This document shows, piece after piece, positions 1 through 64,000 of a stretch of 64,000 bases of DNA. The DNA lies in the NCBI RefSeq assembly GCF_900187945.1, contig NZ_FYEH01000004.1, positions 186,001 through 250,000 on the forward strand, in the 5' to 3' direction. A program made the position numbers and the translations under genes. Within the stretch, counting starts at the first letter, position 1. Each line of letters opens with the position of its first letter. The notes beneath the pieces are model-generated. The model was not told where the DNA came from. It ran no database searches and saw only the letters and a list, made by a program, of their open reading frames with translations. The DNA is from Arboricoccus pini. Its GTDB lineage: Bacteria; Pseudomonadota; Alphaproteobacteria; Geminicoccales; Geminicoccaceae.

Positions 1-66
1 CGGGAGGCTCTTGCCCTGAGCCGGAGCGGCCAAAGCGGACAAGGTCGCGGACTGCAACGCGACGGC

Positions 67-1395
67 TTGGCGCGACGTCGCTCCGGCAGCGGCCTGCCGG
101 TCGACTCCCGGGCGCCCGCCTCCTCGGCACGACAGGTGGCCGCGGACGTGCTGGATCTCGTCCTCGATCAGCAGGCGGCAGCAGACGAGGCGTTCGACGC
201 CCACCCGACGACGGCCAGGCTCGAGCGGCGCGACCGCGCCTTCGCCCGCCTGCTCATCTTGACCGTCTTGCGGCGACTGGGCGAAATCGACGCCGCCTTC
301 CGCCCGCATCTGCGCTTCGCCCCCAAAGAGCGCCAGGCCATCCAGATCCTGCGACTGGGCACGGCACAGCTTTTGTTCCTGAAAACGCCGCCCCACGCGG
401 CCGTCAACGAATCGATTCGCCTCGCCGGCAAGAGGCTTGCGCATCTCGTGCCGATGCTGAATGCCGTCCTTCGCAAGGTGGCAGCCGGCGGTCCGCCCGC
501 CCGGAGCGAGGCGGAGGCCGCCCTCCTCGATACGCCCCCCTGGCTCTTAGAGAGCTGGAACGCCGCCTACGGGCCGGCGACGGCAGAAGCCATCGCTGCG
601 GCTCATCTGCGCGAGGCCCCTTTGGACATCGCCGTCAGGAGCGAACCCGCGCACTGGGCGGAACTTCTCGACGGTACGATCATGCCGGGCGGCGTGATCC
701 GCCGGCCCCACGGGGCGATCGAAGAACTGCCGGGCTTTGCAGACGGCGCCTGGTGGGTCCAGGATCTGGCAGCCAATCTCCCGGCCCGGCTCCTGGGAGA
801 CGTCAAAGGCCATGCCGTCCTCGACATTGGTGCGGCACCCGGCGGCAAGACCATGCAGCTTGCGGCCGAAGGGGCCGGTGTTACCGCGCTCGATATCTCG
901 AACGACCGGCTGGCCCGCTTGCAGGCCAACCTCGCGCGCACGAAGCTGGAGGCCGAGATCGTCGCGGGGGACGCGCTCACATGGCGCCCGCCCCATCCCT
1001 TTCCCTTCATTCTTTTAGACGCCCCCTGCTCGGCCACCGGCACTATTCGCCGTCACCCGGACGCCATGCGCAACCGGAAACCCGACGACATTAAGCGCCA
1101 GGTCGAGAGCCAGCGGCGGATGCTCGATGCGGCGGCGGAGATGCTGGCACCAGGCGGCCGTCTCGTCTTCGCCGTGTGCTCGCTGCAAATCGAAGAGGGC
1201 GAAGCGCAGGTCCAGCCCTTTCTGGGTCGCCAAAATGGGCGCATGCGTCTCGACCCAGTTAGCCCTGAGGAGTTGCCGGGGCTCGAGATGGCGGTGAACG
1301 CCGATGGCTGCGTGCGCACCTTGCCCTCGCATCTCGATGCGGCCGGCGGGCTCGACGGATTTTTCATCGCCCGCTTTCGTCGCTCATCACATTAA
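67..1395 (+). CDS. rsmB: RsmB-family rRNA (cytosine-5)-methyltransferase
   Basis: This is an S-adenosylmethionine-dependent m5C methyltransferase of the NOL1/NOP2/Sun class, expected to modify 16S rRNA. The first ~140 residues are a NusB-like RNA-binding domain. The SAM site is seen as DIGAAPGGKT near residues 253-262. The two catalytic cysteines lie in DAPCSATG near residue 320 and VCSLQ near residue 370. The 442-residue length from TTG at 67 suits the family. The frame stays open to base 1 with no stop, so the true start could lie upstream of the window. It runs 20 bp ahead of purH on the same strand and is probably cotranscribed with it. The family is clear; the exact target base is inferred. 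Confidence 0.9.
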   Translation: MARRRSGSGLPVDSRAPASSARQVAADVLDLVLDQQAAADEAFDAHPTTARLERRDRAFARLLILTVLRRLGEIDAAFRPHLRFAPKERQAIQILRLGTAQLLFLKTPPHAAVNESIRLAGKRLAHLVPMLNAVLRKVAAGGPPARSEAEAALLDTPPWLLESWNAAYGPATAEAIAAAHLREAPLDIAVRSEPAHWAELLDGTIMPGGVIRRPHGAIEELPGFADGAWWVQDLAANLPARLLGDVKGHAVLDIGAAPGGKTMQLAAEGAGVTALDISNDRLARLQANLARTKLEAEIVAGDALTWRPPHPFPFILLDAPCSATGTIRRHPDAMRNRKPDDIKRQVESQRRMLDAAAEMLAPGGRLVFAVCSLQIEEGEAQVQPFLGRQNGRMRLDPVSPEELPGLEMAVNADGCVRTLPSHLDAAGGLDGFFIARFRRSSH

Positions 1396-1415
1396 TCGTT
1401 CAGCTTTAGTTGGAA

Positions 1416-2969
1416 ATGTCGATGTCTCGCAGACCAGTCCGCCGGGCACTGCTTTCAGTCTCCGACAAAGAGGGAATCTTGGCCTTCGCCCAGGCCCTGC
1501 ACGCTAGAGGAGTAGAGCTCGTCTCGACGGGCGGGACAGCGAAAACGCTGGCCGGCGCCGGACTTCCCGTCCGCGAGGTGGCCGCCCTCACGGGCTTTCC
1601 CGAGATGATGGACGGGCGCGTGAAGACGCTGCATCCGATGATCCATGGGGGCCTTCTGGCCAGGCGCGACGATGCCGACCATCAGGCCGCCATGGAGGCG
1701 CATGCGATAGCCCCCATCGACCTTTTGGTCGTCAATCTCTACCCCTTCGAGGCGACGGTCGCGCGCGGTGCCGACTTCGAGGAGACGATCGAGAATATCG
1801 ACATTGGCGGCCCCGCCATGTTGCGCTCGGCAGCGAAGAACCATGAGGGGGTAGCTGTTATCGTCGACCCCGACGATTATGCCCTCGTCCTAGCGGAGAT
1901 CACCGAGGGCGGCACCACCGCTGAGACGCGCCGCCTACTGGCGGCCAAATGCTTTGCCCGGACAGCAGCCTACGATGCTGCCATCGCCTCCTGGTTCGCC
2001 CGCGAGCTGAAGCAGCCCTTTCCGGCACGGATGACGATCGCCGGCACCCGCCGCCAAGCGCTCCGCTACGGCGAGAACCCGCACCAGGCAGCGGCGTTCT
2101 ATGTCACCGAGCCCGGCCGGCCTGGCCTGCCGACAGCAACCCAATTGCAGGGCAAGGATCTGTCCTACAATAATCTGGCCGATACAGACGCCGCCTTCGA
2201 GCTCGTCTGTGATTTCGATGAGCCGGCTGTCGCTATCATCAAGCACGCCAATCCCTGCGGCGTCGCGATCGCCGAAGATCCAGCCATGGCCTGGAAGAAG
2301 GCGCTGGCCTCCGACCCGGTCAGCGCTTTTGGCGGCATTGTGGCGATCAACCGCGAAATCAGCGCTGCCTTGGCGCAAGAGCTAACCGCGCTCTTCCTCG
2401 AAGTCGTGATCGCCCCCTCGGTCGCGGCGGCGGCGCTCCCTATCCTGGCGACGAAGAAGAATTTGCGAGTGCTGACGACAGGCGGCCTGCTGCCCAAAGA
2501 CCGCAACACGCTCACCTATCGCTCGCTCGGTGGCGGCTTTCTGGCCCAGGAGGGTGACTTCGGGGAGGTTGCCGAGACCGATCGCAAATGCGTGACGCAG
2601 CGTCCGCCCTCGACCGACGAGATGCGCGACCTCGCCTTTGCCTGGAAGGTCGTCAAGCACGTCAAGTCGAATGCGATCGTCCTGGCACGTGACGGTGCCA
2701 CTGTCGGCATCGGCATGGGGCAGACGAACCGGGTCGATTCGGTCTGGATTGCCGCCAAGCGCATGGCGGAAGGCCCGGGTGCGGGCCCCTGTGTCGTCGC
2801 CTCCGACGCTTTTTTCCCCTTTGCCGACGGGCTGAATGCCGCTGTTGCCGCCGGTGCCACCGCCGCCATTCAGCCTGGGGGCTCGGTGCGAGACAGCGAG
2901 GTAATCGAGGCGGCCAACGAAAAGGGCGTGGCCATGCTCTTCACCGGCATGCGACACTTCCGGCACTAG
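1416..2969 (+). CDS. purH: Bifunctional AICAR formyltransferase / IMP cyclohydrolase
   Basis: PurH performs the last two steps of de novo purine synthesis, AICAR to FAICAR to IMP, in the cytosol. The N-terminal ~130 residues form the MGS-like IMP cyclohydrolase domain, with the TLHPMIHGG segment typical of PurH. The rest is the formyltransferase, with the KHANPCGVA motif carrying the catalytic Lys-His pair and the [11 protein letters not shown] segment before it. The 517-residue length is normal. Three in-frame starts lie close together (TTG 1410, ATG 1416, ATG 1422); I chose 1416, but the ribosome site is weak and 1422 is equally possible. It follows rsmB closely. Confidence 0.96.
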
Positions 2970-3014
2970 GCGGAGGGGCGCAACGACGCCTGCCCGGAGC
3001 GGCCTTGCCAGCGA

Positions 3015-3248
3015 TCAGTGAGCAAAGATCCGCTGACGCGAGAGCCGCTCCTCGGCTGTCTGGCGAGCCTGCTCGATGGCGAGTTCGCGGCTACGCCCCG
3101 AGGAACGGGCAATGGTGGTCCCGACCCGCTGCGCCTCGATCGCGCACTCCCAATGATCCTGTACTTGGTAGGACGTGATCACGACGGGCCAGAAGGCCAG
3201 TTCGGCCTCGGTCCTCCGCCATGTACGACGGTCAATCTGTGTTAGCAT
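3015..3248 (-). CDS. Small hypothetical protein (77 aa)
   Basis: I do not recognise this protein. It is believable because ATG at 3248 is preceded by a consensus Shine-Dalgarno (GGAGGA at 3256-3261, 7-nt spacing) and its composition is protein-like: a central hydrophobic and aromatic segment (AFWPVVITSYQVQDHW) and an Arg/Glu-rich helical C-terminus. It has no signal peptide or clear membrane helix. It stands alone between purH (convergent, stop at 2969) and the flavoprotein gene upstream on the same strand (stop at 3394), with 145 bp between them. An opposite-strand frame of similar size overlaps it but lacks a ribosome site, so the minus-strand reading is preferred. Confidence 0.6.
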   Translation of the reverse strand: MLTQIDRRTWRRTEAELAFWPVVITSYQVQDHWECAIEAQRVGTTIARSSGRSRELAIEQARQTAEERLSRQRIFAH

Positions 3249-3393
3249 CCCTAGGTCCTCCGATTCGTTCTATCGTCGACGATCCAAGTGACCGGCATCA
3301 CGAGCAACGAATGTCCCCGCGTCGTGAGCGCCCTAAAGCTTAACGCAAAACTCGCCCGGCGCAGCTATTTTTCCTGTGGCGAAGTGTCCACCT

Positions 3394-4659
3394 TCAATCG
3401 TCGGTTCGCGCAACCGGGGGGATCTCCTTGGCATAAAGGCGAAGGTCGAACTCAAGATCGACCGCCTTGTCCGGTGTCAGATCGTGATGACCGGCGAGTA
3501 GCTTGCGCCCGGCCATGTGATCACCTGCCTGATTGATCGATTCGATGCCAAGAAGACGGCCATTGCCAAAGCAGAAGACAGAGAATTTGCGTCCCGCCGG
3601 ATCCCCGCGGACCACGGCGCTGTCGTGACCGCCGGTGAGGCCGACGATCTGCAGCTTAAGGTCGCCCTGGTCGCTCCAGAACCAAGGTATACCCGCGTAG
3701 GGTGTCGGCCTGCCCATGAGCCGGGCCGCGACGTTGCGCGCCTGATCGACGGCGTTTTGCACCGATTCCAATCGTGTCGGTCCGGCGGCGAAGAAGCTCG
3801 GATAGAGACAGCAATCGCCGATCGCCGAGACATGGGGATCTTCGGTGCGCAGGAATTGGTTGACGACGATGCCATTCTCGCAGGCAAGGCCGGCCTCGGC
3901 CGCGAGTTCCTGGTTTGGCAGAACGCCGATGCCGACCAGGACCAGATCGGCTGCCAGTTGCTGGCCATCCTGGGTCACGACATGCGTAACCTGTCCCCCC
4001 ACGCCGTCGAAATGCGAGATACCCGTACCCAAGACGAACCGCGTGCCCCACGCCTCGTGGGCGTCGACGAAATATTGCGAGGTGATGGGTGACAGAGCGC
4101 GGCCGAGTGGACGCGTCGTCGCCTCGACGACCGTGACGTCGATGCCGGCCGCCCGCGCCACTGCGGCGAATTCCAGGCCAATGAAGCCCGCGCCAATCAC
4201 GACAGCCCGGCTTATGCCGGCCATGCTTCCCTTCAGCGACTGGGCGTCGGCCAGGGTTCGCAGGTAGAAGATGCCGTCCAGATCATGGCCGGGGACGTGG
4301 AGGGTCCTGTTGCGCGCACCCGTCGCCAGCACCAGCTCGTCATAGACCAGGGATTGGCCGTCATTGAGGACGACACGGCGGGCGGCGCGGTCAATCGCCG
4401 TTGCGCGCCTGCCCTCGATCAGCTCGATTTTCTTGTCGGCATAATAGGCGGGCGGCCGGAGACGCAACGCCTCCTCCACTGTCTTGCCCGTCAGGTAGGC
4501 CTTGGACAGCGGCGGCCGCTGGTAGGGAAATCCCGGCTCGTCGCCGATGAGGAGAAGACGGCCGTCAAACCCTTCGTCGCGCAGGGAAGCCGCCATCTGG
4601 TAGCCCCCCTGCCCCGAGCCGATGATGATGATCGTTCGCTTATCGACTGCGTCCGCCAT
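3394..4659 (-). CDS. FAD/NAD-dependent ferredoxin-reductase-type oxidoreductase
   Basis: This pyridine-nucleotide-disulfide-class flavoprotein resembles the reductases that pass electrons from NADH to a ferredoxin or rubredoxin partner for Rieske oxygenases or P450s. The FAD dinucleotide motif is GSGQGG (residues 14-19). The family-typical PYQRPPLSK follows at 45-53, the NAD motif GAGFIG is at 156-161, and a second FAD-contact motif SAIGDC is near residue 275. The C-terminal ~90 residues fit a Reductase_C domain. No ferredoxin, oxygenase or P450 gene is nearby, so its partner is unknown. It lies downstream of the polyol cluster on the same strand but 102 bp from the dehydrogenase, so cotranscription is uncertain. 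Confidence 0.85.
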   Translation of the reverse strand: MADAVDKRTIIIIGSGQGGYQMAASLRDEGFDGRLLLIGDEPGFPYQRPPLSKAYLTGKTVEEALRLRPPAYYADKKIELIEGRRATAIDRAARRVVLNDGQSLVYDELVLATGARNRTLHVPGHDLDGIFYLRTLADAQSLKGSMAGISRAVVIGAGFIGLEFAAVARAAGIDVTVVEATTRPLGRALSPITSQYFVDAHEAWGTRFVLGTGISHFDGVGGQVTHVVTQDGQQLAADLVLVGIGVLPNQELAAEAGLACENGIVVNQFLRTEDPHVSAIGDCCLYPSFFAAGPTRLESVQNAVDQARNVAARLMGRPTPYAGIPWFWSDQGDLKLQIVGLTGGHDSAVVRGDPAGRKFSVFCFGNGRLLGIESINQAGDHMAGRKLLAGHHDLTPDKAVDLEFDLRLYAKEIPPVARTDD

Positions 4660-4761
4660 GTAGCCGCTTGTGCCCCGGAAAAATTGAATGCCGGCGGTTC
4701 TAGATTGTTTTCTGACGCGTCGAAAGCTGCAGCCTGCGGGCGCCTCCCGCGGGCGCGGCGA

Positions 4762-5541
4762 TCACCAGCAGGTATAACCGCCATCGGCGGCGATGATCGA
4801 GCCCGTCAGGAGGCTCGAGGCGTCGGACGCCAGGAAGAGGACAGTCGAGGCGATCTCATGCGGCTGACCCATACGGCCCATCGGGGTCATATCGAGCCAA
4901 GTCTTAAGCATCTCCTGGTTCTGGGCGCCAAACAGGGTGAGCGGCGTCTCGATATAGGTGGGGGCAACCGAATTCACGCGAACGCCGCGCGCACCCCACT
5001 CGCAGGCCAGCGACTTGGTCAGATGATGCACGGCTGCCTTGGAGGCATTGTAGAAGGATTGCGGCTGCGGCTTGTTAACGATGAAGCCGGACATGGAACC
5101 GATATTGACGACCGAACCCTTGCCAGCCGCCAGCATCAGCTTGCCGAACTCGCGGCAACAATAGAAGACGCCGTCCACGTTGACGCGAAAATGCTTGGCC
5201 CAGTGCTCGTCACTGGTGTCCTCGGCCTTGACGTCGGAAAAGGCGATGCCGGCATTGTTGACGAGGATCGACGCACCGCCATGGTCGGCCGCCACTTTCG
5301 CGGCCAGGTCCGCAACGGCTTTCGAGTCAGTGACATCGAGCTCTGCGCCATAGGCGTCGACACCGAGCGCCTTCAATTCGGCGACGGCCTTCTCAACGCG
5401 ATCGGCCAGCAATTCCGCCACAACGACCTTGGCACCCGCCTCGCCCAGCGCCTGTGCGCAGGCAAAGCCGATCCCCTGGCCACCGCCGGTCACCACGGCA
5501 GTCCGGCCCTTCAGGTTGAACATCTCGAGATACATGGACAT
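4762..5541 (-). CDS. SDR-family polyol dehydrogenase
   Basis: This is a classical short-chain dehydrogenase of 259 residues. The cofactor motif TGGGQGIG lies at 18-25, NNAG at 95-98, the catalytic Ser at about 149, and Tyr164-x3-Lys168. The GSMSG segment, the LDMTPMGR segment and the ADGGYTCW C-terminus resemble galactitol, arabitol and sorbitol dehydrogenases. The likely role is NAD-dependent oxidation of the polyol imported by the adjacent ABC system to a ketose. It begins 24 bp after the second permease gene and so looks like the last gene of that operon. ATGs at 5541, 5535 and 5523 are all possible starts; 5535 has the best-spaced AGGA. The substrate is inferred from context. Confidence 0.85.
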   Translation of the reverse strand: MSMYLEMFNLKGRTAVVTGGGQGIGFACAQALGEAGAKVVVAELLADRVEKAVAELKALGVDAYGAELDVTDSKAVADLAAKVAADHGGASILVNNAGIAFSDVKAEDTSDEHWAKHFRVNVDGVFYCCREFGKLMLAAGKGSVVNIGSMSGFIVNKPQPQSFYNASKAAVHHLTKSLACEWGARGVRVNSVAPTYIETPLTLFGAQNQEMLKTWLDMTPMGRMGQPHEIASTVLFLASDASSLLTGSIIAADGGYTCW

Positions 5542-5565
5542 CGTCCTGCAAGTTGAAGCTCTAAG

Positions 5566-6405
5566 CTATTTCACCGCGCCAAAGGTCAGGCCACGGACGA
5601 GCTGACGCTGTGAGAGCCAGCCGATAATGAGAATGGGCGCGATCGCCATTGTCGAGGCGGCCGACAATTTAGCCCAGAACAGACCCTGCGGCGCAGAGAA
5701 CGATGCGATAAAGGCCGGCAGCGGTGCTGCGTTGGAGGCCGAAAGATTGAGGCTCCAAAAGGCCTCGTTCCAGGAAAGGATGATGGACAGGAGCCCGGTC
5801 GAGGCAATGCCCGGCATGACGAGCGGCAGGAGGACCACGCTGATCACCTGCCAGGTCGAGGCGCCATCGATACGGCTAGCCTCAATGATGTCCTTGGGCA
5901 CCTCCTTGAAGAAGGTATAGAGCATCCAGACCGCGATCGGCAGGTTCATCAGCGTGTAGAGCACGATCAGGATCGTGCGCGTGTCGAGGAGGCCAATCTG
6001 CTTGCCGATCAGATAGATCGGCACGAGGACGCCCACCGGCGGCAGCATCTTGGTCGAGAGCATCCAAAGCAGCGTACCCCGCGTGCGCGGACCGGGATAG
6101 AAGGCCATCGCAAAGGCGCAAGGCACGGCCAGCGCCAGGCATAAGATCGTCGAGCCCAGCGAGATGACGACGCTGTTCATGACGAACTTCAGATAGTCCG
6201 CTTGCGCATTGACGGCAGCATAGTTCTCGAGAGTCGGCGTGTAGACGAACAGCGGTGGAGTGGCGATCGCATCCACCTCCGTCTTGAAGCTGGCCATCAC
6301 CATCCAGATGATCGGAAAAAACATCAGCAGGGCGACGATCCAGGCGACGGCCCCGATCGCAAGCTGCTTGCCGATAGGCGTGGCAGGACCTGTTTGAGCG
6401 GCCAT
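5566..6405 (-). CDS. Polyol/sugar ABC transporter permease, second subunit (SmoG-like)
   Basis: This inner-membrane permease belongs to the MalG/SmoG class of carbohydrate ABC importers. It has 279 residues and about six transmembrane segments, starting with a hydrophobic span near residues 15-37. The cytoplasmic EAA loop that contacts the ATPase is visible as IIEASRIDGAS followed by LPLVMPG around residues 177-205. Its ATG overlaps the stop of the upstream permease gene (TGATG, 1 nt), so the two are translationally coupled. It would form a heterodimeric channel with that protein. No ATP-binding subunit follows; a dehydrogenase gene does. Confidence 0.9.
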   Translation of the reverse strand: MAAQTGPATPIGKQLAIGAVAWIVALLMFFPIIWMVMASFKTEVDAIATPPLFVYTPTLENYAAVNAQADYLKFVMNSVVISLGSTILCLALAVPCAFAMAFYPGPRTRGTLLWMLSTKMLPPVGVLVPIYLIGKQIGLLDTRTILIVLYTLMNLPIAVWMLYTFFKEVPKDIIEASRIDGASTWQVISVVLLPLVMPGIASTGLLSIILSWNEAFWSLNLSASNAAPLPAFIASFSAPQGLFWAKLSAASTMAIAPILIIGWLSQRQLVRGLTFGAVK

Positions 6406-7307
6406 CAGTCAAGATTCCTTGCAACCGTACGAACGAGGAAGGCAGCCACGATATTCGCCAGGATGATAGCGATGACGCCTGCCGCCGATGCACCCCCGAC
6501 ATTGAAGGCGAGGAGTGCGCGCTGATAGATCAGGAAGGCTAGGTTAGTCGTCGCCAGGCCGGGCCCGCCTGAGGTCGTCACGTAGATCTCGGCGAAGACG
6601 CTCAAAAGAAAGATCGTCTCGATCATGATGACGACGCTGGTGGCGCGCTTCAAATGCGGGACGATGATGTAGAAGAAGACGGCAAACGGTCCCGCCCCGT
6701 CCAGCTTGGCGGCCTCAAGTTGCTCCTCGTCCAGCGACTGCATGGCGGTAAGCAGGATGAGGAAGGCAAAGGGTAACCACTGCCAACTGACGATGATGAT
6801 CACAGAGGTCAGCGGCAGGGAGCCGAACCAGTCGATAGCCTGCAGTCCGACGCTGCGCATCAAGAAAGCAAACAGCCCGTTGACCGGATTCATCAACAGA
6901 TTCTTCCAGATCAACGCCGCCACTGTTGGCATGACGAAGAAGGGCGAGATCACGAGGACGCGGGCAACACCGCGCCCCGGAAATTGGGCATTGAAGAGAA
7001 CGGCAAACAGCGTGCCCAGAACGACAGTGACGATCAGCACCGACGCGACAAGAGCCACTGTCGTCCAAAGTGCGGTATAGAGGGCCGGATCGCGCAGGAG
7101 ATAAACGTAATTGCTAAAACCCGCGAAGCCCTTGATCATGGGGTTGAGCAAATTGTAGCGCTGGAAGCTGAACCAGAGCGTCAAGGCCAGCGGCACGACC
7201 ATCCAGATCAGCAGCAGGCCTACCGAGGGCGCGATCATCGGGAACGTCCAGATGCCGCCGCCGACACCACGATCGGGTGCGGCCGTTCCCCCAGCTTTCT
7301 TGTTCAT
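6405..7307 (-). CDS. Polyol/sugar ABC transporter permease, first subunit (SmoF-like)
   Basis: This 300-residue inner-membrane permease belongs to the MalF/SmoF class. A Gly-rich cytoplasmic N-terminus (~20 residues) leads into about six transmembrane helices. The EAA loop reads LEAAKLDGAG with a downstream IIVPHLK, around residues 197-222, and would dock onto a MalK/SmoK-type ATPase. It is separated from the upstream binding-protein gene by 121 bp that contain a strong hairpin, and its stop overlaps the next permease start. The gene order binding protein, SmoF-like, SmoG-like, dehydrogenase matches sorbitol/mannitol clusters of other alphaproteobacteria; the exact substrate is inferred. Confidence 0.9.
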   Translation of the reverse strand: MNKKAGGTAAPDRGVGGGIWTFPMIAPSVGLLLIWMVVPLALTLWFSFQRYNLLNPMIKGFAGFSNYVYLLRDPALYTALWTTVALVASVLIVTVVLGTLFAVLFNAQFPGRGVARVLVISPFFVMPTVAALIWKNLLMNPVNGLFAFLMRSVGLQAIDWFGSLPLTSVIIIVSWQWLPFAFLILLTAMQSLDEEQLEAAKLDGAGPFAVFFYIIVPHLKRATSVVIMIETIFLLSVFAEIYVTTSGGPGLATTNLAFLIYQRALLAFNVGGASAAGVIAIILANIVAAFLVRTVARNLD

Positions 7308-7370
7308 TTTAATCCCATCGCGCGAGAATGACCGTTCGATTGGCCGTTACCTCGGCCCATCGCCGCAGTT

Positions 7371-7406
7371 GGCGGCAGAAGCGCTGAACGAGAAGCTTCT
7401 GCCGCC
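7371..7406 (-). promoter_or_regulatory. Intergenic mRNA hairpin between binding-protein and permease genes
   Basis: A perfect 12-bp inverted repeat (GGCGGCAGAAGC / GCTTCTGCCGCC) with a 12-nt loop sits in the 121-bp gap after the binding-protein stop and before the first permease start. No T-run follows on the minus strand, so it is not a simple intrinsic terminator. In comparable ABC operons such hairpins protect or partly terminate the message, so that binding protein is made in excess over permease; that role is inferred here. Confidence 0.6.
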
Positions 7407-7428
7407 TCAAACCTCGATTCCGGCCCGA

Positions 7429-8751
7429 CTAGAGGTAGCCGGCCTGCTGCATCGTCGACAGCGCGGTCGCCTGCGACTGCTGTAAGGCAGCGTCGATCGA
7501 CATCTGTCCTGTCAGAGCTCCCGCCACATTCTGACCGACCTGAGTGCCCAGCGCCTGGAACTCCGGAATCGCCACATACTGGATGCCTGTGTACGGGACA
7601 GGATCCTTGGTCGGATGCTTGAGGTCAGCAGAGATGATTGCCTGCTGGACGATCGGCGCGAAGGGGGCCGCCTTCATGTAGTCGGCAATAGCATAGGTGG
7701 ACTTACGCGTGCCGGGCGGCAGAGTAGGCCAGCCGTCCGTCTTTCCGACGAGCTGGACGTAATCCTTGCTGGTCGCCCAGGCCAGAAACTGCTTGGCCAC
7801 GGCAGCCTTGGTCGAACTCTTGGGAATTGCAAGGTTCCAGGACCAGAACCAGGCCGTACCCGTATCGACGCTGCCTTTGGGCGCTGCGGCGAACGCCGTC
7901 TTATCGGCGACCTTACTGTTGGACGCGTCGAAGATATAGCCGGCACCAGAAGTGGCATCGACCCACATAGCGCACTTGCCGCTGGCAAACAGTGCCTGGT
8001 TCTCATTGAACCCGTTAGAGCTGGCGCCGGGCGGCCCATATTTGGTCAGGAGATTGACGTAGAGCGTCAAGGCCTCCTTCCAGGCTGGCTGATCCAGCTG
8101 TGGCTGCCAGCTCTCATCGAACCAGCGGCCACCGGAAGCGTTCACCAGCGTGTCAAAGAACGCCATGTTCTCGCCCCAGCCCGGCTTGCCACGCAGGCAG
8201 ATGCCGTATTGCTCCTTGCTCTTGTCGGTGAGCTTGGCCGCAAAGCTCTCGATGTCCTTGTAGGTCGGTTTCTCGGGCATGGTCAGCCCTGCAGCCTTGA
8301 ACAGGTCCTTACGGTAGTAGGTGAAGGAGCTCTCCGCATAAAACGGCACGGCGTACATCTTGCCCTCGACGGAGACGGCATCCTTCACCGAAGGAAAGAG
8401 GTCGTCATAGTCATAGGCATCACCCAGATCGTCGACTTCCGTGAGCCAGCCCTGCTTGCCCCAGATGGGGGCCTCGTAAGAACCGATCGTCAGCACGTCG
8501 AACTGGCCGCCATTCGTCGCGATGTCCGTAGTGACGCGCTGGCGCAGCACGTTCTCTTCGAGGACGACCCAGTTGATTTTGTTGCCGGTGGCCTTTTCCC
8601 AGTTGGGCGCGAGACGCTGCATCGCCACCATCTGCGAGTTGTTGACGGTAGCGATGGTGATAGTCTCAGCACTGGCTGCATTGAGATTGGCCGCCGCCGC
8701 GATGGCAAGGGCGCCTAGCCCCACAAAGGACGCGAGGCTTCGTCTGCGCAT
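7429..8751 (-). CDS. Periplasmic polyol/sugar-binding protein of ABC transporter (SmoE-like)
   Basis: This is the extracellular solute-binding protein (family 1, MalE/SmoE type) that delivers substrate to the two downstream permeases. The 440-residue precursor has a clear Sec signal peptide (MRRRS, hydrophobic core, cleavage likely at ASA|ET near residue 28). The mature part shows sorbitol/mannitol-binding-protein-like segments such as YAVPFYAESSFTYYRKD and GWGENMAFFDT. ATG at 8751 has a good GGGAG site 8 nt upstream. A TTGACA promoter and a palindrome lie immediately upstream. It is the first gene of the transporter operon. The family is certain; polyol specificity is inferred from similarity and neighbours. 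Confidence 0.92.
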   Translation of the reverse strand: MRRRSLASFVGLGALAIAAAANLNAASAETITIATVNNSQMVAMQRLAPNWEKATGNKINWVVLEENVLRQRVTTDIATNGGQFDVLTIGSYEAPIWGKQGWLTEVDDLGDAYDYDDLFPSVKDAVSVEGKMYAVPFYAESSFTYYRKDLFKAAGLTMPEKPTYKDIESFAAKLTDKSKEQYGICLRGKPGWGENMAFFDTLVNASGGRWFDESWQPQLDQPAWKEALTLYVNLLTKYGPPGASSNGFNENQALFASGKCAMWVDATSGAGYIFDASNSKVADKTAFAAAPKGSVDTGTAWFWSWNLAIPKSSTKAAVAKQFLAWATSKDYVQLVGKTDGWPTLPPGTRKSTYAIADYMKAAPFAPIVQQAIISADLKHPTKDPVPYTGIQYVAIPEFQALGTQVGQNVAGALTGQMSIDAALQQSQATALSTMQQAGYL

Positions 8752-8799
8752 GTGCCAAACTCCCTGTCTTGGTGGCGGCGCCGCACGCCTGCCTGTTAT

Positions 8800-8851
8800 G
8801 AGCGTATGCCCTGATGGTGGGCATATGATCGGTAGTGGAAACCTGTGTCAA
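8800..8851 (-). promoter_or_regulatory. Promoter and palindromic operator of the polyol transport operon
   Basis: Reading the minus strand, a perfect TTGACA -35 (8846-8851) is followed after 17 bp by TCATAT (8823-8828), a mediocre -10. The -10 lies inside one arm of an inverted repeat: GAGCGTATGCCC (8800-8811), 7-bp spacer, GGGCATATGATC (8819-8830), 10 of 12 positions matching between arms. The palindrome would cover the -10 and the early transcribed region. The neighbouring SorC-type regulator is the obvious candidate to bind it, because a matching half-site precedes that regulator's own gene. Confidence 0.6.
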
Positions 8852-8876
8852 GATAGCACAGCCTAGCCGGATGTGA

Positions 8877-9857
8877 TTACGCTTCCGTCAAGAGCGCGGC
8901 TGCCGTCAATTCATCAGTGATCAGAGCATTGACCAGCCGCCCTCTCAAGGCACCCCTGATAGCTGGCACCTTCTCGATGCCGCCGGCCATTCCCATGATC
9001 GTGCGCCCGGGCAGCGGGTCCGGCCCCAGTGCCGTCATACGCTCGCTGACGCCGTTCTCGATCAGGACGCCCTGTGCGTCGAAGGGCCAGCTGGCGAGTT
9101 CTCCCACAGCACCGGCAGTCAAAAGCTGGTGCAATTCGGCTTCGACGAGGAATCCGTCCTTGTGGAGAGGCGCGCCCCAACCCACCGTGCCGATGCCCAG
9201 GACAAAAAGCCCGGCCGTCTGAGCCAGTTGACGCAAACGCTGAAAAGGCCGCTGATCCTGAAGCAGGATGCGCTCCTCCACCGTGCTGGCCACAACCGGC
9301 AAGGGCATGGGAAAGCACTCGCCGCCGGTAAGATCCGCAAAACGCAGGACGACCTCGAAGGGGCTCGCCCGCCCATCGCGCGACATCGTTCCGCAGAGCG
9401 AGAAGATCCGGTGCTGGGTCGCCTCAACGGGCGACGTCTCGGCTGCAACAGCCCTCAGGGTTCGGCCGGTGGAAAAGCCAATCGTCGCGCCACGCGGGCG
9501 GGCGAACCAACGCTCTAAATAAGTAGCCCCCGCAATGGCGATGCCGCGCACCGGATTGATCCCGGCCGCACTGCAAGGCACCACCTCGCACTCGACGAGC
9601 CCATAGCGATCGATCAGCCGTGCTGCCTGCTCGAGGCAACTGGCGATTGGGTGGTCGATGCGAAACTTGATCAGCTTTTCGCTCACCGCCCGCGACACGA
9701 GGCGCTGGACGACCTGACGCGAGACGCCGAGCTCGGCCGCGATCTCATCCTGGGTCCGCCCACCGACATAATAAAGCCAGGCCGCCCGCGCCGATTGTTC
9801 GAGTCTGAGCGCCTGTTGCCTCTGCCGCCCGGTCTCCGCGTCCAGGCCCAGCGCCAT
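8877..9857 (-). CDS. SorC/DeoR-type sugar-binding transcriptional regulator
   Basis: This regulator of about 326 residues has an N-terminal helix-turn-helix (DEIAAELGVSRQVVQRLV) and a long C-terminal effector-binding domain of the SorC type, with phosphosugar-isomerase-like segments such as IGFSTGRTLRAV, LGIGTVGWG and the C-terminal NALITDELTA. It should sense a polyol or its phosphate and control the transporter operon 126 bp downstream on the same strand. ATG at 9857 is chosen because AGGGA lies 7-8 nt upstream; an upstream in-frame ATG at 9878 has no ribosome site. Whether it activates or represses cannot be told from the sequence, although the palindrome over the -10 favours repression. 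Confidence 0.88.
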   Translation of the reverse strand: MALGLDAETGRQRQQALRLEQSARAAWLYYVGGRTQDEIAAELGVSRQVVQRLVSRAVSEKLIKFRIDHPIASCLEQAARLIDRYGLVECEVVPCSAAGINPVRGIAIAGATYLERWFARPRGATIGFSTGRTLRAVAAETSPVEATQHRIFSLCGTMSRDGRASPFEVVLRFADLTGGECFPMPLPVVASTVEERILLQDQRPFQRLRQLAQTAGLFVLGIGTVGWGAPLHKDGFLVEAELHQLLTAGAVGELASWPFDAQGVLIENGVSERMTALGPDPLPGRTIMGMAGGIEKVPAIRGALRGRLVNALITDELTAAALLTEA

Positions 9858-9893
9858 GCTATTATCCCTGATCTGCATATTCGCTCATACAAC

Positions 9894-9905
9894 GGGCATA
9901 TGCTC
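9894..9905. promoter_or_regulatory. Operator half-site upstream of the SorC-type regulator
   Basis: GGGCATATGCTC matches the arm GGGCATATGATC of the transporter-operon palindrome at 11 of 12 positions, and lies 37-48 bp upstream of the chosen regulator start. The second arm is poor here, only a degenerate GCATATTCGCTC nearby. It suggests autoregulation by the same protein. Confidence 0.45.
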
Positions 9906-9929
9906 GTTCTTTAGCTGGGCAAAATCAAG

Positions 9930-11183
9930 TCAGTTCTGCAAAAGGCGCCGCAGGACGGCATCCAGCATCGCCCGTCCACTTGCGGTGGCCACCAGCCGAT
10001 CGCCCGTGAGTCGAACAAACCCACCATCGACAAGCATGCGCAGAGCGGCCGGATCGAGGCGAGGTCCCTCCAGGCCGCGCAGCCTTTCCAGTCGGGTCAA
10101 CGAAACTCCTTCGCTTAGCCTAAGGCCCATCATCAGACATTCGACCACCTGCTCGCCGTCCGTCACGATCGTGGTCTCCACCAGCGCGTGGCCGTCACGT
10201 TCGACGTTACGCAGCCACCGTTCGGGTAGCCGCTCCGTGCGCGTCGCGACCCGCCTGCCATCAGCCAGCGTCAGCCGACCGTGAGCACCTGGACCAATCC
10301 CCGCATAGTCGCCATAGCGCCAATAAACGAGATTATGCCGGCTCTCGCCGCCCGGCCGGGCATGGTTCGAAATCTCGTAGGCCGGCATTCCGGCCTCCTC
10401 CATGAGGCTCTGCGTCAAGGTGTAGAAGTCGGCCTGGAGCTCGTCGTCCGGCATGACCAGTTCGCCACGAGCAGCAAGGCTGGCAAATCGCGTCCCTTGC
10501 TCAATGGTCAACTGGTAGAGCGAGAGATGATCACCGGCCAGGGCCAGCGCCTGCCGAAGCTCGCGCTCCCAAGCATCCAGGCTTTGCCCGGGTCGGCCAT
10601 AGATCAGGTCGAACGAGAACCGCGGAAAGATCCTGCGCGCCAAATCGAGGGCAGCCAGCGCCTCGCCGGCGCTATGTTCGCGACCGAGAAACCGCAGCGC
10701 CTCGCCGTCGAGTGCCTGCACACCCAGCGAGAGGCGGTTGACCCCCGCCTGCCGGTAGCGCTCGAACCGGCCAGCCTCGACCGAGGTTGGATTGGCCTCA
10801 AGCGTTATCTCAATGTCGCGCTCGAAGCAAAAGCGACGCGAGGCACGCGCGATGACCGCCTCGACCGTCGCCGGCGACATGAGCGAGGGCGTGCCGCCGC
10901 CAAAGAAAATCGAGCGCAAAGGGCGACTGCCCGTCATGGATGCCATGTGATCGAGTTCGACCAAGAGCCCTCGCCTCCAGGTCTCCTGGTCGACCGAGCC
11001 CCGGACATGGCTGTTAAAATCGCAATAGGGGCACTTGGCCTTGCAGAATGGCCAATGCACATAAAGCGCAAAGCCCGGGTCCGGCCAGATCGCCCCCACC
11101 GCCGGAACGGGGCCGGTCCTCTTCCCCCGAGCGCCTTGCAGCCCCGTGGCACCTGGCTCAATTATCGCCAAAGACGTCCTCAT
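9930..11183 (-). CDS. hemW: HemW heme chaperone (coproporphyrinogen-dehydrogenase-like radical SAM protein)
   Basis: HemW is a radical-SAM protein related to HemN that delivers heme to membrane targets. The 4Fe-4S motif is C47-x3-C51-x2-C54 (FCKAKCPYC), with F in place of the extra cysteine of true HemN, which marks it as HemW. FFGGGTPSLM and TLEANPTS are the usual SAM and substrate segments, and the C-terminal ~100 residues form the HemN_C domain. The 417-residue length includes an unusual ~38-residue N-terminal stretch before the barrel, so the start may lie further downstream. It sits between the polyol regulator and a divergent small-membrane-protein gene. The usual neighbour rdgB is not adjacent. 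Confidence 0.88.
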   Translation of the reverse strand: MRTSLAIIEPGATGLQGARGKRTGPVPAVGAIWPDPGFALYVHWPFCKAKCPYCDFNSHVRGSVDQETWRRGLLVELDHMASMTGSRPLRSIFFGGGTPSLMSPATVEAVIARASRRFCFERDIEITLEANPTSVEAGRFERYRQAGVNRLSLGVQALDGEALRFLGREHSAGEALAALDLARRIFPRFSFDLIYGRPGQSLDAWERELRQALALAGDHLSLYQLTIEQGTRFASLAARGELVMPDDELQADFYTLTQSLMEEAGMPAYEISNHARPGGESRHNLVYWRYGDYAGIGPGAHGRLTLADGRRVATRTERLPERWLRNVERDGHALVETTIVTDGEQVVECLMMGLRLSEGVSLTRLERLRGLEGPRLDPAALRMLVDGGFVRLTGDRLVATASGRAMLDAVLRRLLQN

Positions 11184-11282
11184 CCCTTATAAGAAGCCGA
11201 TCCGACTGGGAACACCCGCCCGCCCGGCCCGTTGAAGCAGACGGCTTGAAAAGGCTCCTCAACGTCCAAATCGAGAGACCCG

Positions 11283-11471
11283 ATGCGCCTCCTGATCGCG
11301 ATCGTCCTGCCCTTCCTGCTGTTCTTCACGATCGGCCGGCCAATCGCCGGCCTGATCTGCCTCATCCTGCAGTTCACGCTGATCGGCTGGATCCCCGCAG
11401 CCATCTGGGCGGTCTATGCCCTCTCCGAATGGAGCACCGACCGCAAGATCGCCCGCAGCCGCGGCTATTGA
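11283..11471 (+). CDS. YqaE/Pmp3-family small membrane protein
   Basis: This 62-residue protein is almost entirely two transmembrane helices: LLIAIVLPFLLFFTIGRP, then a short turn, then AGLICLILQFTLIGWIPAAI. It ends in a short basic cytoplasmic tail. This is the UPF0057/Pmp3 fold, found from bacteria to yeast, where members influence membrane potential and salt or cold stress. GAGAG 6-10 nt before ATG 11283 serves as ribosome site. It is divergent from hemW and lies 17 bp ahead of the next small membrane protein gene. Confidence 0.85.
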   Translation: MRLLIAIVLPFLLFFTIGRPIAGLICLILQFTLIGWIPAAIWAVYALSEWSTDRKIARSRGY

Positions 11472-11488
11472 GGCCCGCTGGCCAGACC

Positions 11489-11734
11489 ATGCCTCAGATC
11501 ACGTTCCGGACCGTCATCAAGCTGCTTATCTGGTCGCTTATCGTGGGTGCCATCCTGTCCTGGCTCAATGTCAGCCCGCTCGGCATCGTCAATGCCTTTA
11601 TAGCGTCGATCCGTGACGTCGCGCGCGATTTTCAGGTCCATGCCTGGAACTTCGGATCCTATATTCTCCTTGGCGCCGTCATTGTCGTGCCACTTTGGGC
11701 GTTAAGTTATATTGTTCGCGCCACCAAGCGCTAG
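11489..11734 (+). CDS. Small two-helix membrane protein (DUF6460-like)
   Basis: The 81-residue product starts MPQITFRTVIKLLIWSLIVG. It has two hydrophobic spans, one near residues 9-30 and one near 58-78, separated by an amphipathic stretch. The layout, with an LGI/SPLGI loop after the first helix and GAVIVVPLWALSYIVR at the end, resembles the alphaproteobacterial DUF6460 family, whose function is unknown. A longer upstream reading exists but runs through the preceding gene and hemW, so ATG 11489 is chosen. It shares an operon with the Pmp3-like gene and converges on the penicillin-binding protein gene (3 bp apart). Confidence 0.7.
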   Translation: MPQITFRTVIKLLIWSLIVGAILSWLNVSPLGIVNAFIASIRDVARDFQVHAWNFGSYILLGAVIVVPLWALSYIVRATKR

Positions 11735-11737
11735 GAT

Positions 11738-13675
11738 CTATTCCAACGCCCGGTCGACCAGCTGATTCAGCCAATTCGCACCTCGGCGCGCCAGATCGAG
11801 CGGACCCGTCTTGCTCGCGGGCGCCGTAGCCACGGGTGGCTCGCGGACGCTTGGCGCCGACGCGGGGGCCGGGGTGGCACTCATGATCGAGCGCCAGATC
11901 CGGGCCGGCATGCCGCCGCCGGTAACGCCGCGCATAGGCGTATTGTCGTCGTTGCCGACCCAGACCCCCAGCACATAGTCGCCGCTCCAGCCGACGAACC
12001 AAGCATCTCGGCTGTTTTGCGTGGTCCCCGTCTTGCCGGCGACGATTCGCCCGGGCATGGCAACCGCACGTCCGGTGCCGTCCTCGACAACGCCTTGCAT
12101 CATCGACCGCATGGCTTCGGCGGGACCGGGCTCAATCACGCGCCGGGGAGCCGGCTCGTTGCGATAAAGAACCTTTCCCCGGTCATCGGTGACACGCCGG
12201 ACAGCATAGATCGCATTGGTGATGCCGCCCGTGGCGAAGGGCAGATAGGCGCCAGTCAGCTCAATGAGCGTCGTCTCCGATGTCCCCAGCGCTATGGAAG
12301 GCACTGATTGGATCGCCGAGGCGATGCCCAACCTGTGCGCGACCTCCACCACCTTGTCCGGGCCGACCTCACGAATCACGCGCGCGGCCGGCACGTTCAA
12401 CGACTCGGCAAACGCCTTTGCAAGCGTCACCTCGCCCCGATAATGGTTGTCGTAGTTCTGCGGCGTCCAGTTGCCGATCTTGATCGGGCCGTCGAGCACG
12501 ATGGTCGACGGAGTGAATCCCGCCTCCATCGCCGCCAGGTAAAGAAACGGTTTGAAGGCGGACCCCGGCTGTCGCCGGGCGGCCACCGCTCTATTGAAGC
12601 CGTCGCCACGGGTGCCTTCCCCACCCACCATGGCGACCACCGCGCCATCGTCGCGCAAAAGGACGGCGGCACCCTGGTTGACGTCGAGTTTCGGACCGTC
12701 ACTGGCAAGGGCCTGGCGCACCGCGCGATCGGCGCTCTTCTGGAGCTTGGGATCGAGAGTCGTGGCAATCTTAATGTCGTGCGTGGGCTTGCCCATATAG
12801 GCGATCAGCCCGTCGAGGACCCAGGCAACAAAGGCGCTGCCGAGATCATCGCTGCCTTCGGTCGAAAGCCTGGCCGGCCTGGCCCGCGCCGCCAGCATCT
12901 GATCCTCGGTAATGTAACCCACCGCGACCATACGCCCGAGAACGGTATCGGCCCGATCGCGGGCACCTTGCAGGTCATTGGTCGGTGCCAGTGCCGATGG
13001 CGCTTTCAGAAGGCCTGCGATCATGGCCGCCTCGGCAAGGTTCAAGGCGCTGGCGGGCTTGGCAAAATAGCGCCTAGACGCCGCCTCGACCCCATAGGCA
13101 CCAGCGCCGAGGTAAACCTTGTTCAGATAGAGGGCCAGGATGTCCTTTTTGCTGAGCCTCGCCTCCAACCAGATGGCCAGCGTGGCTTCCTCGAGCTTTC
13201 GCTTCAAGCTTCGCTCGGGCGTCAGGAACAATATTTTGGCCAGTTGCTGGGTGATGGTGCTGCCACCCTCGCTCACCGAGCCACTCGTCATATTGGTTAC
13301 GAAGGCGCGGGCGATGCCGATCGGATCGATACCGAAATGCTGCCAGAACCGACTATCCTCCGTCGCGACGACGGCTTTCACGAGCAGTGGCGAGATCTCG
13401 TCCAGCGGCACGAAGCGCCGGCCACCGGTGACGCGCTGGGCGATCGGCGTATCATCCGCCGCCAGGATCGTGATAACCGGCTCGTCCCTGACCGCCATGA
13501 GCGCGTCGGTGTCGGGCAGCGAAGGGGCGTAGATGGCAAAGGTCACAACCCAGACGATCATGGCCACGACCATGAGCGTCGGCACGGCAGCCATCAACCG
13601 CCAGACCAATGAACGTCGGCGGCGTTTGGGGGTATCTGGCCTTGCCGGTGTTCGGGGCGGCACGCGTGGACGCAT
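11738..13675 (-). CDS. Class A penicillin-binding protein (bifunctional transglycosylase/transpeptidase)
   Basis: This inner-membrane enzyme polymerises and cross-links peptidoglycan. A basic N-terminus and one transmembrane anchor (~23-50) lead to the GT51 domain, with catalytic Glu106 in EDSRFWQHFG, then GGSTITQQLAK, RKLEEATLAIWLE and DILALYLN. The transpeptidase domain has SAFK near residue 372, SLN near 423 and KTGTT near 543. At 645 residues it is shorter than typical PBP1a, with no room for the OB insert. It resembles the compact PBP1-type proteins of alphaproteobacteria. It is divergent from mobA. Confidence 0.92.
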   Translation of the reverse strand: MRPRVPPRTPARPDTPKRRRRSLVWRLMAAVPTLMVVAMIVWVVTFAIYAPSLPDTDALMAVRDEPVITILAADDTPIAQRVTGGRRFVPLDEISPLLVKAVVATEDSRFWQHFGIDPIGIARAFVTNMTSGSVSEGGSTITQQLAKILFLTPERSLKRKLEEATLAIWLEARLSKKDILALYLNKVYLGAGAYGVEAASRRYFAKPASALNLAEAAMIAGLLKAPSALAPTNDLQGARDRADTVLGRMVAVGYITEDQMLAARARPARLSTEGSDDLGSAFVAWVLDGLIAYMGKPTHDIKIATTLDPKLQKSADRAVRQALASDGPKLDVNQGAAVLLRDDGAVVAMVGGEGTRGDGFNRAVAARRQPGSAFKPFLYLAAMEAGFTPSTIVLDGPIKIGNWTPQNYDNHYRGEVTLAKAFAESLNVPAARVIREVGPDKVVEVAHRLGIASAIQSVPSIALGTSETTLIELTGAYLPFATGGITNAIYAVRRVTDDRGKVLYRNEPAPRRVIEPGPAEAMRSMMQGVVEDGTGRAVAMPGRIVAGKTGTTQNSRDAWFVGWSGDYVLGVWVGNDDNTPMRGVTGGGMPARIWRSIMSATPAPASAPSVREPPVATAPASKTGPLDLARRGANWLNQLVDRALE

Positions 13676-13830
13676 GAAGAGCGAAACTTTCTCATTGGCC
13701 GGGGACGACCTGGAAAACGCGCGTCAACCCGGCCCCGGCGGACACGCCGCAGCAAACAATCTAGCGTCAATGACGAGCGGCGTCATGCGCTCTGCCTCGA
13801 TGGTACGACTTCAAACTGGGATCGTGGCAG

Positions 13831-14463
13831 ATGCGCGTCGTTGAACCTGCCAGAGATGCGCCACCCGGCATCATCCTGGCAGGAGGCCAGAGCCGGCGTA
13901 TGGGTGACGGCGACAAATTTCTCAGGTCGCTCAGGGGGCAGCCAATCCTTCGCTGGGTCATCGATGCCGTGAGGCCACAGACCAGTGCGCTCGTCTTGAA
14001 CGCCAATGGCGACTTGACGAGGCTGACGTCCTTCGGCTTGCCGATCATGGCGGACGACCCGCCAGGCCAACTCGGTCCCCTTGCCGGCATCGCTACGGGC
14101 CTGCGGTGGGCGGCGGCGCGGGACGATTATCTGGCCGTCTTCGCGGCCGACACACCTTTCCCGCCGGACGATCTCGTCCACCGGCTCGCCACTGCCCTTC
14201 AGGCCGAGGACGCCCAAATCGCGGTCCCCGTCAGTCTGGGGCGCCAGCATGGCGTCTTCGGCCTCTGGCGGACATCGCTTCGCAACGAGCTCGAGCGCGC
14301 GGTCATCGAGGATGGATGTCGCAAGGTCGGCCATTTTCTCGCCGCCCATCGCGTCGCCCTCGTCCCGTTCGAGGCAGAGCCCTTCGACCCGTTCTTCAAC
14401 ATCAATCGGCGCGAGGACCTCCTGCACGCCGAAGACCTGGCGGCCCATTTTCAATCCAGTTGA
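13831..14463 (+). CDS. mobA: Molybdenum cofactor guanylyltransferase MobA
   Basis: MobA attaches GMP from GTP to molybdopterin, giving the MGD cofactor of DMSO-reductase-family enzymes. The N-terminal nucleotide-binding signature LAGGQSRRMGDGDK lies at residues 16-29. The Mg2+/GTP Asp is in FAADTPFPP near residue 108, and MADDPPGQLGPLAGI is also characteristic. The 210-residue length is normal. It starts at ATG 13831, divergent from the penicillin-binding protein, and overlaps the convergent aminotransferase gene by 13 bp at its 3' end. mobB and moeA lie 1.5 kb downstream. Confidence 0.92.
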   Translation: MRVVEPARDAPPGIILAGGQSRRMGDGDKFLRSLRGQPILRWVIDAVRPQTSALVLNANGDLTRLTSFGLPIMADDPPGQLGPLAGIATGLRWAAARDDYLAVFAADTPFPPDDLVHRLATALQAEDAQIAVPVSLGRQHGVFGLWRTSLRNELERAVIEDGCRKVGHFLAAHRVALVPFEAEPFDPFFNINRREDLLHAEDLAAHFQSS

Positions 14464-15617
14464 TCGAGGACGGCGCAGAGCCGCTCCATGGCCATCGCCA
14501 TCCGCTCGGTCCGAATGGCGAAGCAAAGACGCAGATGCGCCTGGTTGCCTTCCCCGAACGTATAGCCGGGTGCCAGGCCCACCTTCGCCTCGGCAAGGAT
14601 GCGGGTCGCCAGGGCCAAACTGTCGGTAACCCCCTCGATGCGTGGAAAGGCGTAGAACGCCCCTTCTGGCCGCAGCAGCTCGACGCGCGGATGCGCGCCC
14701 AGCGTCTGGAAGACGAGATCCCGGTTGATTCGGCAGCGGTCGATGAAGGACTGGAGAAACGGTTCACCCTGCTCAAGAGCGGCGATCGCTCCATACTGGA
14801 CGAAGGCCGGCGCACTGGTCGTATTGACCTCGGCCAGCACAGCGATTGGCTCCGCCAGATGTCGCGGCGCCACCATCCAGCCGATCCGCCAGCCGGTCAT
14901 CGCCCAGGCCTTGGAGAACCCATTCAGGATGAAGACCGGCTCGTCAGGTTCGGCCAGGGTCAAGAATGAAGGTGCAGCCACGGCACCGCTGAAGACGTTG
15001 CGGTGATAGACCTCATCCGAGATCAGCCCAAGCCCGTGCTTGCGGCAGAGGTCGAGCAATGCTCTGCCCTCTTCCTCACTCATGATCCAGCCGGTAGGAT
15101 TTGAGGGCGTGTTGACGTAGATCGCCCGGGTGCGCGGCGTGATCGCGCGGACCACCCGATCGAGATCGAGCGACCAGCGCTCCGGCCCCTCCTCCAGTCG
15201 GACATCGACCGGATGGCCGCCCATAATCTGTACGCAAGTGCGAATGTTCGGCCAGTAGGGCGAAACCAGGATGACCTCGTCGCCCGGCCTGACGAGGCAC
15301 TGGCAGGTGATCATGACCGAGGTCATCGTGGCCCCAGGTACGCTGATGCGGTCAGGATCGAGCGACAGGCCATAGACCCGGCGATGATAGGCCAGAAGTG
15401 CCTCGCGCAAGGGCAACTGCCCACGCGCATAAGAATAGAATGTCTTGCCGCCGTCCATGGCAGCGCTCGCCGCCTGGCGGATGAAGTCTGGCGTGACGAT
15501 GTCGCTCTCGCCGAACCAGAGCGGAATTACCTCCGGATCCTCGAGCGCCGTCGTCGCAATCTTGTTGATGCCCGAAAAACCTAGCGATTCGATATCGGGA
15601 CGGATGACGGACGGCAC
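14451..15617 (-). CDS. PLP-dependent class I/II aminotransferase
   Basis: This is a fold-type I aminotransferase of 388 residues, AspC/AAT-like. The cofactor Lys sits in NGFSKAWAMTGWRIGW near residue 238. Other landmarks are NTPSNPTGWIMS (substrate and PLP contact), ISDEVYHRNVF with the PLP-binding Asp and Tyr, and the C-terminal LRLCFAI with the carboxylate-binding Arg. The family covers aspartate, aromatic and branched-chain enzymes, and the substrate cannot be chosen from sequence. It lies 34 bp downstream of the tusA-like gene on the same strand and converges with mobA. Confidence 0.88.
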   Translation of the reverse strand: MPSVIRPDIESLGFSGINKIATTALEDPEVIPLWFGESDIVTPDFIRQAASAAMDGGKTFYSYARGQLPLREALLAYHRRVYGLSLDPDRISVPGATMTSVMITCQCLVRPGDEVILVSPYWPNIRTCVQIMGGHPVDVRLEEGPERWSLDLDRVVRAITPRTRAIYVNTPSNPTGWIMSEEEGRALLDLCRKHGLGLISDEVYHRNVFSGAVAAPSFLTLAEPDEPVFILNGFSKAWAMTGWRIGWMVAPRHLAEPIAVLAEVNTTSAPAFVQYGAIAALEQGEPFLQSFIDRCRINRDLVFQTLGAHPRVELLRPEGAFYAFPRIEGVTDSLALATRILAEAKVGLAPGYTFGEGNQAHLRLCFAIRTERMAMAMERLCAVLDQLD

Positions 15618-15651
15618 GATGTCTTCACCTCAAGGCGAGCGGGGACCTGGA

Positions 15652-15915
15652 TCAGCGGGCTGGCCGCGCGATCAAGAGGCGTACCCTATCCCCCAACTCT
15701 TGGCGTTCCACAAGGGCACAGCCCAGGCGGGGCAGAAGCAGCTCGATGTCGTCAGGCGCTCGTTCATCCGTGACGTCGACCTGCAGGGATGCTCCCGGCC
15801 GCAGGCGAACGAGATGCTTGCGGGTCAGGAGGACAGGCATCGGGCAAATCAGGCCGCGCAGGTCCAAGCATGCCTGATCCTGCGTCGATGCACCCTCTTC
15901 CAACCGCTTCTCCAT
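15652..15915 (-). CDS. TusA/SirA-family sulfur carrier protein
   Basis: This small sulfurtransferase-like protein of 87 residues has the LDLRGLICPMPVLLTRK signature, including the persulfide-carrying Cys24 in CPMP. Such proteins pass sulfane sulfur to tRNA thiolation, to Moco maturation or to other acceptors. ATG 15915 was chosen because the longer reading (from 15984) would run across the divergent mobB start. The position between mobA and mobB/moeA fits a role in sulfuration linked to molybdoenzymes, but that is inference. It probably shares a transcript with the downstream aminotransferase gene. Confidence 0.82.
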   Translation of the reverse strand: MEKRLEEGASTQDQACLDLRGLICPMPVLLTRKHLVRLRPGASLQVDVTDERAPDDIELLLPRLGCALVERQELGDRVRLLIARPAR

Positions 15916-15968
15916 GCTGTAGGTTGTTGTGAGCGAGTCCAAACCCTCAACCGCCAAAAAGCAAGTGC

Positions 15969-16499
15969 ATGACAGGCCAGCCACCGGAGCGCGTCTTCGG
16001 CATCGTCGGCTTTAAGAACAACGGCAAGACGGTGCTTACCTGTCGCCTCATCGACCATCTGAAAGCTCAAGGCTATCGGATCTCGACCATCAAGCATGCG
16101 CACCACGATGCCGATATCGATCAGCCGGGTCGCGATTCCTGGCGTCATCGGGAATCGGGTGCAACCGAAGTGCTGCTCTCGACCAGCCAGCGCTGGATGC
16201 ATGTGCATGAACTTCGCCAGGAGGCGGAGCCCGCGCTTGCGGACCATCTGGCGCGCATGACACCTGTCGACCTGGTCCTCGTCGAAGGCTTCAAGCGCGA
16301 TTCGCACGCCAAGATCGAGGTTCACCGGGCGGAACGCGACACGCCCCTTATCGCTCATGAAGATCCTACCGTCGTCGCACTCGCAACTGATCAAGAGGCC
16401 ATCGCCCTCGATCGCCCGGTCTTTCATCTGGACGATATCGCGGGCATTGCCGCGTTCATGCTTGACCACCTAGGCATAGCCAGGCGAGCTTCTTCTTGA
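15969..16499 (+). CDS. mobB: Molybdopterin-guanine dinucleotide biosynthesis adaptor MobB
   Basis: MobB is a GTP-binding helper of MobA in MGD synthesis. The P-loop GFKNNGKT is at residues 14-21, followed by STIKHAHHDADIDQPGRDSWRH, which here should be read as two shorter motifs, STIKHAHHD and DQPGRDSWRH. The Walker-B-like LVLVEGFKR and IEVHR segments complete the family pattern. It has 176 residues. It is divergent from the tusA-like gene (53 bp between starts), and its stop overlaps the TTG start of moeA by 4 nt, so the two are coupled. Confidence 0.92.
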   Translation: MTGQPPERVFGIVGFKNNGKTVLTCRLIDHLKAQGYRISTIKHAHHDADIDQPGRDSWRHRESGATEVLLSTSQRWMHVHELRQEAEPALADHLARMTPVDLVLVEGFKRDSHAKIEVHRAERDTPLIAHEDPTVVALATDQEAIALDRPVFHLDDIAGIAAFMLDHLGIARRASS

Positions 16500-17767
16500 G
16501 TACATCCGCCATTACCGAGCCGGACTGCTTTGCCTTCGGCGCAAACGACTTGTCGCTCAAGGTCGCTCTGCAGCAGCTCGAGGCTGGTATCGGGCGCGTC
16601 GTTTCAAACGAACGATTGCCGCTCGCGGCCTGTCTGGGCCGCGCTCTGGCTGAACCCTTGACGGCCCATCTCGACATCCCTGGCGTCGATAGTTCGGCGA
16701 TGGACGGATACGCTTTCGCCTCGGCCAGCCTTGTCCCCGGCGAGCAGACCAGCCTACGCCTTAGAGAGGGCCGCGCCGCGGCTGGGCATCCGTTCTCGGG
16801 CACGATCGCGGCCGGGGAAGCGCTCAAGATCCTTACCGGCGCACCGATGCCGACCGGCACCGACACGGTCGTGATGTGGGAACAGGCAACGCTGGTCGAG
16901 GGCCGCCTCGTCGTTCCTCCAGGCATCACGCATGGCCAGAATCGTCGTCGGCGCGGTGAGGACATGGGAGCGGGCCAGATCGTTCTCGGGGCCGGCCAAT
17001 GCCTGGGCCCGCAGCATCTGGGCGTCGCTGCCCGACTGGGCCATGCCGAGCTCAACGTCTATCGCCGACTGCGCGTGGCCCTGGCCTCGTCCGGGGACGA
17101 ACTCGCGGAACCAGGCGCACGCCTGCCTCCGGGCGGAGTCTTCGATGCCAACCGGGTCATACTGAAGGCGGCCCTGGCATCCCTGCCCGTCAAAACCACC
17201 GATCTAGGCATCCTGCCGGACGATCCAGCGATCGTCCGCGATGTCCTAATCGAAGCCGCCGCCCGTCATGACCTGATCGTGACATCCGGCGGTGCTTCAC
17301 GCGGCGACGAGGACCATCTAGTCCGTACCGTGCGCACGCATGGAATGCTTCATTTCTGGGAAGTCCGCATGAAGCCAGGCCGCCCCCTGGCGATGGGCAG
17401 GTTGCGGCAATCGTTGTTCATCGGCCTGCCGGGCAATCCGGTCGCCAGCCTCTCGGCATTCCTCCTCTTCGCGCGGCCGGTCATCCTGGCCCTGGCCGGC
17501 GCCACGTGGCCGCCCACGCCCTTCCGCCTTCGGCCAGCCGGCTTCACATTGCAACGGACGCGGCGGGATCGCAGTGAGATCCTGCGCGCCCGTCTGGAAC
17601 CCGGACCGGCCGGGCGCGCCGTGCTCGTCGAGCGGCAGGCATCGCACATCCTGACGTCCCTGGTCGAAGCTGAAGGGCTGATCCTCCTTGAGGAGGGTAG
17701 CGGCGATATTGACGAGGGCCAGGGCGTGCCGTTTGCCAGCCTTCGCGATCTTGGCCTCGCTCAATAG
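16496..17767 (+). CDS. moeA: Molybdopterin molybdenumtransferase MoeA
   Basis: MoeA inserts molybdate into adenylylated molybdopterin. It has 423 residues. Landmarks are VDSSAMDGYAF near the N-terminus, the GTVVMWEQ-like TDTVVMWEQ, the MoCF-binding domain with TSGGASRGDEDH, KPGRPLAMG and GLPGNPVAS, and a C-terminal beta domain. The start is TTG 16496, overlapping the mobB stop (TTGA), and no better start lies nearby. It converges with the PPOX gene, overlapping by 7 bp. With mobA and mobB, the window encodes the late steps of bis-MGD synthesis; the moa genes are not here. Confidence 0.93.
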   Translation: MSTSAITEPDCFAFGANDLSLKVALQQLEAGIGRVVSNERLPLAACLGRALAEPLTAHLDIPGVDSSAMDGYAFASASLVPGEQTSLRLREGRAAAGHPFSGTIAAGEALKILTGAPMPTGTDTVVMWEQATLVEGRLVVPPGITHGQNRRRRGEDMGAGQIVLGAGQCLGPQHLGVAARLGHAELNVYRRLRVALASSGDELAEPGARLPPGGVFDANRVILKAALASLPVKTTDLGILPDDPAIVRDVLIEAAARHDLIVTSGGASRGDEDHLVRTVRTHGMLHFWEVRMKPGRPLAMGRLRQSLFIGLPGNPVASLSAFLLFARPVILALAGATWPPTPFRLRPAGFTLQRTRRDRSEILRARLEPGPAGRAVLVERQASHILTSLVEAEGLILLEEGSGDIDEGQGVPFASLRDLGLAQ

Positions 17768-18366
17768 AGAGCTTGGCGATAGCGCTGCAACATCTCACTC
17801 TGCGTCTCGACCTGCTCCAGACCCTCGATCTGATCCTTGAGCATCTGTCCCATGCTTGGCAGCATCGAGCGCTGGATGCGCGACTCCCAAAGGTCCGAGC
17901 GCATGAGGGCCTTGGCGCAATGCAGAAAGACTTCACGTACGCTGATATGGAGGACGGTTCGTGGCAGCCTGCCTCGGTCACCATAGCGTTCGAGGAGATC
18001 CGGGTCCGTTCGGATCTCCGCCCGGCCATTGACCCGCAAGCCTTCATCGACGCCGGGAATCAGGAAGAGAAGCCCAGCCTCGGGATTGGCCAGAATATTT
18101 AAGAGGCTGTCCAGGCGATTATTCCCCGGCCAGTCCGGCAGGAGAAGAAGCTGGTCGTCGAGGATTTGCACGAAACCAGGAGGGCCGCCGCGCGGCGTGA
18201 CATCCACCCTTCCCTCGGCATCGCTCGTTGCTAGCAGGCAGAAAGGCGAAAGCCCGACGAAGTGGCGTGAATGGCGCTCGAATCCGCTCAACTGCTTCTT
18301 CAGGGCGCGCGAGCCGGGCTGGCCATAGAGCGCACGCAGCTGGGCCGCATCGGTGATGACAGACAC
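17761..18366 (-). CDS. Pyridoxamine 5'-phosphate oxidase-family flavin-binding protein
   Basis: This split-barrel FMN-binding protein of 201 residues belongs to the PPOX family (the MSMEG_1061-like branch, as far as I can judge). Seen segments include FCLLATSDAEGRVDVTPRG, where DVTPRGG would contact the flavin phosphate, LLLPDWPGNNRLDSL and NGRAEI. A GTG start at 18366 is preferred over a longer ATG reading because it follows the DUF4170 stop by 4 nt, indicating translational coupling. The substrate is unknown; members often reduce or sequester flavins and are not true PdxH. Confidence 0.78.
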   Translation of the reverse strand: MSVITDAAQLRALYGQPGSRALKKQLSGFERHSRHFVGLSPFCLLATSDAEGRVDVTPRGGPPGFVQILDDQLLLLPDWPGNNRLDSLLNILANPEAGLLFLIPGVDEGLRVNGRAEIRTDPDLLERYGDRGRLPRTVLHISVREVFLHCAKALMRSDLWESRIQRSMLPSMGQMLKDQIEGLEQVETQSEMLQRYRQALY

Positions 18367-18370
18367 CCGT

Positions 18371-18595
18371 TCAACTTTCTCTTGGCGCGTCGAGCAGACG
18401 GTGGAGATGCACGACCACGTAGCGCACATGTGCCTGATCGACCGTCGCCTGCGCTTTCGCCCGCCAGGCCTTCAAAGCCTCATCATAGTTCGGATAGATC
18501 CCGACAATGTCGAGGGCCTTCGTATCGACGAACTCCAGCGTTTCCGGGCTCTTCAGCTCACCGCCAAATACCAGATGCAATAGCTGCTTGCTCAT
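18371..18595 (-). CDS. DUF4170 small protein
   Basis: The 74-residue product has the DUF4170 pattern: an N-terminal VFGGEL strand, the YPNYDEALKAWRAKAQATVD helix with conserved W and ATVD, and a final RYVVVHLHRLL strand. The function is unknown, but the family is common in alphaproteobacteria. ATG 18595 has GAGGA 6 nt upstream and is preferred over the upstream ATG at 18610. The PPOX gene follows 4 nt after its stop. The amtB terminator lies upstream, so this pair has its own promoter somewhere in 18596-18705. Confidence 0.75.
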   Translation of the reverse strand: MSKQLLHLVFGGELKSPETLEFVDTKALDIVGIYPNYDEALKAWRAKAQATVDQAHVRYVVVHLHRLLDAPRES

Positions 18596-18705
18596 CGATT
18601 TCCTCATCAACGCAGATTTGTTTGATAACGCGCGCAGGTTAGAACAATTCGGCCGGAGCGGCGACCATCGGGGAAGCGACCATCGTCAGCACCAGCCGCA
18701 TGGCA

Positions 18706-18737
18706 GAAAAGAAAAGGCCGGCACTTTCGTGCCGGCC
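18706..18737 (-). terminator. Rho-independent terminator of amtB
   Basis: The minus-strand transcript would form GGCCGGCAC-GAAA-GTGCCGGCC (stem 18716-18737, perfect 9 bp with a GAAA tetraloop) followed by TTTTCTTTTC (18706-18715). It starts 34 bp after the amtB stop. Confidence 0.88.
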
Positions 18738-18771
18738 CTCGCCTTTATGCCAATTTCAAAAAGATCGCGCT

Positions 18772-20082
18772 CTACTGCACGACCTCGCCGTGGATCGTCG
18801 AATCGAGCCCTTCGCGCTCCACCTCTTCGTCGACCCGCAGACCGAAGATCATGCGCACGACCATGAGGATCACGAAGCTCGCCACGGCGCACCAGCCAAC
18901 CGTCCAGAGCACGCCCTTGACCTGAATGAGAACCTGGCCAGCGTTGCCGTCGATCAGCCCCCGCGCCGCATCGCCGCCTACCGAGCCGACGGCAAAGACG
19001 CCGGTCAGAATGGCACCCAGGATGCCCCCGACGCCATGCACGCCGAAGACGTCCAAGCTGTCATCGTAGCCAAGCAGGTTCTTGAGCCAAGTCGCGGAGA
19101 TGAAGCAGACGATACCGGCGGCGATGCCAATGAAGAGGGCACCGTTCGGCAGGACGAAGCCGGCAGCCGGCGTAATCGCGACAAGGCCGGCCACGGCACC
19201 CGAGCAGGCGCCAAGCAGGCTGGGCTTGCCGCGCGTGATCCACTCCGAGAGCATCCAGAAGATAGCGGCGGAGGCGGCGGCGATATGCGTCGTCAGCATG
19301 GCCATGCCCGCTCGCGGATCGGCGGCGGCAGCCGAGCCCGCGTTGAAGCCGAACCAGCCGACCCAGAGGAGCGCTGTGCCGATCAACGTGAGGACAAGAT
19401 TGTGGGGCGGCATATGCTCGGTGCCGTAGCCGCGACGCTTGCCGACGACCAGGCAAAAGATAAGACCAGCAATACCCGCATTGATGTGCACGACCGTGCC
19501 GCCGGCATAGTCCAGCACGCCCTCATTATAGAGGAAGCCGCTGGGCGCCCAAACCCAGTGCGCGATCGGCGCGTAGACGATCAACGACCAGAGGATCATG
19601 AAGATCAGCATCGGTCCGAACTTCGTCCGATCGACGAAGGCGCCGATAATGAGGGCTGGCGTGATGGCAAAGAACGTGCCCTGGAACATCACGAAGACGC
19701 TCTCCGGGATGACCCCGGAAATCTCATGCAGTCCAACGCCCGCCAGCATGACCTTGCTGAGGTCGCCCACATAGGCGCTGCCGGTTGTGAAGGCCAGGCT
19801 GTAGCCGGCGATCATCCAGACGATCGACATCAATGCTGTGACGGCAAAGACCTGCATCAGCACGGACAGGACGTTCTTCTTGCGCACCATGCCGGCATAA
19901 AACAGCGCCAAGCCGGGGATCGACATCATCAGCACGAGCAGCGAGGAAGTGAGCATCCAGGCCGTGCTGCCCGCATCGATCGCCGGCGGCGGAGCTGCCG
20001 CGGTGGCATCTTGTGCGAGCACCGGATCGATCCCTGCAAGCAGCAGCAATCCCCCCAGTGTCCAAAGTCCAATTCTCAACAT
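18772..20082 (-). CDS. amtB: Ammonium transporter AmtB
   Basis: This is an inner-membrane ammonium channel of the Amt/Mep/Rh family. The 436-residue precursor has a cleavable-looking signal peptide (cleavage near VLA|QD, residue 23) followed by about eleven transmembrane helices. Family segments include DAGSTAWMLTSSLLVLMM, then the LALFYAGMVRKKN loop, MFQGTFFAITPALI, YAPIAHWVW, GGTVVHINAG (twin-His pore) and DDSLDVFGVHGVGG. ATG 20082 is chosen because AAGGA precedes it and a signal peptide follows; a longer frame upstream is not protein-like. No glnK (PII) gene is adjacent, although the pair is usually one operon in proteobacteria. Confidence 0.94.
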   Translation of the reverse strand: MLRIGLWTLGGLLLLAGIDPVLAQDATAAAPPPAIDAGSTAWMLTSSLLVLMMSIPGLALFYAGMVRKKNVLSVLMQVFAVTALMSIVWMIAGYSLAFTTGSAYVGDLSKVMLAGVGLHEISGVIPESVFVMFQGTFFAITPALIIGAFVDRTKFGPMLIFMILWSLIVYAPIAHWVWAPSGFLYNEGVLDYAGGTVVHINAGIAGLIFCLVVGKRRGYGTEHMPPHNLVLTLIGTALLWVGWFGFNAGSAAAADPRAGMAMLTTHIAAASAAIFWMLSEWITRGKPSLLGACSGAVAGLVAITPAAGFVLPNGALFIGIAAGIVCFISATWLKNLLGYDDSLDVFGVHGVGGILGAILTGVFAVGSVGGDAARGLIDGNAGQVLIQVKGVLWTVGWCAVASFVILMVVRMIFGLRVDEEVEREGLDSTIHGEVVQ

Positions 20083-20249
20083 TGCGGTTCCTTTTCCTCC
20101 CGCTCGAAATGCCCTGCACGCAAGACGTCGTTCGTCCAATCGCCATCCTTCCTTTGCCGACGGCTGCAAGATGTTCGACGGCGACGACGCGCCCGGCACC
20201 CAGAAAGATGACAGGATGCCTAGGCCGAGCAACGGATCGGTGTCCAAGG

Positions 20250-20265
20250 ATCAAGAATCGTGCCG
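20250..20265 (-). promoter_or_regulatory. Imperfect sigma-54-like -24/-12 element upstream of amtB
   Basis: Read on the minus strand, CGGCAC-N5-TTGAT matches the TGGCAC-N5-TTGCW consensus at 9 of 11 positions, but the important GC at -12 is GA. It lies about 170 bp upstream of the amtB start. amtB is classically under RpoN/NtrC control, and rpoN is in this window. No clear NtrC site was seen, so this remains weak. Confidence 0.25.
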
Positions 20266-20447
20266 TGACCGTTGCATTTCTACCCGGCGGCATGGAGGTC
20301 TAACGTTAAGGTCTGGACAGCGCCCGTAGACTGTTCGAGCCCTAAACCGAAAGGCAGACGCAGAACGCCTGCACGCGCGCGACCGACCGCCAGACCATGC
20401 CATTATGCTCAATCCGAAGACAACATGAGCATTTATTGGGCATATTC

Positions 20448-20477
20448 AGGAAATTGAGGCCGAGGCCTATATTTCCT
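20448..20477. repeat. 30-bp imperfect dyad with overlapping promoter-like hexamers
   Basis: Outer arms AGGAAAT (20448-20454) and ATTTCCT (20471-20477) and inner arms AGGCC (20457-20461) and GGCCT (20464-20468) are symmetric about 20462/20463, with one 2-bp mismatch. On the plus strand TTGAGG (20454-20459), a 17-bp spacer and TATAAA (20477-20482) resemble a sigma-70 promoter inside the dyad. No T-run follows on either strand, so a terminator is unlikely; an operator or a regulated small-RNA promoter is possible. Confidence 0.4.
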
Positions 20478-20805
20478 ATAAAATCACTTATGATTATTAT
20501 AATGGGGAAAGTATTTGTTGCTTTTATGCAATCATTTTATGTCGACTCTTGCCGCACAGGGATCAGGGTGAAGTCGAGCGAGCAGAAATTCCCAGCTTAT
20601 GCTATCTAGTTTCGTGTTGGGGCAACCAACGATCGGCCTGACTGGGCAAGAAGCGGCCACCTCGGGTTTATTAGATCGGCCGCTGACGGGAACGCTATCG
20701 TGGTCGGGCGCGTGCTTATTTATCTTTGCATCGTATTTGTGGGCCTATTGTTGTTACTCCAACGGCCTGTTCCTATGGCGATAGCACCCAATAAGGGTAA
20801 CGATA

Positions 20806-21111
20806 TCAGTCGGTATTGATTGCCTTTAATCGGCTAGCTGGCAGGTCATTCCAGGAGTGACGGAGCTTTGGATCCCGCAACTTGGCAAGATCTACCGGCA
20901 CCCATAAAGGCCGACTGAGGGCAAACTCCAGATCGCCCGCAACGATGCCGACATCAATCAAGATCGCCTCGTTCAGTGCCGCGAGTTCACGCCGATGTCG
21001 ATGCTCAATCACAAGCCCGCAAAATCGTAGCCAGAGGCGCTGCATTAAGCCGGCCCGCGAGGGAGCCGGCTGGCCAGGGGCCGTCTGTCGAAGATTGATG
21101 ATCGTTGCCAT
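20806..21111 (-). CDS. DUF1127-containing protein
   Basis: The 101-residue product carries a DUF1127 (YjiS-like) segment, HRRELAALNEAILIDVGI, with the conserved Arg-rich helix and the L..D.G motif. Larger DUF1127 proteins in alphaproteobacteria have been linked to phosphate and RNA metabolism, but no function can be assigned here. ATG 21111 is chosen because AGGAGA stands about 8 nt upstream; the longer reading from 21162 lacks this. It is divergent from a LysR-type regulator gene with 97 bp between starts, an arrangement that suggests control by that regulator. Confidence 0.78.
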   Translation of the reverse strand: MATIINLRQTAPGQPAPSRAGLMQRLWLRFCGLVIEHRHRRELAALNEAILIDVGIVAGDLEFALSRPLWVPVDLAKLRDPKLRHSWNDLPASRLKAINTD

Positions 21112-21187
21112 GACGCTTTCTCCTGGTGTCATAAGCGACGATGGACGCTTGCCATCCATCAATCCAACGAGTAATTTAGATTTGTTT

Positions 21188-21204
21188 CATCAAATATTGT
21201 GATG
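21188..21204. promoter_or_regulatory. Palindrome in the DUF1127/lysR intergenic region
   Basis: CATCA-N7-TGATG, centred on AATATT, lies just before the LysR start in the 97-bp divergent region. The dyad and A/T-rich core fit a LysR-type binding site (T-N11-A family), which would allow autoregulation and control of the divergent gene. It is short, so chance is not excluded. Confidence 0.35.
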
Positions 21205-21208
21205 GGTT

Positions 21209-22084
21209 ATGGCTGAACGCACCCTCGATCCCGACCTACTGCGCAGCTTCGTCGCGATCGCGGAGACAGGGAGCTTTACCGACGCGGCAGCACGCGTGTT
21301 GCGCACGCAATCGGCTGTCAGCATGCAGATGAAGCGTCTGGAGGAAACGCTAGGACGAGCCTTTTTCGTGAAGGTCGGGCGCAATGTCGAGCTCTCACTT
21401 GATGGGGAAATGCTCCTGCCGCAGGCGCGGCGCCTACTGCAAGCGCATGCCGACCTAGTTGCTCTCTTCGATGCTGACCGTCTCGGCGGCTCGGTAAAGA
21501 TCGGCGCACCAGACGATTACGTGACAACCTTTCTGCCCGGTATCCTGACACGGTTCGCTCAAACGCACCCTATGGTTGAGGTGGAAATGATTTGCGAATC
21601 GAGCGATCGGTTGGTCACCTTGTTTGACAAAGGCGACATCGATCTTGCCTTGACCACAACGCACTCGATCGTTCCCACCGCCCGGGAAGTACATCGCGAG
21701 TCTGTGGTCTGGGTTGCGATGCCCGGTCATTCACCTGCCACGGCCCGCCCTTTGCCACTCGCCTTGTTTCACCGTGGCTGCTGTTTTCGCGCTGCCGCCC
21801 TGGCAGCCCTGGCCGAGGCGTCGATCACAGCACGAATCGCTTATACGAGCATCAGCCTTGCCGGCGTCGTTGCCGCCATTGAGACGGGGTCGGCGATCGG
21901 CGTCATGATGCGCTCAACCGTACCGTCGCGTCTACGCATCCTAACCGAAGCCGACGGGCTGCCGCGCCTGCCGGAGTTTGGCATCGCGCTTTTGAAGCAC
22001 GAGAGACGCGGTCCGGCCGTCGAGGCGATGGAGCGCCATATCGCCGCCTCCTTCGGCCCTCACCTTCTGCGGCTGGCGAGCTAG
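21209..22084 (+). CDS. LysR-family transcriptional regulator
   Basis: The 291-residue protein has the LysR winged helix-turn-helix at residues ~7-65 (LLRSFVAIAETGSFTDAAARV, best read as LLRSFVAIAE plus TGSFTDAAAR, then TQSAVSMQMKRLEE) and a periplasmic-binding-like effector domain starting near SVKIGAPDDY. The effector is unknown. The gene is divergent from a DUF1127 gene, its probable target, and its stop shares CTAG with the stop of the convergent secreted hypothetical. Confidence 0.9.
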   Translation: MAERTLDPDLLRSFVAIAETGSFTDAAARVLRTQSAVSMQMKRLEETLGRAFFVKVGRNVELSLDGEMLLPQARRLLQAHADLVALFDADRLGGSVKIGAPDDYVTTFLPGILTRFAQTHPMVEVEMICESSDRLVTLFDKGDIDLALTTTHSIVPTAREVHRESVVWVAMPGHSPATARPLPLALFHRGCCFRAAALAALAEASITARIAYTSISLAGVVAAIETGSAIGVMMRSTVPSRLRILTEADGLPRLPEFGIALLKHERRGPAVEAMERHIAASFGPHLLRLAS

Positions 22085-22872
22085 CCTTTACCGGCCATCG
22101 TGAAGCCGCGGTTCGAGAGCTTAAGTGCGCGCAAATCGAGTTGCTGCGTCTTCTTGAAATCGGCCTGGGTTTGGTCGGAGAACTTCTGCACCGCTGCGTC
22201 GTCGCCAGCGCGCCGGATCTGATTAAACGCGCTTATCCGCATGAGGGCGTCGTAGATAATATTCTCGGCCTTGATCTGGCGATCACGCGCGGTGGCCTTC
22301 TTGAGCGAAGGGTCCTGCGCCAGGCTGTTGCGGATCTGCCCACGCACAGCCTGTGCCGCTTGCGCCGAAGGAGCGTCGGACTTATTGGCGATCATCCACA
22401 TCAAGATCATGTGCGCCGTTGCGACGTCGCTCAGATCGTTGATCGAGAAACCATAGGCCTTAAGGTCATCGGCAAAGCGCTCTTCGGCGCTGCGCTGTTG
22501 CAGCTGCTGGCGCACCTCTTCGGCACCCTGCGGATTTTGCGCCTTGATCTTCGCCAGGAACTGCTCCTGGATATCCTGGGACAGCTTCTTGTCATAAGTG
22601 ACGGCGATGCCACCACCACCTTTTACCGGAGCAGGTGCCTTGGCCGTCTTGGCCGGCGCCTTCTTGCTCGGCTGGGGGGCGGGTTGAGATTTTGGGGGCG
22701 CCGTATGCGGCACCGTAACGCCTGGGATGCCGCCACCTTGCGCCCCATTCTGGAAGATGTCCGTCTGGATGCTCTTGCTCTGTGCCCAGGCCGGTCCCGC
22801 GCCTACGCTCAAGATCGCCGCGAGCGCTATGCCGCAGCCAAGCTTGCTACCCATTCTTCTCTTCATCGTCAT
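22081..22872 (-). CDS. Secreted hypothetical protein, Pro/Ala/Lys-rich linker and helical C-terminus
   Basis: I cannot name this protein. The 263-residue precursor has a basic N-terminus, a hydrophobic core and a probable signal cleavage at AWA|QS near residue 30. A low-complexity linker rich in Pro, Ala and Lys (about residues 48-85) follows, then a helical domain with LSQDIQEQFLAKIK, VATAHMILMWMIANKSDAP and QIKAENIIYDALM. The WxxAN pattern recalls uncharacterised families such as DUF6683, but that is a guess. It should be periplasmic. ATGs at 22872 and 22866 are both possible starts, neither with a good ribosome site. Confidence 0.65.
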   Translation of the reverse strand: MTMKRRMGSKLGCGIALAAILSVGAGPAWAQSKSIQTDIFQNGAQGGGIPGVTVPHTAPPKSQPAPQPSKKAPAKTAKAPAPVKGGGGIAVTYDKKLSQDIQEQFLAKIKAQNPQGAEEVRQQLQQRSAEERFADDLKAYGFSINDLSDVATAHMILMWMIANKSDAPSAQAAQAVRGQIRNSLAQDPSLKKATARDRQIKAENIIYDALMRISAFNQIRRAGDDAAVQKFSDQTQADFKKTQQLDLRALKLSNRGFTMAGKG

Positions 22873-22927
22873 CCATCGCCAAGACGGCTCATATATAAGG
22901 GAGACCTATAGCACAATCTGTCACGGG

Positions 22928-24547
22928 TCAGGTCGTCGGCTGATCAAAATGGCGGGCGATGAGGTGCCTGAGGAGTGGTGGTTCGTCGCCTTTGTGATAG
23001 TGACGCACCCTAGCCTCGATAGCCTCGTCGGCTGCGGTCGCACGTCGCGCCTGCCGTCGATAATCGAGCCAACTGCGAACATCAAAAGCCTCGATCCAAT
23101 GCTCAGCGTCGGCAACGTCCTGAAACACCTGCCAATGCCTGGCGCCGTTGCGTTTGCGCAGATGCCCAACCTCCTCCATTGACCTCGCGAAAGCGCGGGC
23201 ATCCTGGACAGACACCCGATACTCGACGAGGACCAGGACCGGCCCCTCGTCCTGGCGAAAGGCAAAGGCCGTCGCCGGATCCTGCCGTCTCGTCGCAGCG
23301 GGTCGCAGGTCGGGTGCCGGGCCGGTCGGCAGATGGAAGACAAAGCCCAGAAAGCCGGTCGCCAGCATGCAGCCGCCCGCGGCTAGCAAAGCGGTCTGCA
23401 GGCTCGTCACCACGGCAAGTTCGCCCCAAAGCCACGAACCCAGCGCCATAGCGACGAACTGCGTCATCTGATAAAAAGAAAAAATGCGCGCTTGAACCCA
23501 GAAGGCCGAGATCGTCTGGATCGAAATGTTGAGACTGGTGAACGAGCCGAGCCAGCCGATGCCGCCCAGCGCCAGCGCGAAGACCATGACGATCTTATAG
23601 GGTACCAGGGCGAGAATCAGCAGTTGCAGGGCGAAAATCACCGCTAGGCAACGTACCAGCAGATCGGCACCTAGCTTCTGGCGCAGGGTATGGATGAAGA
23701 AGGCACTGCCCATTGCGCCCGCGCCGAAGCCGCCGAGCAAGAGGCCATACGTGACGGGGCCGCCACCCGCGAGGTCGCGGGCGACAAGCGGCAAAAGCGC
23801 TATTGGAGCCGTAGCGGCGAAGGCAAAGGCGGCACTGCGGATGACCGTCGACTGGATCGGTCGGGTTTCCAGTGCATAGCGAAGGCCGGTGATGATGGCA
23901 CTGGCCACATGCTCGCGCGGCAGATCGTCCTTGAGCTTGGGCCGCCGCCAGAACAGCAACACCGCAATCAGGCCTATATAGGAAACGGCGTTGACGAGGA
24001 AAGCGGCCTGCGCCCCTGCGGTCGCAACGAGAATGCCGCCAATGCCCGGTGCAGCCGACCGAGCAAAGTTATAGGCAATGCTGCTTAGCGTCACGGCGGC
24101 CGGCAGATCCTCCGGCGGAACCAACTCGCGCATGACGGACTGAGACGCCGGCCCCTGTAAGGCCGCACCAAGACCGAGCGCGAAGGTCAATCCCAACAGA
24201 GCCCAAGGCGTTATCAAGCCCATAAACGTCATGAGCGAGAGGAGCGTCGAGACGGCGAACATCCAGAGCTGAGCGATCAGCAGGACGACACGCCGATCCC
24301 ACAGATCGGCCGCAGCTCCCGCTAAGAGCGAGAGAACCACGATCGGCAATTGTTCGGCGGTTTGCACGAGTGCCACCATGTCGGCGGTGCCGGCAAGTGA
24401 CGTCATCAACCAAGCCGCTGCAGTCCCCTGGATGAGCCAGCCAAAATTGGACAGCATGGTTGCGCTCCACAGAGCGCGAAACATGCCGATACGCAGGGGG
24501 GCGGTTAGCCCACCGGAATTTGGGGGCCGTTGTGGGCGGGTGAGCAT
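22928..24547 (-). CDS. MFS transporter of the transmembrane-secretion-effector (MFS_3) type
   Basis: The 539-residue protein has a 12-helix major facilitator domain (~20-410) resembling the enterobactin-exporter-like MFS_3 branch: FRALWSATMLSNFGWLIQG, VVLSLLAGAAADLWDRR (the signature loop after TM2) and GPASQSVMRELVP. A soluble C-terminal domain of about 120 residues (from VLVLVEYRVSVQDARAFA) looks like a ferredoxin-like antibiotic-biosynthesis-monooxygenase fold, a common appendage in this branch. The substrate is unknown, and no siderophore genes are nearby. It lies 55 bp after the secreted hypothetical's start on the same strand, with no sign of coupling. Confidence 0.88.
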   Translation of the reverse strand: MLTRPQRPPNSGGLTAPLRIGMFRALWSATMLSNFGWLIQGTAAAWLMTSLAGTADMVALVQTAEQLPIVVLSLLAGAAADLWDRRVVLLIAQLWMFAVSTLLSLMTFMGLITPWALLGLTFALGLGAALQGPASQSVMRELVPPEDLPAAVTLSSIAYNFARSAAPGIGGILVATAGAQAAFLVNAVSYIGLIAVLLFWRRPKLKDDLPREHVASAIITGLRYALETRPIQSTVIRSAAFAFAATAPIALLPLVARDLAGGGPVTYGLLLGGFGAGAMGSAFFIHTLRQKLGADLLVRCLAVIFALQLLILALVPYKIVMVFALALGGIGWLGSFTSLNISIQTISAFWVQARIFSFYQMTQFVAMALGSWLWGELAVVTSLQTALLAAGGCMLATGFLGFVFHLPTGPAPDLRPAATRRQDPATAFAFRQDEGPVLVLVEYRVSVQDARAFARSMEEVGHLRKRNGARHWQVFQDVADAEHWIEAFDVRSWLDYRRQARRATAADEAIEARVRHYHKGDEPPLLRHLIARHFDQPTT

Positions 24548-24679
24548 TCGTCGGGATTACGACGACGCCCCGCCACCTACAAGGACAACGCCGCGCTTTT
24601 AATCGATGAGTGGCGGGAACTCTTCAGCAAACGCTATGATTGCGGGAGCCTAAGCGCTCAACCGACGTCTTAGCGTTTG

Positions 24680-24847
24680 TCAGCCTCGCCGACGCTGGAC
24701 CGGAACGGTCGCCAGCACGGAGCGACGCGCTGGCCATTCGCCATATTTACGCTCAAATTCCCTGGTCATCCAGCGAGCATAAGCAAGCCCGATCACTCCC
24801 ATGGCCAGTACGACCGTCGGCACTCCGTAACCAAACCATGGATCCAT
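24680..24847 (-). CDS. 55-residue single-helix membrane protein
   Basis: This is a very short gene. Translation gives MDPWFGYGVPTVVLAMG followed by VIGLAYARWMTREFERKYG, then a basic tail ending PVQRRRG and TGA. One transmembrane helix near residues 8-24 and a charged cytoplasmic tail are evident. GAGGA, the last codons of the upstream gene, lies 6-7 nt before ATG 24847. A second in-frame ATG at 24853 overlaps the upstream TGA (ATGA). The coupling makes it the third member of a small-protein operon. The function is unknown. Confidence 0.6.
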   Translation of the reverse strand: MDPWFGYGVPTVVLAMGVIGLAYARWMTREFERKYGEWPARRSVLATVPVQRRRG

Positions 24848-24849
24848 GT

Positions 24850-25110
24850 TCATTCCTCGCTTTCCAGTCGGCCCAGGACCAGCTGTCCCATTATATGTAA
24901 GGCGATTGCCGCGAGAAGCCAGAGCATTGTGAAGCGATCGACGTGAATCTCATGCATCTGGCTAAGGGGAACGAACAAGCCCGCCGCAAACATGGCCACC
25001 GCCCCATTATTTAGCAGCGCCGAAAGGAGCTTCAAGCGTTCGTTGATACGCCGTGCCGCACGCCGGCGCCGGACTCCCAGCACTACCTCGTCTTCCTCGC
25101 GAGAAGCCAT
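24850..25110 (-). CDS. Small two-helix membrane protein, hypothetical
   Basis: The 86-residue product has a basic N-terminus (RRRRAARRINER), a hydrophobic span LLNNGAVAMFAAGLFVPL, a short His-containing loop and a second span MLWLLAAIALHIMGQLVLG, so it should be an inner-membrane hairpin with both ends in the cytoplasm. No family is recognised. It starts 18 bp after the stop of the CopG-like gene, and its own stop is overlapped by the 55-residue gene, forming a compact operon. Its ribosome site is poor. Confidence 0.65.
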   Translation of the reverse strand: MASREEDEVVLGVRRRRAARRINERLKLLSALLNNGAVAMFAAGLFVPLSQMHEIHVDRFTMLWLLAAIALHIMGQLVLGRLESEE

Positions 25111-25128
25111 TCGTGGCGCAGGCTCGCC

Positions 25129-25506
25129 CTAGGACCGTTGACCCATTGCCGACGATGCACCAACCGCTGTTAGCTCGATCAGCGTCTCCAGCCGGGCCGT
25201 GCGCCGCTCGAGAGCAAGATAGCGTTCCTCGGTTCGCCGCAGGCGTGCCAGCAGCGAATCAAGGCTGGGCCGCGCCTCCCGCTCACCGCCCTCGCGTTGC
25301 CCGCCATCTGTCGCCGCGCGCACGATGGCGGAAGCGTCGGTCTGGTCGAGCTTCTCCAGTTGATCTTCGAGCCGAATCACATAGAGAATGGCGCGTCGCA
25401 GATAATCCGCAATCGGCACCCCTTCCCGCCGCGCGCTCTCCTCCAGCGATACTTTTTCCTCTCGGCTCAGCAGGATCTCGACCGAAACGAACTCGGATTC
25501 AGCCAT
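25129..25506 (-). CDS. Hypothetical protein with RHH-like N-terminus and coiled-coil C-terminus
   Basis: In this 125-residue protein, the N-terminal segment SVEILLSREEKVSLEESARR, followed by GVPIADYLRRAIL, resembles a ribbon-helix-helix (CopG-like) DNA-binding fold. Residues ~85-118 are strongly coiled-coil (LLARLRRTEERYLALERR). No toxin gene is adjacent, so an antitoxin role is not supported. GGAG precedes ATG 25506. It lies 39 bp after the M16 peptidase stop and leads the two small membrane-protein genes. Confidence 0.65.
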   Translation of the reverse strand: MAESEFVSVEILLSREEKVSLEESARREGVPIADYLRRAILYVIRLEDQLEKLDQTDASAIVRAATDGGQREGGEREARPSLDSLLARLRRTEERYLALERRTARLETLIELTAVGASSAMGQRS

Positions 25507-25545
25507 GGCGATCGCTCCGATGCGAGTGAAAAGCTTGGCCCGGCA

Positions 25546-26817
25546 TCAAGATGCCAATCGATGCAGGTTGATTGGGGGAAGATCCTTGAGCGGCCCTACC
25601 GCCGCCACGGTTGTCGAGCTGCCGGAAAACAGACGCTGGCCCACACGCCGGATCGCCGCCTCGTCCACAGCGTCCACGAGGGCGATCAATTCGGCCGCGT
25701 CCTTGCGTCGCCCGAAGCTCAGCAACTGGCGGGCCGTATCATCGGTGACGTTGTAAGCACCCTCCAAGGCCATCAGCAGGCTGGCCTTGAGCTGGGCTCG
25801 CGCCCGCGCGATCTCCCCGGCACGCGGGTCGGCGATAAACTTGGCAGCTTCCGCTTCGACTACTTGAAACAACTCCGGCACCGCGCCCGGATCCGTGCCC
25901 GCATAGACGCCGAAAATTCCAGTATCTTCATAGGCTGCCGCAAATGAGAAAACGGAATAGCAAAGACCGCGATTCTCACGAACTTCCTGAAAGAGACGCG
26001 AGGACATGCCGCCGCCCAGGGCTGCTGAGAAGACCTGAAGGGCAAAATAGTCAGGATCGTCGTGGCCGAATGCCTCGACGCCCACAACGACATGCGCCTG
26101 CTCGAGATCCTTGCGGGGCTCCAGCTTGATCCCGCCCACGTAAGTAGCGCGCGGCGGGCGCACCGCGGTGGCGGACTTTGCCGGCAGATCGGTGAAGAGC
26201 TTCGCACCTAGATCGACGAGAGCTTCATGATCGACCTTGCCACCAGCCGCCAAGATCATGCGGGAGGGGCTATAATGGGCGCGCATATAGCCAAGCACGG
26301 TGTCCCGCGTCATGCCACCGACGATTTCCTCCGGGCCCAGGATCGACCGGCCGAGCGGCTGATCGGGATAGGCTGCCTCCTGGAAAACGTCGAAGACCCA
26401 GTCATCGGGCGTATCCCGTGCCTGCCCGATCTCCTGCAGGATCACCTCCCGTTCTTTCTCGAGCTCGCCTTCATCCAAGGTCGAGTTCTGCAGAATATCC
26501 GAGATCAGGTCAGCGGCGAGTGGCACATCAGAGCCGAGGATACGCGCATAGAAGGCCGTATGCTCACGCGAGGTGTAGGCATTAACCGAGCCCCCCACAT
26601 CCTCTATCTCCTCGGCCAGACCGCGCGCGCTACGTCTCCGCGTGCCTTTGAAGGCCATGTGTTCGAGGAGATGCGCCACGCCGTTGACGTTGGCTTCCTC
26701 GTAACGCGCGCCGACATCGACCCATACGCCCAGGCAGGTCGTCTCAAGGTTGGGCATGGATTCGCTCGCCACGCGCATGCCGTTATCGAGTTCCGTCAGC
26801 TTGAACATGCTGCTCAT
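25546..26817 (-). CDS. M16 family zinc metalloprotease (processing-peptidase-like)
   Basis: The 423-residue protein has the inverted zinc motif HLLEH (His49-x2-Glu52-His53) in a setting like mitochondrial processing peptidase beta and the bacterial YmxG proteins: GVWVDVGARYE, then HMAFKGT. The downstream Glu ligand is expected in the EREVILQEI segment near residue 129. It is probably cytoplasmic, since no signal peptide is seen. It is coupled to thrC by a 4-nt ATGA overlap, an order common in alphaproteobacteria. Its natural substrate is unknown. Confidence 0.92.
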   Translation of the reverse strand: MSSMFKLTELDNGMRVASESMPNLETTCLGVWVDVGARYEEANVNGVAHLLEHMAFKGTRRRSARGLAEEIEDVGGSVNAYTSREHTAFYARILGSDVPLAADLISDILQNSTLDEGELEKEREVILQEIGQARDTPDDWVFDVFQEAAYPDQPLGRSILGPEEIVGGMTRDTVLGYMRAHYSPSRMILAAGGKVDHEALVDLGAKLFTDLPAKSATAVRPPRATYVGGIKLEPRKDLEQAHVVVGVEAFGHDDPDYFALQVFSAALGGGMSSRLFQEVRENRGLCYSVFSFAAAYEDTGIFGVYAGTDPGAVPELFQVVEAEAAKFIADPRAGEIARARAQLKASLLMALEGAYNVTDDTARQLLSFGRRKDAAELIALVDAVDEAAIRRVGQRLFSGSSTTVAAVGPLKDLPPINLHRLAS

Positions 26818-28214
26818 GAAATCGAAAATCTTTCGGTGATGAGCGTCTCGACCTCGCGCAGGTCGTTGCCCGCCGTGACCGTACTCTCGGGAAGATCCAT
26901 CAAGTGAGCGTATCGCGGCGGTAATGCCGGGTGGATCCCTGATGCCGTGGCGACCGCGTCCGGGAACTTGGCCGGATGGGCTGTCGATAAGCTGATCATC
27001 GGCACGCCTTTGGGCGGCATGTGCAGCTCAGCGACGTGGAGTGCGACGGCCGTGTGCGGATCGACGAGCTCGCCTGTGCGCTCATGCGTGTTGGCAATCA
27101 TAGCCGCCGTAGCCCGCTCGCTGGCGCTGCCGCCCTTCATAAAGGTGGAAACGCGCTCGAGGCTGCCATGGTCGACCTCGAATTCGCCGCTTTGGGCAAA
27201 GCTTGCCATGCGTCGCCGCACGCCGCCTGCATCATTCCCTTCGAGGTCAAGCAGCAAGCGTTCGAAGTTGCTGGCCACCTGAATATCCATCGAGGGACTC
27301 ATCGTTGGCACGACGCCATCCTTCGCATAGACCCCGCCTTCGAAAAAGCGCGCCAGGATGTCGTTGGCGTTCGTTGCAACTGTCAGCTGTTCGATCGGCA
27401 GGCCCATCTGCCTCGCGGCCCACCCCGCATAGACATTGCCGAAATTCCCGGTCGGCACGCAAAACGCCGAAGGGCGATCGGGCGCCCCCAATCGCAACGC
27501 AGCCCAGAAATAATAGACGCTCTGTGCCGCGATGCGGGCCCAGTTGATCGAATTCACAGCCGACATGTTGATCCGCGTGCGGAACGGCTGATCCGCAAAC
27601 ATCGCCTTCACGAGGTCCTGACAATCGTCGAACGTCCCGGCAAGCGCGATGTTTAGAACATTATCCGCCAGGATCGTCGTCATCTGCCGGCGCTGGACCG
27701 GCGAGATTCGCCCCTCCGGATGCAACATCGCCACCCTGACCTGCGATTTGCCGGCAAAGGCCTGGACGGCGGCGGCACCGGTATCACCCGACGTCGCGCC
27801 AACGATGGTGATCGTCTCGCCGCGCCGCGTGAGCACCCGATCAAACATTTCCGCCAGCAATTGCATGGCGAAGTCCTTGAAGGCCAGGGTCGGCCCGTGG
27901 AACAGTTCAAGCAGCCAGAGATCGGTATCCAGCTGTTTTAACGGCGCCACTGCCGGATGATCGAATCTCCCATAAACAGCCGAGGCCATCTCCAGAAGGT
28001 CGGCACGCGTAAAGCAGCCCTCGGTGAAGGGGGCCAGCACCTCGGCCGCCAGTTCGGGATAGGTCATCGCCCGCATCCGCCGAAGGTCGGCGGCTGAAAA
28101 GCGTGGCCACGCAGCGGGAACGAACAATCCGCCATCCTCGGCCAGGCCGGCAAGGAGCACGCTCTCGAAATCGCGACCGTCGATCCCGCCGCGCGTGCTC
28201 TTGTATCCTGTCAT
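26814..28214 (-). CDS. thrC: Threonine synthase
   Basis: ThrC converts O-phosphohomoserine to threonine with PLP. The 466-residue protein shows the PLP-lysine motif in LAFKDFAMQ near residue 113, the phosphate-binding ATSGDTGAAA loop, and the class-typical YKSTRGG N-terminus. NFGNVYAGW and the C-terminal TAHPAKFPDA are also characteristic of the longer proteobacterial/yeast form. It follows the M32 carboxypeptidase by 13 bp, and its stop overlaps the M16 peptidase start. Confidence 0.95.
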   Translation of the reverse strand: MTGYKSTRGGIDGRDFESVLLAGLAEDGGLFVPAAWPRFSAADLRRMRAMTYPELAAEVLAPFTEGCFTRADLLEMASAVYGRFDHPAVAPLKQLDTDLWLLELFHGPTLAFKDFAMQLLAEMFDRVLTRRGETITIVGATSGDTGAAAVQAFAGKSQVRVAMLHPEGRISPVQRRQMTTILADNVLNIALAGTFDDCQDLVKAMFADQPFRTRINMSAVNSINWARIAAQSVYYFWAALRLGAPDRPSAFCVPTGNFGNVYAGWAARQMGLPIEQLTVATNANDILARFFEGGVYAKDGVVPTMSPSMDIQVASNFERLLLDLEGNDAGGVRRRMASFAQSGEFEVDHGSLERVSTFMKGGSASERATAAMIANTHERTGELVDPHTAVALHVAELHMPPKGVPMISLSTAHPAKFPDAVATASGIHPALPPRYAHLMDLPESTVTAGNDLREVETLITERFSIS

Positions 28215-28227
28215 CGAAAAACTCGCG

Positions 28228-29706
28228 TCAATTCAAGTAGCGTCCGCGGAGGTGCGACAGGAAGGCATCCGCCGTCAAGGGCGCACCTGTCGCCTGCTCG
28301 ACAAGACAGCCTATTGGTAACCTGGAGCCTTGGCTGTGCACCTTCTCCCGCAACCAGCCGACTAAGGGGCCAAACTCCCCTGCCGACAGCTTGTCGTCCA
28401 GGGACGGAATAGCTGCCTGGGCGGTGGTAAAGAGCTGCGCTGCCAAAAGCGCGCCCAGCGTATAACAGGGGAAATAACCGAACGCTCCAGACGGCCAGTG
28501 AATGTCCTGGAGGCAGCCGCGCGCATGATCCGGGGGCACAATGCCCAAAAGCTCCTTCATGCCCTCATTCCAGGCGCCAGGCAGATCTGCCACTCGAAGG
28601 TCGCCATTCACCATGGCGCGCTCGAGACGATGTCGCAGGACGATATGGAGCGGATAGGTGATCTCGTCGGCATCGACGCGGATATAGCCAGGCTCCACAT
28701 ACCGATAGATCAGCCGCAAATTCTCGGGCGTAAGGGCTGGCTGCTGCCCGAACGCGGCCTCGAGCCTCGGCGCCAGATAGGCGATGAAGCCCGGCGATTT
28801 GCAAGCCTGCATCTCGATCAACAAGCTCTGGCTTTCATGTACCGCCATGCCTCGGGCGCTGCCCACCGGCTGAGCCCGGTAGGCGGCCGGCAGATTGCGC
28901 TCGTAGAGCGCATGACCTGTCTCATGCAGGATGCCCATGACCGCTGAGACCAGTTCATCCTCGCGGTATCGCGTCGTAATGCGGATATCGTCGGGTGTAC
29001 CGCCGCAGAAGGGGTGCTGGCTTTCATCCAGGCGGCCATGGGAAAAATCGAAGCCCAAGGTCTCCATAAGTTGCCTGCCCAACGCCTTTTGCGCCGTCGT
29101 CGGGAAAGGTCCGACAGGTGTCAGAGGCCGCCCCTGCCGCCCGCGAACCTCCCCAAGGATATCGGGCAGCGCCGCGCGCAACTGGGTGAACAAGGGCTCG
29201 ATCGCCGCGTCGCGCAGATCGGGCTGAAAACCATCCAGGAGAGCATCGTAGACTGGCAGATCCAGCGCCTGGCCAATCTGCCGGCCCGATTCCGCCGTCA
29301 GCTTTACGATCTCCTCGAGCTTGGGCCGAAGGAGCTCGAAATCCGACTTGGCCCTGGCTTCCCGCCATGCCATCTCGGTGATGGTCTCGGCACGCGTCAT
29401 CGCCTCGACAAGCTTGGGGTCGAGTGCCCGGGCCCGCTCATATCGACGCTTGGCCTCACGAATATTGGCCCTGGCCCAATCATCCAGATCGCCCTCGCCA
29501 GCCGCCCCCTCGATCGCCTCGCCGGTAGCCGTGTCAACCAGTATCTCGTGGGCCAGGCCGCTCAGAGCCGCCATTTGCTCGCCGCGTTCATCAACGGCGC
29601 CCGATGGCATGATGACCTGCGCATCCCAGGAGAGGATGGCAGCCACGCCCTCTATGTCATGGATGCGCTTAAAGCGTGTTTCGAGCGCCGCGTAGTGCTT
29701 CCCCAC
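28228..29706 (-). CDS. Carboxypeptidase Taq (M32) metalloprotease
   Basis: This 492-residue M32 carboxypeptidase is cytosolic and zinc-dependent. The HETGH zinc motif is near residues 261-265, with a downstream Glu ligand expected in AVHESQSLLIEMQ, the M32-specific HESQS segment. DDIRITTRY, which precedes the zinc site, is also typical. ATG 29706 gives the usual N-terminus (YAALETRFKRIHDIE) but overlaps the end of the heme A synthase gene by 38 nt; no closer start preserves the N-terminal helix. Its role is peptide turnover. Confidence 0.92.
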   Translation of the reverse strand: MGKHYAALETRFKRIHDIEGVAAILSWDAQVIMPSGAVDERGEQMAALSGLAHEILVDTATGEAIEGAAGEGDLDDWARANIREAKRRYERARALDPKLVEAMTRAETITEMAWREARAKSDFELLRPKLEEIVKLTAESGRQIGQALDLPVYDALLDGFQPDLRDAAIEPLFTQLRAALPDILGEVRGRQGRPLTPVGPFPTTAQKALGRQLMETLGFDFSHGRLDESQHPFCGGTPDDIRITTRYREDELVSAVMGILHETGHALYERNLPAAYRAQPVGSARGMAVHESQSLLIEMQACKSPGFIAYLAPRLEAAFGQQPALTPENLRLIYRYVEPGYIRVDADEITYPLHIVLRHRLERAMVNGDLRVADLPGAWNEGMKELLGIVPPDHARGCLQDIHWPSGAFGYFPCYTLGALLAAQLFTTAQAAIPSLDDKLSAGEFGPLVGWLREKVHSQGSRLPIGCLVEQATGAPLTADAFLSHLRGRYLN

Positions 29707-30655
29707 TCAGGTTCCCCAAGCTGCGAGCTAGATGGTCGACATCAAGATTGTCAGCCGCAAAGACGCTTCGCCATAGCAGCAATGTGACCACCGCGAAAAT
29801 GATCGTCCCCACGATCTCGTGCAGGAGCGCTATCGCGATCGGATCGAGCAGAAAGATCAGGACGGCGCCGATCAATATCTGCAGGACTGCAAGGCCGAAG
29901 GCGAGGCTGCCTAGATGAGTGACAGACGCATCGGCGTTTCGTGTAGCCATGAACAAGACCAGGATGGCGATCGCCGTGATCGCCGCCAGGACACGGTGGG
30001 CCATGTGCAGGAATACCAGCCAATCGCTCAGGTCCGGCAACAATCCTTCACCACCGCAAAACGGCCAGCTTGTACAGGCGAGCGATGCACCACTCTTCGC
30101 GACCATGGCCGCCGACATCATCGCCACCAGCACAGTGATCCAGCTCAACGCCGCTATCTGGGGGGTATGGATAGCTGCCCCGATAAGATGCGCCGGCTTT
30201 CGCGACCGCTCGAAAAGCCAGAAAATGACGGTCAGGAGCAAGAGGGCGTTGCCAAGATGAATGGCGACCGACCAGGGGCTGTTCTGATCAAGCACGGTCA
30301 CCCCGCCCAGGGCTGCCTGAATGACGAGAAGCAGAATCATCAAGCCCGCTGCGCGGCCGGCATGGGCAATCTTGCGGCGCTGGGTGACGGCAAGAACCGC
30401 CACCACCAGCAGCAAAGGCCCAAGGAACGTGCCGGCGATCAGGCGGTGAGTCCATTCCAGCATGACCTGCCAGTAGAAATAGCCCGTCGGCGGTAGTGAG
30501 GCAAAATCTCCGGGTGTCAGCACCATATGGCCATAACAGGTTGGCCAGTCGGGGCATGAAAGTCCTGAATTCGTCCTACGAACGACCGCGCCCAGCACGA
30601 TCAGTGCCATGGTCAGGAGGCCAGCTATTCCCGACGTCCAACGAAGTGCCTTCAA
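29669..30655 (-). CDS. ctaA: Heme A synthase (CtaA/COX15), cysteine-pair type
   Basis: This inner-membrane enzyme oxidises the C8 methyl of heme O to give heme A for aa3 oxidase. It has 328 residues and eight predicted helices in two similar halves. Heme-ligand histidines fall in LEWTHR (His70), VAIHLGN (His133), LHMAHR (~217-220) and LLHEIVG. Cysteine pairs are present in both halves, C34-x5-C40 (SCPDWPTC) and C194-x5-C200 (ACTSWPFC), as in Bacillus CtaA. The best-studied alphaproteobacterial and mitochondrial enzymes lack these. It starts 1 bp after the surf1 stop. Confidence 0.9.
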   Translation of the reverse strand: MKALRWTSGIAGLLTMALIVLGAVVRRTNSGLSCPDWPTCYGHMVLTPGDFASLPPTGYFYWQVMLEWTHRLIAGTFLGPLLLVVAVLAVTQRRKIAHAGRAAGLMILLLVIQAALGGVTVLDQNSPWSVAIHLGNALLLLTVIFWLFERSRKPAHLIGAAIHTPQIAALSWITVLVAMMSAAMVAKSGASLACTSWPFCGGEGLLPDLSDWLVFLHMAHRVLAAITAIAILVLFMATRNADASVTHLGSLAFGLAVLQILIGAVLIFLLDPIAIALLHEIVGTIIFAVVTLLLWRSVFAADNLDVDHLARSLGNLSGEALRGARNTL

Positions 30656-30656
30656 C

Positions 30657-31436
30657 TCAACTGGCTCCTCTCTTGAAGCCCATCATGGTGTAAATCACAA
30701 CCAATCCCACGGCTAATCCGTACCATGTAAGCGCGTAGCCCAGATGGTTGTTGGGATAATCGATCGACAAGGATCGGGGCTGGGGCCGATTGGCGATACC
30801 CATCGGCTTGCCATCGACCGCCAGGGCCGAGCGCTGATCCACATCGACGATCACAGGCAGCAGACTCAATCCCGTGACGTCGCTCATGGCAGGAATATGC
30901 CAGTCGAACCAGCGCCGCTTGATCAAATCCGGTGAGGGCGTCAGGTAACCCGGTCGAATATCGCCCACGAATCGGGCGACACCATCGAGCGCTACCTGTC
31001 CTGCAGGCACGAAGGGCACGATGCTGGCGGGAGGCAGGTCCGTTTCGGCAAGCCAACCGAGGTCAACGAGAATAACCCGCCCGTCATCCAACAGCATGGG
31101 CACGACGAGATCACCGCCGACCAATTCGCCACGCGTGCTGACCTGGAAGCCGAAGGCGTTGCCGACGATAAAGCGGCCCGACACGGAGACGCGGCGGAAA
31201 TCGAGATCCCGCCAGTTCGGGTCTTCATCGGCCAATGCCGGGAGCGGCACCGGCTGGCCCTCGATCCCCTCCTCCGCACGCGCAATAAGATCTTCTTTCC
31301 AGTGCAGACGCTCGACCTGCCAGGTCCCCAGAGCGACCAGGGCACACAGCATCACGGCGGTCACGCAGGTCAGCGGATAGCCCGGCCGAAATCCGAATCC
31401 GCGCCCGCCACCCTTACGATCGGGAATCGAATTCAT
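30657..31436 (-). CDS. SURF1-family cytochrome oxidase assembly protein
   Basis: SURF1 (Shy1) helps load heme A into subunit I. The 259-residue protein has an N-terminal helix (YPLTCVTAVMLCALVALGTWQ, read as an anchor near residues 18-38) followed by the typical GTWQVERLHWK motif. A large periplasmic loop and a C-terminal helix (YALTWYGLAVGLVVIYTMM, near 228-248) follow. The NNHLGYALTWYGLA segment is a family hallmark. The start at ATG 31436 overlaps the DUF983 gene by 23 nt; an upstream start at 31496 would overlap more. Confidence 0.88.
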   Translation of the reverse strand: MNSIPDRKGGGRGFGFRPGYPLTCVTAVMLCALVALGTWQVERLHWKEDLIARAEEGIEGQPVPLPALADEDPNWRDLDFRRVSVSGRFIVGNAFGFQVSTRGELVGGDLVVPMLLDDGRVILVDLGWLAETDLPPASIVPFVPAGQVALDGVARFVGDIRPGYLTPSPDLIKRRWFDWHIPAMSDVTGLSLLPVIVDVDQRSALAVDGKPMGIANRPQPRSLSIDYPNNHLGYALTWYGLAVGLVVIYTMMGFKRGAS

Positions 31437-31788
31437 GCCGGCGATATCTGTACTGCAAGGCCAAAAGAAACCCCTTAAACGGGCGAATGAGTCCAATCGA
31501 AAGGAAGGCCGCCAGCGGCAGCCAAACCAGCATGTGCAGCCAGATCGGCCAGCTGTACTTCACCTCCACGATCAACGCCGGGATAAGGACGGCGAACCCG
31601 GCGATGAGGACAATGAACGCGACCGGTCCATCGCCGCTATCGTGGCCGCCCATGATTTGGCCGCAAGGCTCGCACCGCTCCCGGACGACGATGAAATGCT
31701 TGAAGATGTTGCCACAACCGCAAGCCGGGCATCGCCCGAGAAAAGCCGTCGCGGACAGCGGCACTTTCGTGCCGTTGTCGGATGACAT
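31414..31788 (-). CDS. DUF983 zinc-ribbon membrane protein
   Basis: The 124-residue product has two CxxC-like knuckles (CPACGCG and CEPCG) that should bind zinc, followed by two transmembrane helices (VAFIVLIAGFAVLIPALIV and LHMLVWLPLAAFLSIGLI). The DUF983 family regularly sits between subunit III and surf1 in alphaproteobacterial oxidase operons, so an assembly role is likely but unproven. ATG 31788 is chosen, as it lies 5 bp after the ctaE stop; the longer reading would overlap ctaE. Confidence 0.85.
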   Translation of the reverse strand: MSSDNGTKVPLSATAFLGRCPACGCGNIFKHFIVVRERCEPCGQIMGGHDSGDGPVAFIVLIAGFAVLIPALIVEVKYSWPIWLHMLVWLPLAAFLSIGLIRPFKGFLLALQYRYRRHEFDSRS

Positions 31789-31793
31789 CTCGC

Positions 31794-32660
31794 TCAGGGT
31801 CCAGTCACCGACCAGGACACCGAGCCACCCCAGACATAGATGCAAACGAAAAGGAAAAGCCAGACAACGTCGACGAAATGCCAGTACCAAGCCGCGGCCT
31901 CAAAGCCGACATGCTTCTGCGGACTGAAGGCCAGCGCGTACGCACGGAACATGCAAACGAGGAGAAACACGGTGCCAACAAAGACATGGAAGCCGTGAAA
32001 ACCCGTCGCAATATAGAATGTCGAACCGAACGTGCCGGCCTGGGGCGTCAGGCCTTCGTGCAAGGCATGTGAATATTCATAGAGCTGGAAACATGTGAAG
32101 ATCGCACCGAGCACGCAGGTAATGAGCAGCGCCTTGAAGGCGACCCTGTTATGGCCTTCCTTGACCGCATGATGGGCCCAAGTGACGGTCACGCCGGAGA
32201 GCAGCAGGATCAACGTATTGAGGAGCGGGATCTGCCAGGGGCTCAGCGGCTCCACGCCCGCCGGCGGCCAAGCCGCTGTCGCAGCCGTCGGCGGCTCGAG
32301 AGCGCTGTGAAAAAAGGCCCAGAAAAAGGCGAAGAAGAGGAGCACCTCGGAAGTGATGAAGAGCGCCATGCCCAGCCGCAGGCCGCGATTGACGACGGGT
32401 TTATGATCGCCTGCAGCGCTTTCCCGCAGCACGTCCCGCCACCAGCCAAACATGGTAAAGAGCACGCCTAGAAGGCCGATCACCGCAAGGTAAGGCCCGA
32501 CCGCACCCTTGTGCATCCACAAGGCGGCCCCTAGCAGCATCGCACCTGCCGACAGGCTACCCACAAACGGCCAGGGACTGGGCTTGAGCAGGTGATAGTC
32601 ATGATGCGGAACGTCATGCCCCGCATTGGCACCGGTCAGTACTTCAGCGCTCCCTGCCAT
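31794..32660 (-). CDS. ctaE: Cytochrome c oxidase subunit III
   Basis: Subunit III of the aa3-type oxidase (COX3) is an inner-membrane protein of seven helices that supports proton uptake and enzyme stability. The 288-residue protein shows HHDYHLLKPSPWPF, FISEVLLF-like TSEVLLFFAFFWAFFHSAL, ATGFHGFHVFVG and the terminal AAWYWHFVDVVWLFLF. It follows ctaG by 5 bp. Confidence 0.96.
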   Translation of the reverse strand: MAGSAEVLTGANAGHDVPHHDYHLLKPSPWPFVGSLSAGAMLLGAALWMHKGAVGPYLAVIGLLGVLFTMFGWWRDVLRESAAGDHKPVVNRGLRLGMALFITSEVLLFFAFFWAFFHSALEPPTAATAAWPPAGVEPLSPWQIPLLNTLILLLSGVTVTWAHHAVKEGHNRVAFKALLITCVLGAIFTCFQLYEYSHALHEGLTPQAGTFGSTFYIATGFHGFHVFVGTVFLLVCMFRAYALAFSPQKHVGFEAAAWYWHFVDVVWLFLFVCIYVWGGSVSWSVTGP

Positions 32661-32665
32661 GATCG

Positions 32666-33319
32666 TCAGCCTCCTTGGCTCTTTGCCGTCGTCACGCTCG
32701 GCGCATGAGCGCCCATCTCGTCGAGCTTCGCCTGCGCCCGCTGCTGCTGCAGCTTTTTCGTCGCCGCGGCGTCAATATAGAAGGTGTAGGACAAGGTGAT
32801 GTCACGAATGTCGCTAGCATCGGGATCGTCCAGCATCGCCGGGTCGACGAAGAACGACACAGGCATTTGTACATCCTGCCCCGGTTCGAGGGTCTGCTCA
32901 CTAAAGCAAAAGCATTGAATCTTGGAAAAATAGAGCCCTGCCTTGTCGGGCGCGACATTATAGACCGCCTGCCCAACGATTGGTTGATCGCTCATATTCT
33001 TGGCCTCGTAAAAGGCCAGCTTCTCCTCGCCCAGCGCTACCGTCACGCGACGCTGGACCGGTCGGAAGCGCCAAGGCAGATCAGGCTGCACCGATGCATC
33101 GAACGAGACCGCAACGGTATGGTTGGCAGCAGCCGAACCCGGGGCGGCCTTCGCTACCTGCGTTGTGCCTCCATATCCCGTCACCCGACAGAACATGCTG
33201 TAGAGCGTCGGCGAATAGGCGGTCAGCGCGGTCATGCCGGCGACAATCCCAACCCCGACGAGCGCCACGCGCCGGTTCTTGCGAGCGACCTCGCCCTGCC
33301 GCCTAGATGTCTGGCTCAA
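32666..33319 (-). CDS. ctaG: Cytochrome c oxidase assembly protein CtaG (Cox11)
   Basis: CtaG/Cox11 delivers copper to the CuB site of subunit I. The 217-residue protein has an N-terminal membrane anchor (~18-40) and a periplasmic Ig-like domain with the copper-binding CFCF motif (Cys136, Cys138), preceded by GLYFSKIQ and followed by MPVSFFVDP, both classic. A second anchor-proximal Cys44 (SMFCRVTGYGG) is also conserved in the family. The start is TTG at 33319, overlapping the stop of the preceding small gene (TTGA). Confidence 0.95.
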   Translation of the reverse strand: MSQTSRRQGEVARKNRRVALVGVGIVAGMTALTAYSPTLYSMFCRVTGYGGTTQVAKAAPGSAAANHTVAVSFDASVQPDLPWRFRPVQRRVTVALGEEKLAFYEAKNMSDQPIVGQAVYNVAPDKAGLYFSKIQCFCFSEQTLEPGQDVQMPVSFFVDPAMLDDPDASDIRDITLSYTFYIDAAATKKLQQQRAQAKLDEMGAHAPSVTTAKSQGG

Positions 33320-33459
33320 TGTACGTTGCCCGTCAGTTTGACGATCGTAAGCAGGTAGAAGAGTAGGCAGAGGACCGCCAGCCCCAGGCCGACGGCAAGA
33401 TTCTTATTTCGCCGCCGCCTTTTAAATTCGTCCTGATCGATGCTCATAGCAACGGCCAT
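33316..33459 (-). CDS. Small single-helix oxidase-cluster protein (CoxF-like)
   Basis: The 47-residue protein has a basic segment FKRRRRNKN followed by one helix, LAVGLGLAVLCLLFYLLTIV, and a short tail. Small proteins of this shape lie between ctaB and ctaG in many alphaproteobacteria and are called CoxF or oxidase small subunit; the role is uncertain. ATG 33459 has GGAGG 6 nt upstream, inside the end of ctaB, which it overlaps by 16 nt. Its stop overlaps the ctaG start by 4 nt. Confidence 0.75.
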   Translation of the reverse strand: MAVAMSIDQDEFKRRRRNKNLAVGLGLAVLCLLFYLLTIVKLTGNVH

Positions 33460-34409
33460 GAAAGGCCTCCAAGTGCCCGATCGGCCACCATCGCCGCGAA
33501 CAGTAGGAATAAGTAGAGAATGGAGAAGCGAAACATGCGCATGGCGATAACATCGCTGTCCCGACGCCAGAGACGCCAAGCGTAGCCGACGAAAGTGGCT
33601 CCTAGCAGCGTTGCGCAAGCACCATAGATCAAACCAAGATCGCCTGATCCAACCGGCACAAGACTGACGGCAACGACGATCAACGTATAGACCAAGATAT
33701 GGTTCAGCGTGGTCGGTCGACCGGCTACCACCGGCAGCATCGGCACGCCGACCTTGCCATAATCTCCGGTCCGATAGAGCGCCAGGGCCCAGAAATGAGC
33801 TGGCGTCCAGAGGAAGATGATAAGAAACATCAAGATCGGCAGGAGCGAGACGTCACCCGTCACCGCGGCCCAGCCCACCATTGGCGGGAATGCGCCGGCA
33901 GCACCGCCAACGACGATATTCTGCGGTGTCCGCCTCTTCAGCCACATCGTGTAGACGAAAACATAAAAGCCGATGGTCAGCGCCAGCAGTCCTGCGGCGA
34001 TCCAGTTGACGCCGGTACCCATGACCATCACCGAAAGCACCGCCAGGACGACGCCCGTCTGTAGCGCGTTCTCCGGACTGATCCGGCCTTGAGCCGTCGG
34101 CCGCTTGGCAGTACGCGCCATCCGGCGGTCAATATCGACGTCGAACCAGTTGTTTATCGCAGCCGAGGCGCCGGCACCGGCGGCGATGCACAAAATGGCC
34201 GTGAAGCCGATCAGCGGATGAATATGGCCGGGTGCCAGATACAGCCCCACCCAACTCGTAAAGACGACGAGTTGCATGACATTGGGCTTCAAGAGCGTGA
34301 AAAAATCCTGAAGAGACGACGTCGGTTCCAGGATGCCGCCCTGCGGGTTAGGAGCGAAATCGCGCGGCGCCTGATCAGCCGGGATCGTGTGTTGTCCGAT
34401 GTTGATCAA
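33444..34409 (-). CDS. ctaB: Protoheme IX farnesyltransferase (heme O synthase)
   Basis: This UbiA-superfamily prenyltransferase (COX10) makes heme O from heme B. The polyprenyl-diphosphate site is seen as NNWFDVDIDRRMARTAKRP, with its Asp residues, near residue 87, and a second Asp-rich loop lies at FLWTPAHFWALAL-YRTGDY. Nine helices are expected. The start is uncertain: TTG 34409, giving 321 residues, is chosen because the sequence before it does not look like coding; an ATG at 34478 would add 23 residues. It follows ctaD by about 120 bp. Confidence 0.9.
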   Translation of the reverse strand: MINIGQHTIPADQAPRDFAPNPQGGILEPTSSLQDFFTLLKPNVMQLVVFTSWVGLYLAPGHIHPLIGFTAILCIAAGAGASAAINNWFDVDIDRRMARTAKRPTAQGRISPENALQTGVVLAVLSVMVMGTGVNWIAAGLLALTIGFYVFVYTMWLKRRTPQNIVVGGAAGAFPPMVGWAAVTGDVSLLPILMFLIIFLWTPAHFWALALYRTGDYGKVGVPMLPVVAGRPTTLNHILVYTLIVVAVSLVPVGSGDLGLIYGACATLLGATFVGYAWRLWRRDSDVIAMRMFRFSILYLFLLFAAMVADRALGGLSWPLL

Positions 34410-34530
34410 GATTCCACCATCACACTGCCAAAAAGTCCTATCCCGGCGAAAGGCGGAGGCGGGTACCGCAGGGCCCATCTCCGCCGAAACTCTGTCGACG
34501 TCAGTCAGCGCTGCCGTCGCATGGCCGCTA

Positions 34531-37061
<2,531 letters not shown>

Positions 37062-37274
37062 CGCCGGCCGATTCCTTCCCGTCTTTGCTCTCAACACTCT
37101 GTTTCACCAGGTGTAGATGGCCACTTTATCACTAGGCTCTCGGCCTACCCATTGACGCTTCCCCGACGCAACGCGGACAATAGAAGTCGTTATAGTTGCG
37201 AACCGAGTGACACATTGTCGCAAGAATTGCTGAATTTCTAGACTGTCGTTCAAGCCCTTGTAGCGCCCTCAACC

Positions 37275-38000
37275 CTAATCGGTCGAGACGCCCAAAATCG
37301 CCAAAGCCGCGATTGCTGCCGTTTCGGCCCGTAAAATCCGCGGTCCTAGACTGACCGGCACCACGTTAGGTGCTTCCATGATGGCGGTCCGCTCATCCTC
37401 CGTGAACCCGCCCTCAGGGCCTATCAGGAGGTCCGGTCGACCGGAGGATCGTGATTGGCGTAATTCCAAGAGGGATCGGCCTGTCCGACGTTCATCGGCG
37501 AACCAGAGCTCACAAGAAGTATCGCGTCCTGCCAGCCAGGCGCCGAGAGGAAGCGTTTCGTGGATCTCCGGCACACTCATCCGCCCGCATTGTTCGGCCG
37601 CTTCGATCGCAATGGACGAAATGCGATCGAGCTTTTCGAGCTTGACGACGGTCCGGCTCGAAAGAATTGGCTGAATGGCCCTGACGCCCAACTCTACGGC
37701 CTTTTCGATCACCCATTCGAATCGGCTGGGCCGGATCGGCGTCATGACCAAAATTGAGCCTGGTTCCTCAACGGCTGGGCAGGTCTGGGAGAAGATCTCC
37801 ACGGTCACGCTATGCCGACCGGAATTCCGCACGACGCTCAGCCATTCCCCGTCTCGCTGGTTGAACAGTTGGATGTTGCGGCCCGGCTTCAACCTTAGGA
37901 CGTGCAGGAGATAGTGGCTGCGGCCACGATCGAGCTCGACCAATTTTCCCTCGTGCAGTCTTTCCCCAAGATAGAGTCGCTGAATTGTCACAAATCTCAT
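37275..38000 (-). CDS. rsmE: 16S rRNA (uracil1498-N3)-methyltransferase RsmE
   Basis: RsmE is a SPOUT methyltransferase acting on assembled 30S subunits. The 241-residue protein has an N-terminal PUA-like domain (RGRSHYLLHVLRLKPGR) and a knotted C-terminal domain with KAVELGVRAIQPI, EAAEQCGR, LIGPEGGFTEDE and the terminal LGPRILRAETAAIAALAI. ATG 38000 is chosen; a longer upstream frame overlaps the divergent ubiA gene. It is divergent from ubiA with about 60 bp between starts, and about 210 bp upstream of ctaC on the same strand. Confidence 0.92.
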   Translation of the reverse strand: MRFVTIQRLYLGERLHEGKLVELDRGRSHYLLHVLRLKPGRNIQLFNQRDGEWLSVVRNSGRHSVTVEIFSQTCPAVEEPGSILVMTPIRPSRFEWVIEKAVELGVRAIQPILSSRTVVKLEKLDRISSIAIEAAEQCGRMSVPEIHETLPLGAWLAGRDTSCELWFADERRTGRSLLELRQSRSSGRPDLLIGPEGGFTEDERTAIMEAPNVVPVSLGPRILRAETAAIAALAILGVSTD

Positions 38001-38060
38001 CCATTGTCGGCGGCCACCCTCGACTTTAACAGGAAAAATCGGCGCTATAGATATCGATTC

Positions 38061-39005
38061 ATGGCGAGATCGGTGAACTCCATGCTGGCGGAAACAAACG
38101 CGGTGCAAGCTGCCCACGTCCCTGATCGGCAGCATCACTGGGTCGACCGACTGCCGCTGCGACTTCGCGCCTTTGCCATCCTCGCGCGACTGGACCGACC
38201 GATCGGAACGTGGCTCCTGCTCTTGCCCTGCTGGTGGGGACTAGCACTGGCGGCCGATTATCCCAACCCGGTCCACATGCTGCTCTTCGCCATCGGCGCC
38301 ATCGTCATGCGCGGGGCTGGCTGCACGATCAACGACATCGTCGATCGTGAATTCGACGCCAAGGTCGAGCGAACGAAATCGCGCCCCATCGCCTCAGGGC
38401 TAGTTACCGTCCCGCAGGCTCTCCTCTTCGTAGCTTTGCAAGGCGTCGTAGGACTCATCGTCCTCCTGCAATTGCCAGGCTTTGCGATCGCGATCGGCTT
38501 TGCCAGCCTGCCGCTCATCGTCGCCTATCCCTTCATGAAGCGCATTACGTGGTGGCCTCAGGCCTTTCTCGGTCTGGCATTCAACTGGGGAATCCTCGTC
38601 GGCTACGCGACCGCGACCCACACGCTCAGCCCAGCCTCCATCATCCTGTACGTAGCGGGCATTTTCTGGACGCTCGGCTACGACACGATCTATGCCCATC
38701 AGGACAAGGTCGACGATGCGATCGTCGGCGTAAAATCCACAGCAAGGCTGTTTGGCAAGGCAACCTCTCGTTGGCTTTGGGTGTTCTATGCGGCCACGAT
38801 GTTGCTCATTGCTGCTGCTGGAGCTCTTGCGGCAAAGGGGCCGCTCTTCTGGGCTGTCCTGATCCTGGCCGGCTGGTCGCTCGTCGATCAGATCAGGTCG
38901 CTCAATATGGACGACCCCGACAATTGTATCGCCCAGTTCCGCAAAAATCGCCTCAGTGGGCTTTGGGTCGCCTTGGCTCTGGCGTTGGGCACGATCGCCT
39001 TTTGA
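38061..39005 (+). CDS. ubiA: 4-hydroxybenzoate polyprenyltransferase
   Basis: UbiA joins the polyprenyl chain to 4-hydroxybenzoate in ubiquinone synthesis at the inner membrane. The two Asp-rich motifs are NDIVDREFD (residues 91-99) and DTIYAHQDKVDD (~212-223), the latter being the UbiA-specific YAHQD form. About nine helices are present. The family N-terminus RLDRPIGTWLLLLPCWWG is present. ATG 38061 (314 residues) is chosen over longer readings that enter rsmE; ATG 38082 is also possible. It overlaps ycjX by 1 nt (TGATG). Confidence 0.94.
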   Translation: MARSVNSMLAETNAVQAAHVPDRQHHWVDRLPLRLRAFAILARLDRPIGTWLLLLPCWWGLALAADYPNPVHMLLFAIGAIVMRGAGCTINDIVDREFDAKVERTKSRPIASGLVTVPQALLFVALQGVVGLIVLLQLPGFAIAIGFASLPLIVAYPFMKRITWWPQAFLGLAFNWGILVGYATATHTLSPASIILYVAGIFWTLGYDTIYAHQDKVDDAIVGVKSTARLFGKATSRWLWVFYAATMLLIAAAGALAAKGPLFWAVLILAGWSLVDQIRSLNMDDPDNCIAQFRKNRLSGLWVALALALGTIAF

Positions 39006-40405
39006 TGCCGCCGCTCTTTTCCTGGGATCTCGGGCTTGGCCGGCTCGTCGGCGGCCTTGCCGACGACATCGCGGAACTGAGCGGTCGCGCGCTCGACAAT
39101 CATCTCAATCTTGCTGTCACAGGGCTTCGCCGCAGCGGCAAGACTGTGTTCATCACCTCGCTCGTGCATCATCTCATCGACGGACATAACCTGCCCTTCG
39201 TCGCGGCTGTCCATGAGGACAGGTACATGGGCGCGCGGGAGATCCCTCTCCACGACACACGCGTCTTTCCCTATCGCCAATTTCACCACGACCTCGATCA
39301 GACTGAGCCAAACTGGCCCGCTGCTACCGAGACCCTTTCCCGACTTCGCCTTCTCATCAGAGCACGAAATCCAAACCGACTGACGAGCACCATCCAGCCG
39401 ATACGTGAGTTGACACTCGACATCATCGACTACCCAGGTGAATGGCTGCTCGACCTTCCTTTGATCGACGAGACATTTCAGAGCTTTTCAGAAGCCGCCT
39501 TCTCCCTGGCGCAAACGCCGCCCCGTACTGGCGTCGCGCAGGAATGGCTGGCCATGGCCAGATCGATCGACCAGAGTAGCCCGGTCGATACCGAAGTCGT
39601 CGCGCGCCTCAGCGCTGCCTTCACAACGTATTTAAAGACGTGCCAGCGTGAACTCGGGCTCTCGGTCATTCAGCCCGGCCGCTTCACCAATCCGGGCGAG
39701 CATGCGGGTTCGGAGCTGCTGCACTTCACGCCGCTGCCGGCGGCGGCGGAAGTTCCGGGCAGCATACGAGCGCTTTTCCGTCGGCGCTTCGACCTCTACC
39801 GCGACGAAATCGTCAAACGTTTCTACCAAGACCATTTTCGCCGCTTCGACCGGCAGATCGTGCTTGTCGATCTTCTCTCGAACCTCAATGCGGGGGCCGC
39901 CTATTTCGCCGACACGCAACTCGCATTGTCCATGATCCTCAAGAGCTTTCGCTATGGTTCATCGAGTTGGCTCGGTCGCCTGTTCAGACCACGGATCGGT
40001 CGGGCCCTCTTTGCCGCCAGCAAGGCCGACCATGTGGCACCGTCGCAGCATGCGGCCCTAAAGCAATTGCTCGAGCTCATGATCCGGCCGGCCGCCCGCT
40101 CCGCCCGCCTGGAGGGCGTTCGTCCCGAAGTCATTGCCCTGGCATCGTTGCGTTGCACCGACGTCGTTAAGACCACGCATCAGGGTCAGACGCTTTCCTG
40201 CCTGAAGGGACGTCGACTGGGCGATAAGGAAGAAAAGATCTTCTTTCCGGGCGAGATTCCGCCCGAGTTACCGGAAGCCGAGGATTGGACCGAGGATCGC
40301 TTCCGCTTCTACCAGTTTGAGCCGCGTCGTCTGCGAACACATGGCGACAACCAGCATATCCGCCTAGATCAGGCGATCGAGTTTCTCATCGGCGACAAAC
40401 TCTGA
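39005..40405 (+). CDS. ycjX: YcjX-like GTPase-family protein
   Basis: This 466-residue protein belongs to the YcjX/DUF463 family of P-loop NTPases. The Walker A motif GLRRSGKT is at 40-47, followed by VFITSLVHHL; a Walker-B-like LDIIDYPGEWL is near residue 142 and LVDLLSNLNAGA near 288. The role is unclear; in enterobacteria ycjX is a stress-regulated partner of ycjF. Start and stop are both coupled (TGATG) to ubiA and ycjF, so the three form a translational unit. Confidence 0.88.
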   Translation: MPPLFSWDLGLGRLVGGLADDIAELSGRALDNHLNLAVTGLRRSGKTVFITSLVHHLIDGHNLPFVAAVHEDRYMGAREIPLHDTRVFPYRQFHHDLDQTEPNWPAATETLSRLRLLIRARNPNRLTSTIQPIRELTLDIIDYPGEWLLDLPLIDETFQSFSEAAFSLAQTPPRTGVAQEWLAMARSIDQSSPVDTEVVARLSAAFTTYLKTCQRELGLSVIQPGRFTNPGEHAGSELLHFTPLPAAAEVPGSIRALFRRRFDLYRDEIVKRFYQDHFRRFDRQIVLVDLLSNLNAGAAYFADTQLALSMILKSFRYGSSSWLGRLFRPRIGRALFAASKADHVAPSQHAALKQLLELMIRPAARSARLEGVRPEVIALASLRCTDVVKTTHQGQTLSCLKGRRLGDKEEKIFFPGEIPPELPEAEDWTEDRFRFYQFEPRRLRTHGDNQHIRLDQAIEFLIGDKL

Positions 40406-41454
40406 TGGCAGGTGAGCCTAAAAACAAGCCGAGCTGGATCAAGCCGTTTGAGCTCGATGCGGCGACGGCCAATTTCGAAGTCGAAAGACCGGCGCCGGCT
40501 GCTCCCGACGATCACGAACATCAGGCGCTGGCAGCCGAGCTCGTCGTCGAGGGCAAAAGGCGTGGACTCTTCTGGCGACGGCTAGGGAGCCTTGGACTGG
40601 CTGCGGCCTTTGCTGCGATCGGCGTCGATACGGTAAGCCGGTTGCAGGATCAGATCGCTACGGATCCCATGATCGGCATTCCCATGGCGATCCTTTTGGG
40701 AATCGTCGCTATCAGTGCTCTGGGCCTTCTAGCCCACGAGCTCCTCCAATTGCGACGCCTCTCGCGACGCGCCTGGCTGCGCGCCGAAGGTCTTCGGCTT
40801 GTCGGCTCCGACCTCCAGGGTGACAGTCGCCCATTAATCAGCCAAGTTAATGCCGGTCTACCAAGCGCCGCTCCCATCCTTGCCACGCAGAGGACGTTCG
40901 AACGGCAGGACAACGACGTCCTGGCCGACGGCGAGCGCCTGCGTCTCTATGAACGCGTCGTCATCGAACCCGTCGATCGTCTTGCCTACAGGCTCGTTCT
41001 CGAAAGCTCGCGCGACATTGGCGTCCTGACGGCACTAGCACCCTATGGACTCCTGGACGGCCTCTTCGTCCTCTGGCGTACAACGATCCTCATGCGCCAG
41101 ATCGCACGCCTTTATGGCGTGGCACCGAGCACGGCGACGACACTGTCCCTGTTGCGCCGATGTCTACGTAATTCGGCCATCGCCGGCCTTGCCGACGTCG
41201 CCAGCCATGCTCTCCTTGAACAGGCCGGCGCCTCGCTGGTCACTCTGCTCTCTGCCAAGGCCGGTCAGGGGGCCGGCAACGCGTTGCTCGCGGCAAGGCT
41301 CGGCCTGGAGGCGATCAAGGAGTGTCGACCTTTGCCGTTTGTAGCGACAAAGCAGCCCAGCCTGGGGCAGCTACGCAAAGCCATATTAAGCGACGAAAGG
41401 GCGGCGAACATACTTCTTCAAGACGATGAAGAGCTTGTCCGCACCAAACGCTGA
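40405..41454 (+). CDS. YcjF/TIGR01620-family inner-membrane protein
   Basis: The 349-residue protein has a variable N-terminus (PAPAAPDDHEHQ) and two membrane spans near residues 66-84 and 92-113. A DUF697-like C-terminal region follows, containing VIEPVDRLAYRLVLESSRDI, LAPYGLLDGLFVLWR and RLYGVAPSTA. It is the usual partner of YcjX, and its start overlaps the ycjX stop. The function is unknown; an envelope-linked role is likely. Its 3' end is overlapped by the GNAT gene for 29 nt. Confidence 0.85.
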   Translation: MAGEPKNKPSWIKPFELDAATANFEVERPAPAAPDDHEHQALAAELVVEGKRRGLFWRRLGSLGLAAAFAAIGVDTVSRLQDQIATDPMIGIPMAILLGIVAISALGLLAHELLQLRRLSRRAWLRAEGLRLVGSDLQGDSRPLISQVNAGLPSAAPILATQRTFERQDNDVLADGERLRLYERVVIEPVDRLAYRLVLESSRDIGVLTALAPYGLLDGLFVLWRTTILMRQIARLYGVAPSTATTLSLLRRCLRNSAIAGLADVASHALLEQAGASLVTLLSAKAGQGAGNALLAARLGLEAIKECRPLPFVATKQPSLGQLRKAILSDERAANILLQDDEELVRTKR

Positions 41455-41971
41455 ACCGACACTGCACTGGTCGACCGCCGAAGACGACGCCGCCTGCGGC
41501 AGGCTGATCGGCATAACGCTGCGGGCGGCACCTTATCGACGCGCACTCGCGCGGGCCATGCCATTCATCGCCAACGACGCCCCCATGCACATCCCTAGCC
41601 AACATCAGCGGATCATCGCCTGCGCCGGCCAGCAGATCATTGGTGCGGCTCAGTTCGCGCCTGAGGCCGGCTACCTGGATTATCTTTTCGTCACCCCTGC
41701 TCACCAGGGACAGCGGCTCGGAGCCCGACTGCTGCGAGAGGTGGAGCACCACGCCAAGCAGCCGCTGCGCCTCGTCGTCCTTTCCATCAACAAGCCGGCT
41801 CGCCGGTTCTATGAGCGAGCCGGCTATGTCATTGAGCGACGAGAGAGAGAGGATGACTGGTACGGCCAGCGCGTCGTCTGGATCACCATGGCTTACCGTA
41901 CCCGCCCAGCATCTAGCCTGAATATTCCAATCAGGCGCGAAGCTGATCCGCCTCCGACGCACCCGGCGTAA
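41426..41971 (+). CDS. GNAT-family N-acetyltransferase
   Basis: The 181-residue protein has a GNAT core: YLDYLFVTPAHQGQRLGARLL carries the acetyl-CoA binding pattern (beta4, then the Q-x2-R/G-x-G/A loop), followed by LSINKPARRFYERAGY. The substrate is unknown. The gene starts inside the end of ycjF (29-nt overlap) and ends inside the 3' end of gltB on the other strand (41-nt overlap), so its last ~14 codons (PIRREADPPPTHPA) are constrained by gltB and may be dispensable. Confidence 0.82.
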   Translation: MKSLSAPNAEPTLHWSTAEDDAACGRLIGITLRAAPYRRALARAMPFIANDAPMHIPSQHQRIIACAGQQIIGAAQFAPEAGYLDYLFVTPAHQGQRLGARLLREVEHHAKQPLRLVVLSINKPARRFYERAGYVIERREREDDWYGQRVVWITMAYRTRPASSLNIPIRREADPPPTHPA

Positions 41972-44900
41972 CCGGCACGGGCATTTTGTCGAGCAGCTCC
42001 CGAGGAACGACGTGCCAGAACTTCGGCAACTCGAGGTCCCAATCGTGCAGCAGCTTGCTCGCCCTCGCGCTGCCGCTAGCCTCGGCATGCTCGGCGATCA
42101 CCTTCTTGAGGATCTCGATATAATGTGGAACCTCGAGCCGATGATAGACGACCATGTCCGTGTTGACCAAGCGCCCGAAATTTCCCTGGCTGTCATAAAC
42201 AAAGGCCTGGCCGCCACTCATGCCGGCACCGAAATTGTCGCCGACCTGTCCTAGTATGACCGCGATGCCGCCGGTCATATACTCACAGCCGTTATCGCCG
42301 CAGCCCTCGACGACCGTAACCGCGCCCGAGTTACGGACGGCGAAACGCTCGCCAGCCCTGCCCGCAGCAAAGAGTTTGCCAGCCGTAGCGCCATAGAGGC
42401 ATGTATTGCCGATAATGACATTGTCGCTCGCGACGAGCGGCGAGCGCACCAGCGGCCGGACGACGATCGTGCCGCCTGAGAGCCCCTTGCCCACATAGTC
42501 GTTGGCATCGCCAAAGACCTCGAGCTTCAGCCCCTGAACAGCCCATGCCCCCAGCGACTGACCGGCCGAGCCTCGCAGCCGGACGGTAATATGCCCGGGC
42601 ACCAGCTTGTCCATGCCATAACGACGCGTGATGTGCGCCGAAAGTCTCGTGCCGACCGCGCGATGCACGTTGCGCACGTTATACTGGAGTTGCATCTTCT
42701 CGCCTTCCTCCAGCATCGGACGCGCATCCTTGACCATCTGCGCATCGAGGGTGTCCGGCACCTCGTTGCGCTTGGCGATCGAGCAAAAGCGCGTATGCGG
42801 CCCTGGATCGACCTGCGTGAGGATCGGATTGAGATCGAGATCGTCGAGATCTTCCCGGCCTCGGCTCACCTGCTTCAGAAGATCGGTGCGACCGACGGCT
42901 TCCTCGATCGAGCGGAGGCCGAGGGAGGCAAGGACCTCCCGCGTCTCCTCGGCGATGAAGCTCATCAGGTTGACGACTTTCTCCGCGTTGCCGGTGAATT
43001 TCTGCCGGAGATCATCACGCTGCGTGCACACGCCGACCGGACAGGTGTTGGAGTGGCATTGGCGAACCATGATGCAACCCATCGCGACGAGCGAAAGGGT
43101 GCCGATCCCGTATTCCTCGGCGCCGAGCAGCGCGGCGATGACGATGTCACGACCGGTCTTCAGGCCGCCATCGGTTCGCAGGACCACGCGGTGGCGCAAC
43201 CGGTTGAGGGTGAGGACCTGATTGGCTTCGGTCAGGCCCAGTTCCCAAGACGTGCCTGCAAACTTGATCGACGTTTGCGGCGAGGCTCCGGTGCCGCCGA
43301 CATGCCCGGAGATAAGGATCGTGTCCGCCTTCGCCTTGGCGACGCCGGCCGCGATCGTGCCGATACCGCTCTCCGACACCAGTTTGACGCAGACCCTGGC
43401 GTCAGGATTGATCTGCTTCAGGTCATAGATGAGCTGAGCCAGATCCTCGATGGAGTAGATATCGTGATGCGGCGGCGGGCTGATCAGGGTGACGCCCTTT
43501 GTCGCGTGTCGCAGGCGTGCGATCTCGACTGTCACCTTGAAGCCGGGCAGTTGTCCGCCCTCGCCCGGTTTTGCACCCTGCGCGACCTTGATCTCGATCT
43601 CGCGGGCGGCATTCAGATACTCCGCCGTTACCCCGAATCGACCTGATGCCACCTGCTTGATCGGCGAATTCGCGTTGTCGCCGTTAGGCCGCGGCGTGAA
43701 GCGCTCCTTGCCCTCGCCGCCCTCGCCGCTATCGGCCTTGGCGCCGATCCGGTTCATAGCGATAGTCAAAGTCTCATGCGCCTCGGGCGACAATGCGCCG
43801 AGCGACATCCCGGGTGTCACGAAGCGCTTGCGGATCTCGGTGATGCTCTCGACTTCGTCCAGCGGCACCGGCGCGCGCTCGCGCCTAAAGTCGAGCAGAT
43901 CGCGGATCGAAATCGGCTCCTGCGCGTAGACGAGTTCCGCGTACCGTTTATAGGCCTGATAGCTGTCGCCGGCCACGGCCTCTTGCAGCTGGTGGATCAG
44001 CCTCGCCTCGTAGGCATGAACCTCGCCGCCACGACGATAGCGGTAGAAGCCGCCAATCGCCAAAGGCGGCTCCACCTCGCCGAAGGCGACTTTGTGATTG
44101 GCGAGCATCATGTTGCGAATGCCGGTCAGGCCGATTCCGGAGATGCGCGTCGTCAACCCCGGAAAATATTCGCGACAAAGTGAGCGAGACAGGCCGACGG
44201 CCTCGAAATTGCAGCCGCCGCGATAGGAACTCAAAATCGAGATTCCCATTTTCGACATGATCTTCAACAGGCCGGCATTGAAGGCCTCGACGAAGCGCTG
44301 CAGGCATTCTTCGAGCGTAAAGCCAGGAAAGAGACCTCTCTTGTGCCGGTCGGCGATCGCTGCCTCAGCGAGGTAAGGATTGAGCGCTGTCGTGCCGACG
44401 CCGATCAGAACGGCGGCGTAGTGGACATCCAGGCACTCGCCACTCCGCACCGTTATGGAACTGAAGCTGCGCAGACCGCGTCGCACCAGGTGGCTATGCA
44501 CGGCACTGGCAGCCAGAATCATCGGCATCGGCGCACGCGCGCCAGAGACCGCCTCATCGCTCAGGACGAGATCGCGGCAACCCGCGCGCACGGCCTCTTC
44601 CGCTTCCTGACGGATGCGTTCCAGCGCCTCGCCCAGTGAAGCATTGTCGCTGGCCTGGAAGGTGCAGTCGATCGTCCGGATGTCATCGCCGAAATACTCG
44701 ACAAGGGCCGTCATCTCCGTGCTCGTCAGCACGGGGCTTTCGAGTTCCAGGATCCGCGTCTGGCTCGGATCCTCGGACGCGATATTGCCGAGATTGCCGA
44801 TGCGCGTCTTGATGCTCATGACCCGCCATTCCCGCAGCGGATCGATAGGCGGGTTGGTCACCTGGCTGAACTGCTGCCGGAAGAAATGGTGAAGACCGCG

Positions 44901-46469
44901 ATACTTCGATGAGAGAACCGCCAGCGGCGTGTCGTCTCCCATCGAGCCCAGGGGCTCCTTACCTTCCATCACCATGGGATGGAGGATGAGCTCCAAGTCC
45001 TCGACCGTCAGCCCATACAGCCTCTGGCGGCGCTTGAGTTCGCCCCGTTCCATCTGCGAGATGGTCGGCGTCCGGTCGGCCGAGAGATCGCTCAGACGCG
45101 TGATGTTCTCGATCCATTTGGAGTATGGCTTGAGCCCCGCCAGATAGTCTTTCAGCTCGTGGTCGCTGTAGAACTTGCCCTCGTGCAGGTCGACGGCGAT
45201 CGACTCGCCAGGTCCGACCCGGCCCTTTTCCGCAATCTCGCTTTCATCCAGGGGGACCATGCCGGTCTCGGAACCGACGACCAGCAGACCGTCCGTGGTA
45301 CGAGAATAGCGCAAGGGCCGCAGACCATTACGATCCAGGCCGGCGACAACCCAGCGCGAATCCGCGGCACATAGCGCTGCTGGTCCGTCCCACGGTTCCA
45401 TGACGCAATTGCAGTAGTTGAATAGGTCCCGATGAGCATCGGGCATGGCGATCTTGTTCGACCATGCGGGCGGAACCAGCAGGGTCTTGACCAGCGGCAG
45501 CTTCCGCCCGGCCTGGATCAGAACCTCGACGACCGCATCCAGGGCCGAGCTGTCCGAACTGCCCGGCCGGATGACCGGCTTCACGTCCTCGTTATGCTCG
45601 CCGAAGGCCTCGGCGAACATGCGTGTCTCGTGGCTCGTCATCCAATTGACGTTGCCCCTGAGCGTGTTGATCTCGCCATTGTGGGCGAGCACGCGGAAAG
45701 GCTGGGCCAAGCGCCAGGAAGGCAGGGTGTTGGTGGAGTAGCGCTGATGGAACACGGCAAAGGACGAGACGAAACGCTCGTCCAGGAGGTCAGGATAGAA
45801 TGCCGAGAGCGACTCCGCGAGGAACAGTCCCTTATAGATGACTGAGCGGCACGAGAGCGAGCAGATGTAGAATTCGGTGATGTTCTCGGCAAGCGCCAGA
45901 TGCTCGACACGGCGGCGAATGATGTAGAGATCGCGCTCGAACGCTTCCTCGTCTTTGCCGGCGGGGTTGCCGATCAGGATCTGCTCGATTTCCGGCCGCG
46001 TCGCCTGGGCCTTTTCGCCAAGGACGCTCGTGTCGACGGGAACCTGGCGCCAGCCGCGGATCGAATAGCCAAAATGCAGCAGCTCGCTCTCCACGAGCGC
46101 CCGGCAGGTCTCCTGCTGAGAGAAACTGTTGCGAGGAAGGAACACCATCCCAACGGCGATCCGGTCGCCAGCACCAAGCGGGCCCTTGATCTGGTCACGG
46201 AAAAAATCCTGCGCGATCTGGATATGGATGCCCGCCCCGTCGCCCGTCTTACCGTCGGCGTCCACGGCACCCCTGTGCCAGACCGCCTTGAGGGCTTGAA
46301 TGCCCTTTAAGACGACCTCGCGCCTGGGCTTGCCATCAATCGCCACCACGCAGCCGACACCGCAGGCATCGCGCTCCAGCTCCAGGTCATCCATCCCAGT
46401 GGCGTGGAGATGTGCCAGGTTGCGGCCGTAGGCTTCGACGAATTCCCGACCACTCTCGCTCTTCGTCAT
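41931..46469 (-). CDS. gltB: Glutamate synthase (NADPH) large subunit
   Basis: GltB makes glutamate from glutamine and 2-oxoglutarate. The 1512-residue precursor should be trimmed before the catalytic Cys36 (ERDACGVGC), the N-terminal nucleophile of the class II amidase. A central domain follows, then the FMN synthase domain with GGKGGEGGE-like DSGEGGEGKERF, VAQGAKPGEGGQLPG and the 3Fe-4S cysteines in MVRQCHSNTCPVGVC. It ends in a beta-helix GXGXG domain. ATG 46469 is chosen over 46475 because GAGGAG then lies at correct spacing. It follows gltD by 10 bp. Confidence 0.97.
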   Translation of the reverse strand: MTKSESGREFVEAYGRNLAHLHATGMDDLELERDACGVGCVVAIDGKPRREVVLKGIQALKAVWHRGAVDADGKTGDGAGIHIQIAQDFFRDQIKGPLGAGDRIAVGMVFLPRNSFSQQETCRALVESELLHFGYSIRGWRQVPVDTSVLGEKAQATRPEIEQILIGNPAGKDEEAFERDLYIIRRRVEHLALAENITEFYICSLSCRSVIYKGLFLAESLSAFYPDLLDERFVSSFAVFHQRYSTNTLPSWRLAQPFRVLAHNGEINTLRGNVNWMTSHETRMFAEAFGEHNEDVKPVIRPGSSDSSALDAVVEVLIQAGRKLPLVKTLLVPPAWSNKIAMPDAHRDLFNYCNCVMEPWDGPAALCAADSRWVVAGLDRNGLRPLRYSRTTDGLLVVGSETGMVPLDESEIAEKGRVGPGESIAVDLHEGKFYSDHELKDYLAGLKPYSKWIENITRLSDLSADRTPTISQMERGELKRRQRLYGLTVEDLELILHPMVMEGKEPLGSMGDDTPLAVLSSKYRGLHHFFRQQFSQVTNPPIDPLREWRVMSIKTRIGNLGNIASEDPSQTRILELESPVLTSTEMTALVEYFGDDIRTIDCTFQASDNASLGEALERIRQEAEEAVRAGCRDLVLSDEAVSGARAPMPMILAASAVHSHLVRRGLRSFSSITVRSGECLDVHYAAVLIGVGTTALNPYLAEAAIADRHKRGLFPGFTLEECLQRFVEAFNAGLLKIMSKMGISILSSYRGGCNFEAVGLSRSLCREYFPGLTTRISGIGLTGIRNMMLANHKVAFGEVEPPLAIGGFYRYRRGGEVHAYEARLIHQLQEAVAGDSYQAYKRYAELVYAQEPISIRDLLDFRRERAPVPLDEVESITEIRKRFVTPGMSLGALSPEAHETLTIAMNRIGAKADSGEGGEGKERFTPRPNGDNANSPIKQVASGRFGVTAEYLNAAREIEIKVAQGAKPGEGGQLPGFKVTVEIARLRHATKGVTLISPPPHHDIYSIEDLAQLIYDLKQINPDARVCVKLVSESGIGTIAAGVAKAKADTILISGHVGGTGASPQTSIKFAGTSWELGLTEANQVLTLNRLRHRVVLRTDGGLKTGRDIVIAALLGAEEYGIGTLSLVAMGCIMVRQCHSNTCPVGVCTQRDDLRQKFTGNAEKVVNLMSFIAEETREVLASLGLRSIEEAVGRTDLLKQVSRGREDLDDLDLNPILTQVDPGPHTRFCSIAKRNEVPDTLDAQMVKDARPMLEEGEKMQLQYNVRNVHRAVGTRLSAHITRRYGMDKLVPGHITVRLRGSAGQSLGAWAVQGLKLEVFGDANDYVGKGLSGGTIVVRPLVRSPLVASDNVIIGNTCLYGATAGKLFAAGRAGERFAVRNSGAVTVVEGCGDNGCEYMTGGIAVILGQVGDNFGAGMSGGQAFVYDSQGNFGRLVNTDMVVYHRLEVPHYIEILKKVIAEHAEASGSARASKLLHDWDLELPKFWHVVPRELLDKMPVPVTPGASEADQLRA

Positions 46470-46479
46470 CGTCATCTCC

Positions 46480-47937
46480 TCAGGAAGCAAGAGCCATCGG
46501 CACATCATCGACCGCTTCAACGCGGCCCTCGAGATAACGATGGATCGCCGCGGCTGCGTCACGACCATCCCGCACGCCCCACACCACCAGCGAGGCGCCG
46601 CGGACGATATCGCCGCCGGCAAATACCCCGGGCAGGCTCGTCATCATGGTGGTCCAATCGATCGTCAGGGTGCCCCAGCGCGTGACTTTGAGCGCATCCT
46701 CGCCGAACATTGCCGGAAGATCCTCGGGATCGAAGCCCAGCGCCTTGATGACGAGGTCGGCCGCATGACGTTCGTTCGAACCAGGCACAACCTCCGGCAT
46801 CTGCCGTCCCGTGGAATCGGGCGCGCCCAGGCGCATGCGGTGCGCGCGCACGGCCTCGACCCGGCCTTCGCCTAGAAAAGCTTCTGGTGCGGAGAGCCAG
46901 ACGAACTCGACGCCTTCCTCCTCGGCGTTCTTCACCTCCCGCATCGAGCCCGGCATATTGGCTTTGTCGCGCCTGTAAAGGCACTTAACGGACTTGGCTC
47001 CCTGGCGGATCGAGGTCCGCACGCAATCCATGGCCGTGTCGCCACCGCCGATGACGACGACATGCTTGCCCGCCGCGTTCAGCGTGCCATCCACGAAGGA
47101 TGGGACGTCGTCGCCCATACCCATGCGATTGGATGCCGTCAGGAAATCGAGCGCCGCGACGACGCCCTTGAGGGCAGCCCCCGGCACCTGGATATCTCGG
47201 GCGCGGTAAACGCCCGTGGCAATGAAGACAGCGTCATACCGTTGGCGTAGTTCGGCAAAGCTCGGGCCGTTCTCCCCGATGCCGGCATTCAAATGAAAAC
47301 GGATGCCCGATTGTCTGAAGTACTCGTTCCGCCGCTCGACGATGTCCTTCTCGAGCTTGAAGCCCGGGATGCCATACATCAAAAGGCCGCCCGCGCGATC
47401 GTAACGATCATAGACGTCCACTGCGTAGCCAAGCTTGCGCAGTTGTTCCGCAGCCGCCAGTCCAGCAGGCCCCGCACCGATCACCGCCACAGACGCACTA
47501 CGCTCCCGGACTGGCTTCACGGGCTTGACCCAGCCGCGCTCAAACGCAGTATCCGTGATGTATTTCTCGACCGATCCGATCGTAACCGTGCCGTGCCCGG
47601 CCTGCTCGATGACACAGTTCCCTTCGCACAGCCTGTCCTGGGGACAGATGCGGCCACAGATCTCGGGCAGGTTATTCGTTGCCGAACTCAACTCGTAGGC
47701 TTCTTCAAGCCGGTCTTCGGCCGTCAGCTTGAGCCAGTCGGGAATGTTGTTGTGGACGGGGCAGTGCACTTGGCAGAATGGCACACCGCATTGCTCGCAC
47801 CGGGATGCCTGCTGTCCCGCCCGCTCGGACGAGAACTGCCCGTAAATCTCTTTGAAATCGTCCCTGCGTTCGGCCACGGTTCGCTTGTCGGGCATTCGTT
47901 GCTCGATAGAGACGAATTGCATCATCTTCGACGCCAT
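46480..47937 (-). CDS. gltD: Glutamate synthase (NADPH) small subunit
   Basis: GltD oxidises NADPH and passes electrons to GltB through 4Fe-4S clusters. The 485-residue protein has two cysteine clusters: C47-x2-C50-x4-C55-x3-C59 and C94-x3-C98-x5-C104-x3-C108. FAD (VIGAGPAGLAAAEQL) and NADPH (VIGGGDTAMDCV) sites follow, with a C-terminal FAGGDIVRGA FAD contact. ATG 47937 has GGAGGG 4 nt upstream. It is upstream of gltB in one operon; 206 bp before it hold the promoter. Confidence 0.97.
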   Translation of the reverse strand: MASKMMQFVSIEQRMPDKRTVAERRDDFKEIYGQFSSERAGQQASRCEQCGVPFCQVHCPVHNNIPDWLKLTAEDRLEEAYELSSATNNLPEICGRICPQDRLCEGNCVIEQAGHGTVTIGSVEKYITDTAFERGWVKPVKPVRERSASVAVIGAGPAGLAAAEQLRKLGYAVDVYDRYDRAGGLLMYGIPGFKLEKDIVERRNEYFRQSGIRFHLNAGIGENGPSFAELRQRYDAVFIATGVYRARDIQVPGAALKGVVAALDFLTASNRMGMGDDVPSFVDGTLNAAGKHVVVIGGGDTAMDCVRTSIRQGAKSVKCLYRRDKANMPGSMREVKNAEEEGVEFVWLSAPEAFLGEGRVEAVRAHRMRLGAPDSTGRQMPEVVPGSNERHAADLVIKALGFDPEDLPAMFGEDALKVTRWGTLTIDWTTMMTSLPGVFAGGDIVRGASLVVWGVRDGRDAAAAIHRYLEGRVEAVDDVPMALAS

Positions 47938-48143
47938 GAACCCTCCACGCAGACACGTAGCGAGGCCCCTGCTGAACAAGGGCCTTCTTCAGCGCTACAA
48001 ACTGGAAGGTTTATAGAACCCGGCGAAAAGCGACGTCCACCTTCGAATTGCCCGAACGTTCAGCATTGGGACTAAAAAATGAACCGAGGAGAAAAGAAAA
48101 AGGATTCCCGGCGAGTTAGTCGTAATATCGTCCCGTTTTGATA

Positions 48144-49073
48144 CTAGATTGCCGAGTGACGGAAATGCTTGGCTCTTGGCGCTAGATATGCCGGGACGAT
48201 GGCTTCCAGGGGCGTCGGCGCTAGCCCTAGATCGCTCAAGCCAGCCGCACCATCGGCCACGACATTATCCAGGCGCAACAGCAAGAGTTGATCGCGGGTG
48301 AATGGTGGCTCCGGAAGTAACTCGAAGAGGCGCGCCTCGATCTCGGCAATGCTCCAAGGCAGATTGAGGAGCAACCGACGCCTGCCCAAAAGCCTGAGCA
48401 GATATTCGAGAAGCTCCTTGAACGTGTAGATGTTCGGGCCACCCAACTCATAGACTTGGCCGTCGACAGCATGGCCGTCGAGTGCCTTGACGATCGCGTC
48501 GGCAACATCGCCGACATAGACGGGCTGGAAACGCATCGTCCCCCCGCCGATGAGAGGCAGAGCCGGGGCAAACCGCGTCATTCTGGCGAATTTATTAAGA
48601 AACTGGTCCTCAGGTCCAAACAGAATGGACGGGCGGAGGATGACGACCTCGGGACCCGACTGCAACGCACTGGCTTCGCCCTCGGCCTTGGTCCGCGCAT
48701 AGCGCGAACGTGACGCCGCGTCCGCGCCGATCGCTGACATCTGCACGAAGCGCGTGGCCCCGCCGGCACGCGCCGCCGCCCCGATCACACCGGGAAGCCT
48801 TGCCTGGAGGCGTTCGAAATCACCGTGCAGGATGCCGATGAGGTTGACCACAAAATCCGCGCCCTCCACGGCGCGCGCGATCGAAGCCTCGCTCAAGGAG
48901 GTCGGCATCGCGACGATCTGACCGACCTCACCCAACGGACGCAATTGGTAAGTCGTGCCCACATCGCGCGCGGGAACCCGGATCGTAGCCCCGCGCGCGG
49001 CCAAGCGACGGATTAGATGTCGTCCGATGAACCCCGACCCACCAAAAACTGTGACGACCTTACCGCGCATCAC
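48144..49073 (-). CDS. NDUFA9-like NAD(P)-binding SDR protein
   Basis: This is an atypical/extended SDR of 309 residues resembling the NDUFA9 accessory subunit of complex I. It has a Rossmann motif VFGGSGFIGRHLIRRL (~9-24), NLIGI near residue 77, VQMSAIGADA, YARTKAEGE with a Tyr-x3-Lys pair, RPSILFGPED and YVGDVADAI. A role in complex I assembly or quinone synthesis is common for the family but unproven here. It is divergent from the tRNA gene and upstream of gltD on the same strand with 206 bp between. Confidence 0.85.
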   Translation of the reverse strand: MMRGKVVTVFGGSGFIGRHLIRRLAARGATIRVPARDVGTTYQLRPLGEVGQIVAMPTSLSEASIARAVEGADFVVNLIGILHGDFERLQARLPGVIGAAARAGGATRFVQMSAIGADAASRSRYARTKAEGEASALQSGPEVVILRPSILFGPEDQFLNKFARMTRFAPALPLIGGGTMRFQPVYVGDVADAIVKALDGHAVDGQVYELGGPNIYTFKELLEYLLRLLGRRRLLLNLPWSIAEIEARLFELLPEPPFTRDQLLLLRLDNVVADGAAGLSDLGLAPTPLEAIVPAYLAPRAKHFRHSAI

Positions 49074-49171
49074 GCATCTCCCGCGATCATTTCGAACCCC
49101 GCCGTCACGAGACCGCGTGGCGCGGGCTAATCTAGAGCGTTGCGAGCGACAAAGGAACTGGCGACGCCCCG

Positions 49172-49200
49172 TTGACGCCGCGTCGCGAAGACCCTACACA
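49172..49200 (+). promoter_or_regulatory. Sigma-70-type promoter of tRNA-Leu
   Basis: TTGACG (49172-49177), a 17-bp spacer and TACACA (49195-49200) lie immediately upstream of the tRNA, placing transcription start about 8-10 bp before its first base. Confidence 0.6.
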
Positions 49201-49213
49201 CCGGACGCCGTTG

Positions 49214-49300
49214 GCCCAGGTGGCGGAATTGGTAGACGCACCAGCTTCAGGTGCTGGCGCTCGCAAGGGCGTGGAGGTTCGAGTCCTCTCCTGGGCACCA
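49214..49300 (+). tRNA. tRNA-Leu (CAG)
   Basis: This is a class II tRNA of 87 nt with acceptor arms GCCCAGG (49214-49220) and CCTGGGC (49290-49296). The anticodon stem CCAGC/GCTGG flanks the loop TTCAGGT with anticodon CAG at 49248-49250, reading CUG. A long variable arm (CGCTC-GCAA-GGGCG) typical of tRNA-Leu is present, as is the T-arm loop TTCGAGT. The CCA end is encoded (49298-49300). Confidence 0.97.
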
Positions 49301-49382
49301 ATACTGACGGCGAGGTCTGATTTCCCTCCATGCTGCTACCTGGCTGGAGGCCGACCTTAAAAGCCATCATGCGGGACGAAGA

Positions 49383-50000
49383 ATGGTCTACAGGCTGCAT
49401 GAAGGCGACATCCCCGGCGATCTGTCGCTGGGCCAGGTCATCGCCGTCGACACCGAGACGATGGGCCTATCCACCAGCCGGGACCGACTTTGCCTCGTCC
49501 AATTGAGCGACGGCAACGGCCAAGCCCACTTGGTCCGCTTCCCGGCCGGCGGGGGCTACGAAGCACCGAACCTCAAGGCACTGCTGGCGGACCCGGGACG
49601 GCTAAAGCTTTTTCATTTTGCCCGCTTTGACCTTGCCGCCATCAAAGCTTATCTCGGCATCGACGCTGCGCCCGTCTATTGCACCAAGATCGCTTCGCGC
49701 CTCGTTCGGACCTATACCGACCGACACGGACTGAAGGAACTTTGCCGCGAGCTCCTGGGTGTCGACGTGTCCAAACAAGAACAAAGCTCTGACTGGGGCT
49801 CCGCGGATCTCTCCGACTCGCAACTCCGGTATGCCGCTGCAGATGTCCTCTATCTTCATCGCCTGCGCGAGCGCCTCGATATAATGTTGGCGCGTGAAGG
49901 CCGCGCTGATTTGGCGCAGCGCTGCTTCGAATTCCTTCCCACGCGAGCTGCCCTCGACCTTTCAGGTTGGGCGGAAACAGACATTTTCGCCCATTCGTAG
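49383..50000 (+). CDS. Short ribonuclease D-like 3'-5' exonuclease
   Basis: This DEDDy exonuclease of 205 residues has VDTETMGL (Asp23, Glu25), HFARFDLAAI, and YAAADVLYLHRL with the final Asp. Full RNase D has an HRDC domain of ~150 residues after this; here only the nuclease domain exists, as in many alphaproteobacteria. It probably trims tRNA or other small RNA 3' ends. It lies 82 bp after the tRNA-Leu gene. Confidence 0.88.
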   Translation: MVYRLHEGDIPGDLSLGQVIAVDTETMGLSTSRDRLCLVQLSDGNGQAHLVRFPAGGGYEAPNLKALLADPGRLKLFHFARFDLAAIKAYLGIDAAPVYCTKIASRLVRTYTDRHGLKELCRELLGVDVSKQEQSSDWGSADLSDSQLRYAAADVLYLHRLRERLDIMLAREGRADLAQRCFEFLPTRAALDLSGWAETDIFAHS

Positions 50001-50072
50001 AAATTTCGCGCCGGCGCGATGCTTCTACGCACAGCGGCCGACCGCAAATTACGTGCCAATCCCAAGCGTCGA

Positions 50073-50101
50073 TTGACGATTGTACGGTCCCCACTCATAC
50101 T
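50073..50101 (+). promoter_or_regulatory. Sigma-70-type promoter of the kdsD operon
   Basis: TTGACG (50073-50078), a 17-bp spacer and CATACT (50096-50101) lie about 90 bp upstream of kdsD in the 189-bp gap after the RNase D gene. This would drive kdsD and probably the LPS-transport and rpoN genes. Confidence 0.5.
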
Positions 50102-50189
50102 CTTGCTATCGGACGCGCAGAGGGGCGCGGGCTGCCCTTGCAATGGTCGCTAAGAGGGGCCAGCACGCAGAGGAAATCAGGGATCGAGG

Positions 50190-51218
50190 ATGACGGCTGA
50201 TCGGATCGCCGATCTGCAGAGCGCGCACGCGAAGCAGACGCAGCGGGAGCTGGACTGGCTCGAAAGCGGACAACGCGTTATCGAAGCGGAAGCCCAGGCG
50301 TTGCTCCTAATGGGCCGCTCGCTTGGGCGCGACTTCACGGCTGCCGTCGACCTTCTCCAGGGCATCAAGGGGCGCGTGGTTGTCACCGGCATGGGCAAAA
50401 GTGGCCATGTCGGCCGGAAGATCGCGGCGACGCTTGCATCGACGGGCACGCCCGCCATGTTCGTTCACCCCGCCGAGGCCAGTCATGGCGATCTCGGCAT
50501 GATCACGAATGCTGATGCAATTCTGGCACTCTCTAATTCTGGCGAAACAGCTGAACTCCGCAATTTGCTGCTTTACGCCAAACGTTTCGAGATACCGTTG
50601 GTTGCGATCGTCGGACGGCGTCAGAGCACGCTAGCTGAGGCGGCGTGGGTGACCTTGCCGCTACCACAGGTCAATGAAGCCTGCCCGCTGGGACTGGCTC
50701 CGACGACCTCGACCACGGCGACGCTTGCCCTCGGCGACGCTCTGGCGGTCGCGCTCCTGGAGAATCGCGGGTTCACAGCGCGCGACTTCGCGATCTTTCA
50801 CCCTGGGGGTAAGCTTGGAAGCCAACTCGTCCGTGTGGAGGAGTTGATGCATCGCGGCGACGAAGTTCCGTTGGTAAGCCCCGACACGCTCATGCGCGAA
50901 GCGTTCTTCGTCATGACGGATAAGCGCATGGGTTGCGTCGGCGTGAGCGATGACGAGGGACGCCTTGTCGGAATCGTCACCGATGGCGATGTCCGGCGGC
51001 AGATGTCGAACGACATCCTGGATCAGCAGGTCGGCGCCTTGATGACCCGTGCGCCTGCTACTATCGATGCTCGGGCGCTTGCCGTCGAGGCGATGGCGAT
51101 GATGAACAACGGCCCTCGCCCCAAGACCGTGCTTTTTGTGACCGACGGCAGGACAAAGAGCGACAGACCGGTCGGCATACTCCATCTCCACGACTGTTTG
51201 CGGGCAGGCATAGCTTAA
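50190..51218 (+). CDS. kdsD: D-arabinose 5-phosphate isomerase (KpsF/KdsD)
   Basis: KdsD makes arabinose 5-phosphate from ribulose 5-phosphate, the first step to Kdo for LPS. The 342-residue protein has an SIS domain (~45-180: VVTGMGKSGHVGRKIAATLAS with the catalytic Lys, HPAEASHGDLG, LSNSGET) and two CBS domains (~215-340: TLMREAFFVMTDKRMG, VGIVTDGDVRR). It sits directly upstream of lptA. The usual lptC gene is missing between them. Confidence 0.94.
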   Translation: MTADRIADLQSAHAKQTQRELDWLESGQRVIEAEAQALLLMGRSLGRDFTAAVDLLQGIKGRVVVTGMGKSGHVGRKIAATLASTGTPAMFVHPAEASHGDLGMITNADAILALSNSGETAELRNLLLYAKRFEIPLVAIVGRRQSTLAEAAWVTLPLPQVNEACPLGLAPTTSTTATLALGDALAVALLENRGFTARDFAIFHPGGKLGSQLVRVEELMHRGDEVPLVSPDTLMREAFFVMTDKRMGCVGVSDDEGRLVGIVTDGDVRRQMSNDILDQQVGALMTRAPATIDARALAVEAMAMMNNGPRPKTVLFVTDGRTKSDRPVGILHLHDCLRAGIA

Positions 51219-51304
51219 GCATGAAAAGAGCCCTTTTCTCGCCACCTTGGCTGCCGATGCGAATTTCATGTGTAGAAGCAATTCCAACAAAGAAGGCGAG
51301 ATCG

Positions 51305-51937
51305 ATGCACTGGTCGAACAACGTTGCGAAGTTGACCTGCGGCACCGCTTTCATCGCCGTTGCAAGCTTGGGACTTGCCCCACTGGCGAAGGCGCAACTC
51401 GCCCAAGGCACGCAGTCGAAGGCGCCGATTGAGATCACCTCGGACCAGTTGACGGTCGATCAGGACAAGCAGATCGCGACCTTCACCGGCAACGTCGATG
51501 GCGTTCAGGGCGATGCCACGTTGAAAGCGGATGTCATGCGCGTCTATTACGTGCAGCAATCCGCTAACGGACAGGGCACCCAAGACAAGACCAACAATGG
51601 TGCTGCCACTTCCGGTTCGGCATCGGGGAATCAGAACATTCGCCGGATCGAAGCCGATGGTAATGTCATCATCTCTCAACCCGACCAGAACGCGACCGGC
51701 GACCACGGTGTCTACGAGGTACCGGAAGCCAAGGTCACGCTTATCGGCAACGTGGTGATTACCAATAAAGGCAATGTCGTCCGCGGCGGCAGGGCGGTCA
51801 TGGACATGAATACGAACATCTCGACCGTCTATCCCGCCGAGACCGGCAAGACGCCTACCAGGACCCAGCGCGTTCGCGCTGTCTTCCAGAATGACAGCGC
51901 GAACGGAGCATCCTCCAACAAGCAGGGTAGCCAATGA
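51305..51937 (+). CDS. lptA: LPS transport periplasmic protein LptA
   Basis: LptA is the periplasmic bridge of the LPS transport machine. The 210-residue precursor has a signal peptide (cleavage near AKA|QL, residue 29), then the OstA beta-jellyroll: PIEITSDQLTVDQDKQIATF (read as PIEITSDQL and IATFTGNVDGVQGDATLKAD), RIEADGNVIISQPDQ, ATGDHGVYE and VTLIGNVVI. A Gly/Ser/Asn-rich insertion (~100-120) interrupts it. ATG 51305 is chosen; a longer frame from 51221 gives no signal peptide. It overlaps lptB by 4 nt. Confidence 0.88.
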   Translation: MHWSNNVAKLTCGTAFIAVASLGLAPLAKAQLAQGTQSKAPIEITSDQLTVDQDKQIATFTGNVDGVQGDATLKADVMRVYYVQQSANGQGTQDKTNNGAATSGSASGNQNIRRIEADGNVIISQPDQNATGDHGVYEVPEAKVTLIGNVVITNKGNVVRGGRAVMDMNTNISTVYPAETGKTPTRTQRVRAVFQNDSANGASSNKQGSQ

Positions 51938-52755
51938 CGGCGACCGTCGTGGGCAACGATCAGGCCATCGACCGGCGCTGGCGCGCGTCACCCGGCGCCA
52001 AGGGGGAGCCTGCGGCACCCGGCGGCGTCGATCTCCCCTGCCTGAGGGTGGAGCATGTCAGCAAGCGTTATGGCGGGCGGATTGTCCTGCACGATGTCAG
52101 TGTCATGCTCCAGCGCGGCGAAGCCATCGGGCTTCTGGGTCCCAACGGTGCTGGCAAGACGACGACATTTTATATTGCCATGGGGCTGATCGCCGCTGAT
52201 CGCGGCCGCGTCATGCTCGAAGGCGTCGATGTGACCCGGACCCCGATGCACCGGCGCGCACGCCTCGGGCTAGGCTACCTGCCTCAAGAAGCCTCCATCT
52301 TCCGCGGCATGAGCGTCGGCGACAATGTGCTAGCTGTCCTCGAATTGCACGAGCCGAACAGAACAGCCCGGTTTGACCGGCTGCGCGCGCTCCTCGATGA
52401 ATTCGGGCTTAGCCATCTCATCCACGCACCTGCCCTGTCGCTCTCAGGCGGCGAACGGCGCCGGGTCGAGATTGCCAGGGCACTTGCCTCAAACCCACGC
52501 TACATTCTGCTCGATGAGCCGCTAGCCGGCATCGACCCCATCAACGTCGCCGAAATCCGCGATCTCGTGGCCCACCTCAAGGAGCGTGGCATCGGCGTCC
52601 TGATCACCGACCATAACGTACGCGATACGCTCGAGATCATTGATCGCGCCTACATCCTTCATGACGGCCGCGTGCTGAAGGAAGGCTCACCCTCTGACAT
52701 CGTTGCAGATCCCATGGTTCGCCAAGTGTATCTCGGCGATCGCTTCACGCTTTAG
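51934..52755 (+). CDS. lptB: LPS export ABC transporter ATP-binding protein LptB
   Basis: LptB is the ATPase that drives LPS extraction from the inner membrane with LptF and LptG. In its 273 residues, Walker A GPNGAGKTTT (69-78), Q-loop LPQEASIF, signature LSGGERRRVEIARAL, Walker B ILLDEPLAGID and H-loop TDHNVRDTL are all intact. A non-conserved N-terminal ~35 residues precede the core, so the start could lie later, though ATG 51934 is coupled to the lptA stop (ATGA). rpoN follows after 17 bp. Confidence 0.95.
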   Translation: MTATVVGNDQAIDRRWRASPGAKGEPAAPGGVDLPCLRVEHVSKRYGGRIVLHDVSVMLQRGEAIGLLGPNGAGKTTTFYIAMGLIAADRGRVMLEGVDVTRTPMHRRARLGLGYLPQEASIFRGMSVGDNVLAVLELHEPNRTARFDRLRALLDEFGLSHLIHAPALSLSGGERRRVEIARALASNPRYILLDEPLAGIDPINVAEIRDLVAHLKERGIGVLITDHNVRDTLEIIDRAYILHDGRVLKEGSPSDIVADPMVRQVYLGDRFTL

Positions 52756-52772
52756 AACGAGCATCCCACCCG

Positions 52773-54227
52773 ATGGCGTTAGGGCTCCGTTTCGACGTTC
52801 GGCAAAGCCAAGGTTTGGTTCTGACGCCTCAACTCCAACAGGCGATCAAACTCCTTCAGCTTTCCAACATCGAGCTCTCCAACGTCGTCGATCGCGAATT
52901 GTCGGAAAATCCCTTTCTCGCGCGTCATGAGAGTGCACCGGAGCAACGTGCCACCCCGCCGGAGAGGGAGCCAAACCTTGACGGCATGGCTACCCTCAAG
53001 CCTGGACGCGACGGGGCTGATGACGGCTGGTCACAGCCGGCGACGGCCAGTGCTAGCGACTCACGCCTACGCCTTTCACGAAACGGTGGCCGCGGCTTTG
53101 AGGAGGGCGAGCCGGCATTCGATGCGCGACTGAGCAAGGCCAAGACGTTAGCTGATCACGTACGCGAGCAGATCAGTGGATTCCCCGCACCGGAAACCAG
53201 TCGGAAGATCGCCCATCTTCTCGTCGATTATCTCGACGAGGATGGCTATCTGCGCGATGCGGATCGAGATATCGCTGATCAGCTGCAGCTCAAAGAAGAG
53301 GGCATCAAGGCAGCACGTCTGATCATCCAAGGCTGCGATCCCCCCGGCATCGGTGCGATCGATCTTGCTGATTGCCTGGCAATCCAATTGCGCGACAGAA
53401 ATCGCTTTGACCCCGCGATGGCTACGCTCGTCAACAACCTGCCGCTCGTCGCGCGGGCGGATTTCACGGCATTGCAGCGACTCTGTCAGGTTGATGCCGA
53501 AGATGTCCGCGACATGATCCTAGAACTCAAGCTTCTCGATCCCCGACCTGGCTCGTCGTTCGCGCCGCGCGCCGAGCCAATCGACGCCATTCCCGATATC
53601 GTTGTGATGCAAGGCCGACTTGGCCAATGGCGAATCGAGCTCAATGAATCGACGTTGCCCCGGGTCCTTGTAGATCGCCGGTACTATGCCGATCTATCGA
53701 ACGTCACGACGTCGCGACGTGATCGTGAGTTCATGAGCGAGCGGTATCAGGCGGCAACCTGGCTCGCCAAGGCGCTCGATCAGCGAGCCAAGACATTGTT
53801 GAAGGTAGCAAGTGCGATATTTGAACGCCAATCAGCGTTCCTGGAGAGCGGAGCTCACCATCTAAGACCACTGGTGCTAAGAGACATCGCCGAGGCGACT
53901 GGGCTTCATGAGAGCACTGTCAGTCGGGCGACTGCCGACAAGTTTGCCTCAACACCAAGAGGTACATTCCCGCTACGCTACTTCTTTACAACGGCGATTG
54001 CCGGCACGAGTGGCGCGGAGATGCACAGCGCCGAGGCGATCAGGCAGCGCATCAAGCGGATGATCGAAGCCGAAGATCCGATCAACGTGCTCTCGGACGA
54101 CCAAATCGTCGAATCTCTCAAGCAGGTCGGGGTGGCGATCGCGCGCAGGACGGTCGCGAAATATCGCGAATCTCTAGGCATCGCCTCCTCAGTACAACGC
54201 AGACGCAGCAAGGCCTTACAGGCATGA
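52773..54227 (+). CDS. rpoN: RNA polymerase sigma-54 factor
   Basis: RpoN directs transcription of nitrogen and related genes with enhancer-binding activators. The 484-residue protein has a Gln-rich region I (LTPQLQQAIKLLQLSNIEL), an acidic/variable region II (~50-110), the core-binding domain, a helix-turn-helix (IAEATGLHESTVSRATADK) and the RpoN box ARRTVAKYRE at ~456-465, which reads the -24 element. The C-terminal region is complete. It is in the order lptA-lptB-rpoN-ptsN usual for proteobacteria, but hpf is absent downstream. Confidence 0.96.
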   Translation: MALGLRFDVRQSQGLVLTPQLQQAIKLLQLSNIELSNVVDRELSENPFLARHESAPEQRATPPEREPNLDGMATLKPGRDGADDGWSQPATASASDSRLRLSRNGGRGFEEGEPAFDARLSKAKTLADHVREQISGFPAPETSRKIAHLLVDYLDEDGYLRDADRDIADQLQLKEEGIKAARLIIQGCDPPGIGAIDLADCLAIQLRDRNRFDPAMATLVNNLPLVARADFTALQRLCQVDAEDVRDMILELKLLDPRPGSSFAPRAEPIDAIPDIVVMQGRLGQWRIELNESTLPRVLVDRRYYADLSNVTTSRRDREFMSERYQAATWLAKALDQRAKTLLKVASAIFERQSAFLESGAHHLRPLVLRDIAEATGLHESTVSRATADKFASTPRGTFPLRYFFTTAIAGTSGAEMHSAEAIRQRIKRMIEAEDPINVLSDDQIVESLKQVGVAIARRTVAKYRESLGIASSVQRRRSKALQA

Positions 54228-54306
54228 TTTTTTCTAGATATGTTCTCATTGTCGTGACTGTCGGAACGACCATTTTGGCACTCCTCGACAGGGCGCGGAG
54301 CCAACG

Positions 54307-54789
54307 ATGACACGACTGGAAGAACTGGTTACGTGCGACCGGATCGTCTGTGGCCTTGAGGCAAACAATAAGAGTGGATTGTTGCATGAAGTTGCGCATA
54401 TCGCAGCCGAAAGAACCGGAATAGCGGCCGCCCGGATTGAGGACGCTTTGCTTGAACGAGAACGCCTTGGAACGACGGGGCTAGGCGGTGGGATCGCAAT
54501 CCCTCATGCGCGCATTCCCGAACTGCCCGAGTTGACCGGTTTCTTCGTTCGTCTCAACCGGCCTATCGATTTCGACGCTGTAGACGCAGAGCCGGTCGAC
54601 CTCATCTTCGTGCTGCTTGCTCCTGAAGAAGCAAGGGTCGATCATCTTAAAGCTCTGGCGCGTATCGCCCGCATTCTGCGGGACGGGCAGCTTTGCAACA
54701 CGCTCAGATGCAGCGAGGACCGCGAGGCAGTGCATGGCCTGCTGACGAAAAAAGCGGACCCCATCAGCTCCACCCAACCGCGCGGCTGA
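54307..54789 (+). CDS. ptsN: PTS IIA-like nitrogen-regulatory protein PtsN
   Basis: EIIA-Ntr is a phosphotransfer regulator linked to nitrogen and potassium status. In its 160 residues, the phosphorylated His67 lies in GGIAIPHARI, followed by FVRLNRPIDFDAVD and VDLIFVLLAPEEAR-VDHLKALARI, both typical. GGAG 6 nt upstream supports ATG 54307. It lies 79 bp after rpoN and 14 bp before hprK, and works with the HPr encoded 1.8 kb downstream. The EI-Ntr gene (ptsP) is not in the window. Confidence 0.93.
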   Translation: MTRLEELVTCDRIVCGLEANNKSGLLHEVAHIAAERTGIAAARIEDALLERERLGTTGLGGGIAIPHARIPELPELTGFFVRLNRPIDFDAVDAEPVDLIFVLLAPEEARVDHLKALARIARILRDGQLCNTLRCSEDREAVHGLLTKKADPISSTQPRG

Positions 54790-54803
54790 CATATGGCAGG
54801 CCC

Positions 54804-55274
54804 TTGAGCGCGACCGACGATGCCCAACCGCCTTCCACGTCAGTGATCAATGCCGCCGTCGCGGTCCAATGGCTGGGTAGCGGCATTCTTCTGTTGGGGC
54901 CGTCAGGGAGCGGCAAGTCCGATCTGGCTCTGCGAATAGTCGAGGGTGGCGGGAGGCTGATCGCAGATGACCTCGTTCGTCTCACTAAATGCGACGGACA
55001 GCTTCACGCCACGGCTGTGGCACTGCCCGGCCACATCGAGTTGCGCGGGCTAGGCATCTTCAAAGTGGCTCATCAGGCGAGCCATCCTCTTCATCTCTCG
55101 GTTCAGCTGCAGAGCAGGAAACAAGGAAGCAGCGTCGAACGACTGCCGAATCTAGACCACCTCAAGCTCCTGGGGGTGCCTTTGCCAACGATCATGCTTG
55201 ACCCTTTTGAGGTTTCTGCGCTGGCCAGGTTGAAGGTCGTGTTGCGAGCGAGGCGAGTCGATAATGGGCATTGA
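54804..55274 (+). CDS. hprK: HPr kinase/phosphorylase, short alphaproteobacterial form
   Basis: HprK controls phosphorylation of HPr at its regulatory serine. This is the short C-terminal-domain-only form (156 residues): Walker A GPSGSGKS near residues 32-39, DLALRIVEGGGRLIADD with the catalytic Asp pair, and the signature ELRGLGIF near residue 83. TTG 54804 is chosen because GGCAGG precedes it and it follows ptsN by 14 bp; upstream ATGs would overlap ptsN by nearly 100 nt. It overlaps rapZ by 11 nt. Confidence 0.9.
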   Translation: MSATDDAQPPSTSVINAAVAVQWLGSGILLLGPSGSGKSDLALRIVEGGGRLIADDLVRLTKCDGQLHATAVALPGHIELRGLGIFKVAHQASHPLHLSVQLQSRKQGSSVERLPNLDHLKLLGVPLPTIMLDPFEVSALARLKVVLRARRVDNGH

Positions 55275-56202
55275 GGCCGAACACGAGGCCCCGGCGCTAA
55301 ATCGAGTCGTGATTGTCACAGGCATGTCGGGCGCCGGGCTGAGCAGCAGTCTCAAATGCCTGGAGGATCATGGCTTCGACGTCATCGACAATTTGCCGAT
55401 TCCTCTCTTCAAGGCCCTCATCAACGCCAAGGAGCCATTTTCCTCTCCTCTGGCGATCGGCATTGCCAGTCGGACACGCGGCCTCGTGCCAACGCAATTT
55501 TGTGCCGATCTCGCGACGTTGCGTCGGGATCAGCGGTTGGAGCTGACGATGCTCTTCCTGGATTGCCAGGACGAGGTGTTAAGGCGCCGCTTCACCGAGA
55601 CGCGCCGCCGCCATCCGCTCACCGGCGACGAACCAGTAATGGATAGCATCGCACGGGAACGGTCCCTTCTGGCGCCCCTCAAGGTAGCGGCCGATCTCCG
55701 CTTCGACACCACATCGACGCTCGTCAGTGAACTGCGTACTTGGCTCGGCAGCCATCTTAGCCTCGCAGATCGCCCTCCCTTGACCATCACGCTCGTCTCC
55801 TTCGCCTACCGCCATGGACTGCCACAAGAGGCCGACCTTGTTCTGGATGCGCGGTTTCTCCGCAATCCTTATTATGTGCAGGAGTTGCGCGATCAGACGG
55901 GATTGATGGATACCGTGCAGGCCTACGTCCGCGCCGATCCGGATTTCGGGGGCTTCTGGAGCAATCTTCAGGCCCTGTTGCTGCCCTTGCTGCCGCGGTT
56001 CAAGGCGGAAGGAAAAAGTTATCTTACCATCGCCATTGGCTGTACAGGGGGCCAGCATCGGTCCGTCTTCATTGCCCAGTTGCTGGGGCTTTGGCTGACT
56101 GAAGAGGGATGGCCAGCAAACATAATCCATAGAGAACTCAATCGCACAGCCTTCCGTCACCAGCCAGGCATGGCTGTCGACGCCCAGGGGACTCCTCGAT
56201 GA
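55264..56202 (+). CDS. rapZ: RapZ/YvcJ family nucleotide-binding protein with altered P-loop
   Basis: RapZ-family proteins bind nucleotides and, in enterobacteria, small RNAs controlling amino-sugar synthesis. In its 312 residues, the N-terminal P-loop reads GMSGAGLSS at 20-28, with Leu26 where the family has Lys or Arg. DNLPIPLF and LFLDCQDEVLRRRFTETRRRHPL (two family segments, LFLDCQDEVL and RFTETRRRHPL) follow. The C-terminal domain has GCTGGQHRSVFIAQLL and is complete. It overlaps hprK and, by an ATGA, the EIIA gene. The changed P-loop raises doubt about ATP hydrolysis. Confidence 0.9.
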   Translation: MGIEAEHEAPALNRVVIVTGMSGAGLSSSLKCLEDHGFDVIDNLPIPLFKALINAKEPFSSPLAIGIASRTRGLVPTQFCADLATLRRDQRLELTMLFLDCQDEVLRRRFTETRRRHPLTGDEPVMDSIARERSLLAPLKVAADLRFDTTSTLVSELRTWLGSHLSLADRPPLTITLVSFAYRHGLPQEADLVLDARFLRNPYYVQELRDQTGLMDTVQAYVRADPDFGGFWSNLQALLLPLLPRFKAEGKSYLTIAIGCTGGQHRSVFIAQLLGLWLTEEGWPANIIHRELNRTAFRHQPGMAVDAQGTPR

Positions 56203-56603
56203 TCGGACTAGTACTTGTCACTCACGGCCAGCTCGCCGATGCGTTCGTCGCTGCGCTTGAGCATGTGGTAGGCCCACAAAGCCAGATCCAAACCGTCTGC
56301 ATCGGCGCAGACGACGATGTCGAACAGCGACGGCAGGATATCGTCGAAGCGGTACGTGCCGTCGATCTAGGCGATGGCGTCATCATCCTGACGGATATGT
56401 TCGGCGGCACGCCCTCCAATCTTGCTATCTCGACGATGGAGCGCGCCGGCGTGGAAGTCATTGCGGGCGCCAACCTTCCAATGCTGATCAAACTGGCGAC
56501 TATTCGCAACACCGAGCCACTGGATACCGCCGTCTTGGCCGCCCAGGAGGCTGGCCGAAAATATATCAATATCGCGAGCAAACTTCTCCTGGTAGAGCGC
56601 TGA
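56199..56603 (+). CDS. PTS EIIA component, mannose family
   Basis: This EIIA-Man-type regulatory phosphocarrier of 134 residues has His9 in VLVTHGQLADAF as phosphorylation site and TDMFGGTPSNLA near residue 66 as the dimer/loop signature. No EIIB or EIIC genes are nearby, so it is regulatory, not a transporter part. It is coupled to rapZ (ATGA) and lies 29 bp ahead of the HPr gene. Confidence 0.92.
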   Translation: MIGLVLVTHGQLADAFVAALEHVVGPQSQIQTVCIGADDDVEQRRQDIVEAVRAVDLGDGVIILTDMFGGTPSNLAISTMERAGVEVIAGANLPMLIKLATIRNTEPLDTAVLAAQEAGRKYINIASKLLLVER

Positions 56604-56632
56604 TTGCGATCAAAAATCTCGGGCCAGACTAG

Positions 56633-56914
56633 ATGGGTGAATCGACGATCTATAAGGACGTCACGATCGTCAATCGGCGCGGGCTGCATGCCCGCGCCGC
56701 CGCCAAATTCGTCAAGGCTGCCGACCGATTCACTTCTAGTATCGCCGTTCAGGTAACCGACGATATCCGCGCCTCGGGCACGTCGATCCTGGGCCTCATG
56801 ATGCTCGCAGCGTCGACGGGAACAGTTATCAAGATTTCAGCGACGGGCGCAGATGCCGAGCAGGCAGTAGACACGCTGGCCGGGCTTGTGGAACGCGGTT
56901 TCGACGAGGAATAA
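56633..56914 (+). CDS. HPr phosphocarrier protein
   Basis: This HPr has 93 residues. His19 in NRRGLHARAAAKF takes phosphate from enzyme I. Ser51 in GTSILGLMMLA is at the position phosphorylated by HprK, and the hprK gene lies just upstream, so both modes of control seem possible. It would donate to PtsN and to the mannose-type EIIA. It ends the block; a 142-bp gap before ahcY carries a palindrome. Confidence 0.94.
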   Translation: MGESTIYKDVTIVNRRGLHARAAAKFVKAADRFTSSIAVQVTDDIRASGTSILGLMMLAASTGTVIKISATGADAEQAVDTLAGLVERGFDEE

Positions 56915-56958
56915 AAAAGAGGGGGAGATGTCGCAACCGCGACCCAATCTTGCCCATA

Positions 56959-56982
56959 GCATATAAAACATGCTTTATATGC
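56959..56982. promoter_or_regulatory. Perfect 9-bp inverted repeat upstream of ahcY
   Basis: GCATATAAA (56959-56967) and TTTATATGC (56974-56982) are perfect inverted arms with a 6-bp spacer, about 75 bp before the ahcY start. Spacing and A/T content suit a dimeric repressor (an ArsR-family regulator of the SAM cycle would be a candidate), but no regulator gene is nearby. No T-run follows, so it is not a terminator. Confidence 0.5.
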
Positions 56983-57056
56983 GCCGGCCCGTTTTGGTGC
57001 CGTAGAGGGGCGCTATCCGCAGCCTCGAGTCTATCCAGTTTTGAGATGATGAGCCC

Positions 57057-58460
57057 ATGAGCGAGTTCAAGGACTATCACGTCGCCGACGCCTCGCTGGC
57101 CCCCTGGGGCCGCCGCGAGATCGCGATCGCCGAGACAGAAATGCCCGGGCTCATGGCCTTGCGGGCCGAGTATGGCGCCAGCAAGCCTCTGCAAGGTGCC
57201 CGTATCGCGGGCTCGCTGCATATGACGATCCAGACGGCGGTCCTAATCGAGACGCTCGTCCATCTCGGCGCCGAGGTCAGATGGGCATCGTGCAATATTT
57301 TCAGCACTCAGGATCATGCGGCGGCGGCGATCGCCGCTGCGGGCATTCCCGTGTTCGCCTTCAAAGGCGAGAGCCTGCCTGAATATTGGGACTTTGCGCG
57401 CCGAATCCTGGAATGGGGCGATGGTGGCGTGCCCAACATGATCCTGGATGACGGCGGCGACGCCACCTTGTTCGTGCATCTGGGTTTGCGTGCCGAACAA
57501 GGTGACACGGCCTTCTTGAATGACGCCTCGAACGAAGAGGAAGAGGTGCTCTTTAGCCTCATCAAGAGAACTCTCACTGAGAAGCCCGGCTGGTTTGCCG
57601 AACTGGCTCGGTCGATCAAAGGAGTTTCCGAGGAAACCACGACGGGCGTGCACCGTCTCTACGAGATGCAGAAAAAGGGGCAGCTCCTCTTTCCCGCCAT
57701 CAACGTGAACGACAGCGTCACCAAATCGAAGTTCGATAATCTCTATGGCTGTCGCGAGAGCCTGGTCGACGGCATTCGTCGGGCGACCGACGTCATGATG
57801 GCAGGCAAGGTGGCGACCGTCTGCGGTTTCGGCGACGTGGGCAAGGGCTCTGCGGCATCGCTCCGCAACGCTGGTGCCCGGGTGCTGGTCACCGAAATCG
57901 ACCCCATCTGCGCGCTCCAGGCGGCAATGGAAGGGTATGAAGTGGTGACGATGGATGACGCGGCGCCGCGCGCCGACATCTTCGTAACCGCCACCGGCAA
58001 TGTCGACGTCATCACGGTCGATCATATGCGGGCGATGAAGGATCGGGCGATCGTCTGCAATATCGGCCATTTCGACAGCGAAATTCAGATCGCCGGCTTG
58101 CGCAACCTTGCGTGGCATGAAGTCAAGCCGCAGGTCGACGAAGTCGAGTTTCCTGATGGCCACCGGATCATCCTTCTGGCCCAGGGTCGTCTAGTCAATC
58201 TCGGCTGCGCTACCGGCCATCCGAGCTTCGTGATGTCGGCGTCCTTCACCAACCAGACGCTGGCGCAGATCGAGCTCTGGTCGAATCAGAGCAGCTATGA
58301 GAAGAAGGTCTATGTCCTGCCGAAGCGGCTGGATGAAAAGGTCGCGGCGCTGCACCTGGAAAAGATCGGCGTGAAGCTGACGAAGCTTACCGACAAGCAG
58401 GCAGCCTATCTCGGTCTCGACAATGCCGGCCCCTTCAAGCCCGAGGCCTATCGTTACTAG
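57057..58460 (+). CDS. ahcY: Adenosylhomocysteinase
   Basis: AhcY splits S-adenosylhomocysteine into adenosine and homocysteine in the methyl cycle. The 467-residue protein has the substrate domain with [27 protein letters not shown] and DDGGDATL, and the NAD domain with [14 protein letters not shown] (~257-270). The C-terminal HPSFVMS and KPEAYRY carry cofactor-contacting residues. ATG 57057 is chosen; a nearby in-frame alternative is not better supported. tsaE follows after 9 bp, so a shared transcript is likely. Confidence 0.97.
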
Positions 58461-58469
58461 AAGGGATCG

Positions 58470-58937
58470 ATGCAGCGGTCCTACGACATCGCGGAGTTGA
58501 GCGGCACATTAGGGCTCGCTGCCAACCTCGCCTCACGCTTACGCAATGGCGACGTCGTCCTTCTCGAGGGCGACCTCGGCATGGGGAAATCGACCTTCGC
58601 ACGCGCTCTCATTCAGGCGCGAGCGGGATCGGCTATTGACGTACCGAGTCCGACATTCACGCTCGTTCAGCCTTATGATCTTGGCGATCTTTCGATTCTC
58701 CATGCTGACCTTTATCGTCTCAATGATCCGGACGAATCCAGGGAATTGGGACTGGAGGACGCGCTCGATCGGGCGGCGCTGCTGGTTGAATGGCCCGAGC
58801 GGCTGCCCGACCTCTATCATCTCGATCATCTCCGCGTGTCATTTGGCGGCGATCTTGTGAACAATTCCGATCGACGGCTCATCAACGTCGCCGGAACGCC
58901 AAGCTGGCACGCACGCATCACTGATCTCGCGCCGTGA
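58470..58937 (+). CDS. tsaE: tRNA threonylcarbamoyladenosine biosynthesis protein TsaE
   Basis: TsaE is the ATPase that supports TsaB/TsaD in t6A37 modification. The 155-residue protein has Walker A EGDLGMGKST (33-42), SPTFTLVQPY and HADLYRLNDPDE, all family marks, and VEWPERLPD near residue 110. AAGGGA precedes ATG 58470. Its TGA overlaps the GTG start of the kinase gene (GTGA). Confidence 0.93.
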   Translation: MQRSYDIAELSGTLGLAANLASRLRNGDVVLLEGDLGMGKSTFARALIQARAGSAIDVPSPTFTLVQPYDLGDLSILHADLYRLNDPDESRELGLEDALDRAALLVEWPERLPDLYHLDHLRVSFGGDLVNNSDRRLINVAGTPSWHARITDLAP

Positions 58938-59869
58938 CGATTGAGCGCTTTCTCGCCCAGCACGGCTGGGAACAGGCCCGGCGCGAGGTCGTCGCTGGCG
59001 ATGCGGGAGGCCGGCGCTATTTTCGCCTCGCGGTCGCCGATCGTCGAATCATCCTTATGGACGGCAGCGATGATGGGCCGATCGACCGCTTCGTCGCGAT
59101 TAGCATTTGGCTGCGTGGTATCGGCCTGCATGCGCCGGCCGTTCTAGAAGCGTGCCCCAAGGAGCGCTTGGCGCTACTCGAAGATCTCGGCGACGCTACG
59201 GTCTCAAAGCAAAGCTGGCGGGAAGATGAAGAGATCGAGATTTATCGTCTTGCCGCAGAAGCCATCGCGCGGATGCAACAAGCTGAAGCACCCGCGGGTC
59301 TGCCAGTCATGTCAAATGAGCGCTTGACCGACATCGTCCAACTCTTCCTCGATATCCAACTCCCCGCGCTGGATCAGGCGGGGCGATTGGCGTTTCTGGA
59401 CCTCTGGAAGGATCTTCTCCCTCATGCGACATTGGGGCAGCCGGCCTTTCTCCATCGTGACTATCACAGCCCCAATCTCGTCTGGATGCCCAAGGCTCAT
59501 GGTTTTGATCGACTAGGCATATTGGATTTTCAGGATGCCTTCATTGGCCCTCCCGCCTACGATCTCGTCTCCCTGATCGACGATCCACGGCGGGACGTGC
59601 ACCCTGCAGCCGCTAAAGCTGCGCACGATCAATATTTAAGTTCCCGACCGGAGTTCCGGCGCGATGACCTTGAACGCGCCATTGCGGTCCTCGGCGCGCA
59701 ACGGGCACTTCGCATCTTGGCGGTCTTCACCCGCCTGAGCCTTCAAGGCAAACCAAATTATCTTGCGATGCGGCCTCGCGTGATCGGCTATTTGCGGCAG
59801 CGCCTTACCCATCCCATTCTCAGCCAGCTGCGTAGCTGGCTGAATGCACAGACGGACCTTCTCGTTTAA
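58934..59869 (+). CDS. amgK: Aminoglycoside-phosphotransferase-fold sugar kinase (AmgK-like)
   Basis: AmgK phosphorylates N-acetylmuramate/N-acetylglucosamine in cell-wall recycling. The 311-residue APH-fold protein has LHRDYHSPNL with catalytic Asp near residue 177, LDFQDAFIGPPAYDLVSL with the metal-binding Asp near 197, and an N-lobe GDAGGRRYFRL loop. The assignment rests on the family pattern and its place after tsaE, which is conserved for amgK. The usual next gene murU is missing; addB follows after 47 bp. GTG 58934 is coupled to tsaE. Confidence 0.82.
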   Translation: MTIERFLAQHGWEQARREVVAGDAGGRRYFRLAVADRRIILMDGSDDGPIDRFVAISIWLRGIGLHAPAVLEACPKERLALLEDLGDATVSKQSWREDEEIEIYRLAAEAIARMQQAEAPAGLPVMSNERLTDIVQLFLDIQLPALDQAGRLAFLDLWKDLLPHATLGQPAFLHRDYHSPNLVWMPKAHGFDRLGILDFQDAFIGPPAYDLVSLIDDPRRDVHPAAAKAAHDQYLSSRPEFRRDDLERAIAVLGAQRALRILAVFTRLSLQGKPNYLAMRPRVIGYLRQRLTHPILSQLRSWLNAQTDLLV

Positions 59870-59916
59870 CCGGCGCAGACTGGAATATAAGGCATGACAT
59901 CGCCTAGTCTTCGTCC

Positions 59917-62913
59917 ATGTCAAACGTCTATACGATACCGGCGCACCAGAATTTCATTCCTACTCTCATCGAAGGGTTGCAGGATCGGTTGGGTGATGAT
60001 CTCGCGCGAGCGCTGATCCTACTTCCCAGCCGTCGTGCCTGCATCGCCGTTCGCGATGCTTTTCTCGCAGGCGCCGAGGGCCGGGCGATGCTTCTCCCGC
60101 GCCTTCAACCGGTCGGCGAAGCCGCGATCGAGGATGTGGCGCTGGATCCGGCGGCGGCCTGGACTCTTGCCACGCCAATTGCGCCCATCGCCCGCCTGAC
60201 AACATTGACACGCCTGGTAGCAGCACAAGGGTTGACCTTTGAGCAGGCCGTCCGACTGGCGGCCGAACTTGCCAAGCTTCTGGACGAACTCGCGACGGAG
60301 GACGTGCCGATCGAAAGGCTGCGCGATGTGGTCCCCGCACATCTCGCAGCGCATTGGCAGGAATCGCTTCGTTTCCTGGACATCATCGGCGTAGCTTGGC
60401 CGGCCCTTCTCGCGGCTCGCCAGATGGTCGATCCTGCCAGCTATCGCAACCAGTTATTGAGCGCGATCACCGAGCGCCTTCGGGATCACCCGCCGCGCCA
60501 TCCGGTCGTGGCCGCGGGCATGAACGGAAGCATTCCAGCCGTGGCGCGTCTGCTGAAAGTTATAGCCGCGACGGAGCGCGGCAGTGCTGTGCTCCCCGGC
60601 CTCGATCTCGAGATCGACTCTTCCGACTGGCTGGCATTAGGTCCTGGCCATCCGCAATTCGCGCTTCGAAAATTGCTAGGTATCATGGAGGTACCAAGGG
60701 AAGATGTTACTCCTTGGCTCGCGCCGGACAAAGCGCCGCCCGAGGCCCGTATCGAGCGCCTCAACCTGTTGCGTCAGGCTCTTCGCCCGGCGGAGTCCAG
60801 CGAGGCTTGGGCCGGATCGCGCCTGAACGGCCCAAAGGCCCTCGAGGGCATGACCCTTTCCGTTAGCGGCGATCTTAACGGCGAGGCCATGGAACTAGCG
60901 ATTCGCATTCGCGAAGCCCTTGAGATACCAGATCGGAAGGTGGCACTGGTCACCTCGAACCGCCATCTGGCTCGCCGTGTCGCCGCCGAGCTCTCACGCT
61001 GGGGCATCATCGCCGACGACAGCGCCGGCGTACCGCTTGATCAATCTCCGCCAGGGACCTTCATGCTGTTGGCGGCGCACATGGTAGCCGAATCCGCGGC
61101 CCCCATTCGGCTGCTTTCGCTACTGAAGCATCCTCTTGCCGTCGCGGGTCAACCAAAAGGGGAACTTCGCCGAATTGTCCGCGCGATGGAGCGCTCTATC
61201 CTTCGTGGTCAACGCCCTGCGTCCGGCCTCGAAGGATTGATCGATTTTGCCAAAGCCCACGAGCCTTCGGAGGCATCAAGCGACACTCTTCAGGCGATCA
61301 TAACGGTACTCGAAAGCCTTGCGACGCACGCGAAGCCGCTACAGGCGTTGATGAAAAGCGAACAGGCAGCCTTTGTCGATTTGCTCAAAGCGCATCTTGC
61401 TCTTAGCGAGTGGCTGTGTGCGGACGAAACCGGCGATCCGACCGAGCTTTGGAGCCACGAGGCCGGACGGACCCTGAACCTTTTCGTTGCCGAACTGTTC
61501 GAAGCCGCCCCCGATCTCGGCATTATCGCAACGAGTGCCTATCCAGCCATCCTAGCAGTTCTCATGGGTCAGGAAACCGTTCGTTCGCAACGCCCTGGCC
61601 ATCCGAGGGTAGCGATCCTGGGTCAGCTCGAGAGCCGCTTGAATTCTGCGGACCTCGTGCTCATCGGCGGCTTGAACGAGGGCGTTTGGCCAAGGTCTGC
61701 CGATAGCGGTCCCTGGCTCAATCGGGATATGCGCCAGCAGCTTGGCTTACCCCCGGCAGAGCAGGCAATAGGCATAGCTGCGCATGATTTCGTCATGAAC
61801 GCGATGGCGCCTGAGATCGTTCTCAGCCGCGCAAATAAGGACCAGGCTGGGGCCCCCACCCAACCCTCGCGCTGGCTCAGCCGGTTAACGGCCGTACTGC
61901 GTGCCAACGGTCGCCTTGAGGAGATCACGTCCGATAAAAAATATGCCTATTGGACGTCGAGTATCGACGCGCCCAAGGGAATAGCCTGGCCCGCCCCCAT
62001 CCGCCGCCCCAGCCCTCGTCCGCCGGTCAAGGCGCGGCCGAGGGTCTACTGGGCTACTCATCTCCAAGAACTCGTCCGCGATCCTTACCAGCACTATGCT
62101 CGTCGCATTCTTAATCTTCGCGAGCTCGACCCGATCGACGCGGAGCCCGGGCCTCTGGAACGGGGTCAGGTTATTCATGCAGCGATCGATCGGTTCTTGC
62201 GCGAATATCCAACCGGGCAACTCCCAGACGACGCACAAGAGCGTCTGCTGGCCATCGGCCGGACGACTTTTGCAACCCTTGCCGCAGAGCCGCGAATCGC
62301 TGTCTTGTGGTGGCCCCGGTTCAAGGCCATCGCTGAATGGTTTGTAACCCAGGAACGCGAGCGGCGGGGAGTGGTCGCCCGCGTCCTGACCGAGATCGAA
62401 GGCGAAATCGTCATCCCAAGTGCGAATGGCGAACTGCCCGGAATAAGGATCAAGGCGCGGGCCGATCGCATCGAACTCGGGAAAAGCGGCGCCATTTCCA
62501 TTGGCGATTACAAGACCGGGGTCCTCCCGAGTAACACGGACATCCGCACCGGCCGGGCTCCACAGCTTCCGGTTGAAGCCGCTATTGCGCGCTCCGGCGG
62601 ATATCCGGGCATTGAGGGAGAGGATCTGGCGGAGCTGACCCTGTGGGGACTCCGAGGCGGCGAGCCCGCGGGCGAGATCGTCAATCCCACGATGAGCAGC
62701 CGAAAGGCGATCATGACTGCCGACGAACTGGCCGGCCGCGCCAGAAACTGGCTGGAGCGCCTGACCGCCTATATCGAAGATCCCCTTACCAGCTATGCGC
62801 CGACGCCGCGTCCGGAGATCGCACGCCGAGGCGATGGGTACGAGCATCTGGCCCGGCTCGGCGAATGGTATGGTACGGACGTCCCATCGGATGCCGACGG
62901 AGAAGATCCATGA
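59917..62913 (+). CDS. addB: Double-strand break repair protein AddB
   Basis: AddB is one subunit of the alphaproteobacterial AddAB helicase-nuclease, which processes broken DNA ends for RecA. The 998-residue protein has an inactivated UvrD-like N-terminal region, ALILLPSRRACIAVRDAF marking its start. A C-terminal PD-(D/E)XK nuclease includes RADRIELG and GDYKTG (catalytic Asp near 863). No iron-sulfur cysteine cluster of the Bacillus type is seen. It overlaps addA by 4 nt (ATGA). Confidence 0.94.
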   Translation: MSNVYTIPAHQNFIPTLIEGLQDRLGDDLARALILLPSRRACIAVRDAFLAGAEGRAMLLPRLQPVGEAAIEDVALDPAAAWTLATPIAPIARLTTLTRLVAAQGLTFEQAVRLAAELAKLLDELATEDVPIERLRDVVPAHLAAHWQESLRFLDIIGVAWPALLAARQMVDPASYRNQLLSAITERLRDHPPRHPVVAAGMNGSIPAVARLLKVIAATERGSAVLPGLDLEIDSSDWLALGPGHPQFALRKLLGIMEVPREDVTPWLAPDKAPPEARIERLNLLRQALRPAESSEAWAGSRLNGPKALEGMTLSVSGDLNGEAMELAIRIREALEIPDRKVALVTSNRHLARRVAAELSRWGIIADDSAGVPLDQSPPGTFMLLAAHMVAESAAPIRLLSLLKHPLAVAGQPKGELRRIVRAMERSILRGQRPASGLEGLIDFAKAHEPSEASSDTLQAIITVLESLATHAKPLQALMKSEQAAFVDLLKAHLALSEWLCADETGDPTELWSHEAGRTLNLFVAELFEAAPDLGIIATSAYPAILAVLMGQETVRSQRPGHPRVAILGQLESRLNSADLVLIGGLNEGVWPRSADSGPWLNRDMRQQLGLPPAEQAIGIAAHDFVMNAMAPEIVLSRANKDQAGAPTQPSRWLSRLTAVLRANGRLEEITSDKKYAYWTSSIDAPKGIAWPAPIRRPSPRPPVKARPRVYWATHLQELVRDPYQHYARRILNLRELDPIDAEPGPLERGQVIHAAIDRFLREYPTGQLPDDAQERLLAIGRTTFATLAAEPRIAVLWWPRFKAIAEWFVTQERERRGVVARVLTEIEGEIVIPSANGELPGIRIKARADRIELGKSGAISIGDYKTGVLPSNTDIRTGRAPQLPVEAAIARSGGYPGIEGEDLAELTLWGLRGGEPAGEIVNPTMSSRKAIMTADELAGRARNWLERLTAYIEDPLTSYAPTPRPEIARRGDGYEHLARLGEWYGTDVPSDADGEDP

Positions 62914-64000
62914 CGGGCTCCTCGTCGCGCATACGGCCCACACCTGAGCAGATGCGATCTGCCGATCCGAAGCATTCTGTCTGGGTCACGGCCAATGCCG
63001 GGACGGGCAAGACGCGCGTGCTATCGGATCGCATCCTGCGTCTTCTACTAGCCGGCGCACGCCCGGAATCCATCTTGGCAATTACCTTCACGAAAGCGGC
63101 GGCAGCGGAAATGATCGCGCGTGTCGAAGCGGTCCTTTCGCGCTGGGCGACGATGCCGGACGAACGCGAACTCACGCTCGAACTTGCCGATCTGAGCGAC
63201 GAAGAGGTGCATCTTCAGCGCGTCCGGCAAGCCCGCCGACTCTTTGCGCAGGTGCTGGACCTGCCAAAGGGCCTGCCGATCATGACGATCCATGCTCTAT
63301 CCACCGCGCTTTTGCGGCGCTTTCCCATTGAAGCCGGCGTCGCGCCGCATTTCGAGACGATCGACGATCGTACAGCCAGCGAAATGATGATCGAGGCGCG
63401 GGAGGAAATATTGACGCTGGCACAAAACGACGATGGCCCGCTGGCCCGCGCCCTCGACGTCTTGGCGACAAGCCTGAGCGAGACCAGTCTCACCTCGGCC
63501 ATTCAGGAAATGCTCGACCAGCGGGTCCGTCTTGAGCGTGCGCTCGAGCGCCACTCCGATCTCGACGATCTCATCGCAAGCATCTATCGGCGTCTCGACG
63601 CCGACCCAACGCTTCAACCCGCGGACATTCTTCTGCGTGCCTGTCGCGACGGCGAATATGACGCGGAAGGATTGGCGCAACTGGTGGCTGCCCTGCGAAC
63701 TGGCAGCAAGACGCAACTCTCGGCTGCGGTCGAGATAGCCACGTGGCTGTCGATGGCAGCGCCGGATCGACTCCGGTCTTTCGAGGCAAACTATAAACCG
63801 CTTTTCCTAAAGGCGGACAATGGCCCCAGGGGAGACGTGCTGACCAAGAAATTGCGGGAACGTTTCCCGGCGGAGGCAAATGTCTACGATCGGGAACAGG
63901 CCCGGGTCAGCCAGGTCTTTGCACGGGTCCGTGGCCTGTTCATCGCCCGCCGCACAGAAGCCATGCTTCGGGTCGGTTTTGCCGCAATTCAGTCCTATGA
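62910..64000 (+). CDS. addA: Double-strand break repair helicase AddA (5' part, cut by window end)
   Basis: This is the N-terminal 363 codons of AddA; the gene runs off the window. It is the UvrD-type 3'-5' helicase and nuclease subunit of AddAB. Motif I ANAGTGKTRVLSDR (~29-42) and motif Ia TFTKAAAAEM (~60-69) are seen, then TIHALSTALLRRFPIEAG, as in AddA/RecB proteins. Remaining helicase motifs and the C-terminal nuclease lie outside. ATG 62910 overlaps the addB stop. Full-length AddA is usually near 1150 residues. Confidence 0.93.
   Translation, partial: MTGSSSRIRPTPEQMRSADPKHSVWVTANAGTGKTRVLSDRILRLLLAGARPESILAITFTKAAAAEMIARVEAVLSRWATMPDERELTLELADLSDEEVHLQRVRQARRLFAQVLDLPKGLPIMTIHALSTALLRRFPIEAGVAPHFETIDDRTASEMMIEAREEILTLAQNDDGPLARALDVLATSLSETSLTSAIQEMLDQRVRLERALERHSDLDDLIASIYRRLDADPTLQPADILLRACRDGEYDAEGLAQLVAALRTGSKTQLSAAVEIATWLSMAAPDRLRSFEANYKPLFLKADNGPRGDVLTKKLRERFPAEANVYDREQARVSQVFARVRGLFIARRTEAMLRVGFAAIQSY

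Follow-up and report, generated by a model that had tools for sequence, protein, structure and literature searches.

The window analysed here is a 64,000-nucleotide stretch of a contig of Arboricoccus pini. Three small genes, here called A, B and C, lie behind thrC and an M16 peptidase gene (Table 1), and the ORF coordinates bear out the preliminary description of them as one operon-like run; all three are on the minus strand. thrC and M16 overlap by 4 nt, M16 and A are 39 nt apart, A and B 18 nt apart, and 132 nt separate C from the MFS gene. The protein types given there (RHH-like/coiled-coil, two-TM and one-TM) agree with a weak Pfam match for A and with hydropathy, which predicts no TM segment in A, two in B and one in C. 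By Pfam the window copy does not lie in a recognisable prophage: its neighbours are thrC, M16, MFS_3, M32 and a 263-aa protein, the last having no Pfam match above cut-off.

Table 1. Features of the A-B-C locus (window coordinates)
Feature	Coordinates	Strand	Description
A	25129..25506	-	125 aa; probable ribbon-helix-helix protein, coiled coil at the C-terminus; proposed cassette regulator
B	24850..25110	-	86 aa; two-TM protein
C	24680..24853	-	57 aa (55 aa if start 24847); one-TM protein
Candidate operator	25507..25566		four GATGC words; partly within M16 3′ end
M16 peptidase	25546..26817	-	Pfam Peptidase_M16 and M16_C; upstream neighbour, same directon
thrC threonine synthase	26814..28214	-	Pfam Thr_synth_N, PALP; upstream of M16
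MFS_3 transporter	22928..24547	-	Pfam MFS_3, E 2.5e-168

C has two possible starts. The B-C junction is -4 nt for the 57-aa protein, whose start forms the ATGA, and +2 nt for the 55-aa protein, which begins at 24847, past the B stop. GAGGA lies six nt upstream of the 24847 start, and this Shine-Dalgarno spacing favours the 55-aa protein. The 55 residues and the ATGA overlap of the preliminary description therefore refer to different starts.

A codon model was trained on the contig's own long ORFs, 143 in number. On the minus strand A and B have scores typical of true genes, A at the 35th percentile of in-frame fragments (a score reached by 3.1% of off-frame fragments) and B at the 32nd (4.7%). 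The score of C is weak (10th percentile in-frame, reached by 12% of off-frame fragments). Three plus-strand ORFs opposing the trio have negative codon scores; those at 25053-25529 (158 aa) and 24677-24946 (89 aa) were rejected as shadows with such scores. Scanning of positions 22800-26900 yielded one promoter against 1.0 expected, and six terminator-like sites against 3.5 expected (sd 1.7), none of them between C and the MFS gene. The 91 nt around the end of C fold with a z-score of -2.03, the next stretch with -0.50.

A is probably a ribbon-helix-helix protein. Its start is preceded by an SD-like GGAG, and it matches the Pfam NikA-like RHH family with E 4.1e-4 and 20.9 bits, under the curated cut-off of 27. 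This weak match is a likeness to the NikA-like, CopG and Arc RHH proteins, from which A differs by its long C-terminal coiled coil and by the absence of adjoining mobilisation genes. The single-sequence AlphaFold2 model (mean pLDDT 63.6) has a disordered start followed by helices 15-28, 32-66, 82-111 and 113-120; it contains no strand. A fold search with A against the PDB gave no match at E 0.001, P22 Arc appearing at rank 47 with a non-significant E of 3.1. In the class sample A was found in 4 of 385 genomes at E 0.003, namely its own and three in which the match lay inside frames of 445-987 aa; among 60 genomes the best match beyond its own (E 0.0016) was inside a 445-aa frame. No relative turned up in plasmids, viral contigs or phages. 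Within the sets searched A has no convincing homologue, and the case for it as a gene is made by the codon score and the weak RHH match.

The protein probably binds near its own start, where GATGC words, three direct and one inverted and including GGCATC-AA-GATGCC, offer a candidate site. None of the window's 1065 fixed 60-nt tiles holds four such words, a comparison with a site that was picked after looking and that straddles two of the tiles; a comparable short palindrome occurs in 96 of the 1065.

B is characterised by an amphipathic xNERxKL start, a proline at the end of TM1, a histidine in TM2 and an acidic SEE tail. AlphaFold2 predicts a hairpin of helices 2-50 and 59-85 with a mean pLDDT of 79.9. 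Two types make up the family: (i) SLVHNERTKLTATYLNG, ending in ARxxLxxL, and (ii) RRRxAKRxNERVKLLA with a mostly SEE/SED-type tail; window B is of type ii. Of 51 B sequences, counted without one duplicate, 48 have the N/D-E/D-x-x-K pattern and 47, by a loose pattern, a histidine in the TM2 region.

Family libraries did not recognise B or C. Window B has no significant Pfam match and its best NCBIfam value is 0.082; for ten B members the best Pfam value was 0.013, each family being hit by one member only. Window C reached 0.24 in Pfam and matched nothing in NCBIfam. Up to E 1, PHROGs did not match window B or C, PADLOC did not match any of the three window proteins, and no PDB sequence matched the B profile. 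A fold search with B among viral models gave no match at E 0.001. One relative, L166, matches Cmr5 of PADLOC at 0.027. In the open-licence literature, as far as its accessible text goes, no description of such a B-C pair was found. The pair illustrates how family libraries can overlook small-protein cargo.

In a single-sequence search of the class, B was found in 4 of 385 genomes at E 0.003, among them G311 (E 2.7e-8) and G164 (E 3.7e-4), both of which carry a tiny one-TM ORF right behind B. A match in G259, inside a 342-aa frame, was dropped as chance. Profile A1 gave 9 of 385 genomes at E 0.01, six of them weak, and profile A5 gave 3 of 372 at E 1e-4. Profiles found 36 B matches in 21 of 119 sampled genomes of the GTDB family of G311, up to four per genome (31 of the 36 places were inspected), and B was present in 6 of 71 genomes of its order. 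The family of G311 may be Beijerinckiaceae, given that a Methylobacterium plasmid also bears a pair. In the phylum sample it was restricted to the window genome and G311 (2 of 70), with none in the 52 sampled genomes outside the class. G311 itself has three B-like genes, two accompanied by C (L154, L186) and one, L163, with a long insert between the helices and no C. Profile and sequence searches also placed the family on ten IMG/VR contigs. Three queries found nothing in INPHARED phages; in plasmids two queries found nothing and one found three records.

The stop codon of B is regularly followed by C. A one-TM ORF of 28-65 aa, its start between -14 and +20 nt relative to the B stop, was present at 39 of 46 B loci, a set including the window and one duplicate (L168 and L195 are identical in sequence), as against 34 of 1141 control ORF ends. 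The C start is at the ATGA position in 24 of the 39 pairs, and the B stop is followed by such an ORF at six loci beyond the 46 as well. Seven loci did not score (L163, L179, L182, L183, L184, L190, L194): L182 and L190 do have such an ORF at the B stop, of 108 and 111 aa and so above the limit of 65 aa, and the B frame of L179 continues into a C-like end. B proteins are mostly 65-125 aa long and C proteins 30-58 aa, longer in two. Window C has a REFERKY motif behind its TM segment, its relatives an FDRKY-type motif. An acidic B tail and an FDR-type C motif tend to occur together (40 pairs including the window, 10/2/4/24, Fisher p 6e-5, with regexes chosen after looking and sequences that are related), and the association hints at a contact. 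Judged by these comparisons, B and C are a conserved pair with overlapping or abutting genes.

The reality of window C was assessed with a profile of 11 type-ii C proteins, two of them hand-trimmed to the first 50 residues, from which window C was left out. Among 1368 window segments the profile matched window C at E 1.1e-9, the runner-up standing at 0.41; with all other C proteins in the profile the value was 2.2e-8. The third frame is therefore a conserved gene: by profile homology, window C is a true homologue of the other C proteins and a real gene. The two findings that would have refuted the preliminary description, a third frame that was not conserved and genes that did not co-occur elsewhere, were not obtained for B and C. 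Its remark that so small a gene is easily missed proved apt as well. In a Methylobacterium plasmid (L202, 2497-2733) and a Pelagibacterium plasmid (L203, 3950-4195) B is annotated as a hypothetical protein, and the C ORF right behind it is missing from both gene tables, which are incomplete. The regular partner of a tiny two-TM protein is a gene of 30-57 residues, small enough for annotation to overlook.

The expectation that the trio would be conserved after thrC-M16 was not upheld. M16 was matched in 26 of 31 genomes of the family, the window genome included and no other member of its genus among them. Twenty of the other 25 loci were compared, one of which (L037) ends right behind M16, and none encodes A, B or C (tblastn, best E 0.64). 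In 60 genomes, made up of the window genome and 59 relatives (30 of the same family), only the window's own copies of B and C rose above chance, single-sequence matches outside that genome being E 0.015 or worse. thrC stands beside M16 at 77 of the 80 alphaproteobacterial M16 loci that were kept from the genome contigs. tblastn matches to the trio at these 80 loci, many with short flanks, were unconvincing (best E 0.011 for B, 0.032 for C and 0.065 for A), and a first pattern scan of genome contigs for B gave 120 matches, none confirmed.

Genera of the window's family differ in the gene after M16. MFS_3 directly follows M16 in 7 of the 20 loci, from two genera (five in g6, two in g16), with -20 to 131 nt from the M16 stop to the MFS homology; the window has 998 nt, trio included, between M16 and the MFS start. 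From the direct succession of M16 and MFS in these relatives the trio looks inserted, and a gain on the way to the window genome is a more economical assumption than repeated losses, which are a less likely course. GC content gives no compositional sign of recent transfer, that of the trio being the window average (0.614); acquired genes would have had to ameliorate or to stem from a donor with a similar composition.

Sixteen of the B-C loci are mobile: ten phage contigs (L164, L195, L196, L197, L198, L199, L200, L201, L209, L210), three plasmid records (L202, L203, L204) and three loci judged to be prophages from their neighbours (L167, L174, L187). At seven of the 16 a small DNA-binding gene lies directly upstream of B-C on the same strand, at spacings from a 4-nt overlap to 48 nt. 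It matches RHH_1 below cut-off in L164 and L197, Arc above cut-off in L174 and L204 (a further likeness to the RHH proteins named above), and HTH_3 above cut-off in L195 and L210; in L202 it is annotated as a transcriptional regulator, with an HTH match below cut-off. The other nine have no DNA-binding gene directly upstream; in L167 one is 256 nt away, and in L201 the small upstream genes match no profile. Chromosomal copies mostly lack an upstream DNA-binding gene, and of 34 loci taken as chromosomal only L211 has, by reading, a MarR-like gene just upstream. Window A reads as another instance of a regulator upstream of B-C. It aligns poorly with the other upstream RHH proteins (19-34% identity), so the trio is one design with different regulators and not one inherited block. 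The conserved unit is B-C, and its DNA-binding partner is optional and drawn from several unrelated families. The surroundings of the relatives indicate mobile elements.

In the related phage contigs L196 (3986-4326) and L209 (4001-4363) the B-C pairs are on the strand opposite to their large neighbours. Directly behind the pair the two contigs are 93% identical over 2440 nt; on the other side a 442-nt stretch is 69% identical and one of 607 nt, farther away, 92%. The B-C regions themselves belong to different subfamilies and give no blastn alignment with each other, and L196 has an extra 111-aa ORF before the pair. The pattern looks like an exchangeable accessory cassette, and the B-C family in this respect behaves as morons do in phage and prophage sequence. 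In the phage contig L164 the B protein (3863-4234, 123 aa) has an extra N-terminal TM segment and may have arisen by fusion to a second small membrane protein.

Our preferred reading, held with somewhat less than even confidence, is that A-B-C is an acquired moron-like cassette consisting of an RHH regulator and a two-subunit membrane module, whose most likely effect would be superinfection exclusion or a related envelope change. The cassette architecture is very probable; the exclusion function, considered separately, is plausible and distinctly more doubtful. The genes would have been acquired horizontally and lodged behind the thrC-M16 operon. Positive-inside reasoning would place both ends of B and the tail of C in the cytoplasm, B as an N-in, C-in hairpin and C as an N-out, C-in anchor. 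The ATGA overlap in 24 of 39 pairs suggests coupled synthesis and hence a complex: B and C may associate in the inner membrane through their TM helices and their charged cytoplasmic tails, the acidic tail of B and the FDRKY-type motif of C. A, as an RHH dimer, would repress or tune its own operon. The B-C complex would alter the inner membrane of its carrier and in this way keep out incoming phage DNA or a rival element. Superinfection exclusion, if that is the function, would explain why temperate phages and hosts both keep the cassette, and the benefit most likely to be common to phages, plasmids and hosts is that competitors are shut out at the inner membrane.

Superinfection exclusion proteins and related morons of temperate phages are membrane-located. 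B-C resembles them as accessory genes carried by prophages and differs in having two paired tiny subunits, an exchangeable regulator and no library match; its exclusion activity is putative. P22 SieA is an example of such proteins (PMC10883804). In Fc02, olg1/gene 10 is reported as a very small overlapping gene near a repressor gene, as B-C can be, and is tied to phage exclusion; it differs in that the overlap is between frames and strands and in that a match to a DEDDh exonuclease domain is reported for olg1, and the text examined does not use the word transmembrane (PMC9936078).

The main alternative, which we consider unlikely, is a host envelope module, in which the B-C complex tunes a transporter, protease or respiratory complex and, having spread by transfer, was fixed behind housekeeping operons for steady expression. 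The upstream gene is on the same strand in 27 of 33 scorable chromosomal loci (34 examined; a count without a control), many of the upstream genes look like housekeeping genes, among them ones read as ilvD, metH, mutS, thrS, rpsI and asd (names by reading), and a genome can hold as many as four B matches. The lack of a DNA-binding gene at nine of 16 mobile loci and at most chromosomal copies fits a housekeeping membrane role as well. The phage-borne copies, the cassette exchange and the regulators, in contrast, indicate accessory cargo, and no constant neighbour that might be a substrate was seen in the loci examined.

Hydrophobic toxins and holins are, like B and C, tiny proteins with one or two TM segments; B-C differs from both in being paired and in having no adjoining lysis genes in the loci read. 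RHH proteins are common antitoxins and tiny one-TM proteins resemble hydrophobic toxins, so that B and/or C could be membrane toxins with A as antitoxin or repressor. Two upstream genes do match FitA-like RHH, one slightly over the cut-off and the other slightly under it. Most loci, however, have no partner regulator, which would leave a toxin pair unguarded, and the regulators are of unrelated folds; the constant pair of a type II toxin-antitoxin system was not found across the B-C loci, and we regard this reading as improbable. That tiny two-TM and one-TM proteins occur in phages would also suit a holin and antiholin. By reading, L197 has SAR endolysin-, holin- and spanin-like genes elsewhere and on the other strand, and in L196 about 3 kb separate B-C from an endolysin-like gene, so neither has the endolysin linkage of a holin. 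The strand of the pairs in L196 and L209, opposite to that of the neighbours, and the absence, by reading, of lysis-like genes within about 1.5 kb on either side of the chromosomal loci make a lysis role very unlikely. The weak codon score of C is what chance ORFs without function would give; for B and C this is refuted by homology across families and mobile elements, and such an origin is scarcely credible.

Within the cassette reading a bolder version can be stated, to which we give a rather low probability: that B-C is an undescribed two-subunit anti-phage/exclusion system in the inner membrane of alphaproteobacteria, with phage versions under interchangeable CopG/Arc/XRE regulators and host versions behind housekeeping operons. 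The nearly invariant histidine in TM2 of B might act as the gate of a pore kept in check by C until infection. A pair common to temperate phages, plasmids and chromosomes, and exchanged at one site between related phages, is a ready target for a simple exclusion assay. The exchange site shared by L196 and L209 is itself worth mining for other cargo.
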